From the NCBI GenBank assembly GCA_003151735.1, contig PLYI01000055.1:124001-188000 (forward strand): DNA of 64,000 bases. The letters are read 5' to 3'. Positions 1-64,000 of this stretch are shown here, one piece after another. The translations under genes were made by a program, and so were the position numbers. The notes under the pieces are model-generated. The model was not told the DNA's origin. It was given only the letters and a program-made list of their open reading frames with translations, and ran no database searches. The stretch comes from Candidatus Bathyarchaeota archaeon (GTDB lineage: Archaea; Thermoproteota; Bathyarchaeia; Bathyarchaeales; Bathycorpusculaceae). The number at the start of each line of letters is the position of its first letter. Positions within the stretch are counted from its first letter, which is position 1.

Positions 1-68
1 GCTAAGGCAATGGATAAGCGAAGGATTGTGCCGCTTCCGCTTTTTTGGCTTCCGTCAATTTCAATCAT
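1..68 (-). CDS. rtcA: RNA 3'-terminal phosphate cyclase, N-terminal fragment (cut by window)
   Basis: Only the first 22 residues are inside the window, read leftwards from an ATG at 68. They begin MIEIDGS and continue through a SGSGTILR stretch, which matches the invariant start of RtcA cyclases (MIEIDGS..GGGQILR). RtcA enzymes convert an RNA 3'-phosphate to a 2',3'-cyclic phosphate with ATP. A TATA-like AT-rich box (94-109 on the complementary strand) sits about 30 bases upstream of the ATG, as expected for an archaeal promoter with a very short leader. The product is inferred from the N-terminus only. Confidence 0.7.
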   Translation of the reverse strand, partial: MIEIDGSQKSGSGTILRLSIAL

Positions 69-146
69 GCAGGTTTTTCACTGGTCGCCGGTTTGCAAAT
101 AATTAATAAGCGTCTGGGGTTATTTAGGAGTTGAGAGGGAGCGTTC

Positions 147-569
147 ATGAGCACTGATAAAGAAAAATTGAATCAACTGTTGGAAAAAGTTGACGAAATC
201 ACTTTAACTTTAAATAAAATTTCAGAAGAACTGCGTTCAGTTTCCGCGTCTATGAAGTCACTGGCTGTTGGCCAAATTACTCAGCCCTCAGCACACACAC
301 CAGCGCCCCAAACTTCGGTGGCAGCTCCGGCAGTGCCGCGCGAATCCGCCAAGCAGAGGGGAGTTGATGATATCCGCATGTCCTTTCCAGAAGAACTTGA
401 AGCCCGACTGAGCTTTGACGAAAAAGGCGACTACATCATAATTAAGCCTAAACAGTTTTTAGGCTCTGAAAACTTCGCTAAAATCGCTTCGGCAGTCCGA
501 GGCATGGGCGGCGAATATATCAGCGCTGGGAAAGATTCGCATTTTAGGGTGCCTAAGAAAAAAGCGTAA
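147..569 (+). CDS. conserved hypothetical protein, coiled-coil N-terminus
   Basis: The 140-residue product is soluble. Residues 1-45 form a heptad-rich, charged helix likely to be a coiled coil. Residues 48-75 are a Pro/Ala/Thr-rich linker. Residues 80-140 form a compact alpha/beta domain with an FPEELEARLSF start and a basic RVPKKKA tail. A GAGGGAGCG purine-rich site precedes the ATG. The basic tail and coiled coil would suit an oligomeric nucleic-acid-associated protein, but I do not recognise a family and assign no function. Confidence 0.75.
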   Translation: MSTDKEKLNQLLEKVDEITLTLNKISEELRSVSASMKSLAVGQITQPSAHTPAPQTSVAAPAVPRESAKQRGVDDIRMSFPEELEARLSFDEKGDYIIIKPKQFLGSENFAKIASAVRGMGGEYISAGKDSHFRVPKKKA

Positions 570-574
570 AAAAA

Positions 575-847
575 TTAAAGCGCAATGAAATTCGAAAATT
601 CGCCCTTAAAAGGTCCATAACTGACTTCCAGATTATTGACTCTTGCAGCAGGAGGACCCTGACGGCAATAGTTAACGAGTGTTTTTACCGCGTGTTCTTC
701 GCCTTCAAAAACCGCTTCCACACGCCCATCCATCAGATTTCGCACCCAACCGTTAACGCCTAAGTTTTGGGCCTCAATCAGAGTGCTTTGTCTAAAGTAA
801 ACGCCTTGAACTCGTCCCGAAACAAACAAGTGTGCTCTAACTTTCAT
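575..847 (-). CDS. acyP: acylphosphatase
   Basis: The 90-residue protein has the size and sequence of a classical acylphosphatase, which hydrolyses carboxyl-phosphate bonds such as in acetyl- or carbamoyl-phosphate. The N-terminal [10 protein letters not shown] loop carries the catalytic Arg (R19), and the GWVRN motif carries the catalytic Asn (N37). The family fold is a ferredoxin-like alpha/beta sandwich in the cytosol. It converges with the upstream plus-strand gene, leaving only a few bases between stop codons. Confidence 0.95.
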
Positions 848-920
848 AATTCACATTCTTCAAAGTAAAAGAGAAAGAGGTTAAAAAATATAATTTTTAC
901 AAAAAAGGAAAAAGGGTTGT

Positions 921-1376
921 TTACCATGGATCGATTTTTTCGCCCACGGTATACAAGAAAAGACTTGCCGAAGGTAGTCCTAGCCACTTGAATTTGTTAA
1001 CTAAATCCTTGGTTGCATTTGCATAGTTGCCTGATTTGTCGAGGCTGTCCAGGTATTTTTGGAATGAGCCGTAACGTTTTTCGAGGGCTACGAAGTTTTG
1101 TGCATTTTGTACGATGGCTTGTATCTTACTTTTGTTTCTGACAATGCCTGGGTCTTTTAAGAGTCGCTGAACGTCTTCGTCAGTAAAGCACGCTACTTTT
1201 TTGACGTCGAAATTTACAAAAGCTTCCTTTGTTGTTGCCCATTTGCCGTCGATTACCTGCCAGTTTAAGCCTGCTTGAAAAATGACTCTGCACATATTCT
1301 CGAAGTAAACGTTGTCATTGGATGGTCTTTTGTTTCGGCACCACCATTCAGGCATCTGCCAATGTTCTTCTTGCAT
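921..1376 (-). CDS. DNA-3-methyladenine glycosylase I-like (Tag family) protein
   Basis: The 151-residue product resembles Tag-family base-excision glycosylases. The stretch FENMCRVIFQAGLNW, then KW..T..AF.NFD..KVA.FT..DV..LL.DPGIVRN..KI.A...NA, follows the helix-hairpin-helix core. I chose the ATG at 1376: the longer reading frame to 1469 would run into the neighbouring gene and adds unrelated residues. Compared with bacterial Tag (about 190 residues), the N-terminal zinc-binding RC.W...YHD.EWG segment is missing, so substrate range may differ. Convergent or co-oriented with the small gene upstream. Confidence 0.75.
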   Translation of the reverse strand: MQEEHWQMPEWWCRNKRPSNDNVYFENMCRVIFQAGLNWQVIDGKWATTKEAFVNFDVKKVACFTDEDVQRLLKDPGIVRNKSKIQAIVQNAQNFVALEKRYGSFQKYLDSLDKSGNYANATKDLVNKFKWLGLPSASLFLYTVGEKIDPW

Positions 1377-1395
1377 AAAATTCCGACCTAAAAAG

Positions 1396-1821
1396 CTACT
1401 TCCATTCCCAAATTGTAATGTTCGTTTCCATCCACATTGGGTCAGCCGCTTCAAAAGTAACCAGAGCAATAGTGTCGTTTAGCCAGCCTAGTTTCTCGGA
1501 CATAGTCATGAAATTCCATAAGCCTACGCTTGTGGGTTTCGCGCCGGGCACCATCTTCATTAGGTCAAAGCCTTTTATTATGCCCATATCGCCGGTCATT
1601 GTCATAAGCATTCCTTGGTCTGTTGATGTTGCTATGCCTTTTGGAGGAGTCATGCTCATACCTGTCACGTTAAGGTTGCAGTCTACGCCCTTAGCTTTCC
1701 CCATGCCTTTCATCTGAGCTGTCCACGTGTACATTGAAGTTACACCTTCCATCCCGACTGATTTTATGAAACTTGCGCCACTTTTGCCTTTGCCTTCCCA
1801 AAGTTTTTCGCCAATTGTCAT
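1396..1821 (-). CDS. conserved hypothetical protein (SRPBCC-like size)
   Basis: The 141-residue soluble protein is rich in Met, Gly and Lys and has no signal peptide or membrane segment. Repeated short strands (MYTWTAQMKGMGKAKGVDCNLNVTGMSMTPP, then GMLMTMTGDMGIIKGFDLMKM) suggest an all-beta or alpha/beta barrel. A strong AGGTGA ribosome-binding site lies eight bases before the ATG at 1821. It stops 20 bases upstream of the Tag-like gene, so the two are probably co-transcribed. I do not recognise a named family. Confidence 0.65.
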   Translation of the reverse strand: MTIGEKLWEGKGKSGASFIKSVGMEGVTSMYTWTAQMKGMGKAKGVDCNLNVTGMSMTPPKGIATSTDQGMLMTMTGDMGIIKGFDLMKMVPGAKPTSVGLWNFMTMSEKLGWLNDTIALVTFEAADPMWMETNITIWEWK

Positions 1822-2003
1822 TTTATTTTCACCTCTATACCAGAAAGGGCTTTTCTTGGGGATTTAAGCCGTTGTGGTTGAGCTTGCACAGTAACAATTC
1901 TTGCGTGGCGGATTCACTTTCACTTATCCCTCTGCTGTTTGGAAGGGTCGTTGGTTGGCTTGCTTTAAAAGAGTTTTCCGCTGATTGCAATTTGGTGGTT
2001 AGA

Positions 2004-2342
2004 ATGTTTAAGGGGAACTATGGGAAACTGATGGTTTATGCGTCAACTGGTATGCCAAGCCGGAAACGGCTGGAATCCGTTAGGACTGCTACAAAAGAAA
2101 CTGCTAAACGTTTGAATTTGGATTTTGAAATGGTTCGGTTTGATAGGGCATCTTCGCCCATTTACGTATACTATGAGGAAAACGATGGCGATGAACCTAT
2201 ACCCCTCTATTGTGATGAAGGCAAAATGTCGGGTTTAGAAGAAATTAGCGGCAAACTCAGAAACATGATGTTTGTTCTGTCGTTTCACCCAAACCATACA
2301 GCGTTAAAGGAAATGAGAAGTGAACTTCTCAAACTTTCCTAA
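2004..2342 (+). CDS. conserved hypothetical protein
   Basis: About 112 residues from an ATG at 2004; a second ATG at 2031 is possible and would give LMVYASTG as the start. The reading frame is open further upstream (to 1773), but that would overlap the divergent gene beginning at 1821. The core has MPSRKRLESVRTATKETAKRLNLDFEMVRFD, then a beta-strand PIYVYYEENDGDEPIPLYCDEG and a C-terminal helix. It looks like a small alpha/beta protein with no membrane segment. The family is unknown to me. Its stop overlaps the end of the next minus-strand gene by 14 bases. Confidence 0.55.
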   Translation: MFKGNYGKLMVYASTGMPSRKRLESVRTATKETAKRLNLDFEMVRFDRASSPIYVYYEENDGDEPIPLYCDEGKMSGLEEISGKLRNMMFVLSFHPNHTALKEMRSELLKLS

Positions 2343-2661
2343 AGCGAATCGCTTGGTTCTCAAGGGCAACCTCGTAAACCTGGTTAACATCGAAGGTTAT
2401 GCCGAATTGGTCATATTCCTGTTCCGTTAAAAACAGAATTATCTTCGGTGTTGCCATCTGAGTGCGCTGTGGCAGAAACGGCATTTGTGTTTGAAGCGCC
2501 TGCATAATGTCCTGCGCCATCTTGGCTTCGTCGGATTGTGGTCTTACCACGTAAGGGTTGATTTCTCGTTCCTCAAGAAGCTCAATTCTTTTTCCCAAGT
2601 TACCATCTAAGTCGCGGGTGGATTCAATTTTGTTAACTCTAACACGGAACAAGCATTTCAC
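2329..2661 (-). CDS. conserved archaeal hypothetical protein, possible arcadin-1-like
   Basis: The 110-residue protein starts with beta strands (CLFRVRVNKIES) followed by RDLDGNLGKRIELLEERE, a Met/Gln-rich helix (QDIMQALQTQMPFLPQRTQM) and a C-terminal PKIILFLTEQEYDQFGITFDVNQVYEVAL segment. The pattern L-T-x-x-E-Y..L/FGI.F.VNQVYE recalls the small arcadin-1 proteins linked to archaeal actin, but this is from memory and no crenactin gene is present in the window. Soluble, no cofactor motifs. Confidence 0.55.
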   Translation of the reverse strand: MKCLFRVRVNKIESTRDLDGNLGKRIELLEEREINPYVVRPQSDEAKMAQDIMQALQTQMPFLPQRTQMATPKIILFLTEQEYDQFGITFDVNQVYEVALENQAIRFRKV

Positions 2662-2732
2662 ACTCTCCTAATGCATTAGACAGTCACAGATTTAATTCTT
2701 TACACCCGCCGCAAAATAGCTTCGCAAATCCG

Positions 2733-3326
2733 CTAAGCCCGTTTTTCCGAAGAGTCCGTTTGGGTGTCTTTTTTGATTTCAACAATTCTCTTATCGAGTA
2801 TTTTTAGTCGTTCCTGCATCCTTTTTACAGTTACACGGATGTGTTTCCGCTCATTCTCCAGCTCTTTGAGGCTTCGGTTAGAGCCAACTTCTTCCTCAAG
2901 GAAAGGTGTAAAGGGAGAAGGTATGGTGGGCATAGAACCATCGGTTGCTTCAACGTTGAGGACATCTCGGGAGAATTCGCGGAAAAGCACGCCGATGTTG
3001 TTGAAAATTTCTGTTTGTTTAAGAATGGAATGCCTGAGAATTAGTTCTCCTGATTGTGTGATCTTGTAAACTTTTAATCTTCGGTTTTTCTGCGTTTCCC
3101 AATGACCTTTAATGTATCCTGATTTTTCTAAGTCGCGCAGAATCGGGTAGACTCCGCCAGCGGTTGGTTGCCAGAAACCTTTGGTTCGGCTGTTGATTTC
3201 TTTCATGATTTCGTAGCCGTGGGAGGGTTTCTTGTTGAGCAGGATAAGGACGCCCATGCGTATGTAGCCTTTTTGGGCTTCTTTCATCCAGTTAGCAGTT
3301 GTCTTGTCTTCATTTTCTATTGTCAT
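2733..3326 (-). CDS. PadR-family transcriptional regulator
   Basis: The 197-residue protein carries a winged-helix domain at about residues 20-100, with the PadR signature ILLNKKPSHGYEIMKEIN, then GGVYPILRDLEKSGYIKGHWE. The C-terminal third (about 145-190) is a charged coiled coil typical of PadR dimerisation. It is transcribed away from an ABC exporter operon, the usual arrangement for PadR repressors controlling drug exporters. Two palindromes in the shared 90-base promoter region are candidate operators, so autoregulation and control of the exporter are likely but inferred. Confidence 0.93.
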   Translation of the reverse strand: MTIENEDKTTANWMKEAQKGYIRMGVLILLNKKPSHGYEIMKEINSRTKGFWQPTAGGVYPILRDLEKSGYIKGHWETQKNRRLKVYKITQSGELILRHSILKQTEIFNNIGVLFREFSRDVLNVEATDGSMPTIPSPFTPFLEEEVGSNRSLKELENERKHIRVTVKRMQERLKILDKRIVEIKKDTQTDSSEKRA

Positions 3327-3372
3327 TAACTTTCAATCGAATAGTGTTTATAGGGAATACTTATATTTTGCC

Positions 3373-3400
3373 GCAATATATTGCACTGAATAATATTCAG
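3373..3400. promoter_or_regulatory. two palindromes in the padR/ABC divergent promoter
   Basis: GCAATATATTGC (3373-3384) is a perfect 12-base palindrome. It is followed one base later by CTGAAT-AAT-ATTCAG (3386-3400), a perfect 6-base inverted repeat. A TATA-like run (3361-3368) next to them can serve both directions. The location between a PadR gene and its likely target makes these the best operator candidates. Confidence 0.55.
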
Positions 3401-3416
3401 ATATCGAGGTATCCAA

Positions 3417-4445
3417 ATGGCAAACGACTCCATAATCCAAGTCGATCATCTTACAAAAAAATTCAACAAGTTCACAGCCGTAGACGACATCTCATTCGAC
3501 GTTAAAAAAGGCGAAATCTTCGGGTTGCTAGGCCCCAACGGTGCAGGTAAAAGCACCACACTGCGAATGCTCTCCACACTTTCAAGGCCAACAAAGGGAA
3601 CTGCTACCATCGGCGGATACGACACGGTAAAGCACGATATGGAAGTACGCAAGTTAATCGGCATCGTCTCTGAAAAAATGATTATTTACAATCGCTTAAC
3701 CGCAAAAGAAAACCTCTGGTTCTTCGGCAGCCTCTTCAACATCCCAAAAGACACCTTAAACAAAAGAATCGACGAATTACTCGAACTGGTCCAACTTACC
3801 AAATGGAAGAATGCCCAAGTCGGCACGTTTTCAACCGGCATGCGGCAGAGAATGAACGTGGTTCGCGCCTTACTCAACATGCCACAAGTGCTGTTCCTCG
3901 ACGAACCCACACTAGGTTTAGACCCCCAGTCATCCGTGGAAATAAGAGATTTCATAAAGAAACTCAACCAAGAAAACGGAACCACAGTTATCATAACAAC
4001 CCACATGATGGTTGACGCTGACTTGTTATGCGACCGCATAGCCATCGTTGACCACGGAAAAATCATAGCACTCGACACTTCAACTAACCTTAAAAAGATA
4101 ATTTCAGGAGGAGACACCATGATTATAAAACTTGAAATCGCAAACCTAACGCCCGATTTAGTAGCCTCAATAAAGGACCTCAAATGCGCGGATGCTGTGA
4201 CCCAAGAAAACTCAACGAGCGTGCATCTTATCGTTCATGGCGAAGAAGCCTTCGACAACATAATCGATGCTGTCAGGGCGAAAAACGGCAAAATTACTTC
4301 CATGGCGAACCTTCAGCCCTCGCTTGAAGACGTATTCCTGCATATTACAGGTCACGAAGTAAGAGACAGCGCTGACCAAAAAATACCGATGCAGCAGGGT
4401 CCAGGAAGGCGTTTTGGTGGAGGGCCAAGAGCAAGAGTAAGGTGA
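3417..4445 (+). CDS. ABC transporter ATP-binding protein (DrrA/ABC-2 exporter type)
   Basis: The 342-residue ATPase drives an ABC-2 exporter with the permease encoded seven bases downstream. Walker A is GPNGAGKST at residues 39-47, the signature is STGMRQRM, Walker B is VLFLDEP followed by TLGLDP, and the H-loop is TTHMM. A C-terminal extension after residue 230 has the DrrA-like regulatory domain (LQPSLEDVFLHITG). The last residues are an unusual Gly/Arg-rich tail (GRRFGGGPRARVR). A GAGGT site lies upstream of the ATG. The substrate is unknown; many relatives export drugs or lipids. Confidence 0.95.
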   Translation: MANDSIIQVDHLTKKFNKFTAVDDISFDVKKGEIFGLLGPNGAGKSTTLRMLSTLSRPTKGTATIGGYDTVKHDMEVRKLIGIVSEKMIIYNRLTAKENLWFFGSLFNIPKDTLNKRIDELLELVQLTKWKNAQVGTFSTGMRQRMNVVRALLNMPQVLFLDEPTLGLDPQSSVEIRDFIKKLNQENGTTVIITTHMMVDADLLCDRIAIVDHGKIIALDTSTNLKKIISGGDTMIIKLEIANLTPDLVASIKDLKCADAVTQENSTSVHLIVHGEEAFDNIIDAVRAKNGKITSMANLQPSLEDVFLHITGHEVRDSADQKIPMQQGPGRRFGGGPRARVR

Positions 4446-4451
4446 TAAAAG

Positions 4452-5651
4452 ATGACTGTAAAAACTGTAATGCAACATAGCTTTAGAATCGCTAAAAAAG
4501 ACTTAACTGAACTGTTCCGCAACAGGCTCGGTTTAGTGCTTTTAATCGTTATGCCACTTTTCATGATGGTTATGGTTGGTTTCATTTACCCGTCTAACGG
4601 CACAATCAGCAACCTACAAGTTGGGTTAGTCAACGAGGACTCAGGCTTCAACGGGGCATTTATGTCAAACACGACTCATGGAGGTTTCATCCAGAGCTTG
4701 GAAGCAATCAACAATCAGACACACATGCTCATAATAACCGACGTATCCAGCACAGCTGACCTCAAGGATATGGTTCAGCGAGGAGAACTGGAAGGCGGCA
4801 TAGTCATACCCAGCAACTTCTCCCAAAGCACGCTAACTGGACAACAAGGCACCCTCATAATAGTCACCGATGAATCGAACCCCCAGATATCCGCGACAAT
4901 CCAAGCCGCATTAAGCGCCGTATTCAACGCGATGGGTCAACAGATAGCCATGCACAACGTTCAGACACTGAATTCAACAATTACAAACCCCCTTGCAGTG
5001 ATACAGCCTTTTAATGTACAAACTCAGGGTGTAGTTTCGGGTCACCCGAGCTACTTTGACTTTATCGCGCCAGGCATCATGGCTATGACCGTCATGATGA
5101 GCGTCATGACAGGCTTACCAGTCGCTATTTCACAGGAGAAAGAAATCGGCACGATGGACGGCATGATGGTGGCACCAGTAAACAGACTTTCCATCCTACT
5201 AGGTAAGACTGGAGCGCAAACCGCCCGAGGCTTAATCCAAGGTCTCATAATCTTAGGGTTAGCCATCGGAATATTTGGGGTCGCCATACAGGGCAGCCTG
5301 TTGCTAGTGTTTGCGCTGCTATTGCTCGGCGTGTTTAGTTTCGTTGGCTTAGGCATAGTCATAACGTCGTTCACCAAAGACCAGGAGACCGCGCAGATGC
5401 TCATGATGACACTGATGTTCCCAATGATGTTCCTGTCTGGAGTGTTCTTCCCCATACAGCAGATGCCATGGTACATGCAGGACATAAGCAAAGTACTACC
5501 ACTAACCTATGCTTCCGACGCTCTACGAAAAGTCATGGTGCTCGGCTCAGGTATACCACAGATATCTACAGACCTCATCGTACTGATAGTCTTCGGCGTA
5601 GTCATGATAGCAATTGCACTGCCAGTTTTCCGAAGAATGATGACACGGTAG
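4452..5651 (+). CDS. ABC-2 type transporter permease
   Basis: The 399-residue membrane protein has one N-terminal transmembrane helix (about 26-46), a long extracytoplasmic domain (about 50-200) and a C-terminal block of five helices (from about 205). The ABC-2 pattern QEKEIGTMDGMMVAPVNRLSILLGK and the MMLSGVFFPIQQMPWYMQ helix are typical of DrrB/YhgE-like exporters. It is translated directly after the ATPase and forms the complete exporter with it. Confidence 0.93.
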   Translation: MTVKTVMQHSFRIAKKDLTELFRNRLGLVLLIVMPLFMMVMVGFIYPSNGTISNLQVGLVNEDSGFNGAFMSNTTHGGFIQSLEAINNQTHMLIITDVSSTADLKDMVQRGELEGGIVIPSNFSQSTLTGQQGTLIIVTDESNPQISATIQAALSAVFNAMGQQIAMHNVQTLNSTITNPLAVIQPFNVQTQGVVSGHPSYFDFIAPGIMAMTVMMSVMTGLPVAISQEKEIGTMDGMMVAPVNRLSILLGKTGAQTARGLIQGLIILGLAIGIFGVAIQGSLLLVFALLLLGVFSFVGLGIVITSFTKDQETAQMLMMTLMFPMMFLSGVFFPIQQMPWYMQDISKVLPLTYASDALRKVMVLGSGIPQISTDLIVLIVFGVVMIAIALPVFRRMMTR

Positions 5652-5661
5652 GAACAAAGAA

Positions 5662-5817
5662 ATGAGCACACTCTGCAACAAATGCCCCTTCTTCCAACTG
5701 GCGCCACTGCTAAGACGCAAAAACGCACGCAAACGCTGCCGCATCGAACCTCAAAGACAACTGCGAATCTACGAATGCAAAGACTACCCCGAAAAAAAGG
5801 GACTCTTCAAAAAATAA
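5662..5817 (+). CDS. small Cys-rich protein, probable zinc-binding
   Basis: This 51-residue protein starts eleven bases after the permease stop and is preceded by AGGAAC, so it is likely the third gene of the exporter operon. It has CNKC at residues 5-8 and single Cys at 26 and 39, four in all, enough for one zinc site. The rest is highly basic (LLRRKNARKRCRIEPQRQLR). Similar tiny CxxC proteins occur beside transporters, but I know of no defined role. Confidence 0.6.
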   Translation: MSTLCNKCPFFQLAPLLRRKNARKRCRIEPQRQLRIYECKDYPEKKGLFKK

Positions 5818-5823
5818 TTCTTC

Positions 5824-5840
5824 TTTTTTGCCTATTTTTT
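5824..5840 (+). terminator. T-tract terminator after the ABC exporter operon
   Basis: Two TTTTTT runs (5824-5829 and 5835-5840) follow the stop codon of the small Cys-rich gene within 25 bases. Archaeal RNA polymerase terminates at such U-tracts without needing a hairpin. Confidence 0.45.
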
Positions 5841-5902
5841 CGCTGATCTATTGGAAATGGAATTTAGGTCTTTATGCTTTTTTAGCCTTTTCTAAACCAG
5901 CA

Positions 5903-5956
5903 TTGCCTCTGCTCTCATGTGACCCCTTTCCTTAGATAGAGGCAAAATGACCCCTC
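5903..5956. repeat. inverted repeat interlaced with a direct repeat upstream of proS
   Basis: TTGCCTCT (5903-5910) and AGAGGCAA (5938-5945) are a perfect 8-base inverted repeat. TGACCCCT occurs twice in direct orientation (5920-5927 and 5949-5956), 29 bases apart. The block lies 70-120 bases before the ProRS start and just upstream of its TATA-like box (near 5980). It could be an operator or the terminator hairpin of the operon before it. Confidence 0.45.
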
Positions 5957-6025
5957 AATTCCTGATTGTTGCCGTTACGGTTTTATATTCAGTTGTAGGC
6001 ATAAATCTGCAAGAAGAGAATCCTC

Positions 6026-7468
6026 ATGTCAGATACTGGAGTTACCGTTAAGAAAAGTCAAGACTTCTCCGAATGGTATGTACAAGTTGTCCTCAAAGCA
6101 GAACTTGCCGATTACGCGCCTGTTAAAGGCTGCATGATTATCCGCGAAGACGCCTACGCGGTTTGGGAGAAAATCCAAGAAATCGTAAACCAAAAAATCA
6201 AGGCAACAGGCCACAAGAACGTGTATTTTCCCATGTTTATCCCGGAGAGCTTCCTCAAAAAAGAAGCTGAGCACTTTGAGGGTTTCACGCCTGAGGTGGC
6301 GTGGATTACTCAGGGCGGAGACAGCCCGCTGGATGAGAGACTTGCGGTTCGACCGACCAGCGAAACCATAATGTACGCTACTTTTAACAAGTGGATTCGC
6401 AGCTGGCGGGATTTGCCGCTTAAAATTAACCAGTGGTGTAACATCGTAAGATGGGAAACAAAAGCCACCAAGCTATTTTTGCGAACACGGGAGTTTCTCT
6501 GGCAGGAAGGACACACTGCACATGCGACCGCTGAGGAAGCTGAAGCCGAAGTCATATATGCATTAAATGAGTACAGAGACGTGATGGAGAATTACTTGGC
6601 TATTCCAGTGGTTGTGGGCACCAAGAGTGACAGCGAAAAGTTCGCTGGCGCACTCTACACAACGGCGTTGGAGTCAATTATGCCTGATGGAAAAGCGCTA
6701 CAAATGGGAACCAGCCATAACCTCGGGCAACACTTCGCTAAAGTTTTCGACGTAAAATTCATAGGCGAGGACAAACAGGACCATTTTGTCTGGCAAACCA
6801 GCTGGGGCATCACAACCCGGCTCATTGGCGCTATGATTATGGTTCACGGCGACGACAGGGGTTTGATTATGCCTCCGAAAGTTGCGCCAACACAAGTAGT
6901 TATCGTTCCGATTCCATTCAAAGGTCTAGAAGCGGAAGCAATCGCAGCAAAAACTAAAGAAATCGCAGAGAAACTCAAAACCCACGGTGTCAGCGTACTC
7001 TTGGATGACCGCAACGAGTATACGCCAGGCTGGAAATTTCACCAGTGGGAACTCAAAGGCATCCCAATCCGCATAGAATTGGGCCCACGTGACCTTAAAC
7101 AAGGTCAAGTCGTAATGGTTCGACGCGACACAGGGCAAAAGACGCCAGTTAATGAAACAGACATTCTATCCACCGTCGACAAACTGCTTGTGGAGATCCA
7201 GGATAGCATGTTCATCAAAGCCAAAGCCTTCCTTCAAGACAAAACCACCGCTGTGCAAAGCTACGAGGAATTCAAAAAAGTGCTTGAAGAAAAAGGGGGG
7301 TTTATCAAGGCGGCTTGGTGTGGCAGCGCAGATTGCGAGGCAAAGGTCAAGGATGAAACAGGCGCCACCATACGTATTAGACCCTTCCAGAAAGAGGAGC
7401 CAACAACTAACTGTATAGTCTGTGCCAAGAAAGCTAACGAAACAGTGTATTTTGCAAGATCATACTAA
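6026..7468 (+). CDS. proS: prolyl-tRNA synthetase, archaeal/eukaryal type
   Basis: The 480-residue class II synthetase charges tRNA-Pro. Motif 2 is the RWETKATKLFLRTREFLWQEGHTAH region and motif 3 is GITTRLIGAMIMVHGDDRG. No bacterial editing insertion is present between them, which marks the archaeal/eukaryal form. An anticodon-binding domain follows at about 285-385, and the C-terminal zinc domain has paired Cys (WCGSADC and CIVCAKK) and the terminal Tyr typical of this type. It overlaps the convergent AOR gene by four bases. Confidence 0.97.
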   Translation: MSDTGVTVKKSQDFSEWYVQVVLKAELADYAPVKGCMIIREDAYAVWEKIQEIVNQKIKATGHKNVYFPMFIPESFLKKEAEHFEGFTPEVAWITQGGDSPLDERLAVRPTSETIMYATFNKWIRSWRDLPLKINQWCNIVRWETKATKLFLRTREFLWQEGHTAHATAEEAEAEVIYALNEYRDVMENYLAIPVVVGTKSDSEKFAGALYTTALESIMPDGKALQMGTSHNLGQHFAKVFDVKFIGEDKQDHFVWQTSWGITTRLIGAMIMVHGDDRGLIMPPKVAPTQVVIVPIPFKGLEAEAIAAKTKEIAEKLKTHGVSVLLDDRNEYTPGWKFHQWELKGIPIRIELGPRDLKQGQVVMVRRDTGQKTPVNETDILSTVDKLLVEIQDSMFIKAKAFLQDKTTAVQSYEEFKKVLEEKGGFIKAAWCGSADCEAKVKDETGATIRIRPFQKEEPTTNCIVCAKKANETVYFARSY

Positions 7469-9288
7469 ACTGAGCTCGAAGAAAGCTGACTTGCCACGTC
7501 AGCTAACCCCAGCTTTTCCAGGGTTTCTCTTTTCGGCACCCCATTTTTGCTCCAGCCACGCTTCTGATAATAAATGTCCAGCATGGCGTTGTATTTTTCT
7601 AAGTCAAGCACTGCACCTTTAAGGGGACCTTCTGTTAAGGGCTCCTTGAACCACCGCATGGGCGGAACATCCAAATCCCTATTCCATTTACTCCCGTATT
7701 CGCGAACCCAGAAAGCCCTGATTAAAGTGAGTATGCGGTCGCCAATCTGGTTTAGTTCCTCCATGGAAAAGATCTTTCCAGTTGATGCACGCAGGTACTT
7801 GGTGTACCATTCAAGCTCAAAGCCCAGCGACCCGTGGGGAAAACGGCAGACAGTTAAGGCTTCGAAGGTTCCTCCTCGCAGCAGTTGGGTTTGTATTACA
7901 TGGTCAACTTTTTCTTCGTCGTATTTTTCTCGGCCAGCTTTTTGTTCCCAAGTTATAACCCAGGCGTCTTTGTGGTGGGCACCAATCGCGCTTGTACCGT
8001 AAGCTAAAGCCATACCCGGTGCAATGTGACAGTCGTAGGCAGAAATTTCTAATCCTTTAACATGCATCGCCCAATCACTGGAGCCTTTGCCGATCGCCGC
8101 GGCGGCGGAGCGGACGCCTTCAGCTAAAACTGCGCCTAAACCACGCCTATAAGCAATATCGTAAATCAAAGCCTTAATCGCTTCAAAGTCTCCCCAACCG
8201 ATGTTCTCGGAGATTAACCCCTTTTCGGAGGCTTCCATAGCAAACCCGATGGCGTTACCAAGTGAAATAGCGTCAAAGCTAAATTCGTCAGCCAAACGGT
8301 TCAAGGTAGCGACTTGCGATAGGTCGCCTACACCGATGTTTGAGCCCAACATAACTACGTTCTCATAATCCAACTCTGAATCTTTGCCTTCGCTGTCTTT
8401 GACAACGTTGCCGCAAGTCATGTTGCACTGTGGGCAGCCGCGGTTGGAAACCTTCATTTTTTCCATTGTGAACCCGTTGATGCCTTCCGCCTTGTCAAAA
8501 ACGCCCTGTTTGTAGTTGAATGTTGGTAGGCAACTGTTTTCTTGACACCACTCAACGGTTGACATTGTGCCTTGTCTTTTCCAGAAACTAAAGAGCGGTT
8601 TAGCTAAAAGTTCCTTGTAGCCGTCTATTGCTAGACGTTTCATTTCGTCGGGGTATGCAAGCTGGATTGGCTGGGTGCCCTCGACTACGACGGCTTTAAG
8701 GTTCTTGGAGCCCATGACGGCCCCCATACCAGGCCGTCCACCCGAACGTCCTTTCTGGGAAACCACCGTGGCGAACTTGACAAGGTTCTCTCCTGCGGGT
8801 CCGATAGAGATGATCCCTGCTAACTTGGAGTATTTCGCTCGGAGTTGGTCTTCGACTTCAAAGGAGCTTTTGCCCCATAGATCCACGGCATCCAAAAACT
8901 CCCACGTTCTATCTTTGACATGGAGTATGACGGGTTTGGATGCTTTTCCTTCGATGACCAGTGCGTCGTAGCCAGCTTTGCGTATTTCAACAGCTGCCCA
9001 CGAACCCGAGTTGCCATCGCCGTAACCACCGGTCAATGGGCTTTTTGACGCAATAACAAGTTTGCCGCTGTTAGGCAAACCAATGCCCGTTAATGGTCCA
9101 GTTGCGAAAATCAGTTTATTCTCAGGTGAGAGTGAATCTGTTCCCGGTTTGAGTGTGTCCCAGAGAATTTTGATTGCAAAGCCTCTGCCGCCCAAAAAAT
9201 TCAAAGCTAAATCTTCAGTGTATGGTTCCGCGGTTGCCGAGCTTTTGGTCAAGTCAACTTTTAGAAAATAACCGTTCCATCCCTGCAT
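7465..9288 (-). CDS. aor: aldehyde:ferredoxin oxidoreductase (tungsten type)
   Basis: The 607-residue cytosolic enzyme oxidises aldehydes to carboxylic acids and reduces ferredoxin, using tungstopterin and one 4Fe-4S cluster. The N-terminal AOR domain (1-205) has the RGFAIKILWD, GPLTG and KSPLTGGYGDGNSG motifs. The cluster ligands are C285-x2-C288-x3-C292 with a fourth Cys in ALTVCRFPHG near residue 480. The pterin-binding segments (LDYENVVMLGSNIGVGD and LEISAYDCH) are intact. Length and domain order match the archaeal AOR family. Aldehydes from amino acid fermentation are plausible substrates, given the aminotransferases next door. Confidence 0.95.
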   Translation of the reverse strand: MQGWNGYFLKVDLTKSSATAEPYTEDLALNFLGGRGFAIKILWDTLKPGTDSLSPENKLIFATGPLTGIGLPNSGKLVIASKSPLTGGYGDGNSGSWAAVEIRKAGYDALVIEGKASKPVILHVKDRTWEFLDAVDLWGKSSFEVEDQLRAKYSKLAGIISIGPAGENLVKFATVVSQKGRSGGRPGMGAVMGSKNLKAVVVEGTQPIQLAYPDEMKRLAIDGYKELLAKPLFSFWKRQGTMSTVEWCQENSCLPTFNYKQGVFDKAEGINGFTMEKMKVSNRGCPQCNMTCGNVVKDSEGKDSELDYENVVMLGSNIGVGDLSQVATLNRLADEFSFDAISLGNAIGFAMEASEKGLISENIGWGDFEAIKALIYDIAYRRGLGAVLAEGVRSAAAAIGKGSSDWAMHVKGLEISAYDCHIAPGMALAYGTSAIGAHHKDAWVITWEQKAGREKYDEEKVDHVIQTQLLRGGTFEALTVCRFPHGSLGFELEWYTKYLRASTGKIFSMEELNQIGDRILTLIRAFWVREYGSKWNRDLDVPPMRWFKEPLTEGPLKGAVLDLEKYNAMLDIYYQKRGWSKNGVPKRETLEKLGLADVASQLSSSSV

Positions 9289-9443
9289 TATTGTTCACCA
9301 AAACCAATCTGTACTTTAATGGAATCGGGAATAAAAATGTGATGAGAGGCTCTTTTAAAGTTCGTCTCCCACGAACTATGTTGTCAATTTAGGGAAGATT
9401 TATTTTTTGCGCTTGCAAGTGTTCTGGTTACAGGTAACACCAT

Positions 9444-10682
9444 TTGGCGCACGTTAAAGTCACCAACAGGGCAAGCAACATCGAATATGCAATACGAGAC
9501 GTCATCGTTCACACTCAGGAACTCATAAAAAACGGCAAAAAAATCTATTACCTAAACATCGGCGACCCAGCAGCATTCGACTTCAAAACCCCCCAGAACG
9601 TCAAAGACGCGCTCTGCAAGGCAATTGACTGCGACAGCAATTATTATTCGCCGTCAGAGGGCAGAATTGAACTTCGGGAAGCCATTGTGCGCAAAGAAAA
9701 AAGAGTTAACGATGTGGACATTTCTGCCAACAATGTGTTGATTACTGAAGGAATTTCGGAAGGAATCCAGATGGTTCTTGCAGCTCTCGTTGAAAAGGGT
9801 GATGAAATCCTTTTTCCAGGACCAACCTATCCGCCGTACATTTCCTACACCAAATTCTTCGACGGTACCCCAGTCTCCTACGAGACCATCGAGGAGGAAG
9901 GGTGGGTGCCCAACATCGATGATTTACGGAGCAAAATCTCGCCTAAAACCCGCGCCATCGTAATCACTAACCCTAATAACCCTACGGGTTCGGTTTACAG
10001 TGCAAAATGCATTAAGGAAATGCTCGACATCGCAGGCGAACATAACCTGCCCGTGCTCTCAGACGAGATTTACGACCAGTTAACCTACGAGAAAGAATTC
10101 GTCAGCACAGCACACCTATCCAAAGATGTGCCTGTTGTTGGACTGAACGGTTTCTCGAAAGTTTACCAGATGACGGGCTGGCGTTTGGGCTACATGTACT
10201 TTAAGGGTGAAGGCAAACAACTCGACGCGCTCAGATTAGGTGTTGAGAAGCAATGCAGAATCCGCCTCTGCGCCAACACACCTGTTCAGATTGCTGGGGC
10301 AGCCGCGCTTGACGGTCCACAGGACTTTGTGAAAGGCATAGTGGATCAACTACGTGAAAGACGCGACTTCGCTTGGAAACGCCTAAACGAAATCGAAGGC
10401 ATCACCACAACCAAACCCGAAGGTGCATTCTACATCTTCCCAAAAATCCGCGACGTCGGAACAAGATGGAAAACCGACATGGAATTCGTAGTGGAGCTGC
10501 TAAAAGAAACAGGCGTCCTAATTGTTAACGGTTCAGGTTTTGACCCAGTTTACGGCAAAGACCACGCCAGAATCGTATTCTTGCCGCCCTGTGAAGAGCT
10601 CGAAGAAGCCTTTAACTGTTTAGAGCGGTTTATGAAGAAGAAACAAAAGAAAGAAGCCCACGGGCGCGTTGGCTACGGCTAA
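9444..10682 (+). CDS. PLP-dependent aminotransferase, class I/II (alanine aminotransferase-like)
   Basis: The 412-residue fold-type I enzyme belongs to the archaeal AlaA/AspC group. It has YYSPSEG, ITNPNNPTGSVY and SDEIYDQL, and the Schiff-base lysine is in GFSKVYQMTGWRLGY. The only upstream start in frame is TTG at 9444, preceded by AGGT at a suitable distance and a stop three codons before. Likely transfers amino groups between alanine or aspartate and 2-oxoglutarate; the exact substrate cannot be read from sequence. Divergent from aor. Confidence 0.9.
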   Translation: MAHVKVTNRASNIEYAIRDVIVHTQELIKNGKKIYYLNIGDPAAFDFKTPQNVKDALCKAIDCDSNYYSPSEGRIELREAIVRKEKRVNDVDISANNVLITEGISEGIQMVLAALVEKGDEILFPGPTYPPYISYTKFFDGTPVSYETIEEEGWVPNIDDLRSKISPKTRAIVITNPNNPTGSVYSAKCIKEMLDIAGEHNLPVLSDEIYDQLTYEKEFVSTAHLSKDVPVVGLNGFSKVYQMTGWRLGYMYFKGEGKQLDALRLGVEKQCRIRLCANTPVQIAGAAALDGPQDFVKGIVDQLRERRDFAWKRLNEIEGITTTKPEGAFYIFPKIRDVGTRWKTDMEFVVELLKETGVLIVNGSGFDPVYGKDHARIVFLPPCEELEEAFNCLERFMKKKQKKEAHGRVGYG

Positions 10683-10688
10683 AAAAAT

Positions 10689-11573
10689 TTAGACTTTGAC
10701 GCCGTTTTTTGGGTCTTCAATTACCGTCTGGAACTCAACAATCAACTTTTTTGTGACTGCTCCAGGTTTTCCGTCGCCGATTTGGCGTTTGTTGACTTCA
10801 CGGATAGGTATCACCTCCATGGCTGTGCCTGTGAAGAATGCTTCGTCAGCTGTGAACAGCATAAAAGGCGTCAGGTTAGCGACTGTTAGTTTGATGCCGA
10901 GTTTTTCGCATAGTTTTGTGACAACTTCCGCTGTGATTCCCGCAAGTGCACCCGTTGAAGTTGGCGGAGTCAGTATTTCGCCGTCTTTAACTATGAACAC
11001 GTTTTCTCCTACGCCCTCTGCTATGCAGCCGCTGCTTTCAAGACAGATAGCTTCGTCAACGCCGCATGCGTTAGCTTCGATTTTCGCAAGCACGCTGTTT
11101 AGGTAGTTGAGGGATTTTATTTCGTGTGTTGTGGCGTCCACTGGGTTTCTGCGGACCCATGAGAGCATAGCTGTGACGCCTGTTTCTTTGGCGTTGCCTG
11201 CGCGTATTTGGATTGAGTCGGTTATGATTATGATTGTGGGTTTGGGGCATTTGCGAGGGTCTAAGCCCAAGTCTCCGACGCCTCGGCTTACCACCAAGCG
11301 GATGTATGAGTCTTTGAGCTTGTTTTTGCGCAATGTTTCGAGTACGGCTTTTATCATTTCTTTCTTTGTTAATGGTATCTGAAGTGTAATTGCTAGTGCC
11401 GAACGGTACAAGCGGTCAATGTGCTCTTTAAGTTTGAAGACAACGCCGTTGTATTCGCGGATTCCCTCAAAAACACCGTCGCCGTACAAAAAGCCATGGT
11501 CATAGACGGATATTTTAGCCTGTGACTTAGGGTAGTATTCGCAGTCTATGTAGACTTGTAGTTCACTGCTCAT
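10689..11573 (-). CDS. ilvE: branched-chain-amino-acid aminotransferase
   Basis: The 294-residue fold-type IV PLP enzyme performs the last step of valine, leucine and isoleucine synthesis. Family markers are GVFEGIREYNG at the N-terminus, the lysine in HEIKSLNYLNSVLAKIEA, DEAICLESSGCIAEGVGENVF and the C-terminal EAFFTGTAMEVIPI. D-amino acid aminotransferases share the fold, but the LNYLN and SGCIAEGVGENVF combination favours IlvE. Ends only six bases from the convergent aminotransferase gene. Confidence 0.93.
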   Translation of the reverse strand: MSSELQVYIDCEYYPKSQAKISVYDHGFLYGDGVFEGIREYNGVVFKLKEHIDRLYRSALAITLQIPLTKKEMIKAVLETLRKNKLKDSYIRLVVSRGVGDLGLDPRKCPKPTIIIITDSIQIRAGNAKETGVTAMLSWVRRNPVDATTHEIKSLNYLNSVLAKIEANACGVDEAICLESSGCIAEGVGENVFIVKDGEILTPPTSTGALAGITAEVVTKLCEKLGIKLTVANLTPFMLFTADEAFFTGTAMEVIPIREVNKRQIGDGKPGAVTKKLIVEFQTVIEDPKNGVKV

Positions 11574-11666
11574 TTGTCCTTCACTTCATTATAGCTGTTT
11601 GTTACTGTTCGATTATTTGATATAGTTTACGTTAGTGATACATACGATTCGTTTACAGCGACTTTA

Positions 11667-13565
11667 TTAACCGTGGAACTGCGGACGCTTCGACAGTAGC
11701 TGAGGCAGCGGCAGGGGCTTGTAGGGTTTGCCAGCGATTTTCTCCGACACCGTCGCAATCAACTGTTCAGTGCTCATGTTTTGCTGTTGACCCTTAAGCT
11801 CGCGAACTCTAACCGATAGTGTGCCTGATTCAATTTCTTTCTCGCCGACAACGATGATGTAGGGTATCCATTCTTGTTCGGCTTCGCGGATTTTCTTCTG
11901 CAACGTGGAGGATGAGTCGTCGATGTCTACTCGGATGCAGTGGGCGCTGATTTGTGTTGCAAGCTCCTGCATTTTGTCAAGGAATTTATCTGAAATTGGG
12001 ATAAGCCGCACTTGGGTCGGCGATAGCCAAAGCGGAAGCATCGGTGCTTTACCCGCCATCTGCTCACGGTAAGCCTTCTCCAATAGTGCATAGATATCTC
12101 GTTCTATGGCGCCGCTTGGGCTGCAGTGCAGAATTAGCGGATACTGTTTCTCGCCTTTCTCATCAACGTAGGTTATTTCGTAGCGTTTGGCGTTTTCAAC
12201 GTCGATTTGGTCGGTGCTGAGAGCTGCGGCTTTGTCTTGGTTGTCTACGAAGTTGAGGTCCCATTTGAGCGCGAAATAGAAGAACCGTTCATTCCAAACT
12301 TCAGCCAGCATCGGCTTGCCAAAAGCAGTTGTCAACTCAGTTATGAAGTCTTTGTGTTCCGTGTAGAAATCTTTGGTGAAGCGCATGGCAATTTCATAAT
12401 CGTCCTTGACTAACCCAATGTTGCTAAGAACGTCGATGCAGAGGTTGAATCGGATCATGAATTCCTTTTTCGCTTGCTCGATGTCGGTGCAGAACGCGTG
12501 GCAATCAGGCATCGTGAAAGCTCGGAGGCGTTTTAAGCCGACGACTTCACCGCTTTTTTCTCGGCGGAAACTGTAACGGGTTAGCTCATAGAGTTTGATT
12601 GGCATTTGTTTGTAGCTGAATTGTGCGTCATGAGCCATCAGGAACTGGCCGAAGCATGCTGCGAATCTTAGGAAGAGTTCTTTGTCTTCGGATTTAAGGA
12701 CGTATTGGCGTGCTGGGAAACGGTTGAGGTAGCTTTTGAGGCTCGGGTGGTTAAAGTCGTACATTAAGGGGGTTTCGACTTCCATGCCGCCGTAAGCTGC
12801 AACTTTAGCCGAAACAAACTGTTCGAGGAGCGATTTTATCATGCGTCCTTTCGGGTACCAGCGAATGTTGCCTGGGTCGCTTCCCGGCTCGTAATCTGCG
12901 ATTTCCAGACGTTTCATCAATGGCACATGGGGAGGCATCACCGTGACTGCCCGTGTCTTTTTGATTTCATACTGAGAGAACTTTTGGAGGTTTGTTTTTC
13001 CTTTGAACTTGAATTCTTCAATGGGCACCAAAGAACCGTCGGTTTGGAGGATGTGCCAGTACGATTTCATGGTGTCTTCGGCTTTGAGGGCTGCAGAGAC
13101 TGGTTCTTCTTCTTTTTTGGTTTCGTATATAGCTTTCTCGTCAGCGGTGCCTAGTGTTGGAGCGTAGCTGCGTGCCATTTCCGCCAATGGATGCCCTTTG
13201 ATGGATATTGTGAATTGTTTGTTCCAGCCAAACGGGGCACGGTAAGTTTCTATTCCTTTCTCTTTGGCGTAGGCTTCCATGTCCTTGATTATTTTCAAGG
13301 CTTCTGAGGGCTGGGAAAGGTTGCTGCTTAGATGCGCGAACGGGTAGATGAGGATGCGGTTTACTTTGAGTTTTCCCAAAAAAGCTCTAACTTCATTGAT
13401 GGCTTTCTGCGCCAGGGCAGAGTTGTCGCCTTCTTCTATGGCAGTGAACAAAACTACGACTTCTTCTACTCGGGTTTCCTTTTTCTCCGCTTCTTCAGCG
13501 GTGTTGATTTCTTTTTCGACAGGTTTGAAAACTATAAAGTTAGAATGTAACTGTAAAATTCGCAT
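11667..13565 (-). CDS. thrS: threonyl-tRNA synthetase with archaeal N-terminal editing domain
   Basis: The 632-residue class II synthetase charges tRNA-Thr. Residues 1-150 form the archaeal-specific D-aminoacyl-tRNA deacylase-like editing domain (MRILQLHSNFIVF start, IYPFAHLSS, GWNKQFTISIKGHPLAE). Class II motifs follow: LIEQF/GGMEVETP region, RYSFRRE.SGEV.GLKRLRAFTMPD (motif 2) and HCSPSGAIERDIYALLE (motif 3). The anticodon-binding domain occupies about 525-615. Leads a short minus-strand group with the small zinc protein just upstream. Confidence 0.97.
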   Translation of the reverse strand: MRILQLHSNFIVFKPVEKEINTAEEAEKKETRVEEVVVLFTAIEEGDNSALAQKAINEVRAFLGKLKVNRILIYPFAHLSSNLSQPSEALKIIKDMEAYAKEKGIETYRAPFGWNKQFTISIKGHPLAEMARSYAPTLGTADEKAIYETKKEEEPVSAALKAEDTMKSYWHILQTDGSLVPIEEFKFKGKTNLQKFSQYEIKKTRAVTVMPPHVPLMKRLEIADYEPGSDPGNIRWYPKGRMIKSLLEQFVSAKVAAYGGMEVETPLMYDFNHPSLKSYLNRFPARQYVLKSEDKELFLRFAACFGQFLMAHDAQFSYKQMPIKLYELTRYSFRREKSGEVVGLKRLRAFTMPDCHAFCTDIEQAKKEFMIRFNLCIDVLSNIGLVKDDYEIAMRFTKDFYTEHKDFITELTTAFGKPMLAEVWNERFFYFALKWDLNFVDNQDKAAALSTDQIDVENAKRYEITYVDEKGEKQYPLILHCSPSGAIERDIYALLEKAYREQMAGKAPMLPLWLSPTQVRLIPISDKFLDKMQELATQISAHCIRVDIDDSSSTLQKKIREAEQEWIPYIIVVGEKEIESGTLSVRVRELKGQQQNMSTEQLIATVSEKIAGKPYKPLPLPQLLSKRPQFHG

Positions 13566-13577
13566 GGTAAATGCCTC

Positions 13578-13778
13578 TTAACCGTAGCGCCACTTGTCGA
13601 GGGTTTTGTCTTTTTTGGTTTTCTTTTTGTATTCTTTGTAGTGGTCTTTGCAGAGGTAAGCACGTTTATCTGCGCTGCCAATACTTAGTCCGGCAGCTTT
13701 AACTTTGTCAGCTGACAACGAACGCTCTGCAACCTTTCCGCAGACGCTGCATTTTACTCCTTTATCGATTCGTCCCAT
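13578..13778 (-). CDS. small zinc-ribbon-like protein
   Basis: The 66-residue basic protein begins MGRIDKG with CSVCGK at residues 10-13 and a second possible zinc ligand pair in YLCKDHYKEY, near residues 42-45. The C-terminal half is Lys-rich (KKKTKKDKTLDKWRYG). Size, charge and the position directly before thrS suggest a ribosome- or tRNA-associated factor, which is inference. The 12-base gap to thrS indicates co-transcription. Confidence 0.7.
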   Translation of the reverse strand: MGRIDKGVKCSVCGKVAERSLSADKVKAAGLSIGSADKRAYLCKDHYKEYKKKTKKDKTLDKWRYG

Positions 13779-13816
13779 AATCCACGCCTCTCAATTTTAA
13801 CTACGTACATATGCCA

Positions 13817-14743
13817 TTATTGCTTAAGTTTCTTTTCGTACAAACAATTGGCCCTTCGATAAATCTCTTCTTTTTTGCCAAAGTAAGTGGAGCCAAGCCC
13901 TTCAACAACGCATGAAGCCGCGGCGGAGCCAACGCTGGCGCACCATAGGGATTCTTTTTGGCGAAGATATTCAGTTAAGAAGCCGCCGATGAAGACGTCT
14001 CCTGCGCCTGTTGGGTCAACTAGAACCTGTGGAGGGCAAGCTTCAATATTGTACTGTGCTCCTTCGACGGAGAGAACAGAGCCTTTGGCACCTAAGGTAA
14101 CGATTACGGATTCCACTCCAACGTCATGAATCGCTTTAATTGCAGGTTTAAGTTCTGATTCGCCAGTTAATGTGTAGATTTCTTTTTGTGAGGACTTGTA
14201 GATGTTGATTAAGCTGAAGATTCGGTTGTCTACGGAGTAGTTTTCTGTTACGTTTCCCGCTTCGTCGAAGCTTCGAAGTAAACCCTGAGGGTCAAGCGAC
14301 AAAATATCCGCGCAGCTCTTGAGGTGCTCAACTACTTCATAGGGAACTTCATTTTCAATAGGCGCAATATGAATGGCTTTTGCATGAAAATCTTTAGGAA
14401 CATCTTCGGGGCTTAAGATGGGTCCTTTGCTCTTGAGCTTCAAAGTGCGTTCGGAAAGGTCTTTGCTGTAGCTGAGCTCAAAACAGGTTGTGGGGTCATC
14501 TGCAAGTTTAGTGACTCCTGAAAGGTCGACACCTTCTTGCCCCAGCCACCAAAGGTACGCTTCTGGAAAGTTTCCGCCGACTTTGGAGATAACCGCTGCT
14601 TTGGCGTCTAAAAGTTTAGCGGCTAAGGATGTGTAAGCTGCAGCGCCGCCTAAAATCACGAAGGGAGCAGTTCGGCTTGGCAGCACTATGGTATCGATTG
14701 ATAAATGTCCGACTACTGCTATGTCAGAGTTTTGAGGAGCCAT
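13817..14743 (-). CDS. PfkB-family carbohydrate/nucleoside kinase
   Basis: A ribokinase-fold sugar or nucleoside kinase of about 308 residues. The N-terminal VVGHLSIDTIV with GGAAAYTSLAAKLL binds substrate, and DPTGAGDVFIGGFLTEYLR is the PfkB signature 2 with the catalytic Asp and anion hole. I prefer the ATG at 14743 over a GTG at 14755 because a TATA-like box at about 14772-14782 places the transcript start close to it. Archaeal relatives phosphorylate nucleosides, ribose or inositol; the substrate is not predictable here. Confidence 0.9.
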   Translation of the reverse strand: MAPQNSDIAVVGHLSIDTIVLPSRTAPFVILGGAAAYTSLAAKLLDAKAAVISKVGGNFPEAYLWWLGQEGVDLSGVTKLADDPTTCFELSYSKDLSERTLKLKSKGPILSPEDVPKDFHAKAIHIAPIENEVPYEVVEHLKSCADILSLDPQGLLRSFDEAGNVTENYSVDNRIFSLINIYKSSQKEIYTLTGESELKPAIKAIHDVGVESVIVTLGAKGSVLSVEGAQYNIEACPPQVLVDPTGAGDVFIGGFLTEYLRQKESLWCASVGSAAASCVVEGLGSTYFGKKEEIYRRANCLYEKKLKQ

Positions 14744-14850
14744 TTTCTTATCCACTTGGAATATTAAATCAAGTAATATATAGGATTAGCTCATCAACAA
14801 AACCAAAACGTTGTATCGGAAGATACAATTTGTGTTTCTATGCGATAAAG

Positions 14851-14859
14851 TTTTAATAA
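14851..14859 (+). promoter_or_regulatory. TATA-like box of the riboswitch-crcB transcript
   Basis: TTTTAATAA lies about 25-30 bases before the first base of the riboswitch aptamer, so the transcript would begin almost exactly at the aptamer. This spacing supports both calls. Confidence 0.5.
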
Positions 14860-14880
14860 CTTAAAACTACACAGAAAGTT

Positions 14881-14961
14881 TGGCTATGGCATTAGCCGTG
14901 GCACAAGCCAGAACCGCAGCCAAGTGGATGCTGATAATGCCTACCTAACCAGTGGAAGGTA
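14881..14961 (+). promoter_or_regulatory. fluoride riboswitch (crcB motif) with Shine-Dalgarno sequestering hairpin
   Basis: The aptamer (14881-14945) shows the crcB-motif layout: helix GGCT/AGCC (14882-14885 with 14894-14897), loop GGCAT (14888-14892) able to form the pseudoknot with ATGCC (14937-14941), the conserved AACCGC (14912-14917), a hairpin GCAGCC/GGATGC, and the terminal CTGAT..GCCTACC. TACCT (14942-14946) can instead pair with AGGTA (14957-14961), which covers the ribosome-binding site GGAAGGT of crcB. This suggests translational control: fluoride binding would free the site. Known family placement (Rfam crcB) is from memory; the gene it precedes is the fluoride channel, which fits perfectly. 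Confidence 0.88.
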
Positions 14962-14966
14962 AGCAT

Positions 14967-15356
14967 ATGAAGTGGATTGAGTTTGTCCTCTTGGCAGTTG
15001 GCGCTGTAATTGGAGCTTTTTTACGTTACAGACTTGTTGAGTCTCTCACCGCAGTGTACGGGTTGCCAGTGAATGTACTGGTGGTTAATGTTTTAGGCAG
15101 TTTCATATTGGGCTTATTCTCGATCCTGTCAATTGGATTAAACTTGGAACCCCAATACACCCTGCTTGTGGCAGTTGGTTTCTGCGGCTCCTTCACAACC
15201 ATGTCCTCATTCGCATTAGAAACCAGCAACCTCGCCGACGCAAACCGTTTTAGCCTAATGGCACTAAATATCTTAGCAAATGTGGGCTTGTCGTTGGGAG
15301 CATTGTTCGGCGGCAGACTACTCGGCGAAGAAATTATGGCGAGGTTTATGCGTTGA
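14967..15356 (+). CDS. crcB: fluoride ion channel CrcB/Fluc
   Basis: The 129-residue, four-helix membrane protein exports fluoride as a dual-topology dimer. Family motifs are GAVIGAFLRYRL, VNVLGSFILG (with the conserved Asn) and GFCGSFTTMSSFALE (the fluoride-lining phenyl/TTxS stretch). The ATG at 14967 is chosen because GGAAGGT lies six bases upstream; a GTG at 14952 would overlap that site. It is preceded by a fluoride riboswitch and followed by a DUF190 gene that begins at its stop codon. Confidence 0.95.
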   Translation: MKWIEFVLLAVGAVIGAFLRYRLVESLTAVYGLPVNVLVVNVLGSFILGLFSILSIGLNLEPQYTLLVAVGFCGSFTTMSSFALETSNLADANRFSLMALNILANVGLSLGALFGGRLLGEEIMARFMR

Positions 15357-15364
15357 GACAAAAA

Positions 15365-15664
15365 ATGTGGAACCTAACAATTCGAATTAAAAAGAACGAT
15401 GCAGTCGGAGGCAAACGGCTCCAGACACTCATTATTGATTGCCTCATGAAAGCGCACATTGAGGGCGCCACGGTTTGGACAGGCGTTAACGGTTTTGGCA
15501 AACGTGGAAAATCAACGCTGCATCTTGAAGGTGTGCAGGTGAATATGCCCCTAATTATCGAAGTTGTGGATACTCAGGAGAAGCTTGAACCGCTGTTGCC
15601 TGATTTGAAGCTGATTGTGGGCGACAATGGATTAGTAACCATTCAAGAGACGTACGTAGTTTAA
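15365..15664 (+). CDS. DUF190 family protein, CrcB-associated
   Basis: The roughly 99-residue soluble protein matches DUF190: a PII-like alpha/beta fold with GGKRLQTLIIDCLMKAHIEGATVWTGVNGFGKRGKSTLH and LPLIIEVVDTQEKLEPLLPDL-type strands. DUF190 genes sit next to crcB in many genomes, so a regulatory or accessory role in fluoride export is likely. An alternative TTG start at 15353 overlaps the crcB stop, so translation is probably coupled. Confidence 0.9.
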   Translation: MWNLTIRIKKNDAVGGKRLQTLIIDCLMKAHIEGATVWTGVNGFGKRGKSTLHLEGVQVNMPLIIEVVDTQEKLEPLLPDLKLIVGDNGLVTIQETYVV

Positions 15665-15840
15665 CGCTACCTCGAAAATCGCCGATTACGCCTCCGCCCC
15701 AAGGTTTCCATAAGTTCATTATGTGAATCCTGACAGGATAGTAATTTAGCGGTTTCTCGCCTAAATTTTATAAGGTTTTTTAATTAAATCAAATATATGC
15801 AACAGGCAACAGACTCAAAAATAATGGATAAGATTAAACA

Positions 15841-16454
15841 ATGAGTGATGTTTTGGTAGCATTATCCATCGCTTCCCCCTCACCAATACTCTACATAACC
15901 ACGTTAATAGTTGGTTTCATACTTCTATTGGTGCTCCTAGCCAAGTTTCCCACCCTAAGAAATTTCCGCAAGAAACAAACTCTCATAATGTACTTTGCCG
16001 CCGCATCGGTTTTTGGCTTGCTTATTTTTCTAACATACGATACCAATTTAGGTCCAACCGTTGTTACATCAACCATTACGCCTAGCGATGGCAGTTACAA
16101 ATTTGGAGCTGTATGCCAATTTATAATTTCAGTAACTAACTTGGGACACAGGGCGGCTAACTTTTATCTTGTCTTAACCGCTGTAAACGCTTCTCTTTTA
16201 GCACAAAACCAACCAGACTAATACAAGTAAACAGCACAGCACTTAAAATTCCATTTTCCATTCCAGGGGCATTTCGCTACCAAGAGAGCAAACCCGTATA
16301 TTTCACAATAAATGAGAATGTCACGGGCTTCTCCATCTATGATAGGGATCACTTTTCTGTGCTGCGGGTTGCTTGGACGACTCAAATGGATTGCCAATGG
16401 AACAATACCGACAAGAGCTATTCAATATTCAATTTCTTAATCGGACCTACCTAG
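15841..16454 (+). pseudogene. frameshifted membrane protein of unknown function
   Basis: The first frame (15841-16221) encodes two hydrophobic helices (about 15-35 and 45-65) and the start of an extracytoplasmic beta domain, stopping after SLLAQNQPD. The next frame (-1) continues smoothly with RLIQVNSTALKIPFSIPGAF and onward to TAG at 16452, giving a coherent secreted-type domain rich in Asn/Thr. The shift falls around the CAAAACC run at 16204-16210 and would be repaired by one extra base there. I read it as one gene of about 204 residues broken by a one-base loss. No family recognised. Confidence 0.6.
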
Positions 16455-16530
16455 CTTGCGTTTTATTAAAAAAATCTCAAGTTTCAATTAAAACAGTTAG
16501 CGCATCCTTTAAAACAAAAAACCAACGTTG

Positions 16531-16899
16531 CTAGGACTGAAGCAGCAAAATCGCTTTGGCTAAATCTCCGCCGCATTCTTGGAGCGCTTCTTTCGCCTTC
16601 TCTAGGCTTCTGCCAGTCTGGTCCGCCACCAATTGCACATCCTCTTCGGAGAACGTTGGCGCAGCAGCGGCCGCGGCAGCTTGGTGCTGAGAGGGTGCTT
16701 GCTCGCTGACTTGTCCGCCGATAACCTGGTACATTTTTTGTCCCTGAACCTGCAGAATCGCCACTTCGGGTTCATCAATAACTATGTCTTTGCTGGCAGT
16801 TCGAATTATGACTTGTTGGACGTCTGCAACGGAATCCATGTTCATGCCCATGCGTTCCATCATGCGTCTCTGCTCTCGGGGATTCATGCGTTTATGCAT
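16531..16899 (-). CDS. nac: nascent polypeptide-associated complex protein (archaeal NAC)
   Basis: The 122-residue ribosome-associated chaperone has the archaeal NAC layout. A basic N-terminal MNPREQRRMMERMGM is followed by the NAC domain (about 25-75) with VIIRTASKDIVIDEPEVAILQVQGQKMYQVIGG. An Ala-rich linker leads to a C-terminal UBA domain (about 83-122) with FSEEDVQLVADQTGRSLEKAKEALQECGGDLAKAI. It binds nascent chains near the ribosomal exit tunnel as a homodimer. Confidence 0.96.
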   Translation of the reverse strand: MHKRMNPREQRRMMERMGMNMDSVADVQQVIIRTASKDIVIDEPEVAILQVQGQKMYQVIGGQVSEQAPSQHQAAAAAAAPTFSEEDVQLVADQTGRSLEKAKEALQECGGDLAKAILLLQS

Positions 16900-17024
16900 A
16901 GAGGTTCACTTCACCAAGTATTCTGCTCTAGAACTTGATATACTTAACTTTCCCAAGCTTTTCTTTTTGACTTTAGTTTAAACAAATAAATGAGAATTCT
17001 TCCTAACTCATCAGTTTTTTATAG

Positions 17025-17579
17025 TTACTTAATCCAGTTCAGGATATTCGGTTTTTTTCTATTTCCTTTTCCTTGCTTTGTTTTTGGATGACCCAAAACA
17101 AATGGCACCAACATGTCATAGTTCTCAGGTACTCCAATCTTCTTGAGAACGTCAGGCTTGCTGTTTAGGAATGAAACGAAACCCATATAGCATGTTCCAA
17201 GCCCAAGGTCACATGCCTTCAAAAACATGTTCTCCGCAGCGAGAACGCTGTCAACTAAGTTCCAGCCAGCCCTTTGTTGGTCTTTTTCTGCACATACCAG
17301 TATAAGCACAGGTGCATTATAGCAGATTAAATCAGCCTCTGATGAGAATTGCCTAGCAAAAGAAGGAAACATAGGCTTGACCAAAACCTTAGTTTCATCA
17401 GAAACGAACTTAATTAATTCTTTATTTTCGATAACTATGAATCTGCAAGGCTCCCTGCTCATGGCCGTTGGAGCCCAAGAACCCGCTTCCAAAACAGCTT
17501 CAATTGTTTCCCTCGAAACAGGCTCATCCGTATAACTTCTAACGCTTCTTCTGCCTTTGATGCAAACATCAAGTTCCAT
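17025..17579 (-). CDS. nitroreductase family protein
   Basis: The 184-residue FMN-dependent oxidoreductase has the family start RRSVRSYTDEPVSRETIEAVLEAGSWAPTAMSREPCRFIVIE, the central IAAENMFLKACDLGLGTCYMGF-type helix and the C-terminal VLGHPKTK. These bind FMN in a domain-swapped dimer and reduce quinones, nitro compounds or related acceptors with NAD(P)H or reduced ferredoxin. The true substrate is unknown. No close partner gene. Confidence 0.93.
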   Translation of the reverse strand: MELDVCIKGRRSVRSYTDEPVSRETIEAVLEAGSWAPTAMSREPCRFIVIENKELIKFVSDETKVLVKPMFPSFARQFSSEADLICYNAPVLILVCAEKDQQRAGWNLVDSVLAAENMFLKACDLGLGTCYMGFVSFLNSKPDVLKKIGVPENYDMLVPFVLGHPKTKQGKGNRKKPNILNWIK

Positions 17580-17788
17580 GGTTCATTCCTCAATATTTAG
17601 TACCACCTTGGTATTTATCGCTAATGTTAAATAATGCACTACTAAGCGTTTAGCAATTGGCGAAGTCATTCTCTTTGATGTATACCCAAGTGTAAGCACA
17701 ATCATTAAGCAACCAACGTAAGCATTAGCGGTTAATCGATGGGAAAAAATCAAGAAGTTCAAAGGATATTCGCTCGCGTCAACTAGAA

Positions 17789-18713
17789 GTGTTTTGCAGT
17801 TCAATTCTTTTACTTGTACCCGTTGGAAACTATCCCGAAGGTCTGGCTTATGATTCCGCCAAGCATGAAATCTTCGAAACCGATTCAGGCTCCTTCGCTA
17901 CTCCCACCATGAGGGTCATATCGGATAGCACTAATAATGTAAGTGCAACCATGCTTATTGGAGATGGGGGAACCATAGCTTATGATTCGGGCAAGGGCGA
18001 GATATTCGTAACCGATGGACTTGAAAACAACTCTATTGCAGTTATATCGGATAGTAACAAATACCGTTATTGCGTCAATTCCTATTGGGAGCACACCGAG
18101 AAGTTTAGCTTACGATTCTGCTATGGGTGAAGTGTTTGTGACTAGCTTTAGCGGCAATAGCGTTTCCGTTATATCAGACAGCACAAACGCTGTGATTGCA
18201 ACCATACCAGTAGGAAATGACCTCAACAGTTTAGTTTACGATTCTGCCAAAGGCGAAATATTAGTTACCAATGATGGGTCAAACACGGTTTCTGTCATAT
18301 CGGATAAGAATAACACAGTGATTGCATCCATACCTGTAGGCGACTACCCTAACGGTATAGCTTATGATTCTGCCAAAGGAGAAATCTTCGTAGCCAATGG
18401 TAACAGCAACACGACCTCAGTCATATCTGACAGTACTAATACCGTGATTGCAACTGTACCCATGGTAGACTACCCTAACGGCGTAGCTTATGATTCTGCC
18501 AAAGGAGAAATCTTCGTAACCAATTCAGCTGTCAACCTTGTAACTCATTATATTAGCAACACGGTTACAGTAATATCGGATGCCGCAATTTTGACAACTC
18601 CAACCCCTACAGTTCCAGAGTTATCATAGTTAGTAGTCATACCTTTGCTTGTTGGTATACTCTCAGCTGCTGTGGTACTTAGGCATCGAAAGGCCGCTTC
18701 ATTGAGTAAGTAG
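17789..18713 (+). pseudogene. YVTN/YncE-type beta-propeller surface protein, decayed
   Basis: Blade repeats of 42 residues (126 bases) recur, with DSAKGEIFVTN and VISDSTNTVIATIPVG in each; DNA copies at 18361 and 18487 are nearly identical. The frame beginning at 17789 runs until an extra A at about 18056, after which the frame from 18015 takes over. It stops with TAG at 18627, yet the same frame continues into a membrane anchor (LVVIPLLVGILSAAVVLRHRK) up to 18713. There is also no signal peptide, so the 5' end is missing. One frameshift, one stop and a truncation mark it as a pseudogene of a surface-anchored propeller. Confidence 0.85.
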
Positions 18714-18749
18714 CTTTAAACTAAAATCAAAACGAAAAGCTTGACAAAC

Positions 18750-19217
18750 TTAACTTTCCTGGGCACCGTGTCTAACCTTAACAGCTACACCAGTTTTGAA
18801 AGCAACAATTTCTTGGCTTGAAAGGGTAGTACGCCCAACAGCTATAACTTGCCCATCCTCATCGAGTGCAATAACCTCGTCTTTAGCGCCAACTTCCGCA
18901 TCAACCTTAACAACGTGAACAGCAAAAACGTCGCCTCCAGCAGCAATAAACTTTGAAACTTCGTTTTGCACTGTAACGAAGCATTTGGCAAAGGGCGTGT
19001 TGTGTGCCATAAAAACGGCGGCTTTGAGGCTTAACGAAAGCAACCCGTCTGTGGGACGTAAAGTAGCGAGTCGTTCGCCGTTTAGGTTAATGTAGCGTAT
19101 TCTGCCTGTTCTTGGTGAATACTGGATTTCGATGTTATCGGGAAACAGCTGTGCACCTACGCCTTTTCCGAATTGGTAGTCAGCAATACTTCTAACTTTA
19201 GCCAAGTTGTTCTCCAT
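18750..19217 (-). CDS. PUA domain protein (archaeosine transglycosylase-like C-terminal domains)
   Basis: The 155-residue protein has an N-terminal KVRSIADYQFGKGVGAQLFPDNIEIQYSPRTGRIRYINLNGERLATLRPTDGLLSLS and a C-terminal PUA domain (about 75-150) with VHVVKVDAEVGAKDEVIALDEDGQVIAVGRTTLSSQEI. This pairing resembles the C2-PUA region of archaeal tRNA-guanine transglycosylase, without the catalytic barrel. It is expected to bind RNA. Divergent from MBF1, with an 80-base shared promoter gap. Confidence 0.85.
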   Translation of the reverse strand: MENNLAKVRSIADYQFGKGVGAQLFPDNIEIQYSPRTGRIRYINLNGERLATLRPTDGLLSLSLKAAVFMAHNTPFAKCFVTVQNEVSKFIAAGGDVFAVHVVKVDAEVGAKDEVIALDEDGQVIAVGRTTLSSQEIVAFKTGVAVKVRHGAQES

Positions 19218-19298
19218 GCGTCATCATCGTTTGGGATGTGTTGTTTCGACAAGTATAAACATTACAAGATTATAAACACAGTGAAAGGTGAATGTTTC

Positions 19299-19862
19299 TT
19301 GAGATGTGAAGTTTGCGGACGCAAAATCCATGATGAACCAGTAATGGCCGTTATCGAAGGAGCCAAATTAACAGTATGTCTGGAATGTTCTAAACATGGA
19401 AAAGTAATTCTGCACGAAGTAGCAGATTTCCCTGCTCCACAGAAAACGGCATCAACCCCTCACCAATCCTCGTCTTCAACTAAATCAACCATGCATCTAC
19501 CAGTCATTATGAAAAAGCCACCGGTCGCTCAAGTGCAGTTAACCACAGAACTCATCGAAGGCTCGGCTGGCAAGATTAGAGTTGCAAGAGAAAAGCTCGG
19601 ATTAAGCCATGAAGATTTAGGCAAAAAAATCAATGAAAAAGCCTCGTTGCTAAGACACATTGAAACTGGCAAAGTGGCGCCAAACAACCAGTTAGCCAGC
19701 AAACTGGAGCATGCCCTAAGAATCCAGTTGATGGTTCCAGTTGCAGACGAAAAATCCAACGCTCAGGTGTATAAGGCGGCAAATGAAGAGATGACTTTAG
19801 GGGACCTCGTCGAGTTTAAGGAGAAAAGCGGGGAGGCACCCACGAAACGAAAGCCATCATAG
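19299..19862 (+). CDS. multiprotein bridging factor 1 (MBF1), archaeal
   Basis: The 187-residue DNA/ribosome-associated factor has an N-terminal zinc ribbon (RCEVCGRKIHDEP at 2-14 and CLECSKHG near 30), a Ser/Thr-rich linker and a C-terminal helix-turn-helix (about 95-150: IRVAREKLGLSHEDLGKKINEKASLLRHIETGK). I chose the TTG at 19299 because AAAGGTGA lies seven bases upstream; longer frames run into the divergent gene. MBF1 bridges activators and TBP in eukaryotes, and archaeal copies also contact the small ribosomal subunit. Confidence 0.93.
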   Translation: MRCEVCGRKIHDEPVMAVIEGAKLTVCLECSKHGKVILHEVADFPAPQKTASTPHQSSSSTKSTMHLPVIMKKPPVAQVQLTTELIEGSAGKIRVAREKLGLSHEDLGKKINEKASLLRHIETGKVAPNNQLASKLEHALRIQLMVPVADEKSNAQVYKAANEEMTLGDLVEFKEKSGEAPTKRKPS

Positions 19863-21115
19863 CTCAGCGTAGGCTGAACCGTGAACCCTCAACTCTGGAT
19901 GAACTTAAAGCGTTAGCGCAAGCTGCTGGATACACTGTTGTCGGCACCATGGAGCAGACTAGGCCGCCTGACTCACGCTACCAAATTGGCGCTGGCAAAG
20001 TCGAAGAACTCGCCCGAATGGTCCAAGAAACAGGCGCCACAAAAGTAATTTTTGACAATGTACTCCGTACAACACAGGTCTACAACCTCGCAAAAGCAAC
20101 CAAAGTCGAAGTCATCGACCGATTCCAACTTATCCTAGAAATCTTCACCAAACGAGCCACCACAACCGAAGCACAACTGCAAATCCAACTTGCAATGGTA
20201 CGGCATGAACTAAAGCATGCAAGAGAAAAAGTAAGATTATCCAAAGGCAGCGAGCAGCCAGGTTTCATGGGTCTTGGCGCTTACGAAGCTGATGTTTACA
20301 GAGACGCTATAAAACGGCAGGTTCAAACTATCCTTAAAAAACTCGAAAGAGTCCGGGAGAAAAGGGTTCTTCAGAGGGAAAGAAGGACGGAGCTTGGTTT
20401 TCTCACTGTTTCGCTTGCAGGATACACGAATTCTGGAAAAAGCTCCCTCTTCAATGCATTAACAGAAGACACGGTTGAAGTGGACAATGCCTTATTCACT
20501 ACGCTTTCAACAACGACGCGTATGGTGGAGTTTTCAAACCGCAAGTTCCTCATAACCGACACCGTGGGCTTCATCGACCGCTTACCCATCTCGCTAATCG
20601 AAGCTTTCCATTCAACACTTGAAGAAACAATTTTCTCGGACCTGATAATAATACTGCTAGACCTAAACGAGCCCTTGGAAACAATAGAGAGGAAAAACAA
20701 CGTTTGCTTAGACACCATCGAACGGCTTGGAGCATGTGCTATACCTACTATAACTGCATTAAACAAAATCGACAAACTAACGGTTGAGGAAAGTTCGCAA
20801 AAACTCGAAGCCCTAAAGGAGAAAGTAAAGAACCCAGTCCTCGTTTCTGCAAAGTGCAAAATTAACCTTGACGAGCTGCGTAAACAAATTCTGCGAATCC
20901 TCGAAAACTATCAGCAAGCCCAGTTTTCCGTTCCCCTAACCGGTAAGGCGATGCCGTTTATCTCGTGGGTTCACGGGAAAACCCACATTGAAAAAGAAAC
21001 CTTCACAAACGAGACAATTGAGGTGGTTTTTGAATCTGCCCCAGCTTTGATTGAGCAAGTAAAAAGGAAAGTGGAAGAATTAAATGGAAAATTCCAACTC
21101 GTCCCCACAGCCTAA
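19847..21115 (+). CDS. hflX: GTPase HflX
   Basis: HflX is a ribosome-binding GTPase that splits stalled ribosomes. G1 is GYTNSGKSSLFNAL, G3 is DTVGFIDRLP and G4 is NKID; the N-terminal HflX domain has YQIGAGKVEEL and the linker is GSEQPGFMGLGAYEADVYRDAI. The first ATG in frame is at 19949, but conserved family sequence KAIIAQRRLNREPSTLDELKALAQAAGYTVVGT begins before it at 19850, just inside the MBF1 stop. No ATG, GTG or TTG exists between the in-frame TAA at 19817 and this sequence; ACG at 19847 is the codon where Met is expected, with GGGGAGG upstream. A conservative start is 19949. Confidence 0.9.
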   Translation, partial: TKAIIAQRRLNREPSTLDELKALAQAAGYTVVGTMEQTRPPDSRYQIGAGKVEELARMVQETGATKVIFDNVLRTTQVYNLAKATKVEVIDRFQLILEIFTKRATTTEAQLQIQLAMVRHELKHAREKVRLSKGSEQPGFMGLGAYEADVYRDAIKRQVQTILKKLERVREKRVLQRERRTELGFLTVSLAGYTNSGKSSLFNALTEDTVEVDNALFTTLSTTTRMVEFSNRKFLITDTVGFIDRLPISLIEAFHSTLEETIFSDLIIILLDLNEPLETIERKNNVCLDTIERLGACAIPTITALNKIDKLTVEESSQKLEALKEKVKNPVLVSAKCKINLDELRKQILRILENYQQAQFSVPLTGKAMPFISWVHGKTHIEKETFTNETIEVVFESAPALIEQVKRKVEELNGKFQLVPTA

Positions 21116-21662
21116 TGCGGCGCCCCAGATTTTTGTGCTGCGTTGGGGACACAGACCACAACGAGACGTACGGTTAACCACACACGTCGCTTTGACTGCT
21201 CGGGCTCTCTGTGCTTCAGGATTCATACTTTCCGATGTACAAGACCCACATATACAAGAAACTGTGGTAAAAATCACCAAAGCTTGGGGAGGAAACTTTT
21301 ATTTTGAAATGGGAACGCCTTGGAAAAGAGTTGTCCGCGAGTGGAAAGCTAAAGGCGGCATCGTGGTGCATTTAACGGCTTACGGGGAGAACATTCAAGC
21401 AAGCGATGTAATGGGCAGAATTAAAGCAGTTAACAAGGATGTAATTCTTCTAGTGGGCAGCCAGAAGGTTCCTGGCGAATTTTATTCGAGCGAAGTCTCA
21501 GATTTCAACGTGGCGGTCGGGAATCAGCCGCATTCAGAATGCTCGTCGCTTGCCATTTTCTTAGACCGCTACTTTGAAGGCAAAGAACTCGCTAAACCCT
21601 TTGAGAAAGCCAAAATCGAGATTGTTCCCAAAGAACGGGGCAAGTTAATTAAAACTACTTGA
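21084..21662 (+). CDS. trm56: tRNA (cytidine(56)-2'-O)-methyltransferase
   Basis: The 192-residue SPOUT-fold enzyme methylates the 2'-O of C56 in the T-loop of archaeal tRNAs using SAM. Markers are LRWGHRPQRDVRLTTHVALTARAL at about 20-43 and the C-terminal knot VGSQKVPGEFYSSEVSDFNVAVGNQPHSECSSLAIFLDR. The ATG at 21084 overlaps the HflX end by 32 bases, so the two are translationally coupled. Trm56 is archaea-specific. Confidence 0.95.
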   Translation: MENSNSSPQPNAAPQIFVLRWGHRPQRDVRLTTHVALTARALCASGFILSDVQDPHIQETVVKITKAWGGNFYFEMGTPWKRVVREWKAKGGIVVHLTAYGENIQASDVMGRIKAVNKDVILLVGSQKVPGEFYSSEVSDFNVAVGNQPHSECSSLAIFLDRYFEGKELAKPFEKAKIEIVPKERGKLIKTT

Positions 21663-21739
21663 ATTTTCCTTAATGTTTTGGGAAGGGTTTTATTCCAGCA
21701 TGTTCCAATATTATGGGTATTAAAAAGGAATATTAGAGT

Positions 21740-22252
21740 ATGTTATCGACTATTGATGATTCGACCTTAACCAAAGTAGCTTTGGCGTTAGGTGGAGAAG
21801 AAGCAGTACTACTTATCGCTCACCTCAAAGGCGTGGAAGAGATAACGGACGATGAAATCGCGAATAAAACGGGCATCCGCCTCAATTCAGTCCGTAAAAT
21901 CCTCTACAAACTCTACGATCACTCTCTGGTAAGCCTCAGAAGGACACGAGACCCGAAAACTGGATGGTTTATTTTTCACTGGAAACTTCAACCCGATCAG
22001 CTGGAAGGCTTTATTTTAAGTCAGAAAAGACGTGTTTTAGAAAAACTCAATGTCAGATTAGAATACGAAAGAAACCATGACTTCTACTACTGTGACAGCG
22101 CCGAATGTAAACGGGTTCCATTTGAAGAAGCCGTTGAACTAGTTTTCCACTGTTCCACATGTGGCAAAAACCTAGTGCATTTTGCAAACGAACGAATGAT
22201 AAATAAGCTTTCAGAGAAAGTTGAGATCTTAAGGAAGGAACTGGGTGAGTAG
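21740..22252 (+). CDS. tfe: transcription factor E (TFE alpha)
   Basis: The 170-residue protein is the archaeal counterpart of TFIIE-alpha and stabilises the open promoter complex. The N-terminal winged helix (about 1-90) has LLIAHLKGVEEITDDEIANKTGIRLNSVRKILYKLYDHSLVS. The C-terminal zinc ribbon (about 112-145) has Cys at YYCDSAEC and FHCSTCGK. A TATA-like element upstream (21706-21735) marks a fresh promoter. It overlaps the following HD gene by eight bases. Confidence 0.96.
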   Translation: MLSTIDDSTLTKVALALGGEEAVLLIAHLKGVEEITDDEIANKTGIRLNSVRKILYKLYDHSLVSLRRTRDPKTGWFIFHWKLQPDQLEGFILSQKRRVLEKLNVRLEYERNHDFYYCDSAECKRVPFEEAVELVFHCSTCGKNLVHFANERMINKLSEKVEILRKELGE

Positions 22253-22775
22253 CAGGCTTCCGAATAGGGAGCAAGCAATCGAACTCCTCCGCAAGAACAA
22301 CTGTCCACCTCAAGTCATCAGCCACTGTATAGCCGTAGCAGACTTAGCTTTGGAAACCGCAGTCAAACTCGAAAAGAAAGGACTGAAGATTAATGTTGAA
22401 TTAGTTGAGGCAGGTGCACTTTTGCATGATCTTGGCCGCTCAAAAAACCACACCGTCAACCACGCCATTATAGGAGCACAAATCGCACAATCAATTGGGT
22501 TGCCAGACTCGATGATTAAGATAATTAAGCGGCATGTGGGCGCGGGAATAACAGAAAAAGAAGCGCAGTTGATCGGTTGGCCAAAAGACATCTACAGTCC
22601 GCAAACTCTGGAAGAAAAAGTTGTTTCCTACGCAGACAAACTGATTGACCAAGGGAAAATAGTTCCGATTGAAACTGAAATTAGTCGGCTTCAAAAAGAA
22701 AATAAGTGCGAAGCTGCAGAAAGAGTTAGAAGGCTGCATGTAGAAATAACCTGTTTACTTGGCAACAAACCATGA
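22245..22775 (+). CDS. HDIG-domain phosphohydrolase
   Basis: The 176-residue HD-superfamily protein has the metal ligands HC(IAVADL), LLHDLGR and NHAIIGAQIAQ in order, followed by a helix with HVGAGIT. It belongs to the archaeal TIGR00295-type HDIG proteins, which are thought to hydrolyse phosphate esters or cyclic nucleotides. The GTG start lies inside the tfe gene and overlaps it by eight bases, so it is coupled to TFE. Substrate unknown. Confidence 0.88.
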   Translation: MSSRLPNREQAIELLRKNNCPPQVISHCIAVADLALETAVKLEKKGLKINVELVEAGALLHDLGRSKNHTVNHAIIGAQIAQSIGLPDSMIKIIKRHVGAGITEKEAQLIGWPKDIYSPQTLEEKVVSYADKLIDQGKIVPIETEISRLQKENKCEAAERVRRLHVEITCLLGNKP

Positions 22776-23554
22776 CCACACTAACCCTATTAGTTAAAGC
22801 TTCGAATCTTGGGCAAGTCAAACAGATAGATGAATTACTTAAGGCTCAGTTTGCAGAGTTAGACGTTGAAGTAAAAGTTTTAACCAGTTCAACTAACAGG
22901 TGGGTTCAGGTTTCGCTTTCAGGCGAAGACGAAGCCATAGCCGCAAGCTACATCAACAAAAAAATAGGCACATGCCCCACCAACCTTGAAAACGCAAAAA
23001 ACTCCCACATCCTGAAAGGGTATATCTACAAAATTGACCTCAACAAACAAGAGTTGATTGTTGATGTTGGGATTTTTGAGCCTAAAATAGTTCTGGCAAC
23101 TGTGCCGTTGGCTTGTTTGCAGGCGCAGCTTGTGGATGGCAGAAAGGCAGATTTAAAGAAAATCTCTGAAATCTACGGTTTAGCTGAACGTTCCCCGTTG
23201 AGCATTAAGCCTCTTTCTTCAGTCGGTGAGGAAGGCGAAGTATTGCAGGCAGAGTTATCGGCGGAGCAAGTTGATCAGCTTCATACATGGCAGCAATCGC
23301 TTCTGGACAGACTAATCATTCTGGGCGCTTCAGAAGAGATGATTGAGAATGTTCTTGAGCGGACGCGGCTGAACCGAGACGTAATCGATATAGAGACCTT
23401 GGGGATGTTTGAGCATGCCGTGACATGTAAGCTTGGGACTAATGCAGCGGGGTTGGTTGGGATAATGGGCAGGTATCTCAGGAATTCGGTGTTTGTGGTT
23501 TTTAACGCCAAGAAGAGTCTTGATTTACTGAGTGACAATACATTAACCTTATAA
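22772..23554 (+). CDS. DUF2110 family archaeal protein
   Basis: The 260-residue protein starts on an ATGA overlap with the HD gene. Its N-terminal domain (about 1-75) is a short alpha/beta fold; the middle has KGYIYKIDLNKQELIVDVGIFEPKIVLATVPLACLQAQL, resembling an OB/RNA-binding barrel; the C-terminal half has LIILGASEEMIENVLERTRLNRDVIDIETLGMFEHAVTCKLGTNAAGLV. I associate this pattern with the archaea-specific DUF2110 family found near tfe, from memory. The S1-like middle strand pattern and neighbours suggest an RNA-related role. Confidence 0.72.
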   Translation: MTTLTLLVKASNLGQVKQIDELLKAQFAELDVEVKVLTSSTNRWVQVSLSGEDEAIAASYINKKIGTCPTNLENAKNSHILKGYIYKIDLNKQELIVDVGIFEPKIVLATVPLACLQAQLVDGRKADLKKISEIYGLAERSPLSIKPLSSVGEEGEVLQAELSAEQVDQLHTWQQSLLDRLIILGASEEMIENVLERTRLNRDVIDIETLGMFEHAVTCKLGTNAAGLVGIMGRYLRNSVFVVFNAKKSLDLLSDNTLTL

Positions 23555-23602
23555 TAACGTACATAAATAATTAAACTCGAATGAAAGGGGAGAGGGGCTA
23601 AT

Positions 23603-23758
23603 ATGAGCCAAAATGACGAGAAAAGAAAATACAGAATAGACATAGGAGCCTATGGAAGCATAGGAATTGAAGCGCCAACAAAAGAAGAATGCTTAGAACT
23701 ATTCAAAGAAGTCACAAGAACAAAACGTGACCAAAGAATAGATGAAGCAATAAGATAA
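23603..23758 (+). CDS. small hypothetical protein
   Basis: A 51-residue charged protein (starts MSQNDEKRKYRIDIGAYGSIGIEAPTKEEC). A strong purine stretch, GGGGAGAGGGG, ends five bases before the ATG. The short beta-hairpin then helix layout is compact, but I recognise no family. Confidence 0.55.
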   Translation: MSQNDEKRKYRIDIGAYGSIGIEAPTKEECLELFKEVTRTKRDQRIDEAIR

Positions 23759-23827
23759 ACAATCAACATACGCTTCCACATTCACCTAATACAACTTCAG
23801 GGACGAACTGAAGGCTAAATCGCGGTT

Positions 23828-23989
23828 TTATAGGACATCATGTTCCTCTTTGCAGTGCGACTCGTAATCTTTACGGGTACTGTAAACTGCTTGGTCTATA
23901 GGGCACCTGAATTTTTGGTCATCAGTCATTTCAGGTTCAGGCACTGTAACTCTTGGCTCTGTTCTTTTCAGATTCGATTCATTAGACAA
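23828..23989 (-). CDS. small C/H-rich protein, possible zinc finger
   Basis: A 53-residue frame from a TTG at 23989, preceded by the strong site GGAGGTGA. Residues 29-50 contain C29, C46, H45 and H50 (RCPIDQAVYSTRKDYESHC..EEH), close to a zinc-finger spacing (C-x16-C-x3-H with extra His). The first 22 residues are acidic and disordered. It is divergent from the propeller gene at 24170. Confidence 0.5.
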   Translation of the reverse strand: MSNESNLKRTEPRVTVPEPEMTDDQKFRCPIDQAVYSTRKDYESHCKEEHDVL

Positions 23990-24169
23990 ACATTTTCACC
24001 TCCAATTGAAGGTTGCTGACAATTGTTATTCTTGCGGCTGGAATGGTTATTAAAAATATGTGACTGCATCCACGCAACAACCAAAATTAAAAAACCTAAA
24101 ACCCTAATATCTCAGGGACAATACATAAGTACAAAAAAAGACTATTCACATAAATACAAGGTTGTTAGT

Positions 24170-25438
24170 ATGAATAAATTTTATGTTGCATTAACCTTAG
24201 CAATCTTATGCCTATCAATTGCATTATCTCTCTCATTTACCGTTAACGCTCAGCAAGCAGAATCCTGGCCAATGTTCCACAAAGACCCAGCGCACACTGG
24301 CTACTCAACTGCCACAGGCCCCAGCACAAACCAAACCCTCTGGACCTTTAAAACAAACGGGTGGGTACTGTCTTCCCCAGCAGTCGCCAACAACGTGCTC
24401 TATTTTACTTCCTCTGACAAAGGATACTTCGGCACCTCAAACAACAACATCTATGCGGTAAATGCCAAAGATGGAACAAAAATCTGGAACTATTCAGTCA
24501 GCGCAAAAATTTATACTTCCCCCGCAGTTGCGGACGGAATGGTTTTCTTTGGGTCAGATGACCACGCTATTTACGCATTAAACGCCACAACAGGCGCTTA
24601 CCTTTGGAAGTGCATAACCGACGGTCAAGCAGAAGGCGTACCAACTGTTTCAGGCGGAATCCTGTATGCAGGTTCAAACGACGGCAAACTGTACGCTTTT
24701 AACGATGCTCTTGGCATGCCGATATGGAACTTTACCACAGGCGGCTACGTCACCTCAGGCCCTGCAGTATCAAACGGCGTAGTGTATTTCGGTTCATACG
24801 ACCATAATGTTTACGCCTTAGATGCTTTAACAGGCGCTAAAAAATGGAGTTTCACAACAGGTAGCGTTGTGGCATCTTCTCCGGTTGTAGCGGATGGCAA
24901 AGTTTACGTCGGTAGCTTTGACAACAAAACTTACGCCTTAAACGCTGACACTGGCGCTTTAATCTGGAATGTCACAACTGGCTACGACCAGTGCGTTCAG
25001 GCTTCTCCCGCGTTCGCTAACGGCGTAATCTACACAGGCGGCGCCTTCGACCACAAAGTCTACGCTCTGGATGCCACAACTGGCGCAACAAAATGGAGCT
25101 ACACAGCTGACGCAGGAATAACTTCTGCTCCAGCAATAGTAGGCAACACCGTTTACGTATCTTCCACTTTAGCTAACAAAACGTACGCTCTTAATTCACA
25201 GAATGGCAACTTAGTCTGGAGCTACCAAACAGGCGATAACCTTTACTCATCACCCGCGGTAGTCAATGGAGTGGCATACTTTGGCTCGTACGACGGCAAC
25301 CTCTACGCCATTGGGCAATCTTCAAGCCAGGTACCCGAAATACCCAGTTCCTTCACCAACTACATAATCGCCGTAATAGCTGTTGCATTAATAATAGTCG
25401 CTGTCGCAGTGACAATGCTTAGAAAACGAAACAAATAG
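24170..25438 (+). CDS. secreted, membrane-anchored PQQ-type beta-propeller protein
   Basis: The 422-residue protein has a signal peptide (about 1-25, ending VNA-QQ), about eight PQQ-like blades with the recurring YALNATTGAYLWK / SSPAVANGVVYFGSYDHNVYALDALTGAKKWSF units, and a C-terminal transmembrane helix followed by MLRKRNK. Such proteins sit on the outside of archaeal cells. The first mature residues WPMFHKDPAHTGYS are shared with the gene at 29481. I prefer the ATG at 24170 over upstream frame extension because the signal peptide begins there. No PQQ-dehydrogenase catalytic residues are evident, so a binding or scaffolding role is more likely. Confidence 0.9.
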   Translation: MNKFYVALTLAILCLSIALSLSFTVNAQQAESWPMFHKDPAHTGYSTATGPSTNQTLWTFKTNGWVLSSPAVANNVLYFTSSDKGYFGTSNNNIYAVNAKDGTKIWNYSVSAKIYTSPAVADGMVFFGSDDHAIYALNATTGAYLWKCITDGQAEGVPTVSGGILYAGSNDGKLYAFNDALGMPIWNFTTGGYVTSGPAVSNGVVYFGSYDHNVYALDALTGAKKWSFTTGSVVASSPVVADGKVYVGSFDNKTYALNADTGALIWNVTTGYDQCVQASPAFANGVIYTGGAFDHKVYALDATTGATKWSYTADAGITSAPAIVGNTVYVSSTLANKTYALNSQNGNLVWSYQTGDNLYSSPAVVNGVAYFGSYDGNLYAIGQSSSQVPEIPSSFTNYIIAVIAVALIIVAVAVTMLRKRNK

Positions 25439-25469
25439 TTTCTAAAAAATCTCTCAATTTCTTTTGTTT

Positions 25470-26909
25470 TTACCCAATTTTATGATGGCTTCCTCGTTTT
25501 CTCATATAGAACAAGACAGCTAACGCCACCACTACGACAATAACCGAGGAAAATACCACGCCGGTTAGGATTATTTGAGAATTTGTTGGGTTTATTGGTG
25601 TTGCAGTTGACAGGGGCGATGGAGTTTCTGTAGTTGTTGGAGTAGGGGTGCTGATTGGGGAGGGAGTCGGGGTAGGAGTAGCTGCAGGAGCTAGATCAGT
25701 TATCATTGCTACTCGGTAAATGTAGCTTCCGACTGGAAATGTGAAGGTTTTAACCACTTGTCCGGCGGGGTTCACTTCAACTAGGACAGCGCCCGAATCG
25801 TTGAAGTCCCAAGGTTGATTTTCCGGCAGGTGATGTGTTGGATCTCCAAAATCGCCTAAGTAGTCTCCGTTTGGAAGAAGCACAGTTCCGCCTGCATAGT
25901 TATTATAATATTGTGGTGGGGCTTCCCAACTCCAGTTTACGTAAGCTGTCATGTCTGTTTCGTCCACAGTCAACTCTAGCATTCTGCTGTGATCATCAAC
26001 TGGGTTAGTAACATTATTGTAATCGTTGTCAAACATGGTAAAGACGTCTGGAGCAACCTGCTTGGTATCGTGGCTATGGTACCATAAACTTGAAACTTCG
26101 TTGCCGCTTTGGTCAAGCAGGGTAAAGTTGCCAAATTCGCCGCATGACCAAACTAGGTCTCCAGTGGATTGGTCAATTTTGTAGAATGTGTTAGTGCAAC
26201 GCAAATTAAGGTAAATTATGCTGCTGTTGTAGTCCCAATCCAGAGAGTTTGCATGAGAGAAATCTATCAGGGTTTGACCGTTAAAAACGCTTGTTTCGTT
26301 AAATGTCGAGGCTTCGCTTAACGGTATATGATCAAAGGTATCCCAGCTCCAAAGAACATTGCCATCTGTGTCCACCTGCACAATTTTATCGAAGAGATAC
26401 GAGTTGTTTCCAACGTCTCGCTCGTAACTCTCCAACGTTAGAAAAGTGTTGTTAACTGGATCGTACTGAAGGTCATGATGGCTGATAACGTTTGGGAAGT
26501 CTTGGGTTTCGTTTGTGACTAGGTTCCAAATGTGCGTGGCGTAGGTTGGGGCACTTCCGGCGCCGCCAACTTTTGGTTCACCTTGAAAAAGCAGAGTGTT
26601 CGGTGCAATGTTATAGGCGACACCGTACGCAGAGGAAGATTCACGCAAATTCAGCAAGGACCCATCTGTATCCATAACCACCAAGTAATTGCCAATTCCT
26701 TTTGCACCAACAAAACTACTGCTGAGTTCCAGGTCAAACGCTAGAGCGCCACTCCACGAGTCTCCATACGTGTTAACCGTTACTGGTAAGGTGAAGTTGC
26801 CCGCCGTTTGAGATTGAACTGTTGGCGAGAAACTGGAAACCAAAAGACACATTGCCATGGCTACTGCCATTATTACAGATATTTTTTCGCTTGTTGTTAA
26901 ATGGAACAA
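25470..26909 (-). CDS. arylsulfotransferase (ASST)-like surface protein
   Basis: The 479-residue protein has a signal peptide (about 1-35), a propeller domain like aryl-sulfate sulfotransferases and a Pro/Thr linker (PTPTPSPISTPTPTTTETPS) before a C-terminal transmembrane helix and MRKRGSHHKIG. Conserved segments are THIWNLVTNET, SHHDLQYDPVNNTFLTL, FDHIPLSEAS, FSHANSLDWDYNSSIIYLNLRCTNTFYKID and WYHSHDTKQV; the His residues in SHHD, SHAN and YHSHD match the ASST active-site pattern. Sulfuryl transfer between phenols is the family reaction, but with no sulfate donors known here this is uncertain. Confidence 0.82.
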   Translation of the reverse strand: MFHLTTSEKISVIMAVAMAMCLLVSSFSPTVQSQTAGNFTLPVTVNTYGDSWSGALAFDLELSSSFVGAKGIGNYLVVMDTDGSLLNLRESSSAYGVAYNIAPNTLLFQGEPKVGGAGSAPTYATHIWNLVTNETQDFPNVISHHDLQYDPVNNTFLTLESYERDVGNNSYLFDKIVQVDTDGNVLWSWDTFDHIPLSEASTFNETSVFNGQTLIDFSHANSLDWDYNSSIIYLNLRCTNTFYKIDQSTGDLVWSCGEFGNFTLLDQSGNEVSSLWYHSHDTKQVAPDVFTMFDNDYNNVTNPVDDHSRMLELTVDETDMTAYVNWSWEAPPQYYNNYAGGTVLLPNGDYLGDFGDPTHHLPENQPWDFNDSGAVLVEVNPAGQVVKTFTFPVGSYIYRVAMITDLAPAATPTPTPSPISTPTPTTTETPSPLSTATPINPTNSQIILTGVVFSSVIVVVVALAVLFYMRKRGSHHKIG

Positions 26910-27041
26910 ATCTTGTACCCTTCGCTATCTGAATTCTTTCTCTCTGGGTTCAAAAGCGGCTATTAATGGTTTTTCAAAATGTTACCCAAATATAACCCCA
27001 ATGTCCAGAGCGCGCTTTGGGTTTTTAACATGATTTTTTGG

Positions 27042-27096
27042 TTAGTCAAGAAAGTTTGACTAAGAAAATTCGTTTTAGTCAAGAAACCTTGACGAG
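27042..27096. promoter_or_regulatory. twin operator-like inverted repeats
   Basis: TTAGTCAA-GAAAGT-TTGACTAA (27042-27063) is a perfect inverted repeat. A second copy with the same left arm, TTAGTCAA-GAAACC-TTGACGAG (27075-27096), has five matched bases per arm. Centres are 33 bases apart, about three helical turns. They lie between the ASST-like gene and the winged-helix regulator at 27214, which could bind them. The sharing of sequence and phase supports cooperative binding. Confidence 0.6.
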
Positions 27097-27213
27097 AACG
27101 CTTTTTACAACAGAAAAATAGAGGTTCCTATGAGGAAAAACAGATGGCTAAAGCTTCGTCCTCGATTCCTCCCGTTATAGCATACGGAAACTGCACATAG
27201 GAGAGAGCAAACA

Positions 27214-28200
27214 ATGGGCAATGTCTTGTCACCAAAAGTCCAAGAAAACGAAAACAGTTATGACCCGTCTGGAAAATTAAAAAGGCTCAACGTGGAATGC
27301 AGAAACTGCGCTCCAACTTCACCATTAGAATGCATAACCCGCTGCCGTGTGTACCAGCTGAAAAACGAGTTGCGGCATCTATGGGGAGCTATGGAAAACC
27401 CTAACTACATGAAAGAGCTCTTCAACGTCCTAAAAAATGGAACTCGACTCTGCATCTTGCAAGCAATCGTAAACAACAGATGCTCCGTTAACCAACTTCA
27501 ACAGGAATTAAATAAAACAGAACGCCACTATGGGCAAGGTGCCCTCAGTGAATACCTGCGTCCGCTCATTTCAGTAGGCTTAGCCACGATTGTACGAGAT
27601 GAATATCGCGCAACAACCTTCGGCGCACGCTTGACACACAATTTGGGCACGTTTTCCAAGTTTACGGCGACGCTGCCAGCCCACTCGGAATGCTACGAGG
27701 AAACAATCCTTTGCGCACTGCTTTCTGGTCCTAAAACTTTTCAAGATATAGAAGTCATAATTGACCCAAAAATTGTTTCTCGAACATTAAAACGCCTCCG
27801 TTCAACCCGTCTGATTAGAACCCCCAGAGAAAGAGATTACATATTTTTCTTTAGGACAAAAAGAAATGCTGACAAGGAAACCTTAGCAGCTAACGAACGA
27901 AAGATTTACGATGCGGTCGCCTGCGAAGGAATTTCGGCTGGATCGCTTGCAAAGGAAACAGGGCTTTCTTCAAGAGTAACCTACAAACATCTAAGACGTT
28001 TGAGGGGCAAAAAACTGGTTTTCATAAGAAAAACCCCAAAAACTTACCGCTTAACCTGCAAAGGACAAAAGCTGGCTTCAGCACTGCAGAAAATCCAGCA
28101 AACAGTCGAAGACACATGGAATTCTTCCCAACCCGTCATGCAGGATAATAAGATAATACTTGAAGCAGGAGGTTTAACCAACGGCAGATTCCACTACTAA
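27214..28200 (+). CDS. winged-helix DNA-binding regulator (tandem HTH)
   Basis: The 328-residue soluble protein has two HTH regions: an ArsR-like unit at about 70-140 (VLKNGTRLCILQAIVNNRCSVNQLQQELNKTERHYGQGALSEYLRPLISVGLATI) and a second, wHTH unit at about 230-285 (ANERKIYDAVACEGISAGSLAKETGLSSRVTYKHLRRLRGKKLVFI). Residues 27-45 hold four Cys (CRNCAPTSPLECITRC), a possible metal site. Twin inverted repeats lie 120-170 bases upstream. HemA starts 19 bases after it. The regulator could sense metal or redox state, which is inference. Confidence 0.8.
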   Translation: MGNVLSPKVQENENSYDPSGKLKRLNVECRNCAPTSPLECITRCRVYQLKNELRHLWGAMENPNYMKELFNVLKNGTRLCILQAIVNNRCSVNQLQQELNKTERHYGQGALSEYLRPLISVGLATIVRDEYRATTFGARLTHNLGTFSKFTATLPAHSECYEETILCALLSGPKTFQDIEVIIDPKIVSRTLKRLRSTRLIRTPRERDYIFFFRTKRNADKETLAANERKIYDAVACEGISAGSLAKETGLSSRVTYKHLRRLRGKKLVFIRKTPKTYRLTCKGQKLASALQKIQQTVEDTWNSSQPVMQDNKIILEAGGLTNGRFHY

Positions 28201-28219
28201 ACCCATCGACATAGTAAAC

Positions 28220-29461
28220 GTGAGAATCACCCATAAAACAGCCCACGTGCCGCTTCTAGAGGCGGTATCTTTCAAAGACAAGACGAACGCATACTCAGAG
28301 TTGCGTTCACTTGACAGCGCAGTGGAATCGGTGATTATCCAAACGTGCAACCGCATTGAACTTTACCTTGTAAGCGAGCAGGGAGATAGAACAGTCAAAT
28401 CCGCCATTGAGTACCTGGAGAACCGTGCATCCGCCCACACTAAAGACGCAAGCAAAGCAATCGAGTACTCAGTTAACCATGATGCACTAAACCATCTACT
28501 ACGGGTTACCTCAGGGCTGGAATCGATGGTCATAGGAGAAGGCCAAGTTATAAACCAAGTTTGGAACGCTTACTTGGAAGCTGAAAAAGCAAAAGCCACA
28601 GGCCCCGTTCTTAACCTTCTGTTCAACAGAGCAGTAAATGTAGGTAACCGCGTAAGACGTGAAACAGGAATCAACAAAGGCGCTGTCTCCATGGGTTCAG
28701 CAGCGGTGGAACTTGCCGAAAACCTCTTGGGAAGCCTCAACGAGAAGAAAATTCTGATTATGGGCGCAGGCGAAACAGGCACCCTTGTCGCTAAAGCAAT
28801 GGCTAGACGCTGCCTGAACCCGATTTTCATCGCAAACAGAACGCATGAGCGTGCCCTGCGGCTGGCTGAGGAACTCGGCGGAAAAGCAGTCATGTTTGAT
28901 AAGCTGGGAGAAGTGCTGGTCGACGCAGACGTTGTGTTCTGTTGCACTTCTGCACCGCATTATCTGTTAACGAAGGATTTGGTTTCTTGGCTTAGCAAAG
29001 CGCGGCAAAACAAAAATGCGCTTGTGGTGTTCGACATTTCGAATCCAAGAAACGTTGAGGAAGCGGTAAGGGATCTGCGACATGTGAAGCTTTACAACAT
29101 CGATGATTTAACGTTGATTACTGAGCGGAATAAACAGGAACGGGAGAAAAGCGTGAAAGAAGCCTACAAAATCCTCGACCAGGAACTTCCGCTGCTCGAA
29201 AACGCTGTTAAAGCGGATTCTGTACGAGAAATCGTGGCTTATTTGCTCTCGCAGGTAGAGGAGTGTCGTCGAAGAGAACTTGCAAAAGCCTTCACCATGA
29301 TGGGCGAATCAGATGAGCGAAGAAGAAAAATCATCAGCGACTTAACCAGCATCCTGCTTAAACAGACGTTTCTCCCAGTCGTCGAGAACTTGCGCCAAGC
29401 CGCCACCAACGAGAACCCAAAACTTATAGAGGTAGCAACTAAACTATTTAATACCAAGTAA
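28220..29461 (+). CDS. hemA: glutamyl-tRNA reductase
   Basis: The 413-residue enzyme reduces glutamyl-tRNA to glutamate-1-semialdehyde, the first step of tetrapyrrole synthesis. Catalytic C43 lies in QTCNRIELYL. The substrate part has HLLRVTSGLESMVIGEGQVINQV, the NADPH domain has ILIMGAGETGTLVAKAMARR, and a C-terminal helical dimerisation domain ends the protein. The GTG at 28220 is the first usable start. In-frame codons before it (IDIVNV) also look like the family N-terminus, but no ATG, GTG or TTG occurs there. No other heme genes are in the window. Confidence 0.96.
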   Translation: MRITHKTAHVPLLEAVSFKDKTNAYSELRSLDSAVESVIIQTCNRIELYLVSEQGDRTVKSAIEYLENRASAHTKDASKAIEYSVNHDALNHLLRVTSGLESMVIGEGQVINQVWNAYLEAEKAKATGPVLNLLFNRAVNVGNRVRRETGINKGAVSMGSAAVELAENLLGSLNEKKILIMGAGETGTLVAKAMARRCLNPIFIANRTHERALRLAEELGGKAVMFDKLGEVLVDADVVFCCTSAPHYLLTKDLVSWLSKARQNKNALVVFDISNPRNVEEAVRDLRHVKLYNIDDLTLITERNKQEREKSVKEAYKILDQELPLLENAVKADSVREIVAYLLSQVEECRRRELAKAFTMMGESDERRRKIISDLTSILLKQTFLPVVENLRQAATNENPKLIEVATKLFNTK

Positions 29462-29480
29462 CCGTTAGCTGATAAAAAGC

Positions 29481-30974
29481 TTGAAGAAAAAGTTTGCAGT
29501 TTTACTCTTGATTACGCTTTTTGTTGGCTTATTAGGTTCTGGTTTTAGCGGTAATTCCAATGCTACATCCAGCGGTGGCTCTGATTCTTGGCCAATGTAT
29601 CACAATGACTTAACTCATTCAGGCTACACAGCCCAGGCAGGACCACTGACCAATCAAACCCTGTGGAGCTACTCCTCAGACGATCCGCATTCTTCACCTA
29701 CGATTGCAGACGGCGTTGTTTACGTTGGCACACATACTGGCAAACTATTGGCTATAAACGCCTCTAACGGGGTAGCTTTATGGAGTTACCAATCTGGAGG
29801 CGACATCCATTCTACTCCTGCAGTCTCAGATAACATGGTGTACTTTGGGTCATATGATAACTCCGTGTATGCCATAGATGCTTCGACTGGAACATTAGTT
29901 TGGCGTGTGCAGACCAGTGACCATGTCCAGTCTTCTCCTGCTGTCGCCAACGGAGTAGTTTACATAGCTTCCTCAGATGCGAATGTTTACGCTTTCAATG
30001 CAACCATTGGGGAGCTTCTTTGGAGTTTTCCAACGCACAGCGGCGACGTTGGAGCTTCCCCTGCAGTCGTAAACGGAATAGTATACATTAGTGATAACGG
30101 AGAAGTTTGGGCTCTAAACGCTTACACGGGAGCAGCAATCTGGAAGTTTTCGGCTGGCGACACAGCCTATTCTTCACCAGCAGTTGTCAACGGCGTAGTC
30201 TACGTCGGTGGAGATACCCTCGCTGACGGCGCAGTCTACGCTTTGGATGCTTCGTCAGGGGCAAAGTTATGGAGTTTTTCAGCCAGCAACCTTTGGGTGT
30301 ATTCATCGCCTTCCGTGGCTAACGGAGTGGTTTACGTTGGCTCATACGACCATGATGCTACCGACATTGGTGTCAACAATGGTCTTCTCTTTGCTCTGGA
30401 TGCTTCAACAGGTAAAATGCTATGGAGCTACCCTGTTGGCACAGAAGTTTTAGACTCGCCTATCGTTGCAAACAATGTGGTTTATGCAGGCGGATACAAC
30501 ACCGACTTTTATGCTCTAAATGCCTCGACTGGAGCAAAACTATGGAGTTACCAAATAGAATTCCCCAGCACTTATAGTTGGTCGTCTGCCGCTGTCGCAG
30601 GCGGCGTTCTGTATGTAGACTTTGAGGGAGGAACCCTTTTTGCGTTTGGCTCTTCAAACTCTGCAACAACGCCAACACCTACCCCAGGCACACAAACAAA
30701 TGCAACAGTGTCAGCCCTAACAGATAACGGCGTAGTCAACCTTGCCCTAAGCGGAAACATAACCAGCGCACAAATGTCCAACGTTACAATCGCAGCAAAC
30801 AACGCCACAACAACCGGCTTGTATTTCACAGTTACAGGCGAAAGCGGCACTATTGGTTTTAGCAAAATAACCATTCCGAAAAGCTTAGTGCCCCCTGAGG
30901 CAACTCCGTTAATTTTTATAGATGGATTGCCAGCGCAAAGCCAAGGCTTCACCCAAGACGCCAACAACTACTAA
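29481..30974 (+). CDS. secreted PQQ-type beta-propeller protein (C-terminal anchor lost by frameshift)
   Basis: A TTG-started protein of 497 residues with signal peptide (about 1-25), eight or so PQQ-like blades (VVYVGTHTGKLLAINASNGVALWSYQSGG type) and a Pro/Thr region (TTPTPTPGTQTN) leading to a beta domain. It is a paralogue of the gene at 24170 and shares the mature start SWPMYHNDLTHSGYTAQAGP. It stops at TAA (30972-30974) just after a run that is continued in another frame; see the fragment below. A one-base insertion breaks the gene near 30973. Confidence 0.87.
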   Translation: MKKKFAVLLLITLFVGLLGSGFSGNSNATSSGGSDSWPMYHNDLTHSGYTAQAGPLTNQTLWSYSSDDPHSSPTIADGVVYVGTHTGKLLAINASNGVALWSYQSGGDIHSTPAVSDNMVYFGSYDNSVYAIDASTGTLVWRVQTSDHVQSSPAVANGVVYIASSDANVYAFNATIGELLWSFPTHSGDVGASPAVVNGIVYISDNGEVWALNAYTGAAIWKFSAGDTAYSSPAVVNGVVYVGGDTLADGAVYALDASSGAKLWSFSASNLWVYSSPSVANGVVYVGSYDHDATDIGVNNGLLFALDASTGKMLWSYPVGTEVLDSPIVANNVVYAGGYNTDFYALNASTGAKLWSYQIEFPSTYSWSSAAVAGGVLYVDFEGGTLFAFGSSNSATTPTPTPGTQTNATVSALTDNGVVNLALSGNITSAQMSNVTIAANNATTTGLYFTVTGESGTIGFSKITIPKSLVPPEATPLIFIDGLPAQSQGFTQDANNY

Positions 30975-31182
30975 TGCATGGTTTACCACCCATTTCAGCA
31001 CACACCAAATATCAATAATGTTCACATCAAACACTTCTTCCCCAACCCTACCCCCCACAGCCCCAAATGAGCAATCGAATTGGCTTCAAGTTATTTACGG
31101 CATAGGGGCTGCAATGGTGGTTGTGGCGGTAGTTGTGGGTGGCATTTACCTTGTAACAAGCCGCAAAAGAGACAAAAGCTAA
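30975..31182 (+). pseudogene. detached C-terminal membrane anchor of the propeller at 29481
   Basis: In the frame shifted by one base, the text AWFTTHFSTHQISIMF..PNEQSNWLQVIYGIGAAMVVVAVVVGGIYLVTSRKRDKS continues directly from the C-terminal beta domain and ends in a transmembrane helix with a basic tail, as in the paralogue. Removing one A from TACTAATGCA (about 30970-30975) joins the frames. Without the anchor the propeller would be secreted rather than membrane-held. Confidence 0.75.
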
Positions 31183-31189
31183 TGAAAAG

Positions 31190-31233
31190 TGGGCCGAGCC
31201 GGACTCGAACTGGCGACCTTTGGCTCGTAAAGC
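31190..31233 (-). repeat. partial copy of tRNA-Val 3' half (attachment-site-like)
   Basis: The 44 bases match 32033-32076, the 3' half of the tRNA-Val gene, at all but two positions and in the same orientation. The copy ends in the anticodon loop and the rest of the tRNA (5' half) is absent. With the intact gene it brackets an 843-base region that contains vapBC. Duplicate tRNA 3' ends are the usual product of site-specific integration. Confidence 0.8.
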
Positions 31234-31292
31234 GGCAATTCGGTAAAAAGTTTGCACTACATGAATTGGAACGTTTCAAAGGTTCGGTTAGC

Positions 31293-31676
31293 TTAGAGCA
31301 CTATTATTTTTGCACTTTCAAAGTTCAAGAAATCCTTATCTTTGGTTATCAGCGTTTCATTGTTTGCAGCTACTATACCTGCTATAAGAACATCAAGTTC
31401 ATTGACCATCTTTCCTTTTTCTGCCAGCCTCTTATGCGCTTTTACCGCTTCCTTTACAACAGTATCCTCAAAATCGTAAATAACAAACTGATTAAGCAAC
31501 CCTGAAACCAAACCTGCATCTTTCTCGGTTGTTCCCCTTAAGATTTCATACTTGCTGATGACTGTAGTAGCGATTCGTTCTTTTTCGGCATAGGATTCTA
31601 TCAAGTCCTTGGCATAGTTCTTTTTTCTTAAAACATCAATAATTATGGAGGAATCAAAAATAACCATTGGATTCAC
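31293..31676 (-). CDS. vapC: VapC-type PIN-domain toxin ribonuclease
   Basis: The 127-residue PIN-domain RNase has the acidic active-site residues in FDSSIIIDVLR (Asp), KYEILRG (Glu) and LDVLIAGIVAANNETLITKDKDF (Asp, Asp). Members cut tRNA or rRNA and are held inactive by the partner antitoxin. It overlaps the antitoxin start by four bases, antitoxin first, the normal vapBC order. It lies between the two tRNA-Val copies. Confidence 0.92.
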   Translation of the reverse strand: MNPMVIFDSSIIIDVLRKKNYAKDLIESYAEKERIATTVISKYEILRGTTEKDAGLVSGLLNQFVIYDFEDTVVKEAVKAHKRLAEKGKMVNELDVLIAGIVAANNETLITKDKDFLNFESAKIIVL

Positions 31677-31918
31677 TCAATCGAGATATTTCGTAGGACA
31701 GCCCGCTTTCTGCTTTTCTCTAATTCAGCAGTTATTTTCCCGGCGCTCTCTTCACTTAACGCTTCATGCGTATTTAAGAAGTCAAGGATTCTTTGGGGAT
31801 CGCCTTTATTTTCACATTTCTCAATCAGCGTCTTAAGTAACTGTGTAAAGGACTTTCCATCTTTCATTCTAGATAGGTCAAAATAGACTTCATCTGATAT
31901 TGATATTACTCGAACCAT
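31673..31918 (-). CDS. vapB: VapB-type antitoxin (archaeal DUF217-like)
   Basis: About 81 residues from ATG at 31918 (a few codons upstream also open to 31936). The MVRVISISDEVYFDLSRMKDGKSFTQLLKTLIEKCENKG start is the archaeal VapB DNA-binding/dimerisation motif; the C-terminal helix (LSEESAGKITAELEKSRK) would wrap the toxin. Ends in the vapC start codon. It probably represses its own promoter. Confidence 0.88.
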   Translation of the reverse strand: MVRVISISDEVYFDLSRMKDGKSFTQLLKTLIEKCENKGDPQRILDFLNTHEALSEESAGKITAELEKSRKRAVLRNISIE

Positions 31919-32029
31919 TTGCGTTAACCCAATCAATATCTATACATGCATGCATATATTTGCATTTTGGAGAGCCAAAAATCGCTAAAGGTCCTTGGAA
32001 AAAAGGTGTATAACCCAATTTATCGAAGA

Positions 32030-32107
32030 TGGTGGGCCGAGCCGGACTCGGACCGGCGACCTTTGGCTCGTAAAGCCAACGTCCTAACCAGGCTAGACGA
32101 CCGGCCC
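32030..32107 (-). tRNA. tRNA-Val (anticodon TAC)
   Basis: The minus strand folds as a full cloverleaf: acceptor GGGCCGG/TCGGCCC, D-arm GTCT/GGAC, anticodon arm TTGGC-TTTACGA-GCCAA with anticodon TAC (Val), variable AGGTC, T-arm GCCGG/CCGGC, discriminator A (32033), and CCA encoded (32030-32032). No intron. The T-loop reads TCCGAGT, with C in place of the nearly invariant T55; the partial copy at 31190 has TTCGAGT. The gene sits at one end of a 44-base direct repeat. Confidence 0.93.
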
Positions 32108-32320
32108 ACAGGGTGTTTGATTAAGAGATTGCATTGGTTAATATTAGAATTTTGTTTCTTGAAGTGGCTATTTATCTAAAATTCTGCAATTAATAAAAGG
32201 AATTAGCCTACCGCTTTTGCATAAAGTTTGTTCGACGCGCCAAGTAAACTTCAAAGATGAGTAAATACAGACGTTACTTATTTGAGGTTTCGAGATCTGA
32301 CTTAACCCGATCGAAACGTC

Positions 32321-33541
32321 ATGCAAAAAAGCTTAAGTGTTAAACCATCCCATACAAAAACCGAACGCCCAATGAAGTTGAAAGGCTCACCCATCAAGCT
32401 GAATACTTATGAAGTTTCTGAAATGCTAACAAACAGGCATTTTAAAGAATTCAAAATGGATGAATTCGAAAAAATTCACCTTCCTGAAAGCATGACGCCT
32501 TTCACAAATCTCAACCCTCTGGCTACCAAAGAGTTTGTTGCGGATGATAATAGAGGAGCAGTTTCCCCTTTGCCCTCTTTAAAGATGGATGGCACTGACT
32601 TTTACCTTTCAGTTAAAGGAATCGGTTCAACAACAAATCCTTTTTCTCATCAACTTCTCGGGAAAAATGAAATATGTAATCTACTAAAAGATTCCAGACT
32701 AAAAGAAAAAATTGTAAATTCAGCAGAAACAGCTCCACGATACTTAACAGGGGAATTATGGTTAAGAGGTTCCCCATATGGGGGACAGGGACTTGATCAT
32801 GCAATCACCTCGATGAAAGTATCAGAAATGGCCGACCTCACCTCAATTCATGGATTCCGAATTGCACCCCTCGTGAAAATTGCTTTCCTACCTGATGATC
32901 TAGAGACTGAAATAAAAAAAATATACTGGTACCGTAAATTCAGGGGGCGGATGGTTCAGGAAACAAGATTGGTTCCGTCCAATGTCAGGATTTATTTTCA
33001 TTCAGGGAGCACAATCGGTAGTAATATAAAATCAATCTTTAACATGTTTCAATTAGACAAGAACGATAAAGCATTAGAGTTTCTGAGAAATTTCGTAAAG
33101 AGTGGAATTGCATATCTTACTCTTTTTGTGAGGACATTAAAAGTTAACGTGGATGGGACTTTCAGCGGATTGGACTTCTATGATGTTTGGCTAGATAAGG
33201 ATGCAGTTCTAGCTCCTGACGGCACAATTTTCTTTGTTGACCTTGAAGGCTTAGAATGGATAACTGTTGAGGAAAAGAAAATCTCGGAAAAGATAGACGA
33301 CCAAATATACAGATCTTTGTACGAATTTATGTTCGCCTACGAGCAGATAGAACGAGAAAGATCTGCAAGGTTCGGAGACTGTACGGATAGGAAAGTGCAG
33401 TTCGAGTATCTTCTCAAAGATGCTCTCAAAGATGATGAGGTTGTCGACCTTGCAAGTGAGGGACAAAGCCTTAAACTATTAATAGGTAACATATTAGGAG
33501 AACAACGTTTAACAAAGGAATTTCCAATCTTGGATCGGTGA
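32321..33541 (+). CDS. unassigned protein, possible SelO/kinase-like; first gene of an overlapping three-gene module
   Basis: The 406-residue cytosolic protein has no membrane segment. Weak features recall SelO-type protein AMPylases: a VKGIGSTTNPFS stretch (like LKG.GPTPYSR), KVSEMADLTSIHGFRIAPLVKI (like FLASEAMHALGIPTTRAL), and DKDAVLAPDGTIFFVDLEGLEW, which resembles a kinase D-E/F-G segment. I see no strict conservation of the SelO catalytic set. The DNA is more AT-rich than nearby housekeeping genes. Its stop overlaps the next ATG (ATGA). No promoter is obvious, but an AT-rich stretch lies near 32250-32270. Assignment is tentative. Confidence 0.6.
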   Translation: MQKSLSVKPSHTKTERPMKLKGSPIKLNTYEVSEMLTNRHFKEFKMDEFEKIHLPESMTPFTNLNPLATKEFVADDNRGAVSPLPSLKMDGTDFYLSVKGIGSTTNPFSHQLLGKNEICNLLKDSRLKEKIVNSAETAPRYLTGELWLRGSPYGGQGLDHAITSMKVSEMADLTSIHGFRIAPLVKIAFLPDDLETEIKKIYWYRKFRGRMVQETRLVPSNVRIYFHSGSTIGSNIKSIFNMFQLDKNDKALEFLRNFVKSGIAYLTLFVRTLKVNVDGTFSGLDFYDVWLDKDAVLAPDGTIFFVDLEGLEWITVEEKKISEKIDDQIYRSLYEFMFAYEQIERERSARFGDCTDRKVQFEYLLKDALKDDEVVDLASEGQSLKLLIGNILGEQRLTKEFPILDR

Positions 33542-35103
33542 TTGAAATGAAATGCAACGACGTAAGGATATTCTTCTCCCAAATAGCTGAAAAATCCGTT
33601 TCGATGCAAATTCAATATTCCGACATGGATTTTCTCGTCAGCAAAGGGTACCTTTCTGTAATGCAAAAAGAAGATTATGACCAGGCAGTCGCTGAACTTT
33701 CAGACCTCACACAGATGAATATAGACCTAGCGAATGCATGGAATGCTGACAGGAGCGCAAAGGCCGCCCTGGAAGGAGAGGAGAAAAAAACCCATTCAAT
33801 AACCTTTCTTTTTGAAGACAAAGAGAACAAAGAGGCTGAACGAAATAAAGTAGAAAGCGAAAAGATTATTGTCTCAAAAATGGAAGCCAACGTAACAGAA
33901 AGGCAAGCCAAGATTAACGAGTTAATTACCAAGAAATCGAAAATGGACAGAATGGTCCCATATGACGGAAAATATTTGTCACTCACGGGCATCGGAATAA
34001 TGATGCTAAACGATCTTAACGTAAGAAACTACAGGATCTCTGACGAAGAATTTTCCGATTTTATTCAAGAAATCCAAACTACATTCAGCGAACTGCAATC
34101 CATAGCGGAACGGGGCAATTATCATGTAGCTAATCTGAAGATTAGTTTCCCAGAAATGGACCTCTCTCAGCTCTGGAGTGTATCGATAGGTTTAGCCAAG
34201 CTTCAAGGCGACCCCAACCAAATTGGTCAACGATTTCTTTTTGCACTTGACCTCCTTCGACATTTCGATTGCACACTTGAAAACAAGATGATGGCCGCGG
34301 AAATTATGGACTCATCTAGGACAGATCCCTCGCAAACATCAACAAATTCTGATCTTCAAAACTTGTCGGAAACTTTAGCTAAACTAGATCACCAACTTAA
34401 GAATGAAGCGCACGTTCCCAATCCGCTATCAGTGGGCGTTGCTGCCACTATACTGTTTGGGCGGAGATATGACGGCACTTTTCCCACGGACCGATTCGTG
34501 GAATTTTCTAAAATGACTTCTTCGTACGAGTCAGCTGCAATACTCTCGATATTTAATGTGCCCTCAGATCAACTGGTTAGCAAGTTCCAATCGTTTAGAA
34601 TGCTTTTTAATTCCTGGAATTTTGATGTATCCGAGGATACCGAGCTTGCTTCAGCATATTTAGCGACTTCCGATTTGGGACCGGAAGACGTAAGATCAAA
34701 GTTAACAATAATTGAGAATGGGCTAAGAAATTATCTGGAATATCCACTTGTGGCATCCGCAATACTTGCGTCAATATCAACTCTTGAAGCTAACGAGACT
34801 CTTGACCTAATGGAAAAGGCATCTTTTTTGCTTGGGTCTTACATTAAAGATCTTGAGCGATCCGAAGTGATTAGTCTAGCGGTCAGGATGATTCATGGAA
34901 TCAAAAATGAACTTGTCAAGCAACTTGATCCAACCGCAACTATTGTAAATACTCCAGTGCAGTTCACCTATATCCCAACAAACATTTTCTTCTTCTACTA
35001 CGCACCTCTGATCATTGCACACTCGTCTTATCACTCAACATTCAGCGGCATAGGCGGCTATCATCCTGCCCATGTTCACGGTGTAGGAGGCTTCATGGGA
35101 TGA
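33538..35103 (+). CDS. unassigned helical/coiled-coil protein with His-rich C-terminal tail
   Basis: The 521-residue protein starts on an ATGA overlap with the gene before. Residues 80-145 are a coiled coil rich in Lys/Glu. The central part (about 150-470) is predicted helical, with repeated LAxxL patterns (FCLDLLRHFDCTLENKMMAAEIMD; ESAAILSIFNVPSDQLVSKF), resembling HEAT-like or DUF4003-type helical proteins. The last 45 residues have an aromatic hydrophobic run (PTNIFFFYYAPLIIAHSSYHS) and a tail with HPAHVHG, a likely metal site. Family unknown. Confidence 0.6.
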   Translation: MIEMKCNDVRIFFSQIAEKSVSMQIQYSDMDFLVSKGYLSVMQKEDYDQAVAELSDLTQMNIDLANAWNADRSAKAALEGEEKKTHSITFLFEDKENKEAERNKVESEKIIVSKMEANVTERQAKINELITKKSKMDRMVPYDGKYLSLTGIGIMMLNDLNVRNYRISDEEFSDFIQEIQTTFSELQSIAERGNYHVANLKISFPEMDLSQLWSVSIGLAKLQGDPNQIGQRFLFALDLLRHFDCTLENKMMAAEIMDSSRTDPSQTSTNSDLQNLSETLAKLDHQLKNEAHVPNPLSVGVAATILFGRRYDGTFPTDRFVEFSKMTSSYESAAILSIFNVPSDQLVSKFQSFRMLFNSWNFDVSEDTELASAYLATSDLGPEDVRSKLTIIENGLRNYLEYPLVASAILASISTLEANETLDLMEKASFLLGSYIKDLERSEVISLAVRMIHGIKNELVKQLDPTATIVNTPVQFTYIPTNIFFFYYAPLIIAHSSYHSTFSGIGGYHPAHVHGVGGFMG

Positions 35104-36164
35104 ACACAAAATCCTTTGTTATAATGCTATCACTTATTCTAGCTGTCTTTATGGCACCCCTCGCCGCTGCTTATATTCCCCACGTTGGAGACCATTTCAG
35201 CTATTATGAGACTACAAATCTTGGAAGCGGCACCGGCGATTACACTGGATATACCGAACAAGCAACATACAACGGATTAGAAACAATTAACGGCGTCAAT
35301 TCTGACGGAACCGTATCGGCTCACTATAGTTACTCCTACACATGGAGCAATAGCACAGGCACAGTAGAAACTGGGAGTCCGTCTGGAGATTTCACGTTCT
35401 CACCAGACACTTTTCGTTATATTAATGGAACCGACGATCAGACGGGATATGTTAACCCGACTGTCTGGTTCGTTATGGATAACTCACTTCCAGTAGGCGG
35501 CACCTTTACTCTTCTGAACACAGAGATGACGGTCATGTCCAAAAATTACAGCTACTATCTCCCGTCCCAGAATGAAAATGTGATGGTGATTTTTGCTCAA
35601 GGACAGTCGAGCTACGAGCGGAACGACGTGTATGGACAATTCAGTGTCTCCTATACATGGAAAGCATACTTTGATCCGTCGGCAGGATACATAGTGGGGT
35701 ATAGCTATGTTGAACGAGATACCGACAATTCAGGAACAGGGTTCACCTACACAGAAGACCTGAATGTGAATTCTACTAGCTATCCATTAACCGCTGGGCC
35801 CCCAAACAATACAGGAGGGACACCCACCCCGATTGTCAGCAACCCCAGAGGAACAACTCCAAACCCAACCATATATTTTGGTTTCCTTGCAGGAGCAGTC
35901 CTATTCTTAGTTGTCATTGTTATAATTGTAATTCTGGTTTATTCACTTTCAAGAAGAGGCAGAAAAACGCTTCCCCAACATTCATACCAACAACCACCTC
36001 CACCGCCAGGCCCCCCTCCAGAGAACATCAACCTAACATCAAAACAACCGCAAGTACAGCAGATAGTGATTAAAGAAGTAGTGAAAGTTAAGTGCCGGTA
36101 CTGCGGAGCACTGATAGACTCCACAGCCGAGACATGTCCAATATGCGGAGCACCCAGAACATAG
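35100..36164 (+). CDS. secreted-domain membrane protein with cytoplasmic zinc ribbon
   Basis: The 354-residue protein overlaps the gene before by an ATGA. A signal peptide (about 1-22) leads to an extracellular beta-rich domain with many Ser/Thr/Tyr, then a transmembrane helix (about 262-285: FGFLAGAVLFLVVIVIIVILVYSL), a Pro/Gln-rich linker and a C-terminal zinc ribbon (KCRYCGALIDSTAETCPICGAP), with CxxC and CxxC. The topology places the ribbon in the cytoplasm. With the two soluble partners it forms a single transcript. Function unknown. Confidence 0.75.
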   Translation: MNTKSFVIMLSLILAVFMAPLAAAYIPHVGDHFSYYETTNLGSGTGDYTGYTEQATYNGLETINGVNSDGTVSAHYSYSYTWSNSTGTVETGSPSGDFTFSPDTFRYINGTDDQTGYVNPTVWFVMDNSLPVGGTFTLLNTEMTVMSKNYSYYLPSQNENVMVIFAQGQSSYERNDVYGQFSVSYTWKAYFDPSAGYIVGYSYVERDTDNSGTGFTYTEDLNVNSTSYPLTAGPPNNTGGTPTPIVSNPRGTTPNPTIYFGFLAGAVLFLVVIVIIVILVYSLSRRGRKTLPQHSYQQPPPPPGPPPENINLTSKQPQVQQIVIKEVVKVKCRYCGALIDSTAETCPICGAPRT

Positions 36165-36169
36165 ATAAC

Positions 36170-36901
36170 TTACTGATTTTTCATTTCATTCTTTTTGTTT
36201 AAGTCTTTCTTAAAATACTGAAAAACCTGTCCGGACACCTTCATTTGCACTTTCATGACATTATTTGAAGATGGGATGTTATAGCGTGAAATTTCAGTGA
36301 ATGTTGAAAGGGCTTGGTTTGACTTGAGCCAGTGAAGTCGTGCATTGAGGATATCTTCTCCTATGCCTATTCTTCTGTATGGAGGCTTCACGTAAAGAGA
36401 GTGTAGTCTTCCAACACCGTTGACAAGTGAGACCCAACCCAACCCAGCAATTTCGTTGCTTAGTCTGACAATGTAACACTTTTCTCCATTTTTGAGTGCA
36501 ATTTTTACCCACTTCTTGTTTATTCCTGGATGGGTTGAAGACATTAATTGTTCTATCTCACCTATGTTCCCATTGTCTATTGAAGAAATTTCATAGCTGA
36601 ATCTGTGAGCAAGGGTAAGGTGTTCAATGTCTATGGCGTAAATATCATAGATTTCATTTTCAAGCTCAGTTTTCATCTCTGAGAAGAGAAAATTAAACTG
36701 TTTTAAACCATAAAAATAGTCAAAAATTTCTCTTGATCTTGCATAAATTGTTCCTCCTTTCTCAAAGTCGTCGTAAATGAAAATACCTGAAATAGTGCCT
36801 TCGGAGGTTCTGGCTACATAGGCTTCGCCGCCTATTTCAAGAATCTCTTTGATATGATAATTAAGATAAGGTTCAAAGAACGAAAAACCAACAGGAAACA
36901 C
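36170..36901 (-). CDS. GNAT-family N-acetyltransferase
   Basis: The 243-residue protein's C-terminal half (about 100-215) is a GNAT domain: WVKIALKNGEKCYIVRLSNEIAGLGWVSLVNGVGRLHSLYVKPPYRRIGIGEDILNARLHWL, with the acetyl-CoA binding RRIGIGE. The N-terminal half is a second, degenerate GNAT-like unit, as in tandem-GNAT proteins. The first frame start is GTG at 36901; upstream in-frame codons (IRNISDIDF) look like a natural N-terminus but lack an ATG, GTG or TTG. Substrate unknown. Confidence 0.82.
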   Translation of the reverse strand: MFPVGFSFFEPYLNYHIKEILEIGGEAYVARTSEGTISGIFIYDDFEKGGTIYARSREIFDYFYGLKQFNFLFSEMKTELENEIYDIYAIDIEHLTLAHRFSYEISSIDNGNIGEIEQLMSSTHPGINKKWVKIALKNGEKCYIVRLSNEIAGLGWVSLVNGVGRLHSLYVKPPYRRIGIGEDILNARLHWLKSNQALSTFTEISRYNIPSSNNVMKVQMKVSGQVFQYFKKDLNKKNEMKNQ

Positions 36902-37137
36902 GAAATCGATATCTGAAATATTCCTGATTTGGGAAACATACGTTTTTTCTTATCAACCCATTTTTTTAACTAGTTAAATTATGGTTATAAGAATTTCAAT
37001 CTGATAAGCGTAGAGTTCTCATCTGGTTGGGTGACGGCTCCTGGGCAGTGTTCATGCTAAACCAAAAAAACTCTTATCTCCCCAATTGCAAAGTGTTATT
37101 GATAATTTTGAACTTAAATTAGTTTGAAGCTAAGCAA

Positions 37138-38244
37138 GTGCTGCTAAGTTATGGGATTCCGATTCCAAAGGGAATTTTAATCTCTGACTCTAAGCAGACC
37201 GTTTCTATCTTGAATAACTTAAAGCATCCTTACATGGTTAAGGCTCAGGTTCCTGTCAGCGGGAGAGGGAAAGCGGGTGGGATAATACCTGCCAACTCGA
37301 TAGATGAGGCGCAAGATGCTGTAACCCGACTTCTAGGAGCCGAAATAAAGAGTTTTCTCGTTAGTCAAGTACTAATAGAAGAAAAACTTGCAACCAAAAA
37401 AGAAGTGTACTTAGGTTTTACAGTTGATAGATTCAACCGTTGCTATGTTATGTTAGCCTCTAAAATGGATGGCATGGACATTGAGGAACTAACAGAAAAA
37501 ACTCCGCAAGCCATCGTCCGAACACCTGTTGATGTTCAGTCAGGATTCCGTTCCTTTGATGCATTATCGACCGCGAAAAGACTATGTTATTGCGGCGATC
37601 ACCTTGTGGAATTATCAAGTATCATCCAGAAACTATATCGAGCTGCCATTGAAAACGACGCCGAATTGGCGGAAATTAATCCCTTAATAGAAACAGAGAC
37701 GGCGGGTTTTGTGGCTGCCGATGCTCGAATGGTAATCGATGACAACGCTCTCGTTAGGCATCCCGAATACGAGTCTAAAGAAGCTCAAACACTCTCGTCG
37801 ATGGAGACTTTGGCTTTAAAGAACAACTTGGCTTATGTCAAGCTTGACGGTGACATAGGCGTAGTTGGCAATGGCGCGGGCTTGGTAATGGCAACTCTTG
37901 ATTTGCTAAATTACTATGGAGGCAAACCAGCAGACTTTTTAGATCTCGGCGGCGGCGCAAGCGTAGAAGCTATTAGAGTTGCCCTACGAATTGTCCTTGA
38001 AGATTCAGATACCAAATTTGTACTTGTAAATGTGTTGGGTGGAATAACTCGTTGTGATGAAGTTGCAAGAGGTATAATTGAAGCTGTCGAAGACGGTAAA
38101 GTCAAAAAGCCATTGGCTGTTAGGTTTGTTGGCACAAACGAAAAGGAAGGTCTAAGAATTCTCGCCGACGCAGGAATAAGTGCCTTGGATAGCATGGAAG
38201 AAGCTGCTAAAGAGGCAGTAAAGTTTGCGGTAGGAGCGAAATAG
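37138..38244 (+). CDS. sucC: succinyl-CoA synthetase beta subunit, 5' end damaged
   Basis: The 368-residue product makes or uses succinyl-CoA with ADP or GDP together with SucD. It has the ATP-grasp domain (KGGIIPANSIDEAQDAVTRLLG, ELAEINPLIE) and the C-terminal CoA-ligase domain (LVNVLGGITRCDEVARGIIEAV). GTG at 37138 gives an N-terminus that lacks the usual MKLxEFEAK; in-frame sequence FEAKQ is present just upstream, but TAG at 37120-37122 separates it from a TTG at 37108. The intact start has therefore been lost or interrupted. The next gene is sucD, also broken. Confidence 0.9.
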   Translation: MLLSYGIPIPKGILISDSKQTVSILNNLKHPYMVKAQVPVSGRGKAGGIIPANSIDEAQDAVTRLLGAEIKSFLVSQVLIEEKLATKKEVYLGFTVDRFNRCYVMLASKMDGMDIEELTEKTPQAIVRTPVDVQSGFRSFDALSTAKRLCYCGDHLVELSSIIQKLYRAAIENDAELAEINPLIETETAGFVAADARMVIDDNALVRHPEYESKEAQTLSSMETLALKNNLAYVKLDGDIGVVGNGAGLVMATLDLLNYYGGKPADFLDLGGGASVEAIRVALRIVLEDSDTKFVLVNVLGGITRCDEVARGIIEAVEDGKVKKPLAVRFVGTNEKEGLRILADAGISALDSMEEAAKEAVKFAVGAK

Positions 38245-38246
38245 TA

Positions 38247-39124
38247 ATGGGAATTTTAATTGGTGCTAGCACAAGAGCGATTGTTCAAGGGGTAACTGGA
38301 AAACAAGGCAGTTACCAAACTAAACTAATGCTCGATTATGGCACTAAAATATTAGCTGGCGTCTCTCCCGGAAAGGGAGGGAATACAATTGAGGGACTGC
38401 CAGTTTTCGATACCGTGGAAGAGGCTGTTGATTCATATTCGCCTGATGCTTCGATAGTTTTTGTTCCTGCAAATTATGCTCAAGATGCAGTCATAGAAGC
38501 TATCGCAAACAAGATCAAAACAATTGTTGTAATTACTGAGCATATTCCAATAAAAGATTCAATAAACATGGTCTCCAACGCGGCTCAATCGCACATTTCT
38601 ATTATTGGTCCAAACACTCCTGGAATCATTACACCTGGAGAGTGTAAACTTGGCATAATGCCTGCCAACATTTTTAGCCCAGGCGCTGTTGGTTTGGTCT
38701 CTAGAAGCGGCACCTTAGCATATGAAATAGCTGCTGGCCTAAAAGCCAAAAGTTTGGGAGAGTCAACCTGTTTTGGTGTGGGAGGCGACCCAGTTGTTGG
38801 CTTGAATTTTATTGATGCGTTGAAACTTTTCAAAGAAGATGCAAAGACAAGAGCTGTGGTTTTAATTGGCGAAATCGGCGGCAATATGGAAGAACAAACC
38901 GCAGAATACTTGCTAGACATCAGTATCCTAAGCCTATTGTAGCTTATGTGGCTGGCCGCTTTGCACCAACTGGCAAACGAATGGGGCATGCAGGAGCAAT
39001 AATTACAGGTAAGCAGGGTACAGCACAAAGCAAAATTGAGGCGTTTTCAAGCGCTGGAGTTAAGCTTGCTGAGAAGCCAGATGATATCGCCAGATTAGTC
39101 AGCGAATCGCTATTTAAAAACTAA
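38247..39124 (+). pseudogene. sucD: succinyl-CoA synthetase alpha subunit, frameshifted
   Basis: The frame from 38247 has the CoA-binding domain (VTGKQGSYQTKLMLDYGTKILAGVSPGKGG) and IGPNTPGIITPGECKLGIMP, then ends early at TAG (38940-38942) after 231 residues. The other frame carries on from about 38921 with [40 protein letters not shown] and ends at TAA 39122-39124. The catalytic phospho-histidine is in that second part (MGHAGAII), so the truncated product cannot be active. A missing base in TACTTGCTAGAC explains the shift. The gene starts three bases after sucC. Confidence 0.88.
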
Positions 39125-39191
39125 TTTGCCAACCTGAAAAGAATCATAGTTTTCTACATTCGAAACCATTTGTCGCGATTCTTCAAGGTCT

Positions 39192-39347
39192 ATGAAAAAA
39201 ATTCGCTTTAGAGTTCAGGCACATCCCCCAAACCAGAATCTTGATTGGCATAAATTTCTGTGGGAATTGAACCCTGTTGAGTTCAGATCGAATTTTAAAA
39301 AAGTGCTTAATTCTTACGATTTAAGTATAACTTTATTAGTAGATTGA
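39192..39347 (+). CDS. small hypothetical protein (low support)
   Basis: A 51-residue frame with ATG at 39192, lying in the 300-base spacer after sucD. The composition is protein-like (MKKIRFRVQAHPPNQNLDW...LSITLLVD), but it has only a weak ribosome-binding site and no recognised family. Listed because the spacer has no other gene. Confidence 0.25.
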   Translation: MKKIRFRVQAHPPNQNLDWHKFLWELNPVEFRSNFKKVLNSYDLSITLLVD

Positions 39348-39361
39348 GACATATTTTACTA

Positions 39362-39406
39362 GGATAATTTTATCTACTAAATCTTTTCGAATTAGATAAA
39401 TTATCC
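39362..39406. repeat. imperfect inverted repeat upstream of the 920-residue surface protein
   Basis: GGATAATTTTATC (39362-39374) and GATAAATTATCC (39395-39406) are inverted copies differing by one A, with centres about 32 bases apart. They are 25-70 bases from the ATG, over the TATA-like region, so an operator is possible. Confidence 0.4.
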
Positions 39407-39430
39407 ATATATTTATGGAGAAAAAGAAAA

Positions 39431-42193
39431 ATGCAAGTTTTAAAAAATAAAGCTATTGCTATCGTGACTGCAATATTTCTATCCGCTTCAATCGCCCTTG
39501 CAATAATACCATTTAACTTTGCTAGTGCGCATACTCCTCAATGGCAAATTCCGACGTTCGCCCACATATTTGCGGCACCTAACCCTATAGGTGTCGGTCA
39601 GACAACATACATAGATATGTTTCTTGCCAACGCACCTTTTGACCCCGCCACCGCGGTAACAAACACCTATAGATACCGAAACTACATTCTCACCATCACT
39701 GCACCTGATGGTTCAACAAACACAACGACTTTTGATTATATCTCAGACCCAACTGCAAATCAGGCCTTTTCCTACACTCCTACCCAAGTCGGCACGTACA
39801 CCCTTAATTTTACTTTCCCAGGACAAGCGGTAACTATTAACAACGATAGCCCTACCTCTGCATATATTAACGACTCGTATCTATCCAGCTCTGCATCAGC
39901 AACACTTATTGTTCAGCAAGAACCGATTTCTCTAGGCATAAGCAGCTATCCGCTTCCAACAGAGTATTGGACACGTCCAATTTACGGCGAGAACACAGAC
40001 TGGTGGTCGATTTCGTCAAACTGGCTAGGTCAAGGCGCACCGGGATATTTTGGCTTCGTAGCTGGAGGGACAAGCTCATACGAACAGAGTTATCCAGGTG
40101 ACGCCGTAGGATCCCAAACTAGTCACATTATGTGGACAAAGCCACTTCAAAGCGGCGGAGTCGCCGGAGGAAACAATTTTGCCATTCAAGGCGACACATA
40201 CTTCGAGGGATCAGCATACCTTCAAAGATTTGCCAATCCAATAGTAGTAAACGCACGCATATACTACACGGAACCATTATCGTTCTCTGGTGCCCCTAAC
40301 GGTGGATTCGGAAGCCCCACCGCTTATGGACCAACTGACTGCATTGACCTGCGGACTGGACAACTTATTTGGTCTCGTGCTGATGTGCCTCCATTGTCAT
40401 TCGGTTATATCTATTCCGTTCAAGACCCAAACCAGAAAGGAGTTTATCCAGCAATTTTATTCACGGCCAACTTTGCGCGTGCTTTTGATGCAGACACAGG
40501 AACCCCACTATTCAATGTGACTGGCGTTCCATCAGTTAATGCAAACGCGATGGTTGTAGGTCCACAAGGCGAACAGTTGAGGTATGTCATGGCGAATGCA
40601 GGTACTACCGCAAAGCCAGATTGGCGATTGGGCGAGTGGAACTCGTCTAAACTATGGTCATATACATATCCCCCTAATCTGTCACCAACACTTTCAGGCA
40701 CAGTTGCTGTGGGAACTGGAACTGCAGTTGATGGAAGCATTTCAACGAATCAGACAGTCTCAGTGAGTTCGCTGGGGGCTACTTACACATTTTTGGTAAA
40801 CCGATATGACTGGAACGTTTCGATTCCATGGATGAACACTATGCCTGCGCCACCTCCTGGTCCCTTTGGTCCATCTCTTCCCGCGACGATTACAAACGCT
40901 TTCTATAACAATATGCTGATATGCTACAATGGCACTCTTCCATCTAACCCGGAACTAGCTCCCACTGCTTACACGTACTTCGCTGTCAACCTTGATCCAA
41001 ATAGAGGTGCAATCGGTTCAGTGCTGTGGTGGAATACAGTTCAACCGCCAGCAGGGAATGAGAGCGTTCTACCCGGCGGAGCTGATCCAACGGTCAATGT
41101 TTTTGTTGAAGCATACAGGGAATCTATGCGGTGGGTTGGTTACAGCATGACTAACGGTCAGAAACTATGGGGTCCAACAGATCCTCAAACAGCCCTTGAC
41201 TACTTTGGCAACACAGGTGTCTCCTACGTACAAGGTACTCTTGCTTACGGCAAACTCTACAGCAGTGGATACGGAGGAATAGTCTATGCCTATGATTTGA
41301 CAAATGGAAAAATATTGTGGACTTATGGTAACGGCGGAGAAGCTAACAGTACTAACAGTGGGTTCAATTACGCAGGTGGTCCATACCCAACTTTCATAAC
41401 AGCTATTGGCAATGGGTTCATATACCTAGTTACTAGTGGTCATACTGCCACAAACCCGATTTACAAAGGTGCCTTGACCCGCTGTATTAATGCTACAACT
41501 GGACAGGAAATCTGGACCCTTTCAGATTACACCTCTACCCTTGCGGCTCCATTTTCTTCTCCTGTTAGTTATGCTATTGCAGATGGCTTGGCGACATTCT
41601 TTAATGGTTATGACAACCAAATCTACAGTGTAGGCAGAGGACCCAGCACTCTTACAGTCTCAGCTTCGAAAGTTCAAACACTTGGAGGCAACGTGGTTAT
41701 AGACGGTACAGTAATGGATGTTTCTGCTGGAACCATGCAAAATGAACAGGCTGCGCGCTTCGCGAGTGGTGTTCCAGTTGCATCTGATGTCAGCATGAAA
41801 GACTGGATGGGCTACGTTTACCAACAAAAACCATTGCCAACCAACTTCACAGGTGATAACGTGGCGATCAGCGTTATAGATGCAAACGGAAACCAAAGAA
41901 CCATCGGCAACGCAACAACCGATACAAAAGGTTACTTCACCCTCACGTGGTTACCCGACATACCCGGTAATTTCAAGGTCATAGCAACATTTAGTGGCAC
42001 TAACGGTTACTGGCCATCCAGCTCGGAAACCTCTTTTAACGTAATGGAAGCTGCCCATGCAACAGCATCACCGACACCAGCACCACCAGCATCAAACACT
42101 GACACCTACATATTGGGTTCAGCAATCGCCATTATAATCGTAATCATCATTGTAGGCGCCATAACCGTAATGATGCAACGAAAAAGACCTTAA
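39431..42193 (+). CDS. large surface-anchored PQQ-type beta-propeller protein
   Basis: The 920-residue protein has a signal peptide (about 1-33, ending FNFASA), an N-terminal Ig-like domain (about 35-165; TAPDGSTNTTTFDYIS, TPTQVGTYTLNFTFPG), a beta-propeller region with repeats like ARAFDADTGTPLFNVTG and VYAYDLTNGKILWTYG, a second Ig-like domain near 730-870 and a C-terminal transmembrane helix with MMQRKRP. The first domain likely stands outside the cell. No catalytic motif is visible. Together with 24170 and 29481 it forms a family of surface propellers; cell-surface or S-layer-associated functions are plausible. Confidence 0.88.
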   Translation: MQVLKNKAIAIVTAIFLSASIALAIIPFNFASAHTPQWQIPTFAHIFAAPNPIGVGQTTYIDMFLANAPFDPATAVTNTYRYRNYILTITAPDGSTNTTTFDYISDPTANQAFSYTPTQVGTYTLNFTFPGQAVTINNDSPTSAYINDSYLSSSASATLIVQQEPISLGISSYPLPTEYWTRPIYGENTDWWSISSNWLGQGAPGYFGFVAGGTSSYEQSYPGDAVGSQTSHIMWTKPLQSGGVAGGNNFAIQGDTYFEGSAYLQRFANPIVVNARIYYTEPLSFSGAPNGGFGSPTAYGPTDCIDLRTGQLIWSRADVPPLSFGYIYSVQDPNQKGVYPAILFTANFARAFDADTGTPLFNVTGVPSVNANAMVVGPQGEQLRYVMANAGTTAKPDWRLGEWNSSKLWSYTYPPNLSPTLSGTVAVGTGTAVDGSISTNQTVSVSSLGATYTFLVNRYDWNVSIPWMNTMPAPPPGPFGPSLPATITNAFYNNMLICYNGTLPSNPELAPTAYTYFAVNLDPNRGAIGSVLWWNTVQPPAGNESVLPGGADPTVNVFVEAYRESMRWVGYSMTNGQKLWGPTDPQTALDYFGNTGVSYVQGTLAYGKLYSSGYGGIVYAYDLTNGKILWTYGNGGEANSTNSGFNYAGGPYPTFITAIGNGFIYLVTSGHTATNPIYKGALTRCINATTGQEIWTLSDYTSTLAAPFSSPVSYAIADGLATFFNGYDNQIYSVGRGPSTLTVSASKVQTLGGNVVIDGTVMDVSAGTMQNEQAARFASGVPVASDVSMKDWMGYVYQQKPLPTNFTGDNVAISVIDANGNQRTIGNATTDTKGYFTLTWLPDIPGNFKVIATFSGTNGYWPSSSETSFNVMEAAHATASPTPAPPASNTDTYILGSAIAIIIVIIIVGAITVMMQRKRP

Positions 42194-42199
42194 ACCCGA

Positions 42200-42237
42200 G
42201 CAAGGGAAAAAACCAAAATTCCCCTTTTTATTTTTTG
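42200..42237 (+). terminator. terminator after the 920-residue surface protein
   Basis: AAGGG (42203-42207) can pair with CCCCTT (42221-42226) and is followed by TTTTTATTTTTT (42225-42236). Located 10-40 bases after the stop codon. Confidence 0.5.
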
Positions 42238-42420
42238 TTACTTTTAACGGTTGACACCCTTGTAAACAAAAATAAAAAAAATTGCCTGTAGACTTTAGAG
42301 AAAGTATTCAGGGGATGATGTTGTGAGATAGGCAATGGCCCGGTCGCTTTCAAACCAGCAGCCGGACATCAGCGCCGCTAGGAAAGTTAACATGAACAAG
42401 AGCAAAAACGGGAGTTGGAG

Positions 42421-42609
42421 ATGATACTGCTTGATGCTGCTGCAACAGCATTTTGCAAAACTGTTGCATCTTTCAGAAATACCAAAGAGTCAGCATTGCC
42501 TTTTGCGGGAGAAGTTGTTGTTGCAATTGTTGTTGCAACAGCTTGCTACGCACGGGTTGCAACTTCTACACAGTTTAAACCAGAATTAAACAACTCACCC
42601 TGTCAATGA
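42421..42609 (+). CDS. possible small membrane-like protein (low support)
   Basis: A 62-residue frame from ATG at 42421, preceded by GGGAG. It has a hydrophobic centre (AGEVVVAIVVATACYARVATS). The underlying DNA is dominated by repeats of TGCAAC/GTTGCA, and includes the hairpin TGCAACAG-loop-CTGTTGCA (42441-42468), so the reading frame may be incidental. Confidence 0.25.
   Translation: MILLDAAATAFCKTVASFRNTKESALPFAGEVVVAIVVATACYARVATSTQFKPELNNSPCQ
42441..42468. repeat. hairpin with perfect 8-base arms and palindromic loop
   Basis: TGCAACAG (42441-42448), CA, TTTTGCAAAA (42451-42460, itself a palindrome) and CTGTTGCA (42461-42468). Related TGCAAC/GTTGCA words recur until 42562. The element lies in the 880-base spacer between a surface protein and GT39 gene, where no solid gene is seen. 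Confidence 0.45.
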
Positions 42610-42669
42610 ACCCCGGGCTTTTTGAAAAAATTCTGCTAAACAGATAGATGATGATTGGAATGTTTATGA

Positions 42670-42945
42670 TTACTCTGATTTCGTTGATCCAGATGCGTAG
42701 TAGATTACGTTGCCCACGTTGGTCCTTAAAGTGTAACTTAAAGTGAAAATGGCAAAGGCTAAGCCCCATTTTCTTTAAGATAATACGCCTGCGATTGAGG
42801 TTATCCAAAGCGCGATTTCAATCCAGTTGTTTAGGTCAGCTGTGTCGCCGCTTAGAAGGGATAGAGTAACAATTATGATGCTTGGTATCATCCAAGCTAC
42901 GATTGTGCATATTACTGGCGTTCTTTGGGTTTTTGTTTGAGTAAT
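42670..42945 (-). pseudogene. small two- or three-helix membrane protein, decayed
   Basis: The minus-strand frame 42945-42670 reads TQTKTQRTPVICTIVAWMIPS and further helical runs, then an in-frame TAA, then RKWGLAFAIFTLSY and TNVGNVIYYASG before the final TAA. The two parts fit one small membrane protein broken by a stop (TTA to TAA is sufficient). There is no ATG, GTG or TTG at the expected start (ATT ACT CAA). I recognise no family. Confidence 0.5.
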
Positions 42946-43074
42946 TGGTTTTCCTTAAAATCATTTATCGGGATAAATTTAGATTTATGATTTATGGTCA
43001 AGGAAAGCGACTTGACCAATTTGGAGTTGAATGGGGAAATTTTAAAATGCAAACCATAAGAGTAGAGTAAGCTA

Positions 43075-44433
43075 TTGCGGAGACCCTTCGAATTGGAACT
43101 GAAAAGTTTTAAAGCACTCTTATCTGCACATTACCTGTTAATCGGAGTTCTCATCGCCGCACTCATCGTGTTGGCATCCATGGGAACCTACATCAATTGG
43201 GATGCCCAAACAGAGTTTGAAGCAGCCTCCAGCGTTGTTACCCGCGGCTTTCCTTATGTTACAACTGGCCTTATGATTGATCAGCCGCCATTAGCCTTCT
43301 ACATGACAGCGCCAGTTTTGCAGGCATTTGGCTTGTCATACGTGAACGGCGTAGGTTTTGTCACTGCATTAGGAATTGGCTGCGTTGCGCTCGTTTACGC
43401 TTTAGGCACCCTGCTATATGGGAAGAGAACTGGGTTGGTGGCTGCTGCGTTGTTTGGGCTGGTTCCATGGCAAGTGTTTATGGCGAGAACTTACCTGATT
43501 GATGTCCAATACATGTTTCTGAGTTCGCTGTTTTTGCTCATAGGGATTTTAGCGGTGAAACGCAATTCCGAGAAACTGCTGGCGGTTTCAGGCGTTCTGT
43601 TTGCTTTGGCATTTTTAACTAAACTGTTTGCAATTTTCCTTTTGGTACCGTTTGTGCTCATCGTTTTGTTTAAGGGAAAAGAGAACGGCTTCAAACTTAA
43701 CTTGAAGAAAGCCATGATTTTTTTGGCGCCCTCTTTCATTTTTCAAGCCGTATGGTTCGGCGGATTTGCAAATCAGCATTTCTTCGGGGTTTACTTTGCC
43801 AGTGACCTCACGCACCCAGTCTTGATTGCCGACCCTTCTTTGACGTTTTTGCCCAGAATTTTTGTTGAGAGTGCAGGTTGGTTTTTGTCTGCCGCGGCCA
43901 TTTTCGCGTTGGGTTTAGCATTTTCTTTCAGACGGTTGTTCGCGAAAACTCACTGGGTGGATGTTATTTGCGCCGTCACGATAGTCGCGGTTGTTGGGGT
44001 GGATTTGGGGTTGGTGTTCGGTCGACATTTGCTGGTGCCTTATGTTAGCGCATTCAAATATGATTATGCGGCTTTGCCGTTTGTGTGTTTGCTTGCGGCG
44101 TCTTTGGCTGATAAAAGCAGGTTGCTGTTGGGTTCGCTTGGGAAGTGGAAGGTCAAGTTGTTTCTCGCTGGATTTGGGTTGGTTTTGGTGTTTGGCTCGT
44201 TGGTTGAGAGCGTGATGTTTCTTAACCACTCTGAACCGTATCCGCTGATCGATTTCAAAGTTGATTATGTCGGGCATTATTTCCCTTTCAACGTGTTTAC
44301 GCCTGTAAGCAGCGGTTTCCAAGCATGGCATTACGCCGCGGTTGCTTTGATATTGCTTAGCTTTACTTTTCCGTATGTTGCTGTGGCGTTTAAGAGAGGG
44401 TTCGGTGGGCTGTTGAGGATTTTAGCTAGTTAA
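43075..44433 (+). CDS. GT39-type membrane glycosyltransferase (PMT/ArnT-like)
   Basis: The 452-residue protein has a cytoplasmic N-terminus, a first helix at about 20-42 and at least eight further helices. The conserved first outside loop has GTYINWDAQTEFEAASSVVTRGFPYVTTGLMIDQPPLAFYMTAPVLQ, the GT-C layout with an acidic residue and a PPL stretch. It likely moves sugars from a lipid carrier to a protein or glycan outside the cell. The TTG at 43075 gives a short basic N-terminus. It converges with an MFS transporter gene, overlapping by eight bases. Confidence 0.85.
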   Translation: MRRPFELELKSFKALLSAHYLLIGVLIAALIVLASMGTYINWDAQTEFEAASSVVTRGFPYVTTGLMIDQPPLAFYMTAPVLQAFGLSYVNGVGFVTALGIGCVALVYALGTLLYGKRTGLVAAALFGLVPWQVFMARTYLIDVQYMFLSSLFLLIGILAVKRNSEKLLAVSGVLFALAFLTKLFAIFLLVPFVLIVLFKGKENGFKLNLKKAMIFLAPSFIFQAVWFGGFANQHFFGVYFASDLTHPVLIADPSLTFLPRIFVESAGWFLSAAAIFALGLAFSFRRLFAKTHWVDVICAVTIVAVVGVDLGLVFGRHLLVPYVSAFKYDYAALPFVCLLAASLADKSRLLLGSLGKWKVKLFLAGFGLVLVFGSLVESVMFLNHSEPYPLIDFKVDYVGHYFPFNVFTPVSSGFQAWHYAAVALILLSFTFPYVAVAFKRGFGGLLRILAS

Positions 44434-45640
44434 TTTTGTTTGATGCGTGTTGCCTTTTTGAGAGTAAAAAGACTGCGATGGAGATTAGCAGCAATAGGCT
44501 AAGGGAGAGGAACATTCCTAGGTACCGCAGGTTTGTTGCGAAGATTACGCCGCTCACTATTGGCCCAAGCGTTTGGCCTATATCCATAGTGGTTGAGAGG
44601 AATCCCATTGATGCGCCAACTAAAGCGGTTGGCACCAAGTCGCATACCATGGGTGAAGTTGACGAGAGCACGGTTGCAAAGGAAACGCCATATCCAATCG
44701 CCAGTAAAAGAAGGAAGGAAAATTGAGCAGTGAACGGGATTGCTGCAACTATAAGGCAGCTGGCTACAATACCCATGACTATTGGTCTAGTTCTGCCTAT
44801 ACTGTCCGAGATTCTTCCGATGAGGGGTCGAGCAATAACAAGAGCTACAATTTCACTTCCCGTGATTATTCCCACCGAAAAAAGATCTAACTTCACAACA
44901 TCTATCAGGTATCCTACCAAGAAGAAATCGACTGAACCAAAAACAAAGTATTGGACAGCTTGAACGAAGCTGACGCCTAAAACGCTGGTATTTTGCATTA
45001 TAACTCGCCATCCGCTGAAAATTTTTCTCGGCGACTTCTCCATGGGCGCTGGCTCGGTTGCAAACGTTCGCTTCTCAGCCAAGAACAGCAGTGCAATGAC
45101 AAAAGCGGTTACCCCAGCGATACCCACAGCCACGTAAAGGGTGAAGAAGCTTTCGTTTGTCGCGAAAAGTATGTAACCACCCAGAAACGGCGCCAAAGCC
45201 CTTCCTACAGCCATGGCAGAATTAAAAATTGAAATACGTTCTCCACGCTTGGTCGGAAACAAAGTTGCGATTGATGCTTCAGCCACGGGCACAAAAACCG
45301 CAGTTGCAAATCCATGGTAGAAACGCACGAGCGCAAGCGTCCACCATGAACTTACACCTAAATAGAGGAAGGGAGCGGAAGCAAAAACAAAGGCGGCAAA
45401 CAACAAGACCTTGCGTCTGCCGAAAACGTCGGAGAGTGAGGCTGCGGGTAAGCTGATAAGTATACCGGGGATGGTTGATGCGGCGGCCACTATACCCAGC
45501 AAGTCGTCAGGTGTTCCTAGGCTTGTGGCGAATGGTTTTAAAACAGGGTTTTTTGACATCGTTGAGCTTAGAATCGCAAACAAGCCCATTATGCATATTA
45601 CCAGAAAGAAGGCTTTTTGTGTCCATGTGGTCCTAAGCAT
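44426..45640 (-). CDS. MFS transporter
   Basis: The 404-residue protein has twelve predicted transmembrane helices and the MFS motif SLSDVFGRRKVLL between helices 2 and 3 (about residues 65-78); a second half repeats it as ARPLIGRISDSIGRTRPIVMG (about 265-285). Typical of drug/H+ antiporters (multidrug resistance type). Substrate unknown. Confidence 0.92.
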   Translation of the reverse strand: MLRTTWTQKAFFLVICIMGLFAILSSTMSKNPVLKPFATSLGTPDDLLGIVAAASTIPGILISLPAASLSDVFGRRKVLLFAAFVFASAPFLYLGVSSWWTLALVRFYHGFATAVFVPVAEASIATLFPTKRGERISIFNSAMAVGRALAPFLGGYILFATNESFFTLYVAVGIAGVTAFVIALLFLAEKRTFATEPAPMEKSPRKIFSGWRVIMQNTSVLGVSFVQAVQYFVFGSVDFFLVGYLIDVVKLDLFSVGIITGSEIVALVIARPLIGRISDSIGRTRPIVMGIVASCLIVAAIPFTAQFSFLLLLAIGYGVSFATVLSSTSPMVCDLVPTALVGASMGFLSTTMDIGQTLGPIVSGVIFATNLRYLGMFLSLSLLLLISIAVFLLSKRQHASNKIN

Positions 45641-45761
45641 GCTCTAACCAGAGAAAAACTTGGTTTAGGAACTATTTTTTGTTTGCTATATCAAAGCAAA
45701 GAATGTGGTTTATTAATGGTGTTTCCATTTTGTTTTAGAATTAATAGTTGAAGGCAAAACA

Positions 45762-46451
45762 TTGAGCGTTGCTACGAGAATTCGGCGAAACGAATATTTC
45801 AAATCAGCAATTGTCATCGTCATAATCATTGCTGTGGTCCTTGCGTTTTTCTTCGGATTAGCAGCGGCTCTTGGCACAGCGGTTCCTGTAAGAGTTGTAG
45901 AGAGCGGCAGCATGTGCGTTCCCTACGACGGCGCATGCGATGGATGGAGTCATCCCTTTGCCCATACTCTGCATGTAGGCGACATCATAGTGATCCAGAA
46001 AATTAACCCAGCCGACTTAAACGCCAACTACCCAAACAGCGACATCATCGTCTACGAAAACCCAACCGACCCAACCGCCACGCCAATAGTTCACCGCATA
46101 GTTGCAAAGTATGAAGTCAACGGCACATGGTACTTCCAAACAAAAGGTGACGGCAACGGAAAGCAGTGGCCAGCGATACCTTCACCTCAACAGTACGATT
46201 CAAACACTATCTACCCTGGGAATGGACAAGGTGTTTCCCAGAATTATGTGATAGGCAGGGTTGTTTTGCGGATTCCGTACTTTGGGTGGATTACTCTTTT
46301 CTTAAGGAACAACCCTTGGGGGTTACCAGTGGTTATTACTCTCATACTTTTGATTGTTGTTCTTGAATTCGCCATTCCCATATTAAGGGGGAAGAAAGGT
46401 AAACCTGAAGAAGAAACTAAGAGCCCTGAAGTTGAAAATTTTAGTTTATAA
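45762..46451 (+). CDS. signal peptidase I, archaeal type
   Basis: The 229-residue protein has an N-terminal transmembrane helix (about 18-42), then RVVESGSMCVPYDG with the catalytic Ser (in SGSM), LHVGDIIVIQK, and TPIVHRIVAKY with the His that replaces the bacterial Lys. A second transmembrane helix is near the C-terminus (about 190-212). It removes signal peptides from proteins such as the propellers nearby. TTG at 45762 is the only sensible start. Confidence 0.9.
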   Translation: MSVATRIRRNEYFKSAIVIVIIIAVVLAFFFGLAAALGTAVPVRVVESGSMCVPYDGACDGWSHPFAHTLHVGDIIVIQKINPADLNANYPNSDIIVYENPTDPTATPIVHRIVAKYEVNGTWYFQTKGDGNGKQWPAIPSPQQYDSNTIYPGNGQGVSQNYVIGRVVLRIPYFGWITLFLRNNPWGLPVVITLILLIVVLEFAIPILRGKKGKPEEETKSPEVENFSL

Positions 46452-46452
46452 G

Positions 46453-47010
46453 TTACTGCCGCGTTTTAACCGCTAATTCTTTAACCCATCCACGAATTTC
46501 TTCCCAATCACGCAACTCGTATACGCCAGGCTGAGGCTCTTTAAAACCGTCTTTTTCGAGTTGTGGCCTGATAAAACCGAAGGGTCTGCGAATAATAAAG
46601 TTCATCTTATTGAAGTCCAAGACGCGGCCGAAAAAGCCAGCTGACACTGGGTCAAGGTTGTATTTTGCAATTATGTCTTCGAGGCTTAACTTGCGGTCTT
46701 TCTCCAAATCGCCTGTTTTTCCTTCTCGCTCAGAAACCGACTTCATGGTAGAAGTAAAAATCGCAAACTTTTTTTGAGATAGCTGTTTTTGGAATTTTTT
46801 CAGGAAATCTTCAGCTTCACCTGTTCATTTGCCCATCTGCATGCCGCTGCACACGATTATTAAGTCGTAGGGTGAGATGTCTTTGACTTTCTCGTTTTTC
46901 AAATTAACGATTTTAACTTGTAAGCCTTCGCTTCGAAGAACAGTAGCTATTTCTTCAGACGTGCTCGCTGTTGCGCCATAACGGGTTCCATAAACCAACA
47001 AAGTATTCAT
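46453..47010 (-). pseudogene. flavodoxin-domain protein with an in-frame stop
   Basis: The ATG at 47010 begins a flavodoxin fold: MNTLLVYGTRYGATASTSEEIATVLRSEGL (FMN phosphate loop) and PYDLIIVCSGMQMGK. TGA at 46825-46827 then interrupts, and the frame continues without shift as TGEAEDFLKKFQKQLSQKKFAIFTST into the C-terminal part (46453-46746; PAGFFGRVLDF.. ..FGFIRPQLEKDGFKE). Family members usually have a Trp directly after GK, so the stop replaces TGG. It is like menaquinone-dependent protoporphyrinogen oxidase or a related flavodoxin. One nonsense mutation is the simplest reading. Confidence 0.75.
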
Positions 47011-47130
47011 GTTTACGCCCAACTTCATTGTGTTTATACTTGTTATAAAACTGTTGCACAAGAACTAAATTGCCTAAATAGGGCTTGATTTAAATATCAA
47101 AGTTACCTATTTTTCTGTTAGGGATTTATT

Positions 47131-47589
47131 TTGGTTTCTCAAAAACTTTTAGATTTCTTAAACAAGGGCATAGCCCGTGAACTTCAAGTGAGCATACAGT
47201 ACATGTGGCAGCACATCCAAGTTACAGGCACAGAAGGCGCCATCGTAGAAGACGTTTTTCGCAAAACAGCCATCGCCGAAATGAAACATGCCGAACGCCT
47301 AGCAGAACGCCTGGACTACCTAAACGGCGTAGCCACAACCAAGCCTGACCCGATTTTCGTCAGAGGCAGCCTAATTGAAATGCTCAAGCAGAACGAGCAG
47401 GACGAAGAAAAAGCCATCAACCTCTATAAGCAGGCAATTCAGGCGGCAGCGGAAGAAGGAGACTACACTACAAGGCGGCTACTGGAAGAGATTTTAGCTG
47501 AAGAAGAAACCCACATAAACACTTTCGGAAAACTCTTAGTCGGCATGACCGAACCCTTCACGCAGCCGGGAACCTCACAAATAGAATAG
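47131..47589 (+). CDS. ferritin-like di-iron protein (bacterioferritin-type)
   Basis: The 152-residue four-helix protein has the di-iron ligands: Glu in IARELQVSIQYMWQH, E-x2-H in AEMKHAERLAERLDYL, Glu in DEEKAINLYKQAI and E-x2-H in LAEEETHINTFGKLL. It stores or detoxifies iron in the cytosol. The first codon is TTG at 47131; no longer frame is possible before the upstream flavodoxin region. A terminator-like element follows. Confidence 0.92.
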   Translation: MVSQKLLDFLNKGIARELQVSIQYMWQHIQVTGTEGAIVEDVFRKTAIAEMKHAERLAERLDYLNGVATTKPDPIFVRGSLIEMLKQNEQDEEKAINLYKQAIQAAAEEGDYTTRRLLEEILAEEETHINTFGKLLVGMTEPFTQPGTSQIE

Positions 47590-47625
47590 AAACAAATTGC
47601 GTTCACATTTGGAGCCTAATAGCCA

Positions 47626-47667
47626 ATCGTTGCAGAAACGATAGAGGCGAGAGTTGCCCCTTTTTTT
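47626..47667 (+). terminator. hairpins plus T-tract after the ferritin-like gene
   Basis: ATCGTT-GCAGA-AACGAT (47626-47642) is a perfect 6-base hairpin. A small GGC/GCC hairpin leads into CCCCTTTTTTT (47657-47667), about 70 bases after the stop codon. The 283-base gap to ino1 contains no gene that I can support. Confidence 0.5.
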
Positions 47668-47872
47668 CTCCAAGTGGGGTAGGTCTATTGGCGGAAAAAC
47701 AGCCGATTAATATGTTGAAATTCTGCTTTAAATAAGAAGGGGGTCAATCAAGAGAGACTTATCCTTTTCCAAGATGGCACTAAATCGCCAACAAACCGCA
47801 GTTTCTTTAGAAAAAGTTATAGCGTAGGCGCACATTAAGCCTTCTTTAATTGATGAAATTGGATGGTTATTT

Positions 47873-48958
47873 ATGCCTGAAATTCGCGTAGCACTCGTGG
47901 GCGTTGGTAACAGCGCGTCAGCTCTGGTTCAAGGAACTCAGTACTATAAGGATGCGAAAGAAGACACCACGGTTCCGGGTCTTATGCATGTTAACTATGG
48001 CGGCTACTACATCCGCGACATTCACTTTGTCGCTGCGTTTGAAGTTAACAAGGCTAAAATAGGAAAAGACCTCTCTGAAGCCATCTGGGTCAAACCCAAC
48101 TGCTGCGAAAAATTCGCCGATGTACCCAACCTTGGCGTAAAAGTTTCTCCGGCACCCATCCTCGACGGCGTTGCACCGCACATGCGCGAAGTCTTCAACG
48201 TTTACGACGACAGCAAAACCGCCAAAGACAGCGTCGTCAAAGTTTTAAAGGACGCAAAAACCCAGGTTCTCGTTAACTATTTACCCGTAGGCAGCCACGA
48301 CGCAGTTCGATTCTACGCGCAATGCGCCATCGACGCGGGATGCGCTTTTGTTAACTGCATGCCTGAATTCATCGGTTCTGACTCAACAAAAGAGTGGCCC
48401 GCAAAGTTTGAGAAGGCAGGGCTGCCAGTTTTAGGCGACGACATCAAAAGCCAAGTTGGCGCAACAATTCTTCACCGAAACCTTGTGCGCCTCTGCATTG
48501 ACCGCGGAGTCATCGTTGACGAAACCTACCAGCTAAACCTTGGCGGAGACACAGACTTTCAGAACATGACTGTGGAAAACCGCTTAACATCTAAACGCAT
48601 CAGCAAAACCGAAGCTGTCACAAGCCTTGTCCCCTATGCGTTGCCGACAAGGATTGGCCCATCAGATTACGTGCCTTTTCTTAAGAACAAGAAAATCTGT
48701 TACATTTCACTTAAAGGCAGAAAATTCGGCGACCGCCCCATAAACATCAGCGTCAAACTCGAAGTAGAAGACTCCCCAAACAGCGCTGGCGTAGTCATCG
48801 ACCTTATCCGCGCAGCCAAAATTGCCCTTGACCGCAAAATCGCGGGTGCACTCTTAAGCATGCCTTCCTATGCGTTCAAGCATCCGCCCATACAAGTGCC
48901 AGATTCCCAAGCGCGCCAATGGACAGAAGACTGGATTGCGGGCAAAAGGGACCGCTAA
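47873..48958 (+). CDS. ino1: inositol-3-phosphate synthase (archaeal type)
   Basis: The 361-residue NAD-dependent enzyme converts glucose-6-phosphate to inositol-1-phosphate (also called myo-inositol-3-phosphate), the precursor of archaeal phosphatidylinositol lipids and di-myo-inositol phosphate. Markers are VGVGNSASALVQGTQYY, the middle part PVLGDDIKSQVGATILHRNLVRLC and GGDTDFQNMTVENRL, and the C-terminal PINISVKLEVEDSPNSAGVVIDLIRAAKIAL. The ATG at 47873 is well placed after an AT-rich leader. Confidence 0.95.
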   Translation: MPEIRVALVGVGNSASALVQGTQYYKDAKEDTTVPGLMHVNYGGYYIRDIHFVAAFEVNKAKIGKDLSEAIWVKPNCCEKFADVPNLGVKVSPAPILDGVAPHMREVFNVYDDSKTAKDSVVKVLKDAKTQVLVNYLPVGSHDAVRFYAQCAIDAGCAFVNCMPEFIGSDSTKEWPAKFEKAGLPVLGDDIKSQVGATILHRNLVRLCIDRGVIVDETYQLNLGGDTDFQNMTVENRLTSKRISKTEAVTSLVPYALPTRIGPSDYVPFLKNKKICYISLKGRKFGDRPINISVKLEVEDSPNSAGVVIDLIRAAKIALDRKIAGALLSMPSYAFKHPPIQVPDSQARQWTEDWIAGKRDR

Positions 48959-49038
48959 CCTGATTTTTATTACTTTTGTGAAACTTTTTAAGTTGGACGT
49001 AGATTTGTTATTTACCAAACATTTAGAAGGTTCAAATC

Positions 49039-49449
49039 ATGGTAAAAGTCGATCAATATGAAGTGCCTGAAGGCCTCTACTACTCTAAAGATTTTGAATG
49101 GATAAAAATTGAGGGAGACAAAGTCCGCATGGGTATCACTGACTACGCGCAGAAGTCGTTGCGGGAGATTGTTTACGCTGAATTGCCAACTGTAGGATCA
49201 GAAGTTAAGCAGGGCGAACCCTACGGAAGCTTGGAATCAGTTAAAGCCGTTTCAGATTTGGTTTCAGCAATAAGCGGAACAATCGAAGCAGTCAACGATG
49301 AAGTCTCTTCTAAACCTGAAACCTTAAACGAAGACCCATACGGCAAGGGCTGGTTAGTCGTTGTTAAACCATCAAATCTGCAAGCTGACCTCGCCAACCT
49401 AATGGACTTCGGTAAAGCCGTGGAATGGCATAAAGCACAATCAAAGTAA
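49039..49449 (+). CDS. gcvH: glycine cleavage system H protein (lipoyl carrier)
   Basis: The 136-residue lipoyl-domain protein carries the lipoylated K69 in GSLESVKAVSDLVSAISG. The FEWIKIEGDKVRMGITDYAQKSLREIVYAELPTVGSEV start and LNEDPYGKGWLVVVKPSN end fit GcvH. No glycine cleavage P or T proteins and no lipoylation genes are in the window. It ends 16 bases before a disulfide reductase gene, so the two are likely co-transcribed and may act together. Confidence 0.93.
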   Translation: MVKVDQYEVPEGLYYSKDFEWIKIEGDKVRMGITDYAQKSLREIVYAELPTVGSEVKQGEPYGSLESVKAVSDLVSAISGTIEAVNDEVSSKPETLNEDPYGKGWLVVVKPSNLQADLANLMDFGKAVEWHKAQSK

Positions 49450-49465
49450 ACCGGAAGTAAACTTA

Positions 49466-50812
49466 ATGACTAGACGCGTAGTTGTAATCGGTGCAAATGC
49501 CGCCGGCGTTGAAGCAGCCTCAGCCGCACGCAAAAAAGACCGCACAGCAGAAATCACACTAATCACCCAAGAAAAAAACGCAGGTTACAGCCGCTGCGGA
49601 CTGCCGTTTGTCATCGGCGGGCAAATTCCAAATTTCAAAGACCTGATTGTTTATCCGCCAGCATACTTCCAAATGCTTAAACTAAGCCTCCGCAACGAAA
49701 CAAAAGCCACGGCAATCAACACAAAAGACAAAACCGTAACCATCGCCACCAAAGAAGGCACAACCGAAACACTCCCATACGACAGCCTCGTGATTGCCAC
49801 AGGAGCAGACTCGTTTATGCCACCCATCAAAGGCAAAGAAAAACAGGGAATCCTGAGCCTCCGAGGCATAGAAGACGGCGAAAAAATCGACGCTGCAGTT
49901 AAAGCAGGCGCCAAATCAGCAGTAATCATGGGCGCAGGCTTAATTGGGTTAGAAGTCGGCGTTGGCTTAATGGAGCGGGGCCTGAAAGTTACCATAGTTG
50001 AAATGCTGCCGCAGATTTTGCCACAGTTGCTAGACGCAGACATGGCAAAACAAGTCCAAGAACACTTAGAAGAGAAAGGTATGCATATTTTTACCAATAA
50101 GGGCGTTCAAGAATTTTTAGGCGAAGACAAAGTTACAGGAGTCTTGGCTGGCGGCGAAAAAATAGAGGCTGACTTATTCATTAGCGCTTTCGGAGTAAGA
50201 GCTAACACGAAACTTGCTGTTGACGCAGGCATACCTCTTGGCGACACCCGCGCGATTAAAACTAACGGACGTATGGAAACCGATGTTAAAGATGTCTACG
50301 CTGTTGGCGACTGCGCTGAAGCACCAAACATCATCACCCACAAACCCATGTGCGCACAACTCGGCACCATCGCTGTTCGCCAAGGCAAAGTAGCCGGAAC
50401 AAACGCTGGAGGAGACTACAGCCAGTTCAGCGGCATACTCGCCTCGGCAGTTACTCGACTGTTTGAGATTGAAGCAGGCAGCACAGGCTTAACTGAAACC
50501 GCAGCGGCACGCAACCGCATCGAAGTCGTCACGGGAGCCATAAGCAGCAAAACCAAAGCAGATTACTTCCCAGGCGCCAAACCCATCAAAGTCAAACTGG
50601 TCGTCGAAAAAGAATCCCAACGCATCATAGGCGGCCAAGTTATAGGCGGAGAAGAAGTCACCCAACGCATAAACTGCCTCAGCTTCGCCATCCAAAAAGG
50701 AATGACCGTCAGAGAACTAGCAAAAGTCGACACAGCATACGCGCCACCGCTCTGCGAAACATGGGAACCCATGGTTTTAGCCGCAGAAATGGTTTTGATG
50801 AAACTGCGCTAA
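49466..50812 (+). CDS. CoA-disulfide reductase / NADH oxidase-like FAD flavoprotein
   Basis: The 448-residue flavoprotein has an N-terminal FAD motif (VVVIGANAAGVEAASAARK), the single redox Cys C44 in GYSRCGLPFVIGG, an NAD(P)H motif (AVIMGAGLIGLEVGVGLMERG) and a second FAD motif (DVYAVGDCAEA). The C-terminal dimerisation domain (from about 330) is complete. One Cys rather than a CxxxxC pair marks the CoA-disulfide reductase/NADH oxidase branch. Its link with GcvH suggests it may reduce lipoamide or a thiol carrier, which is inference. Confidence 0.9.
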   Translation: MTRRVVVIGANAAGVEAASAARKKDRTAEITLITQEKNAGYSRCGLPFVIGGQIPNFKDLIVYPPAYFQMLKLSLRNETKATAINTKDKTVTIATKEGTTETLPYDSLVIATGADSFMPPIKGKEKQGILSLRGIEDGEKIDAAVKAGAKSAVIMGAGLIGLEVGVGLMERGLKVTIVEMLPQILPQLLDADMAKQVQEHLEEKGMHIFTNKGVQEFLGEDKVTGVLAGGEKIEADLFISAFGVRANTKLAVDAGIPLGDTRAIKTNGRMETDVKDVYAVGDCAEAPNIITHKPMCAQLGTIAVRQGKVAGTNAGGDYSQFSGILASAVTRLFEIEAGSTGLTETAAARNRIEVVTGAISSKTKADYFPGAKPIKVKLVVEKESQRIIGGQVIGGEEVTQRINCLSFAIQKGMTVRELAKVDTAYAPPLCETWEPMVLAAEMVLMKLR

Positions 50813-50853
50813 GCAGTTCCCCAACTTTCTTCTTTTCTTCAAATTTTTAGGCA

Positions 50854-50887
50854 CTGAAAAACAACATACTAATGAGTTGTTTTTCAG
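50854..50887. repeat. perfect 12-base inverted repeat
   Basis: CTGAAAAACAAC (50854-50865) and GTTGTTTTTCAG (50876-50887) around a ten-base loop. It follows the disulfide reductase by 42 bases; a TATA-like box (50921-50933) for the next gene lies after it. Could be an RNA hairpin at the end of the operon or the residue of a mobile element. Confidence 0.6.
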
Positions 50888-50976
50888 CCAATACCGACCT
50901 ACCCCTCTTAGTGATTATTGGCAAAATTATAAAGGGGACGGCTGACACATTAGCTACTAACCGGTGACTATTTGAT

Positions 50977-51348
50977 ATGAGCAAAAGCGAAATCGCCGTT
51001 ACTTATGAGCCATTCCAAGAAATTGTGATTATGGAGAAAACCCATTTTAACAGCCCTGAAGAAATTGCAAGGTTTACTTCGGTGATTGCTGGGGGCAAGT
51101 TGGCTGGGGTGTACTGGGTTGACGGCGTGGTTTTTCTGTATTTTCCGCTTACCGCTTCAACCGCAATAGTTGCAAAGGAGCTTCTTGAGAAACGCAAGGT
51201 CTACTGGACTTTTGTGGGGTACGCGTTGATGCCGAAGTATATGCCAGTGATTGAAACTAAAGAGAAAATGATTGTGCCAGTAGTTGAGATTACGTCAGAT
51301 CCGATTTTGAAGGCGGTTGCAAACTGGCTGAAAGAACAAAAAGAATAG
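50977..51348 (+). CDS. conserved hypothetical protein
   Basis: The 123-residue protein has MSKSEIAVTYEPFQEIVIMEKTHFNSPEEIARFTSVIAGGKLAGVYWVDGVVFLYFPL and a C-terminal helix (DPILKAVANWLKEQ). The layout suggests a small alpha/beta domain. It ends six bases before the riboflavin kinase gene, so the two are probably co-transcribed. Family unknown to me. Confidence 0.7.
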   Translation: MSKSEIAVTYEPFQEIVIMEKTHFNSPEEIARFTSVIAGGKLAGVYWVDGVVFLYFPLTASTAIVAKELLEKRKVYWTFVGYALMPKYMPVIETKEKMIVPVVEITSDPILKAVANWLKEQKE

Positions 51349-51353
51349 CAACA

Positions 51354-51740
51354 TTGCCAAAGATATTTTTCAAGGGAACGGTTTTTTCAGGAAAGGGCGA
51401 GGGAAAAAAATTTGTGGACTTGCCCTGGGTCAGACGCCAAATTGAGGAAAAACTTGGTTTCTCGCCCTATTCTGGCACCCTAAACCTCCACTTGAATCAA
51501 GAAAGTGTAAAAGGGAAAATTTCGCTCGAAAATGTTAAAGGAAAAATGATTGAGCCCCAGGCAGGTTACTGTCCGGGATTGATGTTCAAAGCATGTATCG
51601 GTGCTTTAGATTGCGCAGTCGTTGTTCCCAAAGTTCCCAATTATCCAAGCGATGTTTTGGAGGTTATTGCGCCTGTTTGTTTGCGTGAAAAGTTTGGATT
51701 GATGGATGGCAGCTTGGTAACTGTGTGCGTTAACTTTTAG
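51354..51740 (+). CDS. ribK: CTP-dependent riboflavin kinase, archaeal (DUF120)
   Basis: The 128-residue enzyme phosphorylates riboflavin to FMN using CTP. It has the DUF120 pattern FKGTVFSGKGEGKKFVDLPWVRRQIEEKLGFSPYSGTLNLHL, GYCPGLMFKACIGALDCAVVVPKVP and IAPVCLREKFGLMDGSLVTV. Starts at TTG 51354, just after the hypothetical gene. It overlaps the convergent AcdA gene by 11 bases. Supplies flavin for the flavoproteins here. Confidence 0.94.
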   Translation: MPKIFFKGTVFSGKGEGKKFVDLPWVRRQIEEKLGFSPYSGTLNLHLNQESVKGKISLENVKGKMIEPQAGYCPGLMFKACIGALDCAVVVPKVPNYPSDVLEVIAPVCLREKFGLMDGSLVTVCVNF

Positions 51741-53229
51741 GTGTGCTTGTTTTTTTGAATGTATCCATGTATTGTTCTGCGTGTCCTTCTTTCTGGAGGT
51801 ATGCGCCGTAAGCTACGAGTGCTTTCATAGCTCGGGCTGCATCTTCGGGCGACGTGAATGAGGGAACGCCAAGTCTGTCGAATCGTGAGCGGGTGTAGAG
51901 GGCCATTTCTGTTTCGCCAATGTCGCACATGACGATGGGTTTGGTGTAGTTTTCAGCGATTTTCTTTATGCCGTCGATGTATACTTCTCGGAGTCCCGGC
52001 ATGTGATGAAGTCCAAGAAGTATTATGCCGTTAACCTTCGGGTCTTGGAACATCAGGTCAGCAGCCATAACAAACATGTCATCTGTCACTGAACCTGTGA
52101 GGTCCACGGGGTTTGAAGTAGCTGCAATCTTTAGAATGATATTTTGGTCTTTTAGTTCTTGGAATTTCCGCAGTGTCTCCTCGCTGAAACGTTCCACCGT
52201 TAATCCTAAGGCTTCGCATTCGTCAACGGTCATAACTCCGGGTCCGCCTGCGTCTGTGAGTATGCCGATGTTTTTGTCCATGGCTGGAGGCTGCATGGCT
52301 AAAGCTTTGGCAATGTCGAAGAACTCCTCCATGTCACGTGCCCGTATGACTCCGCATTGTTCGAAGGCTGCATCGTAGATTTTATCTGAACCCGCGATGG
52401 CGCCTGTGTGGGAAGCAGCGGCTCTTGCGCCCGCACTACTTCTTCCTGACTTTATTACTACAACGGGTTTTTTAGCGGTTACTTTCTTGGCTATTTTAAG
52501 AAATTCCCGCCCTGCCTTGATGTCTTCGATGTACATGAGTATGACTTTTGTTTCTTTATCGTAGAGCAGGTAATGGATTATGTCGGATTCGCTGACGTCA
52601 CATTTGTTTCCGAAGCTGACGAATTTGCTAACACCCATTTGGCGCCCAGTCAAATAGTCTAATGCGGCAACACCGAATGCTCCGCTCTGCGTAATCATAG
52701 CTATGCCGCCTGGTAGGGGGCGTGGAGTTGCAACAACTTCCTCGCCTGTTGTGAGAACTTTGGTTTCGGGCAAAAACAATGTGTCGATTCCTGTTTTATG
52801 GTAGTAGACCCCCAGACAGTTGGGGCCTAAAACGCGGATTCCTCCTTTTTTAGCTATGGCAACGACTTGGTCTTCTATTTCTTTGTTGCCGACTTCCCTA
52901 AAGCCAGAGCTGATGATGATTGCAGTTTTGACTTTTTTTGCTGCTGCCTCCTCCATAATCGAAGGCACAATGCTGGCGGGAACGATAACTACGATTAATT
53001 CGATTTCTCCGGGGATTTCGGTTATGGACTTGTAGCATTTGAAGCCTAAAATCGAGGTTTCATTCGGGTTAACTGGGTACAGTTCCCCTTTGAAGACGCC
53101 CCGTTCCTTGTTAGTGGCGAAGTTTTTGAAGATTACGTGGCCTGCTTTGTCAACTTTTTTTGTTGCGCCAACCACCGCGACTGAACATGGATTAAAGAAT
53201 GCATCCATTTTCTGTAGGGTTTCTTCCAT
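51730..53229 (-). CDS. acdA: acyl-CoA synthetase (ADP-forming), alpha-type CoA-binding subunit
   Basis: The 499-residue subunit makes ATP from acetyl- or acyl-CoA in sugar and amino acid fermentation. The CoA-binding domain (about 10-135) has FNPCSVAVVGATKKVDKAGHVIFKN and RVLGPNCLGVYYHKTGID. The succinyl-CoA-like domains follow, with the catalytic His in SHTGAIAGSDKIYDAAFEQCGV. The ATP-grasp beta subunit needed for activity is not next to it. Useful with aor, which would feed organic acids. Confidence 0.93.
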   Translation of the reverse strand: MEETLQKMDAFFNPCSVAVVGATKKVDKAGHVIFKNFATNKERGVFKGELYPVNPNETSILGFKCYKSITEIPGEIELIVVIVPASIVPSIMEEAAAKKVKTAIIISSGFREVGNKEIEDQVVAIAKKGGIRVLGPNCLGVYYHKTGIDTLFLPETKVLTTGEEVVATPRPLPGGIAMITQSGAFGVAALDYLTGRQMGVSKFVSFGNKCDVSESDIIHYLLYDKETKVILMYIEDIKAGREFLKIAKKVTAKKPVVVIKSGRSSAGARAAASHTGAIAGSDKIYDAAFEQCGVIRARDMEEFFDIAKALAMQPPAMDKNIGILTDAGGPGVMTVDECEALGLTVERFSEETLRKFQELKDQNIILKIAATSNPVDLTGSVTDDMFVMAADLMFQDPKVNGIILLGLHHMPGLREVYIDGIKKIAENYTKPIVMCDIGETEMALYTRSRFDRLGVPSFTSPEDAARAMKALVAYGAYLQKEGHAEQYMDTFKKTSTPKS

Positions 53230-53330
53230 AGCTTATCCCGTTATCCCGTTAGGTGCTTGCAAGCCTTATTTTTGTTTATCCTTCAAGAAAGCTCTTTTCG
53301 GAACAACTGATTATCTATTTCGCTATTGTA

Positions 53331-54182
53331 TTAACCTTGTTTAACGGTTTTTCTTATGATTACTATGGGTTTGTGTTTGATCGCCGCCAGCATCTCCCAG
53401 CTAACAGCGTTAACGTCCACTTTGAATCTTGCCGCCATATCCCACACAGTAGCGCCTGAACCTGGACCGCGAGCTTTGTCAGCTATGTTTGTGATTTTTA
53501 ATGCTTCACTTGCCCCAAGTTTGCAGCCTGCCGCCGCGAGGGGTGTTGAGCTTCTCTTAAGCTTGAGCATTCTGCCAAGGATGAAGGTGCCGCTTGCTCC
53601 CATGGAATGGATGCCTCTTAGGGGTTTTGGTCTTGGGGTAAAAAAGAAATTATGGAACTTGTAGGTTTTGTCAGTGTCAGCAATTATCACGCAAACATTC
53701 TTTTTTAGTTCAGCAGCAATTTGCATTTGAATTTTCTGCGCCAATTCCTCTGCATTGCTCAATGGCAGGCTCACATAGGAGTAAGGCAAATTTGAGCCGT
53801 CGATGCCTCCTTCCGAACCGAACATCAGCGTCTGCCAAAAACCCGCGTACTGTAGGGCAACTTGTTTGTGGCGGCTGCCAGACTCGAGCGGGTAATTGCG
53901 CAGTCGCTTTAGCAGTCGCGGTCCAAACCCGCACAACATCCCAAGTGGGTAGCCCCAGACGATGCGCATCCAGAAATGCGCCAAACCCCTTGCTGTTAGA
54001 CTCGGTTTAACAGCGCTTTCATCAACCATGCTGCCCAGCGCTGTTGAAATTGCTTTTTCAGATACGACCACGTAGTCGCCGTTTTCAACCGTGTCTGCGA
54101 TGACATGGATTATTTTGTCTGTGTAGTTGTCGTTGGGTTTCCAGTAATTGGTTGTAATCGCCAACGCTGTGTACTTAGTCAT
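53331..54182 (-). CDS. coenzyme F420-0:L-glutamate ligase-like protein
   Basis: The 283-residue protein has YVVVSEKAISTALGSMVDESAVKPS near residues 37-62, DGSNLPYSYVSLPLSNAEELAQKI, IIADTDKTYKFHNFFFTPRP and IADKARGPGSGATVWDMAARF. These agree with the CofE/F420-0 gamma-glutamyl ligase family (COG1478), which adds glutamates to F420. No other F420 genes are in the window and relatives may act on other substrates. Cytosolic. Confidence 0.85.
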   Translation of the reverse strand: MTKYTALAITTNYWKPNDNYTDKIIHVIADTVENGDYVVVSEKAISTALGSMVDESAVKPSLTARGLAHFWMRIVWGYPLGMLCGFGPRLLKRLRNYPLESGSRHKQVALQYAGFWQTLMFGSEGGIDGSNLPYSYVSLPLSNAEELAQKIQMQIAAELKKNVCVIIADTDKTYKFHNFFFTPRPKPLRGIHSMGASGTFILGRMLKLKRSSTPLAAAGCKLGASEALKITNIADKARGPGSGATVWDMAARFKVDVNAVSWEMLAAIKHKPIVIIRKTVKQG

Positions 54183-54269
54183 TGATTAGGGCACACTACA
54201 ACTGCACAGTTTGGGGTTTATCCTAATAAAGGCTTAAGCCGTCGCATCTACCGTATAGTTGAATTGGGG

Positions 54270-55325
54270 CTAAAATAGCGAGTATGGGAAACCTTGGTTG
54301 TTCTGGTACAGTTTGCCTTTTATTGGGATTTGTTGTCCGCATACGGGGCAGCGCATGTCAAGAGTTAGGTTCCACTTAGTTATATCGAAGCTGTTACGTT
54401 TGATGACGGCTGTATCGCAGTTGGGGCAGTAAGTGTTTTCGCCTGGGTGACCTGGCACGTTTCCCATGTAAACATAGTTTAGCCCTTGGTTTTTAGCAGT
54501 CAAGTATGCCTGCTCCATCTCCTTCACGCCCGTTGCAGGTATAGTGGTCATCTTATATTCGGGATGAAAACGAAGCAAGTGAAAAGGTGTGTCTGCCCCG
54601 AGATAGTTTTTGATCCATTTAGCCATTTCACGGATCCTATCCAATGAGTCACCTACTTTTGGGACAACTAGGTTGGTTAATTCTATGTGGACGCCATGGA
54701 GTTTGAGTTCTTTTAGGGTTTCGTATATGGGTTCAACGCTGGGCACTGCCATGACTGATTTGTAGAAGTCGGGATCGCCGCCGCCTTTAAAGTCAATCGT
54801 CGCAGCATCTAAGTATGGTGCAATGGTCTTGACGGCTTCAGGTGTCATGTAACCGTTGCTGACAAACGTGTTAAACAAGCCTGCGTCATGCGCAAGTTTT
54901 GCCGTGTCGTGCGCGTACTCCATGAAGATTGTGGGTTCAGTGTAGGTGTAACTGATTCCTTGGCAACCAGCGTTTTTTGCTGACTTGACCACTTCTTCAG
55001 GCGGAAAAGGGTTGCCTGCGATTTCTTTATCTTGGCTTATCATCCAGTTATCGCAGAATTGGCAACGGAAATTGCAGCCAGCCGCCGCAATCGACATAAC
55101 CAACGCCCCTGGGTTGAAGTGTGAGAGGGGTTTTTTGCTTATGGGGTCTACGCCTGCTGAAACAGCTTTGCCATAGTTTAATGTGTAGAGGACGCCGCCT
55201 TTGTTTTGCCGGACCAAACAGAACCCGGTTGCGTCATCGCTAATTAGGCAGCGCCTGGCACACAGGCAGCATTTTACTTTGCCTTCACTCTGCTTCTCAT
55301 ACAACATGGCTTCATGTAAAGACAT
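54270..55325 (-). CDS. radical SAM protein of the AmmeMemoRadiSam type (AmrS-like)
   Basis: The 351-residue radical SAM enzyme has the cluster motif C-x3-C-x2-C (AAAGCNFRCQFCDNWMISQ), an N-terminal Cys-rich stretch (KCCLCARRCLISDDATGFC) and a C-terminal zinc-ribbon-like YCPNCDTAVIKRN and MRCPVCGQQ. The pattern fits AmmeMemoRadiSam AmrS, often beside Memo and AMMECR1, but those partners are absent here. It also resembles pyruvate-formate-lyase-activating enzymes. It uses SAM to generate a 5'-deoxyadenosyl radical; the substrate is not known. Confidence 0.9.
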   Translation of the reverse strand: MSLHEAMLYEKQSEGKVKCCLCARRCLISDDATGFCLVRQNKGGVLYTLNYGKAVSAGVDPISKKPLSHFNPGALVMSIAAAGCNFRCQFCDNWMISQDKEIAGNPFPPEEVVKSAKNAGCQGISYTYTEPTIFMEYAHDTAKLAHDAGLFNTFVSNGYMTPEAVKTIAPYLDAATIDFKGGGDPDFYKSVMAVPSVEPIYETLKELKLHGVHIELTNLVVPKVGDSLDRIREMAKWIKNYLGADTPFHLLRFHPEYKMTTIPATGVKEMEQAYLTAKNQGLNYVYMGNVPGHPGENTYCPNCDTAVIKRNSFDITKWNLTLDMRCPVCGQQIPIKGKLYQNNQGFPYSLF

Positions 55326-55509
55326 AACAATCCACTAAGAGAATAGAGAATTTTTGCCCTTAAAAGCATTAACTTAAGGGCGTATTCATAAAGGATTTTA
55401 GGTAACTTACCAACAATTCATAGATGCTGAAAAAATTGGGCAAGTATTGTAAATATCTCAGTTCCCGTCGAAGGAAAAAAGTGCTTGCAGAGTAAAAAGG
55501 GAGTAAAAC

Positions 55510-55663
55510 ATGAGGCGACTTCCTTTTCGAAAAATACTATGGATACCGAAGATTAAGAGGCAAAGATGCGTTCGAGGAACTGAAGCACCTTTTTACGAAT
55601 GAGGACTTGAAAGCAATAAGGGAATCGAGCAAAGATTTTAGGGAAAATTTTGCCTTCGGATAA
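55510..55663 (+). pseudogene. small broken gene in the amrS/his spacer (low support)
   Basis: A protein-like frame ending at TAA 55661-55663 reads FEKYYGYRRLRGKDAFEELKHLF and on to ENFAFG, but its own frame has no start codon after TGA at 55511. An ATG at 55510 in the neighbouring frame gives MRRLPF and would join it with one base removed at about 55527. I read it as one 50-residue gene with a frameshift or a truncated remnant. The rest of the 355-base spacer has no gene. Confidence 0.3.
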
Positions 55664-55680
55664 TTGGAAGCCTTTGTGTC

Positions 55681-56016
55681 CTACAGTATTTTGTTGAAGA
55701 AGCAGCTGTATTCGCCTGTGTGGCATGCAGGGCCAGTCTGTTCAACCACGTATAGCAGTGAATCGTAGTCGCAGTCCGTTGCGACGGAGATGACTTTTTG
55801 GGTGTGTCCTGAGGTTTCTCCTTTAACCCAGATTTCGTTGCGGCTTCTGCTCCAGTAGGTGGCTTTCTTGGTTTTCAGCGTCAATTCCACGGCTTCTTTG
55901 TTGGCGTATGCTTGCATCAAGATTGCCTTTGTTTTTGCATCTTGCACGACAACTGGAATGAGTCCATTATTTTTTTTGAAATCTAGTTTTCCAAGTAATT
56001 CTTGTTCCGTGGTCAT
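55681..56016 (-). CDS. hisI: phosphoribosyl-AMP cyclohydrolase
   Basis: The 111-residue enzyme opens the adenine ring of PR-AMP in step three of histidine synthesis. Markers are [54 protein letters not shown] and the zinc residues [27 protein letters not shown]. Stand-alone, without a HisE domain. Its start overlaps the hisF stop by four bases. Last gene of the his operon. Confidence 0.97.
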
Positions 56017-56813
56017 TGTCTAATTGTCACCCCCATTTTGCGCAAGTAATCTTTCACAACGGGGACGGGGTACTGATTGTAATGGAAAATTGAGGCTGCC
56101 AGCGCCGCGTCCGCTTTGCCCTCGGTCAAGACGTCGAGGAGGTGCTTTGGGGTACCTGCTCCGCCGCTTGCAATGATGGGCACGTTAACGCGTTCGGAAA
56201 TTGCTCGGGTCAACTCTATGTCATAGCCGTCCTTTGTACCATCTTTATCCATGGATGTTACAAGGAACTCGCCTGCGCCAAGCTTCTCAGCCTGCAACGC
56301 CCACGCTAAAGCGTCGATCCCTGTGGGTTTCCGTCCTCCATAAGTGACTACCTCAAACCACAATTTGCCCTCGCCAGTTTCAACCATAATTTTGTTTTTG
56401 CTTTGTGTGCGGTTCCTTTTGGCGTCGATGGCGACGACTACGCATTGTCGACCGAAAACATCCGCCAGCTCTGAGATTAGTTTGGGTTTTTCAACTGCCG
56501 CTGTGTTAACTGAAACTTTGTCGGCGCCGCTGCATAAAACCAGCCTTGCATCCGCAACATTTCGGATTCCGCCGCCGACGGTGAAGGGAATACTGATTGC
56601 TTTGGCTACGCCTTCAACAACGCCTCGCAAGATATCTCGCTTCTCTGAGGAAGCTGTAATGTCGAGGAATACTAGTTCGTCTGCGCCCTGGTCGGAATAG
56701 CGTTTAGCCATTTCAACTGGGTCGCCTGCGCATTTTGGATTCAGGAAGTTTATGCATTTGACAACTTTTCCGTGGTCAACATCGAGGCATGGAATGATAC
56801 GTTTTGCAAGCAC
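56013..56813 (-). CDS. hisF: imidazole glycerol phosphate synthase subunit HisF (cyclase)
   Basis: The 266-residue TIM-barrel cyclase uses ammonia from HisH to form IGP and AICAR. Key features: [28 protein letters not shown] with the catalytic Asp, [48 protein letters not shown] and [10 protein letters not shown]. Four-base overlap with hisI. Confidence 0.97.
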
Positions 56814-56816
56814 TTT

Positions 56817-57542
56817 TTAGGCTCCTATTTTTTCTATGGCTTCTTTTAGGGTGAAGCGTCCTTCATAAAGGGCTTTCCCGATGACAGCGCCTTCGACCCC
56901 GATTTCTTTTAGAGCTACCAAATCACCTATGCTTCCGATTCCGCCTGCTGCCACAATTTTGGCATTTGGATATAGGGTGGCTTGGCTGAGCGTATGTAAG
57001 TCTGGACCGTCAAGCATACCATCCTGCGCAATAGAAGTTATAAGGAAACGGCGAACACCAAGCGCGCTGTATTTTTCAAACGCGTCCTCAACAGTCATTG
57101 CCGTTGCGGTTTTCCATCCTTCAATCATAATTTGCCCATCCTTATTGTCTAAAGCTACGATGACTGAGTCAGCGCCGAATTTTTTCTGGATCTTTCCAAT
57201 AGCTGATGGGTCGCTGAAGGCTAAGGCGCCGAGAATGACTTGAGTGATACCTATTTTGAAGAGTTTTTCAGCAATTTCGTAACTGCGGATTCCGCCGCCG
57301 ACTTGAATGGATAATTTAACATTTTTAGCAACCTCAGCAATGACTGAGTGGTTATCACCAATTCCGAAAGCCGCATCCAAATCGATAATGTGTAACTTCC
57401 CAGCGCCCTCACCTCGCCAACGTTTCGCTGCTTCAAGAGGGGTGCCGAATTTGTTTTCATATGTTTTGGCGGTTTTGGCTTCGCCGCGGGTCAAACGGAC
57501 GATTTTGCCGTTCATTAAATCGATTGCTGGAATTAACTGCAT
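56817..57542 (-). CDS. hisA: ProFAR isomerase
   Basis: The roughly 241-residue TIM-barrel enzyme opens the ribose ring of ProFAR. Begins MQLIPAIDLMNGKIVRLTRG, then LHIIDLDAAFG, VGGGIRSYEIAEKLFKIGITQVILG and AAGGIGSIGDLVALKEIGVEGAVIGKALYEG. I chose the ATG at 57542, with AGGTGA eight bases upstream; a GTG at 57554 overlaps the hisH stop. Confidence 0.96.
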   Translation of the reverse strand: MQLIPAIDLMNGKIVRLTRGEAKTAKTYENKFGTPLEAAKRWRGEGAGKLHIIDLDAAFGIGDNHSVIAEVAKNVKLSIQVGGGIRSYEIAEKLFKIGITQVILGALAFSDPSAIGKIQKKFGADSVIVALDNKDGQIMIEGWKTATAMTVEDAFEKYSALGVRRFLITSIAQDGMLDGPDLHTLSQATLYPNAKIVAAGGIGSIGDLVALKEIGVEGAVIGKALYEGRFTLKEAIEKIGA

Positions 57543-57550
57543 CTGCAAGT

Positions 57551-58156
57551 TCACCTAATCACGGTTTTAGCAAAGTTTTTGAGGATTTGCAGGCCGATGG
57601 CGCCTGATTTTTCTGGGTGGAACTGGGTGCCGTAGATGTTTTTGTTGGCTACTGCTGAGGTGAAGGTTGTTCCGTACTCGGTTTGGGTGATGACTATCTT
57701 CTTGTCTTTGGGGACGGGGTAAAGTGAGTGCACGAAGTAAACGTATGTGCCCTCGGGTATGCCGTCGAAGAGTTCGTTTTGCTTTACGATGCTTAGTGTA
57801 TTCCAGCCCATATGCGGAACCTTTACGGTGTTGGGCAACTGCATATTTTTTCCTTTGAAAAACGCTAATCCCGTTCCTGGTCCTTCTTGGCTGGATTCAA
57901 AGAAAAGTTGCAGCCCCAAGCAGATTCCAAGGAGCGGTGTGCCGTCGTTGATTTTTGTTTGGAGGATTTCTTTGACTGGATCCAGTTTATCCGAAGCTGC
58001 GGTGAAGCTGCCGACTCCTGGCAACGCAATAGCATCTGCTTTAGCTAAGTCTTTGGTTGTGGTGCCTATTGTTGCTGTCAAACCTGCTTTCTCCAGAGCC
58101 GTTTTTAAGCTAAGGAGATTTCCGACGCCGTAATCGAAAATGACTGCCTCTGGCAT
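57551..58156 (-). CDS. hisH: imidazole glycerol phosphate synthase subunit HisH (glutaminase)
   Basis: The 201-residue class I glutamine amidotransferase feeds ammonia to HisF. The triad is the Cys in LLGICLGLQLFFESS, with His and Glu in YGTQFHPEKSG. The start is VIFDYGVGNLLSLKTALEKAG. It begins at the stop of hisB (shared base). Confidence 0.97.
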   Translation of the reverse strand: MPEAVIFDYGVGNLLSLKTALEKAGLTATIGTTTKDLAKADAIALPGVGSFTAASDKLDPVKEILQTKINDGTPLLGICLGLQLFFESSQEGPGTGLAFFKGKNMQLPNTVKVPHMGWNTLSIVKQNELFDGIPEGTYVYFVHSLYPVPKDKKIVITQTEYGTTFTSAVANKNIYGTQFHPEKSGAIGLQILKNFAKTVIR

Positions 58157-58731
58157 CAGATAACTCCCTTGGAACTGGGCACGCCTTTGCGTCTGGGATC
58201 TATGGCTACCGCTTGGCGAAGCGAGAGCGCAAGAGCTTTGACTGCGGCTTCCGCTTTGTGGTGGTCGTTGCTGCCGTACTCAACGAAGATGTGCACGTTT
58301 GCTTGAAGTGCATTAGCGAGGGATTCGAAGAAGTGGTTGATGTCTTCTGTTGGCATTTCTTCCACTTTTTTGCCGCGGAGTTTGAGGTCGATTTTGAAGT
58401 AGGGACGCTTGACGAGGTCGACTGCGGCGAAGGCGAGGGAGCAGTCCATGGGTGCGGCGGCGTTGCCGAAGCGTGTGATGCCTTCGCGTGTGCCCAATGC
58501 CTTGCTAAGTGCGTCGCCTAAGCCTATTGCTAGGTCTTCGATGCAGTGATGCACCAAGTCGCCTTTGACTGACGCCGTTATATCAATTAAGCTGTGTGTT
58601 GCAAGCGAGGTAAGCATGTGGTCAAGGAATGGCACGGCAGTGTTTACAGTTGCTTTTCCTTCGCCGTCAAGGTTCACAGATACTTTAACTTCGGTTTCTT
58701 TGGTTTTACGGTAAACTTCCTGAGTCCTCAT
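58156..58731 (-). CDS. hisB: imidazoleglycerol-phosphate dehydratase
   Basis: The 191-residue enzyme makes imidazole acetol phosphate. Residues VPFLDHMLTSLATHSLIDITAS, DLVHHCIEDLAIGLGDALSKALG, APMDCSLAFAAVDL and YGSNDHHKAEAAVKALALSLRQA hold the metal-binding histidines. No phosphatase domain is fused, as in most archaea. Confidence 0.97.
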   Translation of the reverse strand: MRTQEVYRKTKETEVKVSVNLDGEGKATVNTAVPFLDHMLTSLATHSLIDITASVKGDLVHHCIEDLAIGLGDALSKALGTREGITRFGNAAAPMDCSLAFAAVDLVKRPYFKIDLKLRGKKVEEMPTEDINHFFESLANALQANVHIFVEYGSNDHHKAEAAVKALALSLRQAVAIDPRRKGVPSSKGVI

Positions 58732-59852
58732 GTTTCTTCCTCTTGAATTTCTTTTAATGCCTCGATTAGTTTAGCGTTCATTTCAGGCAAGCCAACGGTG
58801 ACTCGGAAACAGTTTTCGTACTGGAGGATTTTGCCCCATTTCTTAACCATAATTCCCTTCCAAAGCAGCTTCTGGTTAACTAATTCGCAGGGCTTTTGTG
58901 TGTTCATCAGCAGGAAGTTGGCTTGCGAATCGAAGGTTTGTACGCCATCTATTTCGTTGAGTTCCTTTATCAGTTTTGCCCGCTCAACCTTAACCTGCCT
59001 GACAGATTCCATCATTAAACCAACGTTGTCCAGCATCTTGATGCCCATTCTAAGAGTGAAACCACTCACTGGATACGGCAGAGGCGTTTTCTCCGTTAAA
59101 ATCTTAGCTAACTCGGGATTCGCCACGGCGTAACCAAGCCGAAGCGCTGCCAAACCAAACGCTTTGGAGAAGGTGCGCAGAATAATCATGTTCTCAAATT
59201 CCCGTATCTTTGGCACAAATGAGTAATCAGCAAATTCGCCGTAGGCCTCATCCAAGATGACTACGCCTGGGAAAGCTTTGGCTAGGGCTTCGATGTCTTC
59301 TAGTTTGTACTGTGTTGCGGTGGGGCTGTTGGGTGAGCAGAGATAGAGGAGCCGTGTTTTGTCTGAGAACTTGGATGTCATTCCTTTAACGTCGAGTTGT
59401 AGGTTTTTTTTAAGGGGAACGGTGATGTATTCGCCTTCCTGACGTTTAACGCAGAGCCGTGGAATGGAAAATGTTGGTGTAAATGAGACTGCGGCGTCGC
59501 CTTTTTCGATGAAGAGCCTTATGATGCGGTCGATTAATTCGTCGCTTGCGTTGCCAACGACAAGATAGTCCTTTGGAACTTTCATGTATTCGGTGAGTTT
59601 TTCACGCAGTTTAACCTCTTCATCTTCAGGGTACATGCGGAGGTCAATCTCATCCGCCAACTCCTTAACCAGCTTAGCCTGCTTCACACGTGGCATGAAC
59701 AGGTTCTCGTTGAAGTTAAGTTTGAGTATCTGTTTTGTTGTGACGCCCAGTTGCTTCGCTACCGTTTCAGGCGTTACTCCAGCAGAGTAGCAGTCTATTG
59801 CCTGGAGTTTTTCGAGCTTTTGTTTTAACCATTTTTTGTAGGATTCGCTCAT
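58728..59852 (-). CDS. hisC: histidinol-phosphate aminotransferase
   Basis: The 374-residue PLP enzyme makes histidinol phosphate. Features: ILKLNFNENLF near the start, LVVGNASDELIDRIIRLFIEKGD, LYLCSPNSPTATQY, VVILDEAYGEFADYS and LRTFSKAFGLAALRLGYAVANP with the PLP Lys. Overlaps hisB by four bases. Confidence 0.96.
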   Translation of the reverse strand: MSESYKKWLKQKLEKLQAIDCYSAGVTPETVAKQLGVTTKQILKLNFNENLFMPRVKQAKLVKELADEIDLRMYPEDEEVKLREKLTEYMKVPKDYLVVGNASDELIDRIIRLFIEKGDAAVSFTPTFSIPRLCVKRQEGEYITVPLKKNLQLDVKGMTSKFSDKTRLLYLCSPNSPTATQYKLEDIEALAKAFPGVVILDEAYGEFADYSFVPKIREFENMIILRTFSKAFGLAALRLGYAVANPELAKILTEKTPLPYPVSGFTLRMGIKMLDNVGLMMESVRQVKVERAKLIKELNEIDGVQTFDSQANFLLMNTQKPCELVNQKLLWKGIMVKKWGKILQYENCFRVTVGLPEMNAKLIEALKEIQEEET

Positions 59853-61150
59853 TTTTCAAGCCTTGCCATTATTGCTTTGTAGTGGTTGGGAAGGTTTTCT
59901 GCCTCCGTCAATACCTTGATGCTGTCTTTTACTCTTTCTAAACCCACTCTTGTACTTTCAACTATGCTTACTCGCCGCATAAAGTCAAAAGCGGATAAGC
60001 CTGAAAACGACTGTGCAAAGCCGCCAGTTGGCAATACGTGGTTGGTTCCGCTTCCGTAGTCGCTTAGGGCAACGGGGCTGTAGGGTCCTAAAAGTATCAA
60101 GCCAGCGGTGAGTTTCTCAGCTAACTCTTTGGGGTTGGTAGTCATGACTTCTAAGTGCTCCGCGGCAAACTGATTCACCAAACCGATTGCTTCTTCCATG
60201 CTGCTGCAAACTATTATGAAGCCGTATTTGGCGAGTGCTTCAGATATTTTTTCGCTTCTCCCAGTTGAAGAGGCAACTTTGGCGAGATTCTCTTGTACAT
60301 TCTTTGCGACCTTCTCTGAAGTCGTTATGACTCCGGCAACGCTGTCGCCTCCATGCTCAGCCTGCGAAATCATATCAAAAGCAATCAGCCGTGCATCAGC
60401 CGACTCATCCGCCAACACGAGCACTTCACTTGGGCCTGCAGGCATATCAATCGCAACATCTGTTGAAACCAGAACCTTCGCCGCCGTAACGTATTTGCTG
60501 CCTGGACCGACGATTTTTCGCACGGACATAATGGTTTTTGTTCCGTAAGCCAAAGCAGCTATAGCTTGGGCGCCTCCAACTCTGTAGACCTCATCGACTC
60601 CACAGATGTCGGCGGCGACAAGCACAAGCGGGTTAACTTTGCCCTTAGCATCCGACGGAGAACAAACGACAATTCTTGGGACTCCCGCTACTTTGGCAGG
60701 AACCGCATTCATAACGAGGGTGCTTGGATAAGCGGCTTGTCCACCTGGAACGTAACATCCGACACTTTCGATTGGACGCAAAACAGTTTGAACCGATATT
60801 CCGTCATTTGTGGTTTTAATGTCGGTTTGAGTGAGCAATTGCTTTTGGAAATTGTTGACTTTTTGTTGCATGAATTTTAAAGCAGAGATTTGTTGGGGGC
60901 TGGTCTTGTTGTAGGCTTCTTTAATTTCCCTGGGTTTGACTTTGAGTTCTCGCAGGGATAACTCGGCTTTGTCAAATTTGAGGGCAAATTCTACTAGTGC
61001 CCCATCGCCGCTTGCTCTAACTTCATTAATGATGGCTTTAACGTTGATTTCGAGTTCTTCCGTAGCTTTCTGGTCTGCCTGCTGCCTTCTAAACCAGTCG
61101 GCAGGCAACTCCTTGGAGTTCCAAACTTTTACGGTGAATCCTTTTTGCAT
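59849..61150 (-). CDS. hisD: histidinol dehydrogenase
   Basis: The 433-residue zinc enzyme oxidises histidinol to histidine with two NAD. Typical parts: ESVGCYVPGGQAAYPSTLVMNAVPAKVAGV, VYRVGGAQAIAALAYGTKTI, VGPGSKYVTAAKVLV, MPAGPSEVLVLADESADARLIAFDMISQAEHGGDSVAGVIT and SDYGSGTNHVLPTGGFAQSFSGLSAFDFMRR. Overlaps hisG by 22 bases, so a little re-initiation may occur. Confidence 0.97.
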   Translation of the reverse strand: MQKGFTVKVWNSKELPADWFRRQQADQKATEELEINVKAIINEVRASGDGALVEFALKFDKAELSLRELKVKPREIKEAYNKTSPQQISALKFMQQKVNNFQKQLLTQTDIKTTNDGISVQTVLRPIESVGCYVPGGQAAYPSTLVMNAVPAKVAGVPRIVVCSPSDAKGKVNPLVLVAADICGVDEVYRVGGAQAIAALAYGTKTIMSVRKIVGPGSKYVTAAKVLVSTDVAIDMPAGPSEVLVLADESADARLIAFDMISQAEHGGDSVAGVITTSEKVAKNVQENLAKVASSTGRSEKISEALAKYGFIIVCSSMEEAIGLVNQFAAEHLEVMTTNPKELAEKLTAGLILLGPYSPVALSDYGSGTNHVLPTGGFAQSFSGLSAFDFMRRVSIVESTRVGLERVKDSIKVLTEAENLPNHYKAIMARLEK

Positions 61151-62130
61151 TGACCTTCTTTTCTCCGTTCAATCTCATCCAACGCCAACACCTGCCGCGG
61201 CTCATAAACAACCAAACCCTGCGCCAACTTCCGAATCTTGGGAAGCAACTCAATTAGGCAGTCTTTTTCGATGACGGTGTTTACGCTAACCCAAGCCTCA
61301 TCAGCCAACGGCGATATAGTGGGGTTTTTTAGGGCGGGCAATTCAGTAAGCAGTTTCTGTAGGTTCGCTTTTTTAACGTTGACGAATATGTGAATTCTTT
61401 TAGAGCCGTCCACGACGCCTTTTAGCAGAGCAACTATGTCGTAGATTTTTTCGCGTTTCTCTGGGTCTTCGAGACTTTTCTTGTTGGCAATAAGAACGGC
61501 TGCGGATTTCATGACGGTTTCTATGATTCGCAGGTTGTTAGCTTCTATGGTTGTGCCTGTTTCGGTTACGTCCATGATGCAGTCGGAGTCTTCTGGCGGC
61601 TTAGCTTCAGTCGCGCCAAAAGAGAGGAAAATCTTGGCTCTTGCGTTGTCGCCTTTTCTCCACCACGGCGTAACAATCATAGGCTCAGCTTTGCCAAACC
61701 GCTTCTTGTATTGGAGGGTGCTTTTAAGGTAGTCGGAGGCGATGTTTAGGTATTCAGTACTGATGCGGAAGTTTTTGCCCTGGCTCCAAATTGACTCCAT
61801 AAATTCGCCCACCGTGCTTTTTTCGCTGACACTTTTTGGGACAGCTATTACAAGTTTGATTTTTCCGTACTCGAGGTTCTGGAGGATTTCGACGTCTGCG
61901 CGGTTTTCTTTAACCCAATCCTCACCAGTGATGCCGAGGTCCTGTAAACCTTCGTTGACGAAGACTGGGATTTCTTGGGGTCTGAGGACTTTCATTTCTA
62001 TTTGGGGGTCATTTATGCTGGGGCGGTAGGTTCGCTCTGTTCCACCAATTTTGAATCCTGATTTAGAGAAGAATTCCGCTGTTGCTTTTTCTAGGGAACC
62101 TTTTGGGATTGCAAATTTTATTTTATCCAT
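61129..62130 (-). CDS. hisG: ATP phosphoribosyltransferase, long form
   Basis: The 333-residue enzyme starts histidine synthesis from ATP and PRPP. It begins MDKIKFAIPKGSLEKATAEFFSKSG, then QDLGITGEDWVKEN, KLVIAVPKS and SDCIMDVTETGTTIEANNLRI (PRPP loop). The extra C-terminal PII-like domain (about 255-330; LPALKNPTISPLADEAWVSVNTVI) makes it the long form with histidine feedback and no HisZ needed. I chose the ATG at 62130 over a GTG at 62142. Confidence 0.95.
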   Translation of the reverse strand: MDKIKFAIPKGSLEKATAEFFSKSGFKIGGTERTYRPSINDPQIEMKVLRPQEIPVFVNEGLQDLGITGEDWVKENRADVEILQNLEYGKIKLVIAVPKSVSEKSTVGEFMESIWSQGKNFRISTEYLNIASDYLKSTLQYKKRFGKAEPMIVTPWWRKGDNARAKIFLSFGATEAKPPEDSDCIMDVTETGTTIEANNLRIIETVMKSAAVLIANKKSLEDPEKREKIYDIVALLKGVVDGSKRIHIFVNVKKANLQKLLTELPALKNPTISPLADEAWVSVNTVIEKDCLIELLPKIRKLAQGLVVYEPRQVLALDEIERRKEGQCKKDSP

Positions 62131-62308
62131 AAATTTTTTCACCTAAATTTTCAGAGAAGTATCTAAAGGTTTTTTGTTTGGTTAAAACGGTTTTTTGACG
62201 GGATGCGCCTAATTCCAAATAGCGAATCGTTGTTAAGCTTTCAATGAAGGCAACCGCCTTGTATGAACGCAATCCCTCATCATATACCACTGGAAGACAC
62301 CTGAACAT
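62123..62308 (-). CDS. possible small ORF in the his leader (low support)
   Basis: A 61-residue frame with ATG at 62308 and an AGGA site seven bases before. Its TAA (62123-62125) overlaps the hisG ATG as ATGGATAA, as in coupled genes. The sequence (MFRCLPVVYDEGLRSYKAVAF...) has no His-rich attenuator feature or family I know. It may be only the leader of the operon. Confidence 0.3.
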   Translation of the reverse strand: MFRCLPVVYDEGLRSYKAVAFIESLTTIRYLELGASRQKTVLTKQKTFRYFSENLGEKIYG

Positions 62309-62374
62309 CTGTCTTCCTAATAAATCTGTTTCCCCATATTTAACTGTCGGATACGACTAAATTCTAAACTGAGC

Positions 62375-62950
62375 TTAACTTAGATTTTTTATTTCAAATA
62401 CCAATGGAGGCACTGAATTTCGTGTTTCCAACTTTACACTTAGCAACCTTTCCATGATGCCCTTCCAAATTTCGCAGTCGTGGATAAAAGGCGTTTTCAA
62501 GAGCAGAAATTTATCTTTTAGGTAGAAATCGCCGAATCCCTGCACTTTTAGCCTTTTGAAAATTGCCTCCCAATTCTCCTGTTTGCTCGCATCAACTGCT
62601 ATCGTGGACTGGATGGAAACTTTTAGGGCGTCTCCCATTTTTTCGCCGACTTCTGGCCATTTTTCTTTAGGAATCTGCTGGGTCAGTATGTTAAGTAATT
62701 CGACGTTGACGAAGGCGGTGCGGCTTATTCCACAGTAGTATTCGCCGGGGAAATGCCAGTCGTAGATCATCATGCTTTTGTAGATATCGAGCATTTTTGA
62801 AATGAGCGGTTTGATGCCGGGTTCTTTTCCTTCTTTTATGAGTGATTCGATAAAGTCTCGCTCGACTTTTTCAAGGATGATGGTTGTTCTTTTTGCTTCT
62901 ACACTTCTCTCTCTTGGCGCGTCGGAGCTGTTTCGTCTGTTGTCGAGCAT
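62375..62950 (-). CDS. conserved hypothetical protein, possible ribbon-helix-helix N-terminus
   Basis: The 191-residue protein has a charged N-terminus (RRNSSDAPRERSVEAKRTTIILEKVERDFIESLIKEGKEPGIKPLISKML) that looks like a ribbon-helix-helix DNA-binding unit. The rest (about 60-191) is an alpha/beta domain with YDWHFPGEYYCGISRTAFVNVELLNILTQQIPKEKWPEVGEKMGDALKVS. Similar archaeal proteins exist beside regulators, but I cannot name the family. A TATA-like box near 62980 drives it separately from the his operon. Confidence 0.6.
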   Translation of the reverse strand: MLDNRRNSSDAPRERSVEAKRTTIILEKVERDFIESLIKEGKEPGIKPLISKMLDIYKSMMIYDWHFPGEYYCGISRTAFVNVELLNILTQQIPKEKWPEVGEKMGDALKVSIQSTIAVDASKQENWEAIFKRLKVQGFGDFYLKDKFLLLKTPFIHDCEIWKGIMERLLSVKLETRNSVPPLVFEIKNLS

Positions 62951-63130
62951 AGAACCTATTCGTATAGTAATATTTAATATGCCTTATGTATTCAGCAAGC
63001 ATATTCAAAATTAATGTTTTACCAAAAGGTCAAAGAATCTTAATAAAACAGGGTCTGCCTCTAAGTCCCTGCCGATGAAGAACCTAATTAGCTGATTTGA
63101 TGATGCACCCTAGGGTATCTGAGGCGAAAT

Positions 63131-63364
63131 TTACTCAACTACTTTCTTTCTGATAAGGAACACCAGCATAACCAAGCCAATTATGAACAGCAATCCCCCG
63201 ACGGCAACGGAAGCAACATAATCCATCTTAAGAACGTCCGCCATCAGATAGGGAACGTAAGTTGCACCGACAAAAATCAAGAACACAGACACTATTGTTA
63301 ATGCTACTTTCATGAATTTTGAGTCTAATGCGCTAGCTTTTACATTATAGTTATTTTCAGTCAT
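63131..63364 (-). CDS. small two-helix membrane protein
   Basis: About 77 residues from ATG at 63364 (TTG at 63373 is also possible). Two transmembrane helices (ALTIVSVFLIFVGATYVPYLMADVL and YVASVAVGGLLFIIGLVMLVFLI) are followed by a RKKVVE tail. It is six to fifteen bases from the PAC2-family gene, in the same direction, so they may be coupled. Function unknown. Confidence 0.7.
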   Translation of the reverse strand: MTENNYNVKASALDSKFMKVALTIVSVFLIFVGATYVPYLMADVLKMDYVASVAVGGLLFIIGLVMLVFLIRKKVVE

Positions 63365-63378
63365 AGACGCCAATCTTC

Positions 63379-64000
63379 TTACTCTTCAGGTGCATTGTTT
63401 TCTACTAACCCTTCTTTTATCTCTTTTCCTAACGCCTTCATTAAAAACTTGAAAACCAAGAATCCAGCCCCTCTATCAGCCTTAAAACCCATTGTTGTAC
63501 CCAGCAAACTGATGCCATCAATTTTTCTTTCCTTAGCCAACGCCAACGTGAGTCCTGTTCCACCCACAATTCTGCCCTTGCTGTAGATGACCGCGCCCTT
63601 CTCCATAAACTCAGTTGCCAACCGCGCCGAAGTAGCTGCAATGTAAATCTGAGTCTTATCTTCAGTTATAGGTACACCACCCATGGTTACGATGAATTTG
63701 CAGCCTATTATTTCAACAAAATCAAGTACGGAATCACAAACAGTGTAGTGTGCAACGACATCGTCGAATGAAGGCTGAATCTCACCTGTCATAATGACTA
63801 GGTTGTTCTTCTCCATAGGAGCGTAGTAGAACTCGTAGCGTGGCAAATGCGCTAGGCCCTTTGAGCTTATGGCAACGTAATCTGGAAAAGAAGGGGAATA
63901 TAACTCTGCAAAAGGCTTAGCATCAAAGAACTTTATGAGAAGATGCGCTGCAATCCTGCCCACGTTCCCGAACCCCGGTAGCCCTTGAACAAAAATTGGG
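63379..64000 (-). CDS. PAC2-family protein (proteasome assembly chaperone-like), partial
   Basis: The C-terminal 206 residues are inside the window; the start lies beyond 64000. The visible part begins PIFVQGLPGFGNVGRIAAHLLIKFF (phosphorylase-like loop), then FAELYSPSFPDYV, VIMTGEIQPSFDD, KFIVTMGGVPI and GTTMGFKADRGAGFLVFKFLMKAL. This is the PAC2/COG1938 pattern, related to chaperones that help build the 20S proteasome. Archaeal copies may serve a similar role, which is inference. Confidence 0.85.
   Translation of the reverse strand, partial: PIFVQGLPGFGNVGRIAAHLLIKFFDAKPFAELYSPSFPDYVAISSKGLAHLPRYEFYYAPMEKNNLVIMTGEIQPSFDDVVAHYTVCDSVLDFVEIIGCKFIVTMGGVPITEDKTQIYIAATSARLATEFMEKGAVIYSKGRIVGGTGLTLALAKERKIDGISLLGTTMGFKADRGAGFLVFKFLMKALGKEIKEGLVENNAPEE

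Follow-up and report, generated by a model that had tools for sequence, protein, structure and literature searches.

Positions 32,321 to 36,164 of the 64,000-nucleotide stretch of Candidatus Bathyarchaeota DNA analysed here (the window) hold three plus-strand genes, followed by a convergent fourth. The features, in window positions, are these:

Gene 1, 32321..33541, plus strand: 406 aa (32372 is the likelier start); probably represents a new family of kinase-fold enzymes.
Gene 1 candidate residues: SelO-like nucleotide site K99, R216, R223; candidate metal residues D294, D307.
Gene 2, 33538..35103, plus strand: 521 aa; helical, with a long coiled coil, an aromatic segment, HPxHxH and a C-terminal Gly.
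Gene 2 tail codons, 35056..35100, plus strand: GYHPAHVHGVGGFMG, with HPxHxH and the final Gly.
Gene 3, 35100..36164, plus strand: 354 aa; signal-like hydrophobic segment at the N-terminus, then an ectodomain, a single TM, a Pro-rich linker and a C-terminal four-Cys zinc ribbon.
Gene 3 zinc ribbon codons, 36093..36149, plus strand: Cys332 to Gly350.
Gene 4, 36170..36901, minus strand: 243 aa; predicted convergent GNAT acetyltransferase.

The original prediction described the first three as genes overlapping by ATGA. All three are real ORFs with the boundaries given above, and all are under purifying selection. The ATGA overlap holds at the second junction (35100), while the first is a GTGA overlap. 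An ATG at 33547 is perhaps the true start of gene 2, in which case a 5-base gap replaces that overlap; mechanical ORFs begin at the equivalent ATG in 6 of 11 relatives. Translation of gene 1 probably begins at Met18 (position 32372), because no start codon precedes the equivalent position in the ORFs of 7 of 10 full relatives.

Genes 1–3 are kept together in Bathyarchaeota, Nitrososphaerales and Thermoplasmata. The original prediction had proposed to check the synteny of these three in related archaea. All four families occur together at 64 of 73 loci, a set chosen for the presence of gene 1 or gene 2. Among 400 Thermoplasmata-class genomes, 65 have a strong gene 1 match, and 64 of these also have a module-linked gene 2. 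Values of dN/dS against L006 are ∼0.11 for gene 1, ∼0.13 for gene 2, ∼0.15 for gene 3 and ∼0.13 for the GNAT gene. Homologues occurring apart had been named as evidence against the unit. Such cases are a short gene 2 paralogue, which lies away from the module and lacks the tail and coiled coil, and one genome with genes 2–4 and no detected gene 1. That the four genes form one conserved module is well supported. The proposed unit was sound as a conserved module containing a membrane protein but was one gene short, the GNAT gene having been omitted. Two of the four proteins fall outside any named family. We rejected a defence system: no family among the PADLOC anti-phage models was matched by proteins 1–3, tblastn found no match to protein 1 in phages or plasmids, and none of the 32 viral-contig stretches that fitted a pattern was confirmed.

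By sequence criteria, gene 4 encodes a GNAT acetyltransferase. It scores 37 bits against Pfam Acetyltransf_1 (cut-off 20.7) and carries the acetyl-CoA motif as RxxGIG; a loose form of the R/QxxGxG/A motif is present in 61 of 66 family members. The best NCBIfam match is RimI, under the cut-off for that family, and gene 4 differs from RimI-like GNATs in its longer N-terminal part and in having relatives fused to other domains. At nine Thermoplasmata-class loci, the ectodomain-TM portion of gene 3 is fused to this GNAT, which sits at the usual place of the zinc ribbon. In two proteins tested, the GNAT is joined to a DAO (FAD amine-oxidase) domain. Gene 3 itself is the membrane zinc-ribbon protein originally described, with an N-terminal hydrophobic segment, a single TM and a C-terminal ribbon that scores slightly under the Pfam cut-off. 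The ribbon would lie on the cytoplasmic side, a placement that fits both the topology and the GNAT fusions.

A C-terminal Gly is found in 70 of 70 complete gene 2 proteins, compared to 109 of 1254 other long ORFs. HPxHxH occurs near the C-terminus in 65 of the 70, six of which were picked by this very motif, and in 59 of 64 once those six are removed. The coiled coil and His-rich tail first noted are both present, the coiled coil as a low-confidence model (pTM 0.39 for a poor fold model overall); Foldseek of this model was uninformative. DUF4003, a family suggested in the original prediction for profile searches, was rejected as the identity of gene 2: it is absent from all 16 families matched by 12 members at E ≤ 1 (0/12), and from the families listed (25 of 37) for 39 members. 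PF07643 (DUF1598) matched 2 of 12 relatives (best 6.4e-05) and 1 of 39 in a wider set, and we take it as a chance match. It is conceivable that the HPxHxH tail and the four-Cys ribbon of gene 3 bind metal and that the complex senses or buffers it. HPxHxH resembles HPxHLHG, a copper motif of multicopper oxidases. Metal handling, however, leaves the C-terminal Gly, gene 1 and the GNAT unexplained, and we consider it very unlikely.

The short gene 2 paralogue bears on another possibility, namely that the complex serves the maturation or export of giant secreted proteins at the cell surface, with gene 2 as a cytosolic adaptor. Beside this paralogue lie a giant secreted-looking protein (14/16 loci) and, by direct search, a small multi-TM protein (14/16 loci, 13 in the same orientation). 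A secreted-looking protein of 722 aa is also found near the module itself, common to seven loci. But no such neighbour recurs across most module loci, and the paralogue is without the very tail and coiled coil that mark gene 2, making such a function decidedly unlikely.

Gene 1 showed no significant sequence match in Pfam, NCBIfam or PDB. In a 54-row family alignment, K99, R216 and R223 are invariant, as are many other polar residues. Foldseek returned no match with E < 0.001 for protein 1. The best 20 matches were all NIS siderophore synthetases (IucA/IucC family; DesD, AcsD), none of them significant (E 0.005 or worse, TM 0.25–0.39). The others, all weak, included ROP, PI3K, Bud32, maltokinase and viral protein kinases, and SelO was absent from the best 50 listed. 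A viral fold library likewise gave weak matches, kinases among them. The product is probably a kinase-fold enzyme of a new family.

NIS synthetases convert ATP to AMP and frequently adjoin a GNAT gene. Hence, one could imagine a biosynthetic route, in which gene 1 performs NIS-like carboxylate adenylation and the GNAT, in some lineages with an FAD amine-oxidase, produces a small molecule or caps a compound of the envelope; the GNAT-DAO fusions would suit such a pathway. The sequence comparisons point the other way. No signal was obtained by hhalign, and the gene 1-NIS profile score was equalled by 19 to 69 of 100 shuffles across four gap settings and, in a 200-shuffle test, by 38/200 and 62/200. 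With HMM, hhalign and profile alignment tests all negative, membership of the NIS (IucA/IucC) family was rejected. NIS synthetases are also longer (∼570–590 residues, versus 406) and have other partner genes. In addition, none of the 25 flanking ORF clusters listed looked to us like a hydroxylase, and such a pathway would leave genes 2 and 3 without an evident role. A biosynthetic route is therefore quite unlikely.

Weak SelO-type features in gene 1 were part of the original prediction, and these survive at the level of motifs only. In the same order, gene 1 and SelO (YdiU, PF02696), a protein AMPylase that modifies hydroxyls, both have a D-x-R stretch, a KGxG containing the nucleotide Lys, and an R-x6-R pair. 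By our residue count, the catalytic Asp of kinases is missing in gene 1 as well. Membership of the SelO family was rejected: PF02696 is absent from the Pfam matches of 54 gene 1 family members (its best score in the source genome, 9.4 bits, is on another contig), hhalign gave no signal, and a first gapped profile test was not significant, scoring 15.3 against 15.5 for the top of 12 shuffles, with a different region aligned. At a second strict gap setting, the score was equalled by 5 of 100 shuffles. With lenient gaps, settings picked after the stricter tests had failed and with the motifs already spotted by eye, the score was equalled by 2/200 and 0/200 column shuffles, and by 3/200 and 6/200 when the two subgroups of gene 1 were tested separately; for each of 11 control pairings, at least 10/200 shuffles did so. 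The statistics are weak.

Along the lenient-gap alignment path, K99, R216 and R223 pair with K107, R170 and R177 of E. coli SelO, which would in turn correspond, by an offset of six, to K113, R176 and R183 of the P. syringae protein. A passage of PMC8097203 has these three residues holding the gamma phosphate of a flipped ATP, and places the catalytic motif residues Asn253 and Asp262 nine apart. Other features set the two families apart. Lys and first Arg are separated by 117 residues in gene 1 and by 63 in E. coli SelO, the PS within the gene 1 Arg pair is found in just two of seven SelO sequences, and gene 1 is embedded in a membrane module. In the C-lobe, HGVMNTDN and DYG of SelO are not paired with gene 1 in the alignment, where the latter has DVWLDKDAV...DLEG.

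The spacing of D294 and D307 is 13, as in protein kinases, and not 9 as in SelO. Together with the kinases among the Foldseek matches, this raises the question of whether the module is a membrane signalling complex in which gene 1 serves as an ordinary phosphotransferase or as an inactive scaffold with a kinase fold. Such an assignment seems unlikely: by our residue count no Asp occupies the catalytic position, the Arg pair agrees with SelO, and so many invariant polar residues would be unexpected in a scaffold without activity.

The module probably carries out chemical modification of proteins on the cytoplasmic side of the membrane. Our preferred, still tentative, reading (probability roughly 0.38) is a membrane complex that combines a SelO-like, AMP-transferring gene 1 product, the gene 2 tail as its partner or target, and a membrane-held acetyltransferase. 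Gene 3 would span the membrane with its ectodomain outward, perhaps as a sensor, and its cytosolic ribbon would dock the GNAT, which in some lineages is instead fused directly to the gene 3-type protein. Gene 1 would bind ATP in the manner of SelO via K99, R216 and R223, its metal probably being coordinated by D294 and D307, and would transfer AMP rather than the gamma phosphate. We counted the NIS synthetases, as ATP-to-AMP users, in favour of AMP transfer. Gene 2 would offer its HPxHxH...Gly tail to gene 1. By analogy with E1/ThiF enzymes and their ubiquitin-like proteins, gene 1 might adenylate the C-terminal Gly itself, the tail then being conjugated, cleaved or passed to the acetyltransferase, although we regard this variant as highly improbable. 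If the preferred reading is true, it adds a kinase-fold family whose SelO-like nucleotide site serves a dedicated membrane complex, and does so in archaea, where we judge AMPylation and membrane-tethered acetylation to be little studied. The invariant C-terminal Gly and the exchange of ribbon for acetyltransferase in the fusions provide concrete experimental handles.

In the window, a tRNA-Val lies directly upstream of the module. Any tRNA was seen in just 11 of 49 related loci scanned, indicating no tRNA pattern, and a tRNA-linked genomic island was therefore rejected. A recurrent ABC ATPase was found near the module at 11 loci.

The genes concerned lie in the window as follows.

32321-33541, + strand: gene 1, ORF, putative kinase-fold enzyme
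33538-35103, + strand: gene 2, ORF, coiled-coil protein with an HPxHxH...Gly tail
35100-36164, + strand: gene 3, ORF, membrane protein (ectodomain, one TM helix, C-terminal zinc ribbon)
36170-36901, - strand: gene 4, GNAT acetyltransferase, convergent to genes 1-3

In 7 of the 10 full relatives, the gene 1 ORF opens at Met18 (window 32372), and an MKC or MHC (window 33547) is the ORF start of gene 2 in 6 of 11. Given these alternative starts, genes 1 and 2 are joined by a GTGA overlap or separated by a 5-base gap. The original prediction had ATGA overlaps joining all three genes, which holds for the second junction and not for the first. Values of dN/dS against the related locus L006 are about 0.11, 0.13 and 0.15 for genes 1, 2 and 3 and 0.13 for the GNAT gene, indicating that all four are under purifying selection.

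The relatives of the window are archaeal. A search of protein 2 against genome contigs of 84,980 species gave 11 loci, namely 3 from Bathyarchaeota, 1 from Nitrososphaerales, 5 from Thermoplasmata, 1 labelled archaeon and 1 labelled bacterium. Genes 1, 2 and 3 were present in all 11, with gene 1 cut by the contig end at locus L009. The distribution of gene 1 is patchy. Searching the window's order gave matches in 3 of 162 genomes, and searching its phylum 5 of 398 (own genome counted in both; one phylum match weak, E 0.007). The class of relative L012, Thermoplasmata, yielded matches in 66 of 400 genomes (one weak, E 0.004), the phylum of L012 in 11 of 292, and the class of another relative, L010, in 3 of 300, its own genome counted. 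When 75 gene 1 rows were placed in a midpoint-rooted tree, with fragments like L009 excluded, the window grouped with L015, Bathyarchaeota, the row from Nitrososphaerales and four others. This group adjoins L011, L012 and L058 and is nested within Thermoplasmata rows, which suggests that the whole module was transferred; the deep part of the tree is unsure owing to the midpoint root and long branches.

In the relatives, a convergent GNAT gene adjoins the module. All four families occur in 64 of 73 loci with gene 1 or 2 (window counted), a tally that excludes L032 and L109, which stem from the two weak gene 1 matches and have 0 of 4 families each; G874 and G898, genomes with gene 1 matches in the Thermoplasmata class, also lie outside it. 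Six of the incomplete loci (L067, L069, L070, L072, L088 and L107) come from short or truncated contigs. Of the other three, L091 is without GNAT, the GNAT protein of L104 (561 aa) has an ectodomain that scores under threshold, and L106 has a gene 2 detected by the wider profile only. The order is 1>2>3>4< in 53 of the 64 complete loci and also in L086, where an over-long ORF start disturbed the sort. It is 2>3>1>4> in L030, L031 and the later addition L138; L137 shows genes 1 and 4, then the contig end. When lists were compared for the Thermoplasmata class, module-linked gene 2 was present in 64 of 65 genomes with a strong gene 1 match, the sole exception being G898, whose gene 1 lies at a contig end. 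Genome G865 (L155:3488-7322) has genes 2, 3 and GNAT, and gene 1 was found neither on that contig nor in a genome search. A module of four genes is well supported. Our literature search, in a library short of most subscription journals, found the set described in none of the papers listed; the families also lack searchable names, and hence this is not proof of absence.

Eight of the 64 complete loci encode ectodomain and GNAT as a single polypeptide, with genes 1 and 2 after it; fused loci number nine with L106 added. At one of them (L100), unread bases split the ectodomain over two ORFs, and the later addition L139 has an ectodomain-GNAT fusion plus a tail-bearing ORF. In the fusion proteins GNAT directly follows the TM helix, and no zinc ribbon was found in the two scanned against Pfam. 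From this placement we infer that the ribbon of unfused loci may dock the separate GNAT. Other Thermoplasmata-class loci carry an FAD oxidase domain N-terminal on GNAT. Two such proteins (L075:11546-13537, L083:2927-4915) match PF01266 at 1e-61 and 3e-53 and are FAD-dependent, DAO-type; the best NCBIfam match of the GNAT-oxidase proteins, ThiO, is far under cut-off. A Rossmann-type start is seen in six GNAT proteins, 660-694 aa in length.

Protein 1 of the window had no match in Pfam, NCBIfam or PADLOC, its 54 relatives gave only scattered Pfam matches (E 0.097 or worse, 1-2 members each), and PDB sequences gave chance matches only. Invariant in 54 rows are D75, D76, R78, K99, G100, G102, G144, E145, W147, P152, G154, G178, P183, W203, Q213, E214, R216, P219, S220, R223, H227, T267, R271, V289, D292, K293, D294, G301, D307, Q328 and D372. 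With an AlphaFold model (pLDDT 72, pTM 0.71, 11 sequences), Foldseek returned 345 PDB matches at E<=10 and none at E<=0.001. The best 20 of the 345 are all NIS (IucA/IucC-type) siderophore synthetases, none with E below 0.005 or TM above 0.39. Kinase folds appear here and there lower in the ranking; the protein AMPylase SelO (YdiU, PF02696) is absent from the best 50.

Compared by hhalign with 7 SelO and 12 NIS sequences, gene 1 showed no relationship to either family, and our first profile alignment was non-significant against both. With more lenient gaps SelO stood out: at four settings its score was reached by 5, 0, 0 and 0 of 100 shuffles, and the NIS score by 69, 35, 19 and 24. With 200 shuffles, SelO gave 2 and 0; when the two gene 1 subgroups were run separately, the counts were 3 and 3 for one and 6 and 6 for the other. 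In each of 11 control pairings, at least 10 of 200 shuffles reached the score. The lenient settings were chosen after the first test, and the motifs had already been spotted by eye, so these profiles lend weak support to a similarity with SelO. The alignment path pairs 76-86, 88-104, 107-111 and 215-224 of fam1, the gene 1 family profile, with E. coli SelO 85-95, 96-112, 113-117 and 169-178, placing K99, R216 and R223 at K107, R170 and R177. Via an offset of six, these would correspond to P. syringae SelO K113, R176 and R183, described as holding the gamma phosphate of flipped ATP (PMC8097203). The combination of KGxG with a later RxxPSxxR is shared by 71 of the 72 gene 1 rows; it is present in 2 of 7 SelO sequences and in no NIS sequence (0 of 12) or other mechanical ORF (0 of 4248). 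The C-lobe motifs of SelO are not matched in gene 1. SelO is described as moving AMP from ATP (PMC8097203) and NIS enzymes as making an acyl adenylate (PMC3323832); AMP transfer, as their common denominator, is a candidate chemistry for gene 1. The likeliest single account, at a little under two in five, is that the module forms a modification complex bound to the membrane and transfers AMP in the manner of SelO.

The model of protein 2 is poor (pTM 0.39), and its C-terminus is strongly conserved. The last residue is Gly in 70 of 70 complete proteins (truncated L070 and L088 dropped, L106 left out), sequences that are kin and not independent events, versus 109 of 1254 other mechanical ORFs >200 aa. 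Of the 70, 65 carry HPxHxH no more than 45 residues from the C-terminus; six of these (L098, L099, L102, L104, L105, L107) were chosen via this motif, making 59 of 64 the fair count, and the gene 2 profile independently recovered gene 2 at those six. Position -2 is free. Only 5 of 70 proteins reach a simple TM threshold in the segment ahead of the tail, which does not establish a tail anchor.

Ten further genomes have only a short gene 2 paralogue, which we surveyed at 16 loci (L140-L156 without L155; for example L141:1645-2802, L143:5752-7432), seven of them from genomes also carrying the module. It is 385-430 aa long in 14 of 16, and the copies read are without coiled coil or tail. With its neighbours it forms a second conserved neighbourhood, separate from the module. 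A small multi-TM protein is present in 14 of 16 loci (13 adjoining, in the same orientation) and ends KPKQGVGA in the copies read. A giant secreted-looking protein likewise occurs in 14 of 16, with carboxypeptidase-regulatory-like repeats in the one scanned.

Just upstream of the module in the window is a tRNA-Val gene (32030-32107, - strand); any tRNA was present in only 11 of 49 related loci. Two small overlapping genes at 31293-31936 (- strand) resemble, by eye, a PIN-domain toxin and its antitoxin, and two secreted repeat-rich proteins (24023-25438 and 29481-30974) look, again by eye, like PQQ-type beta-propellers.
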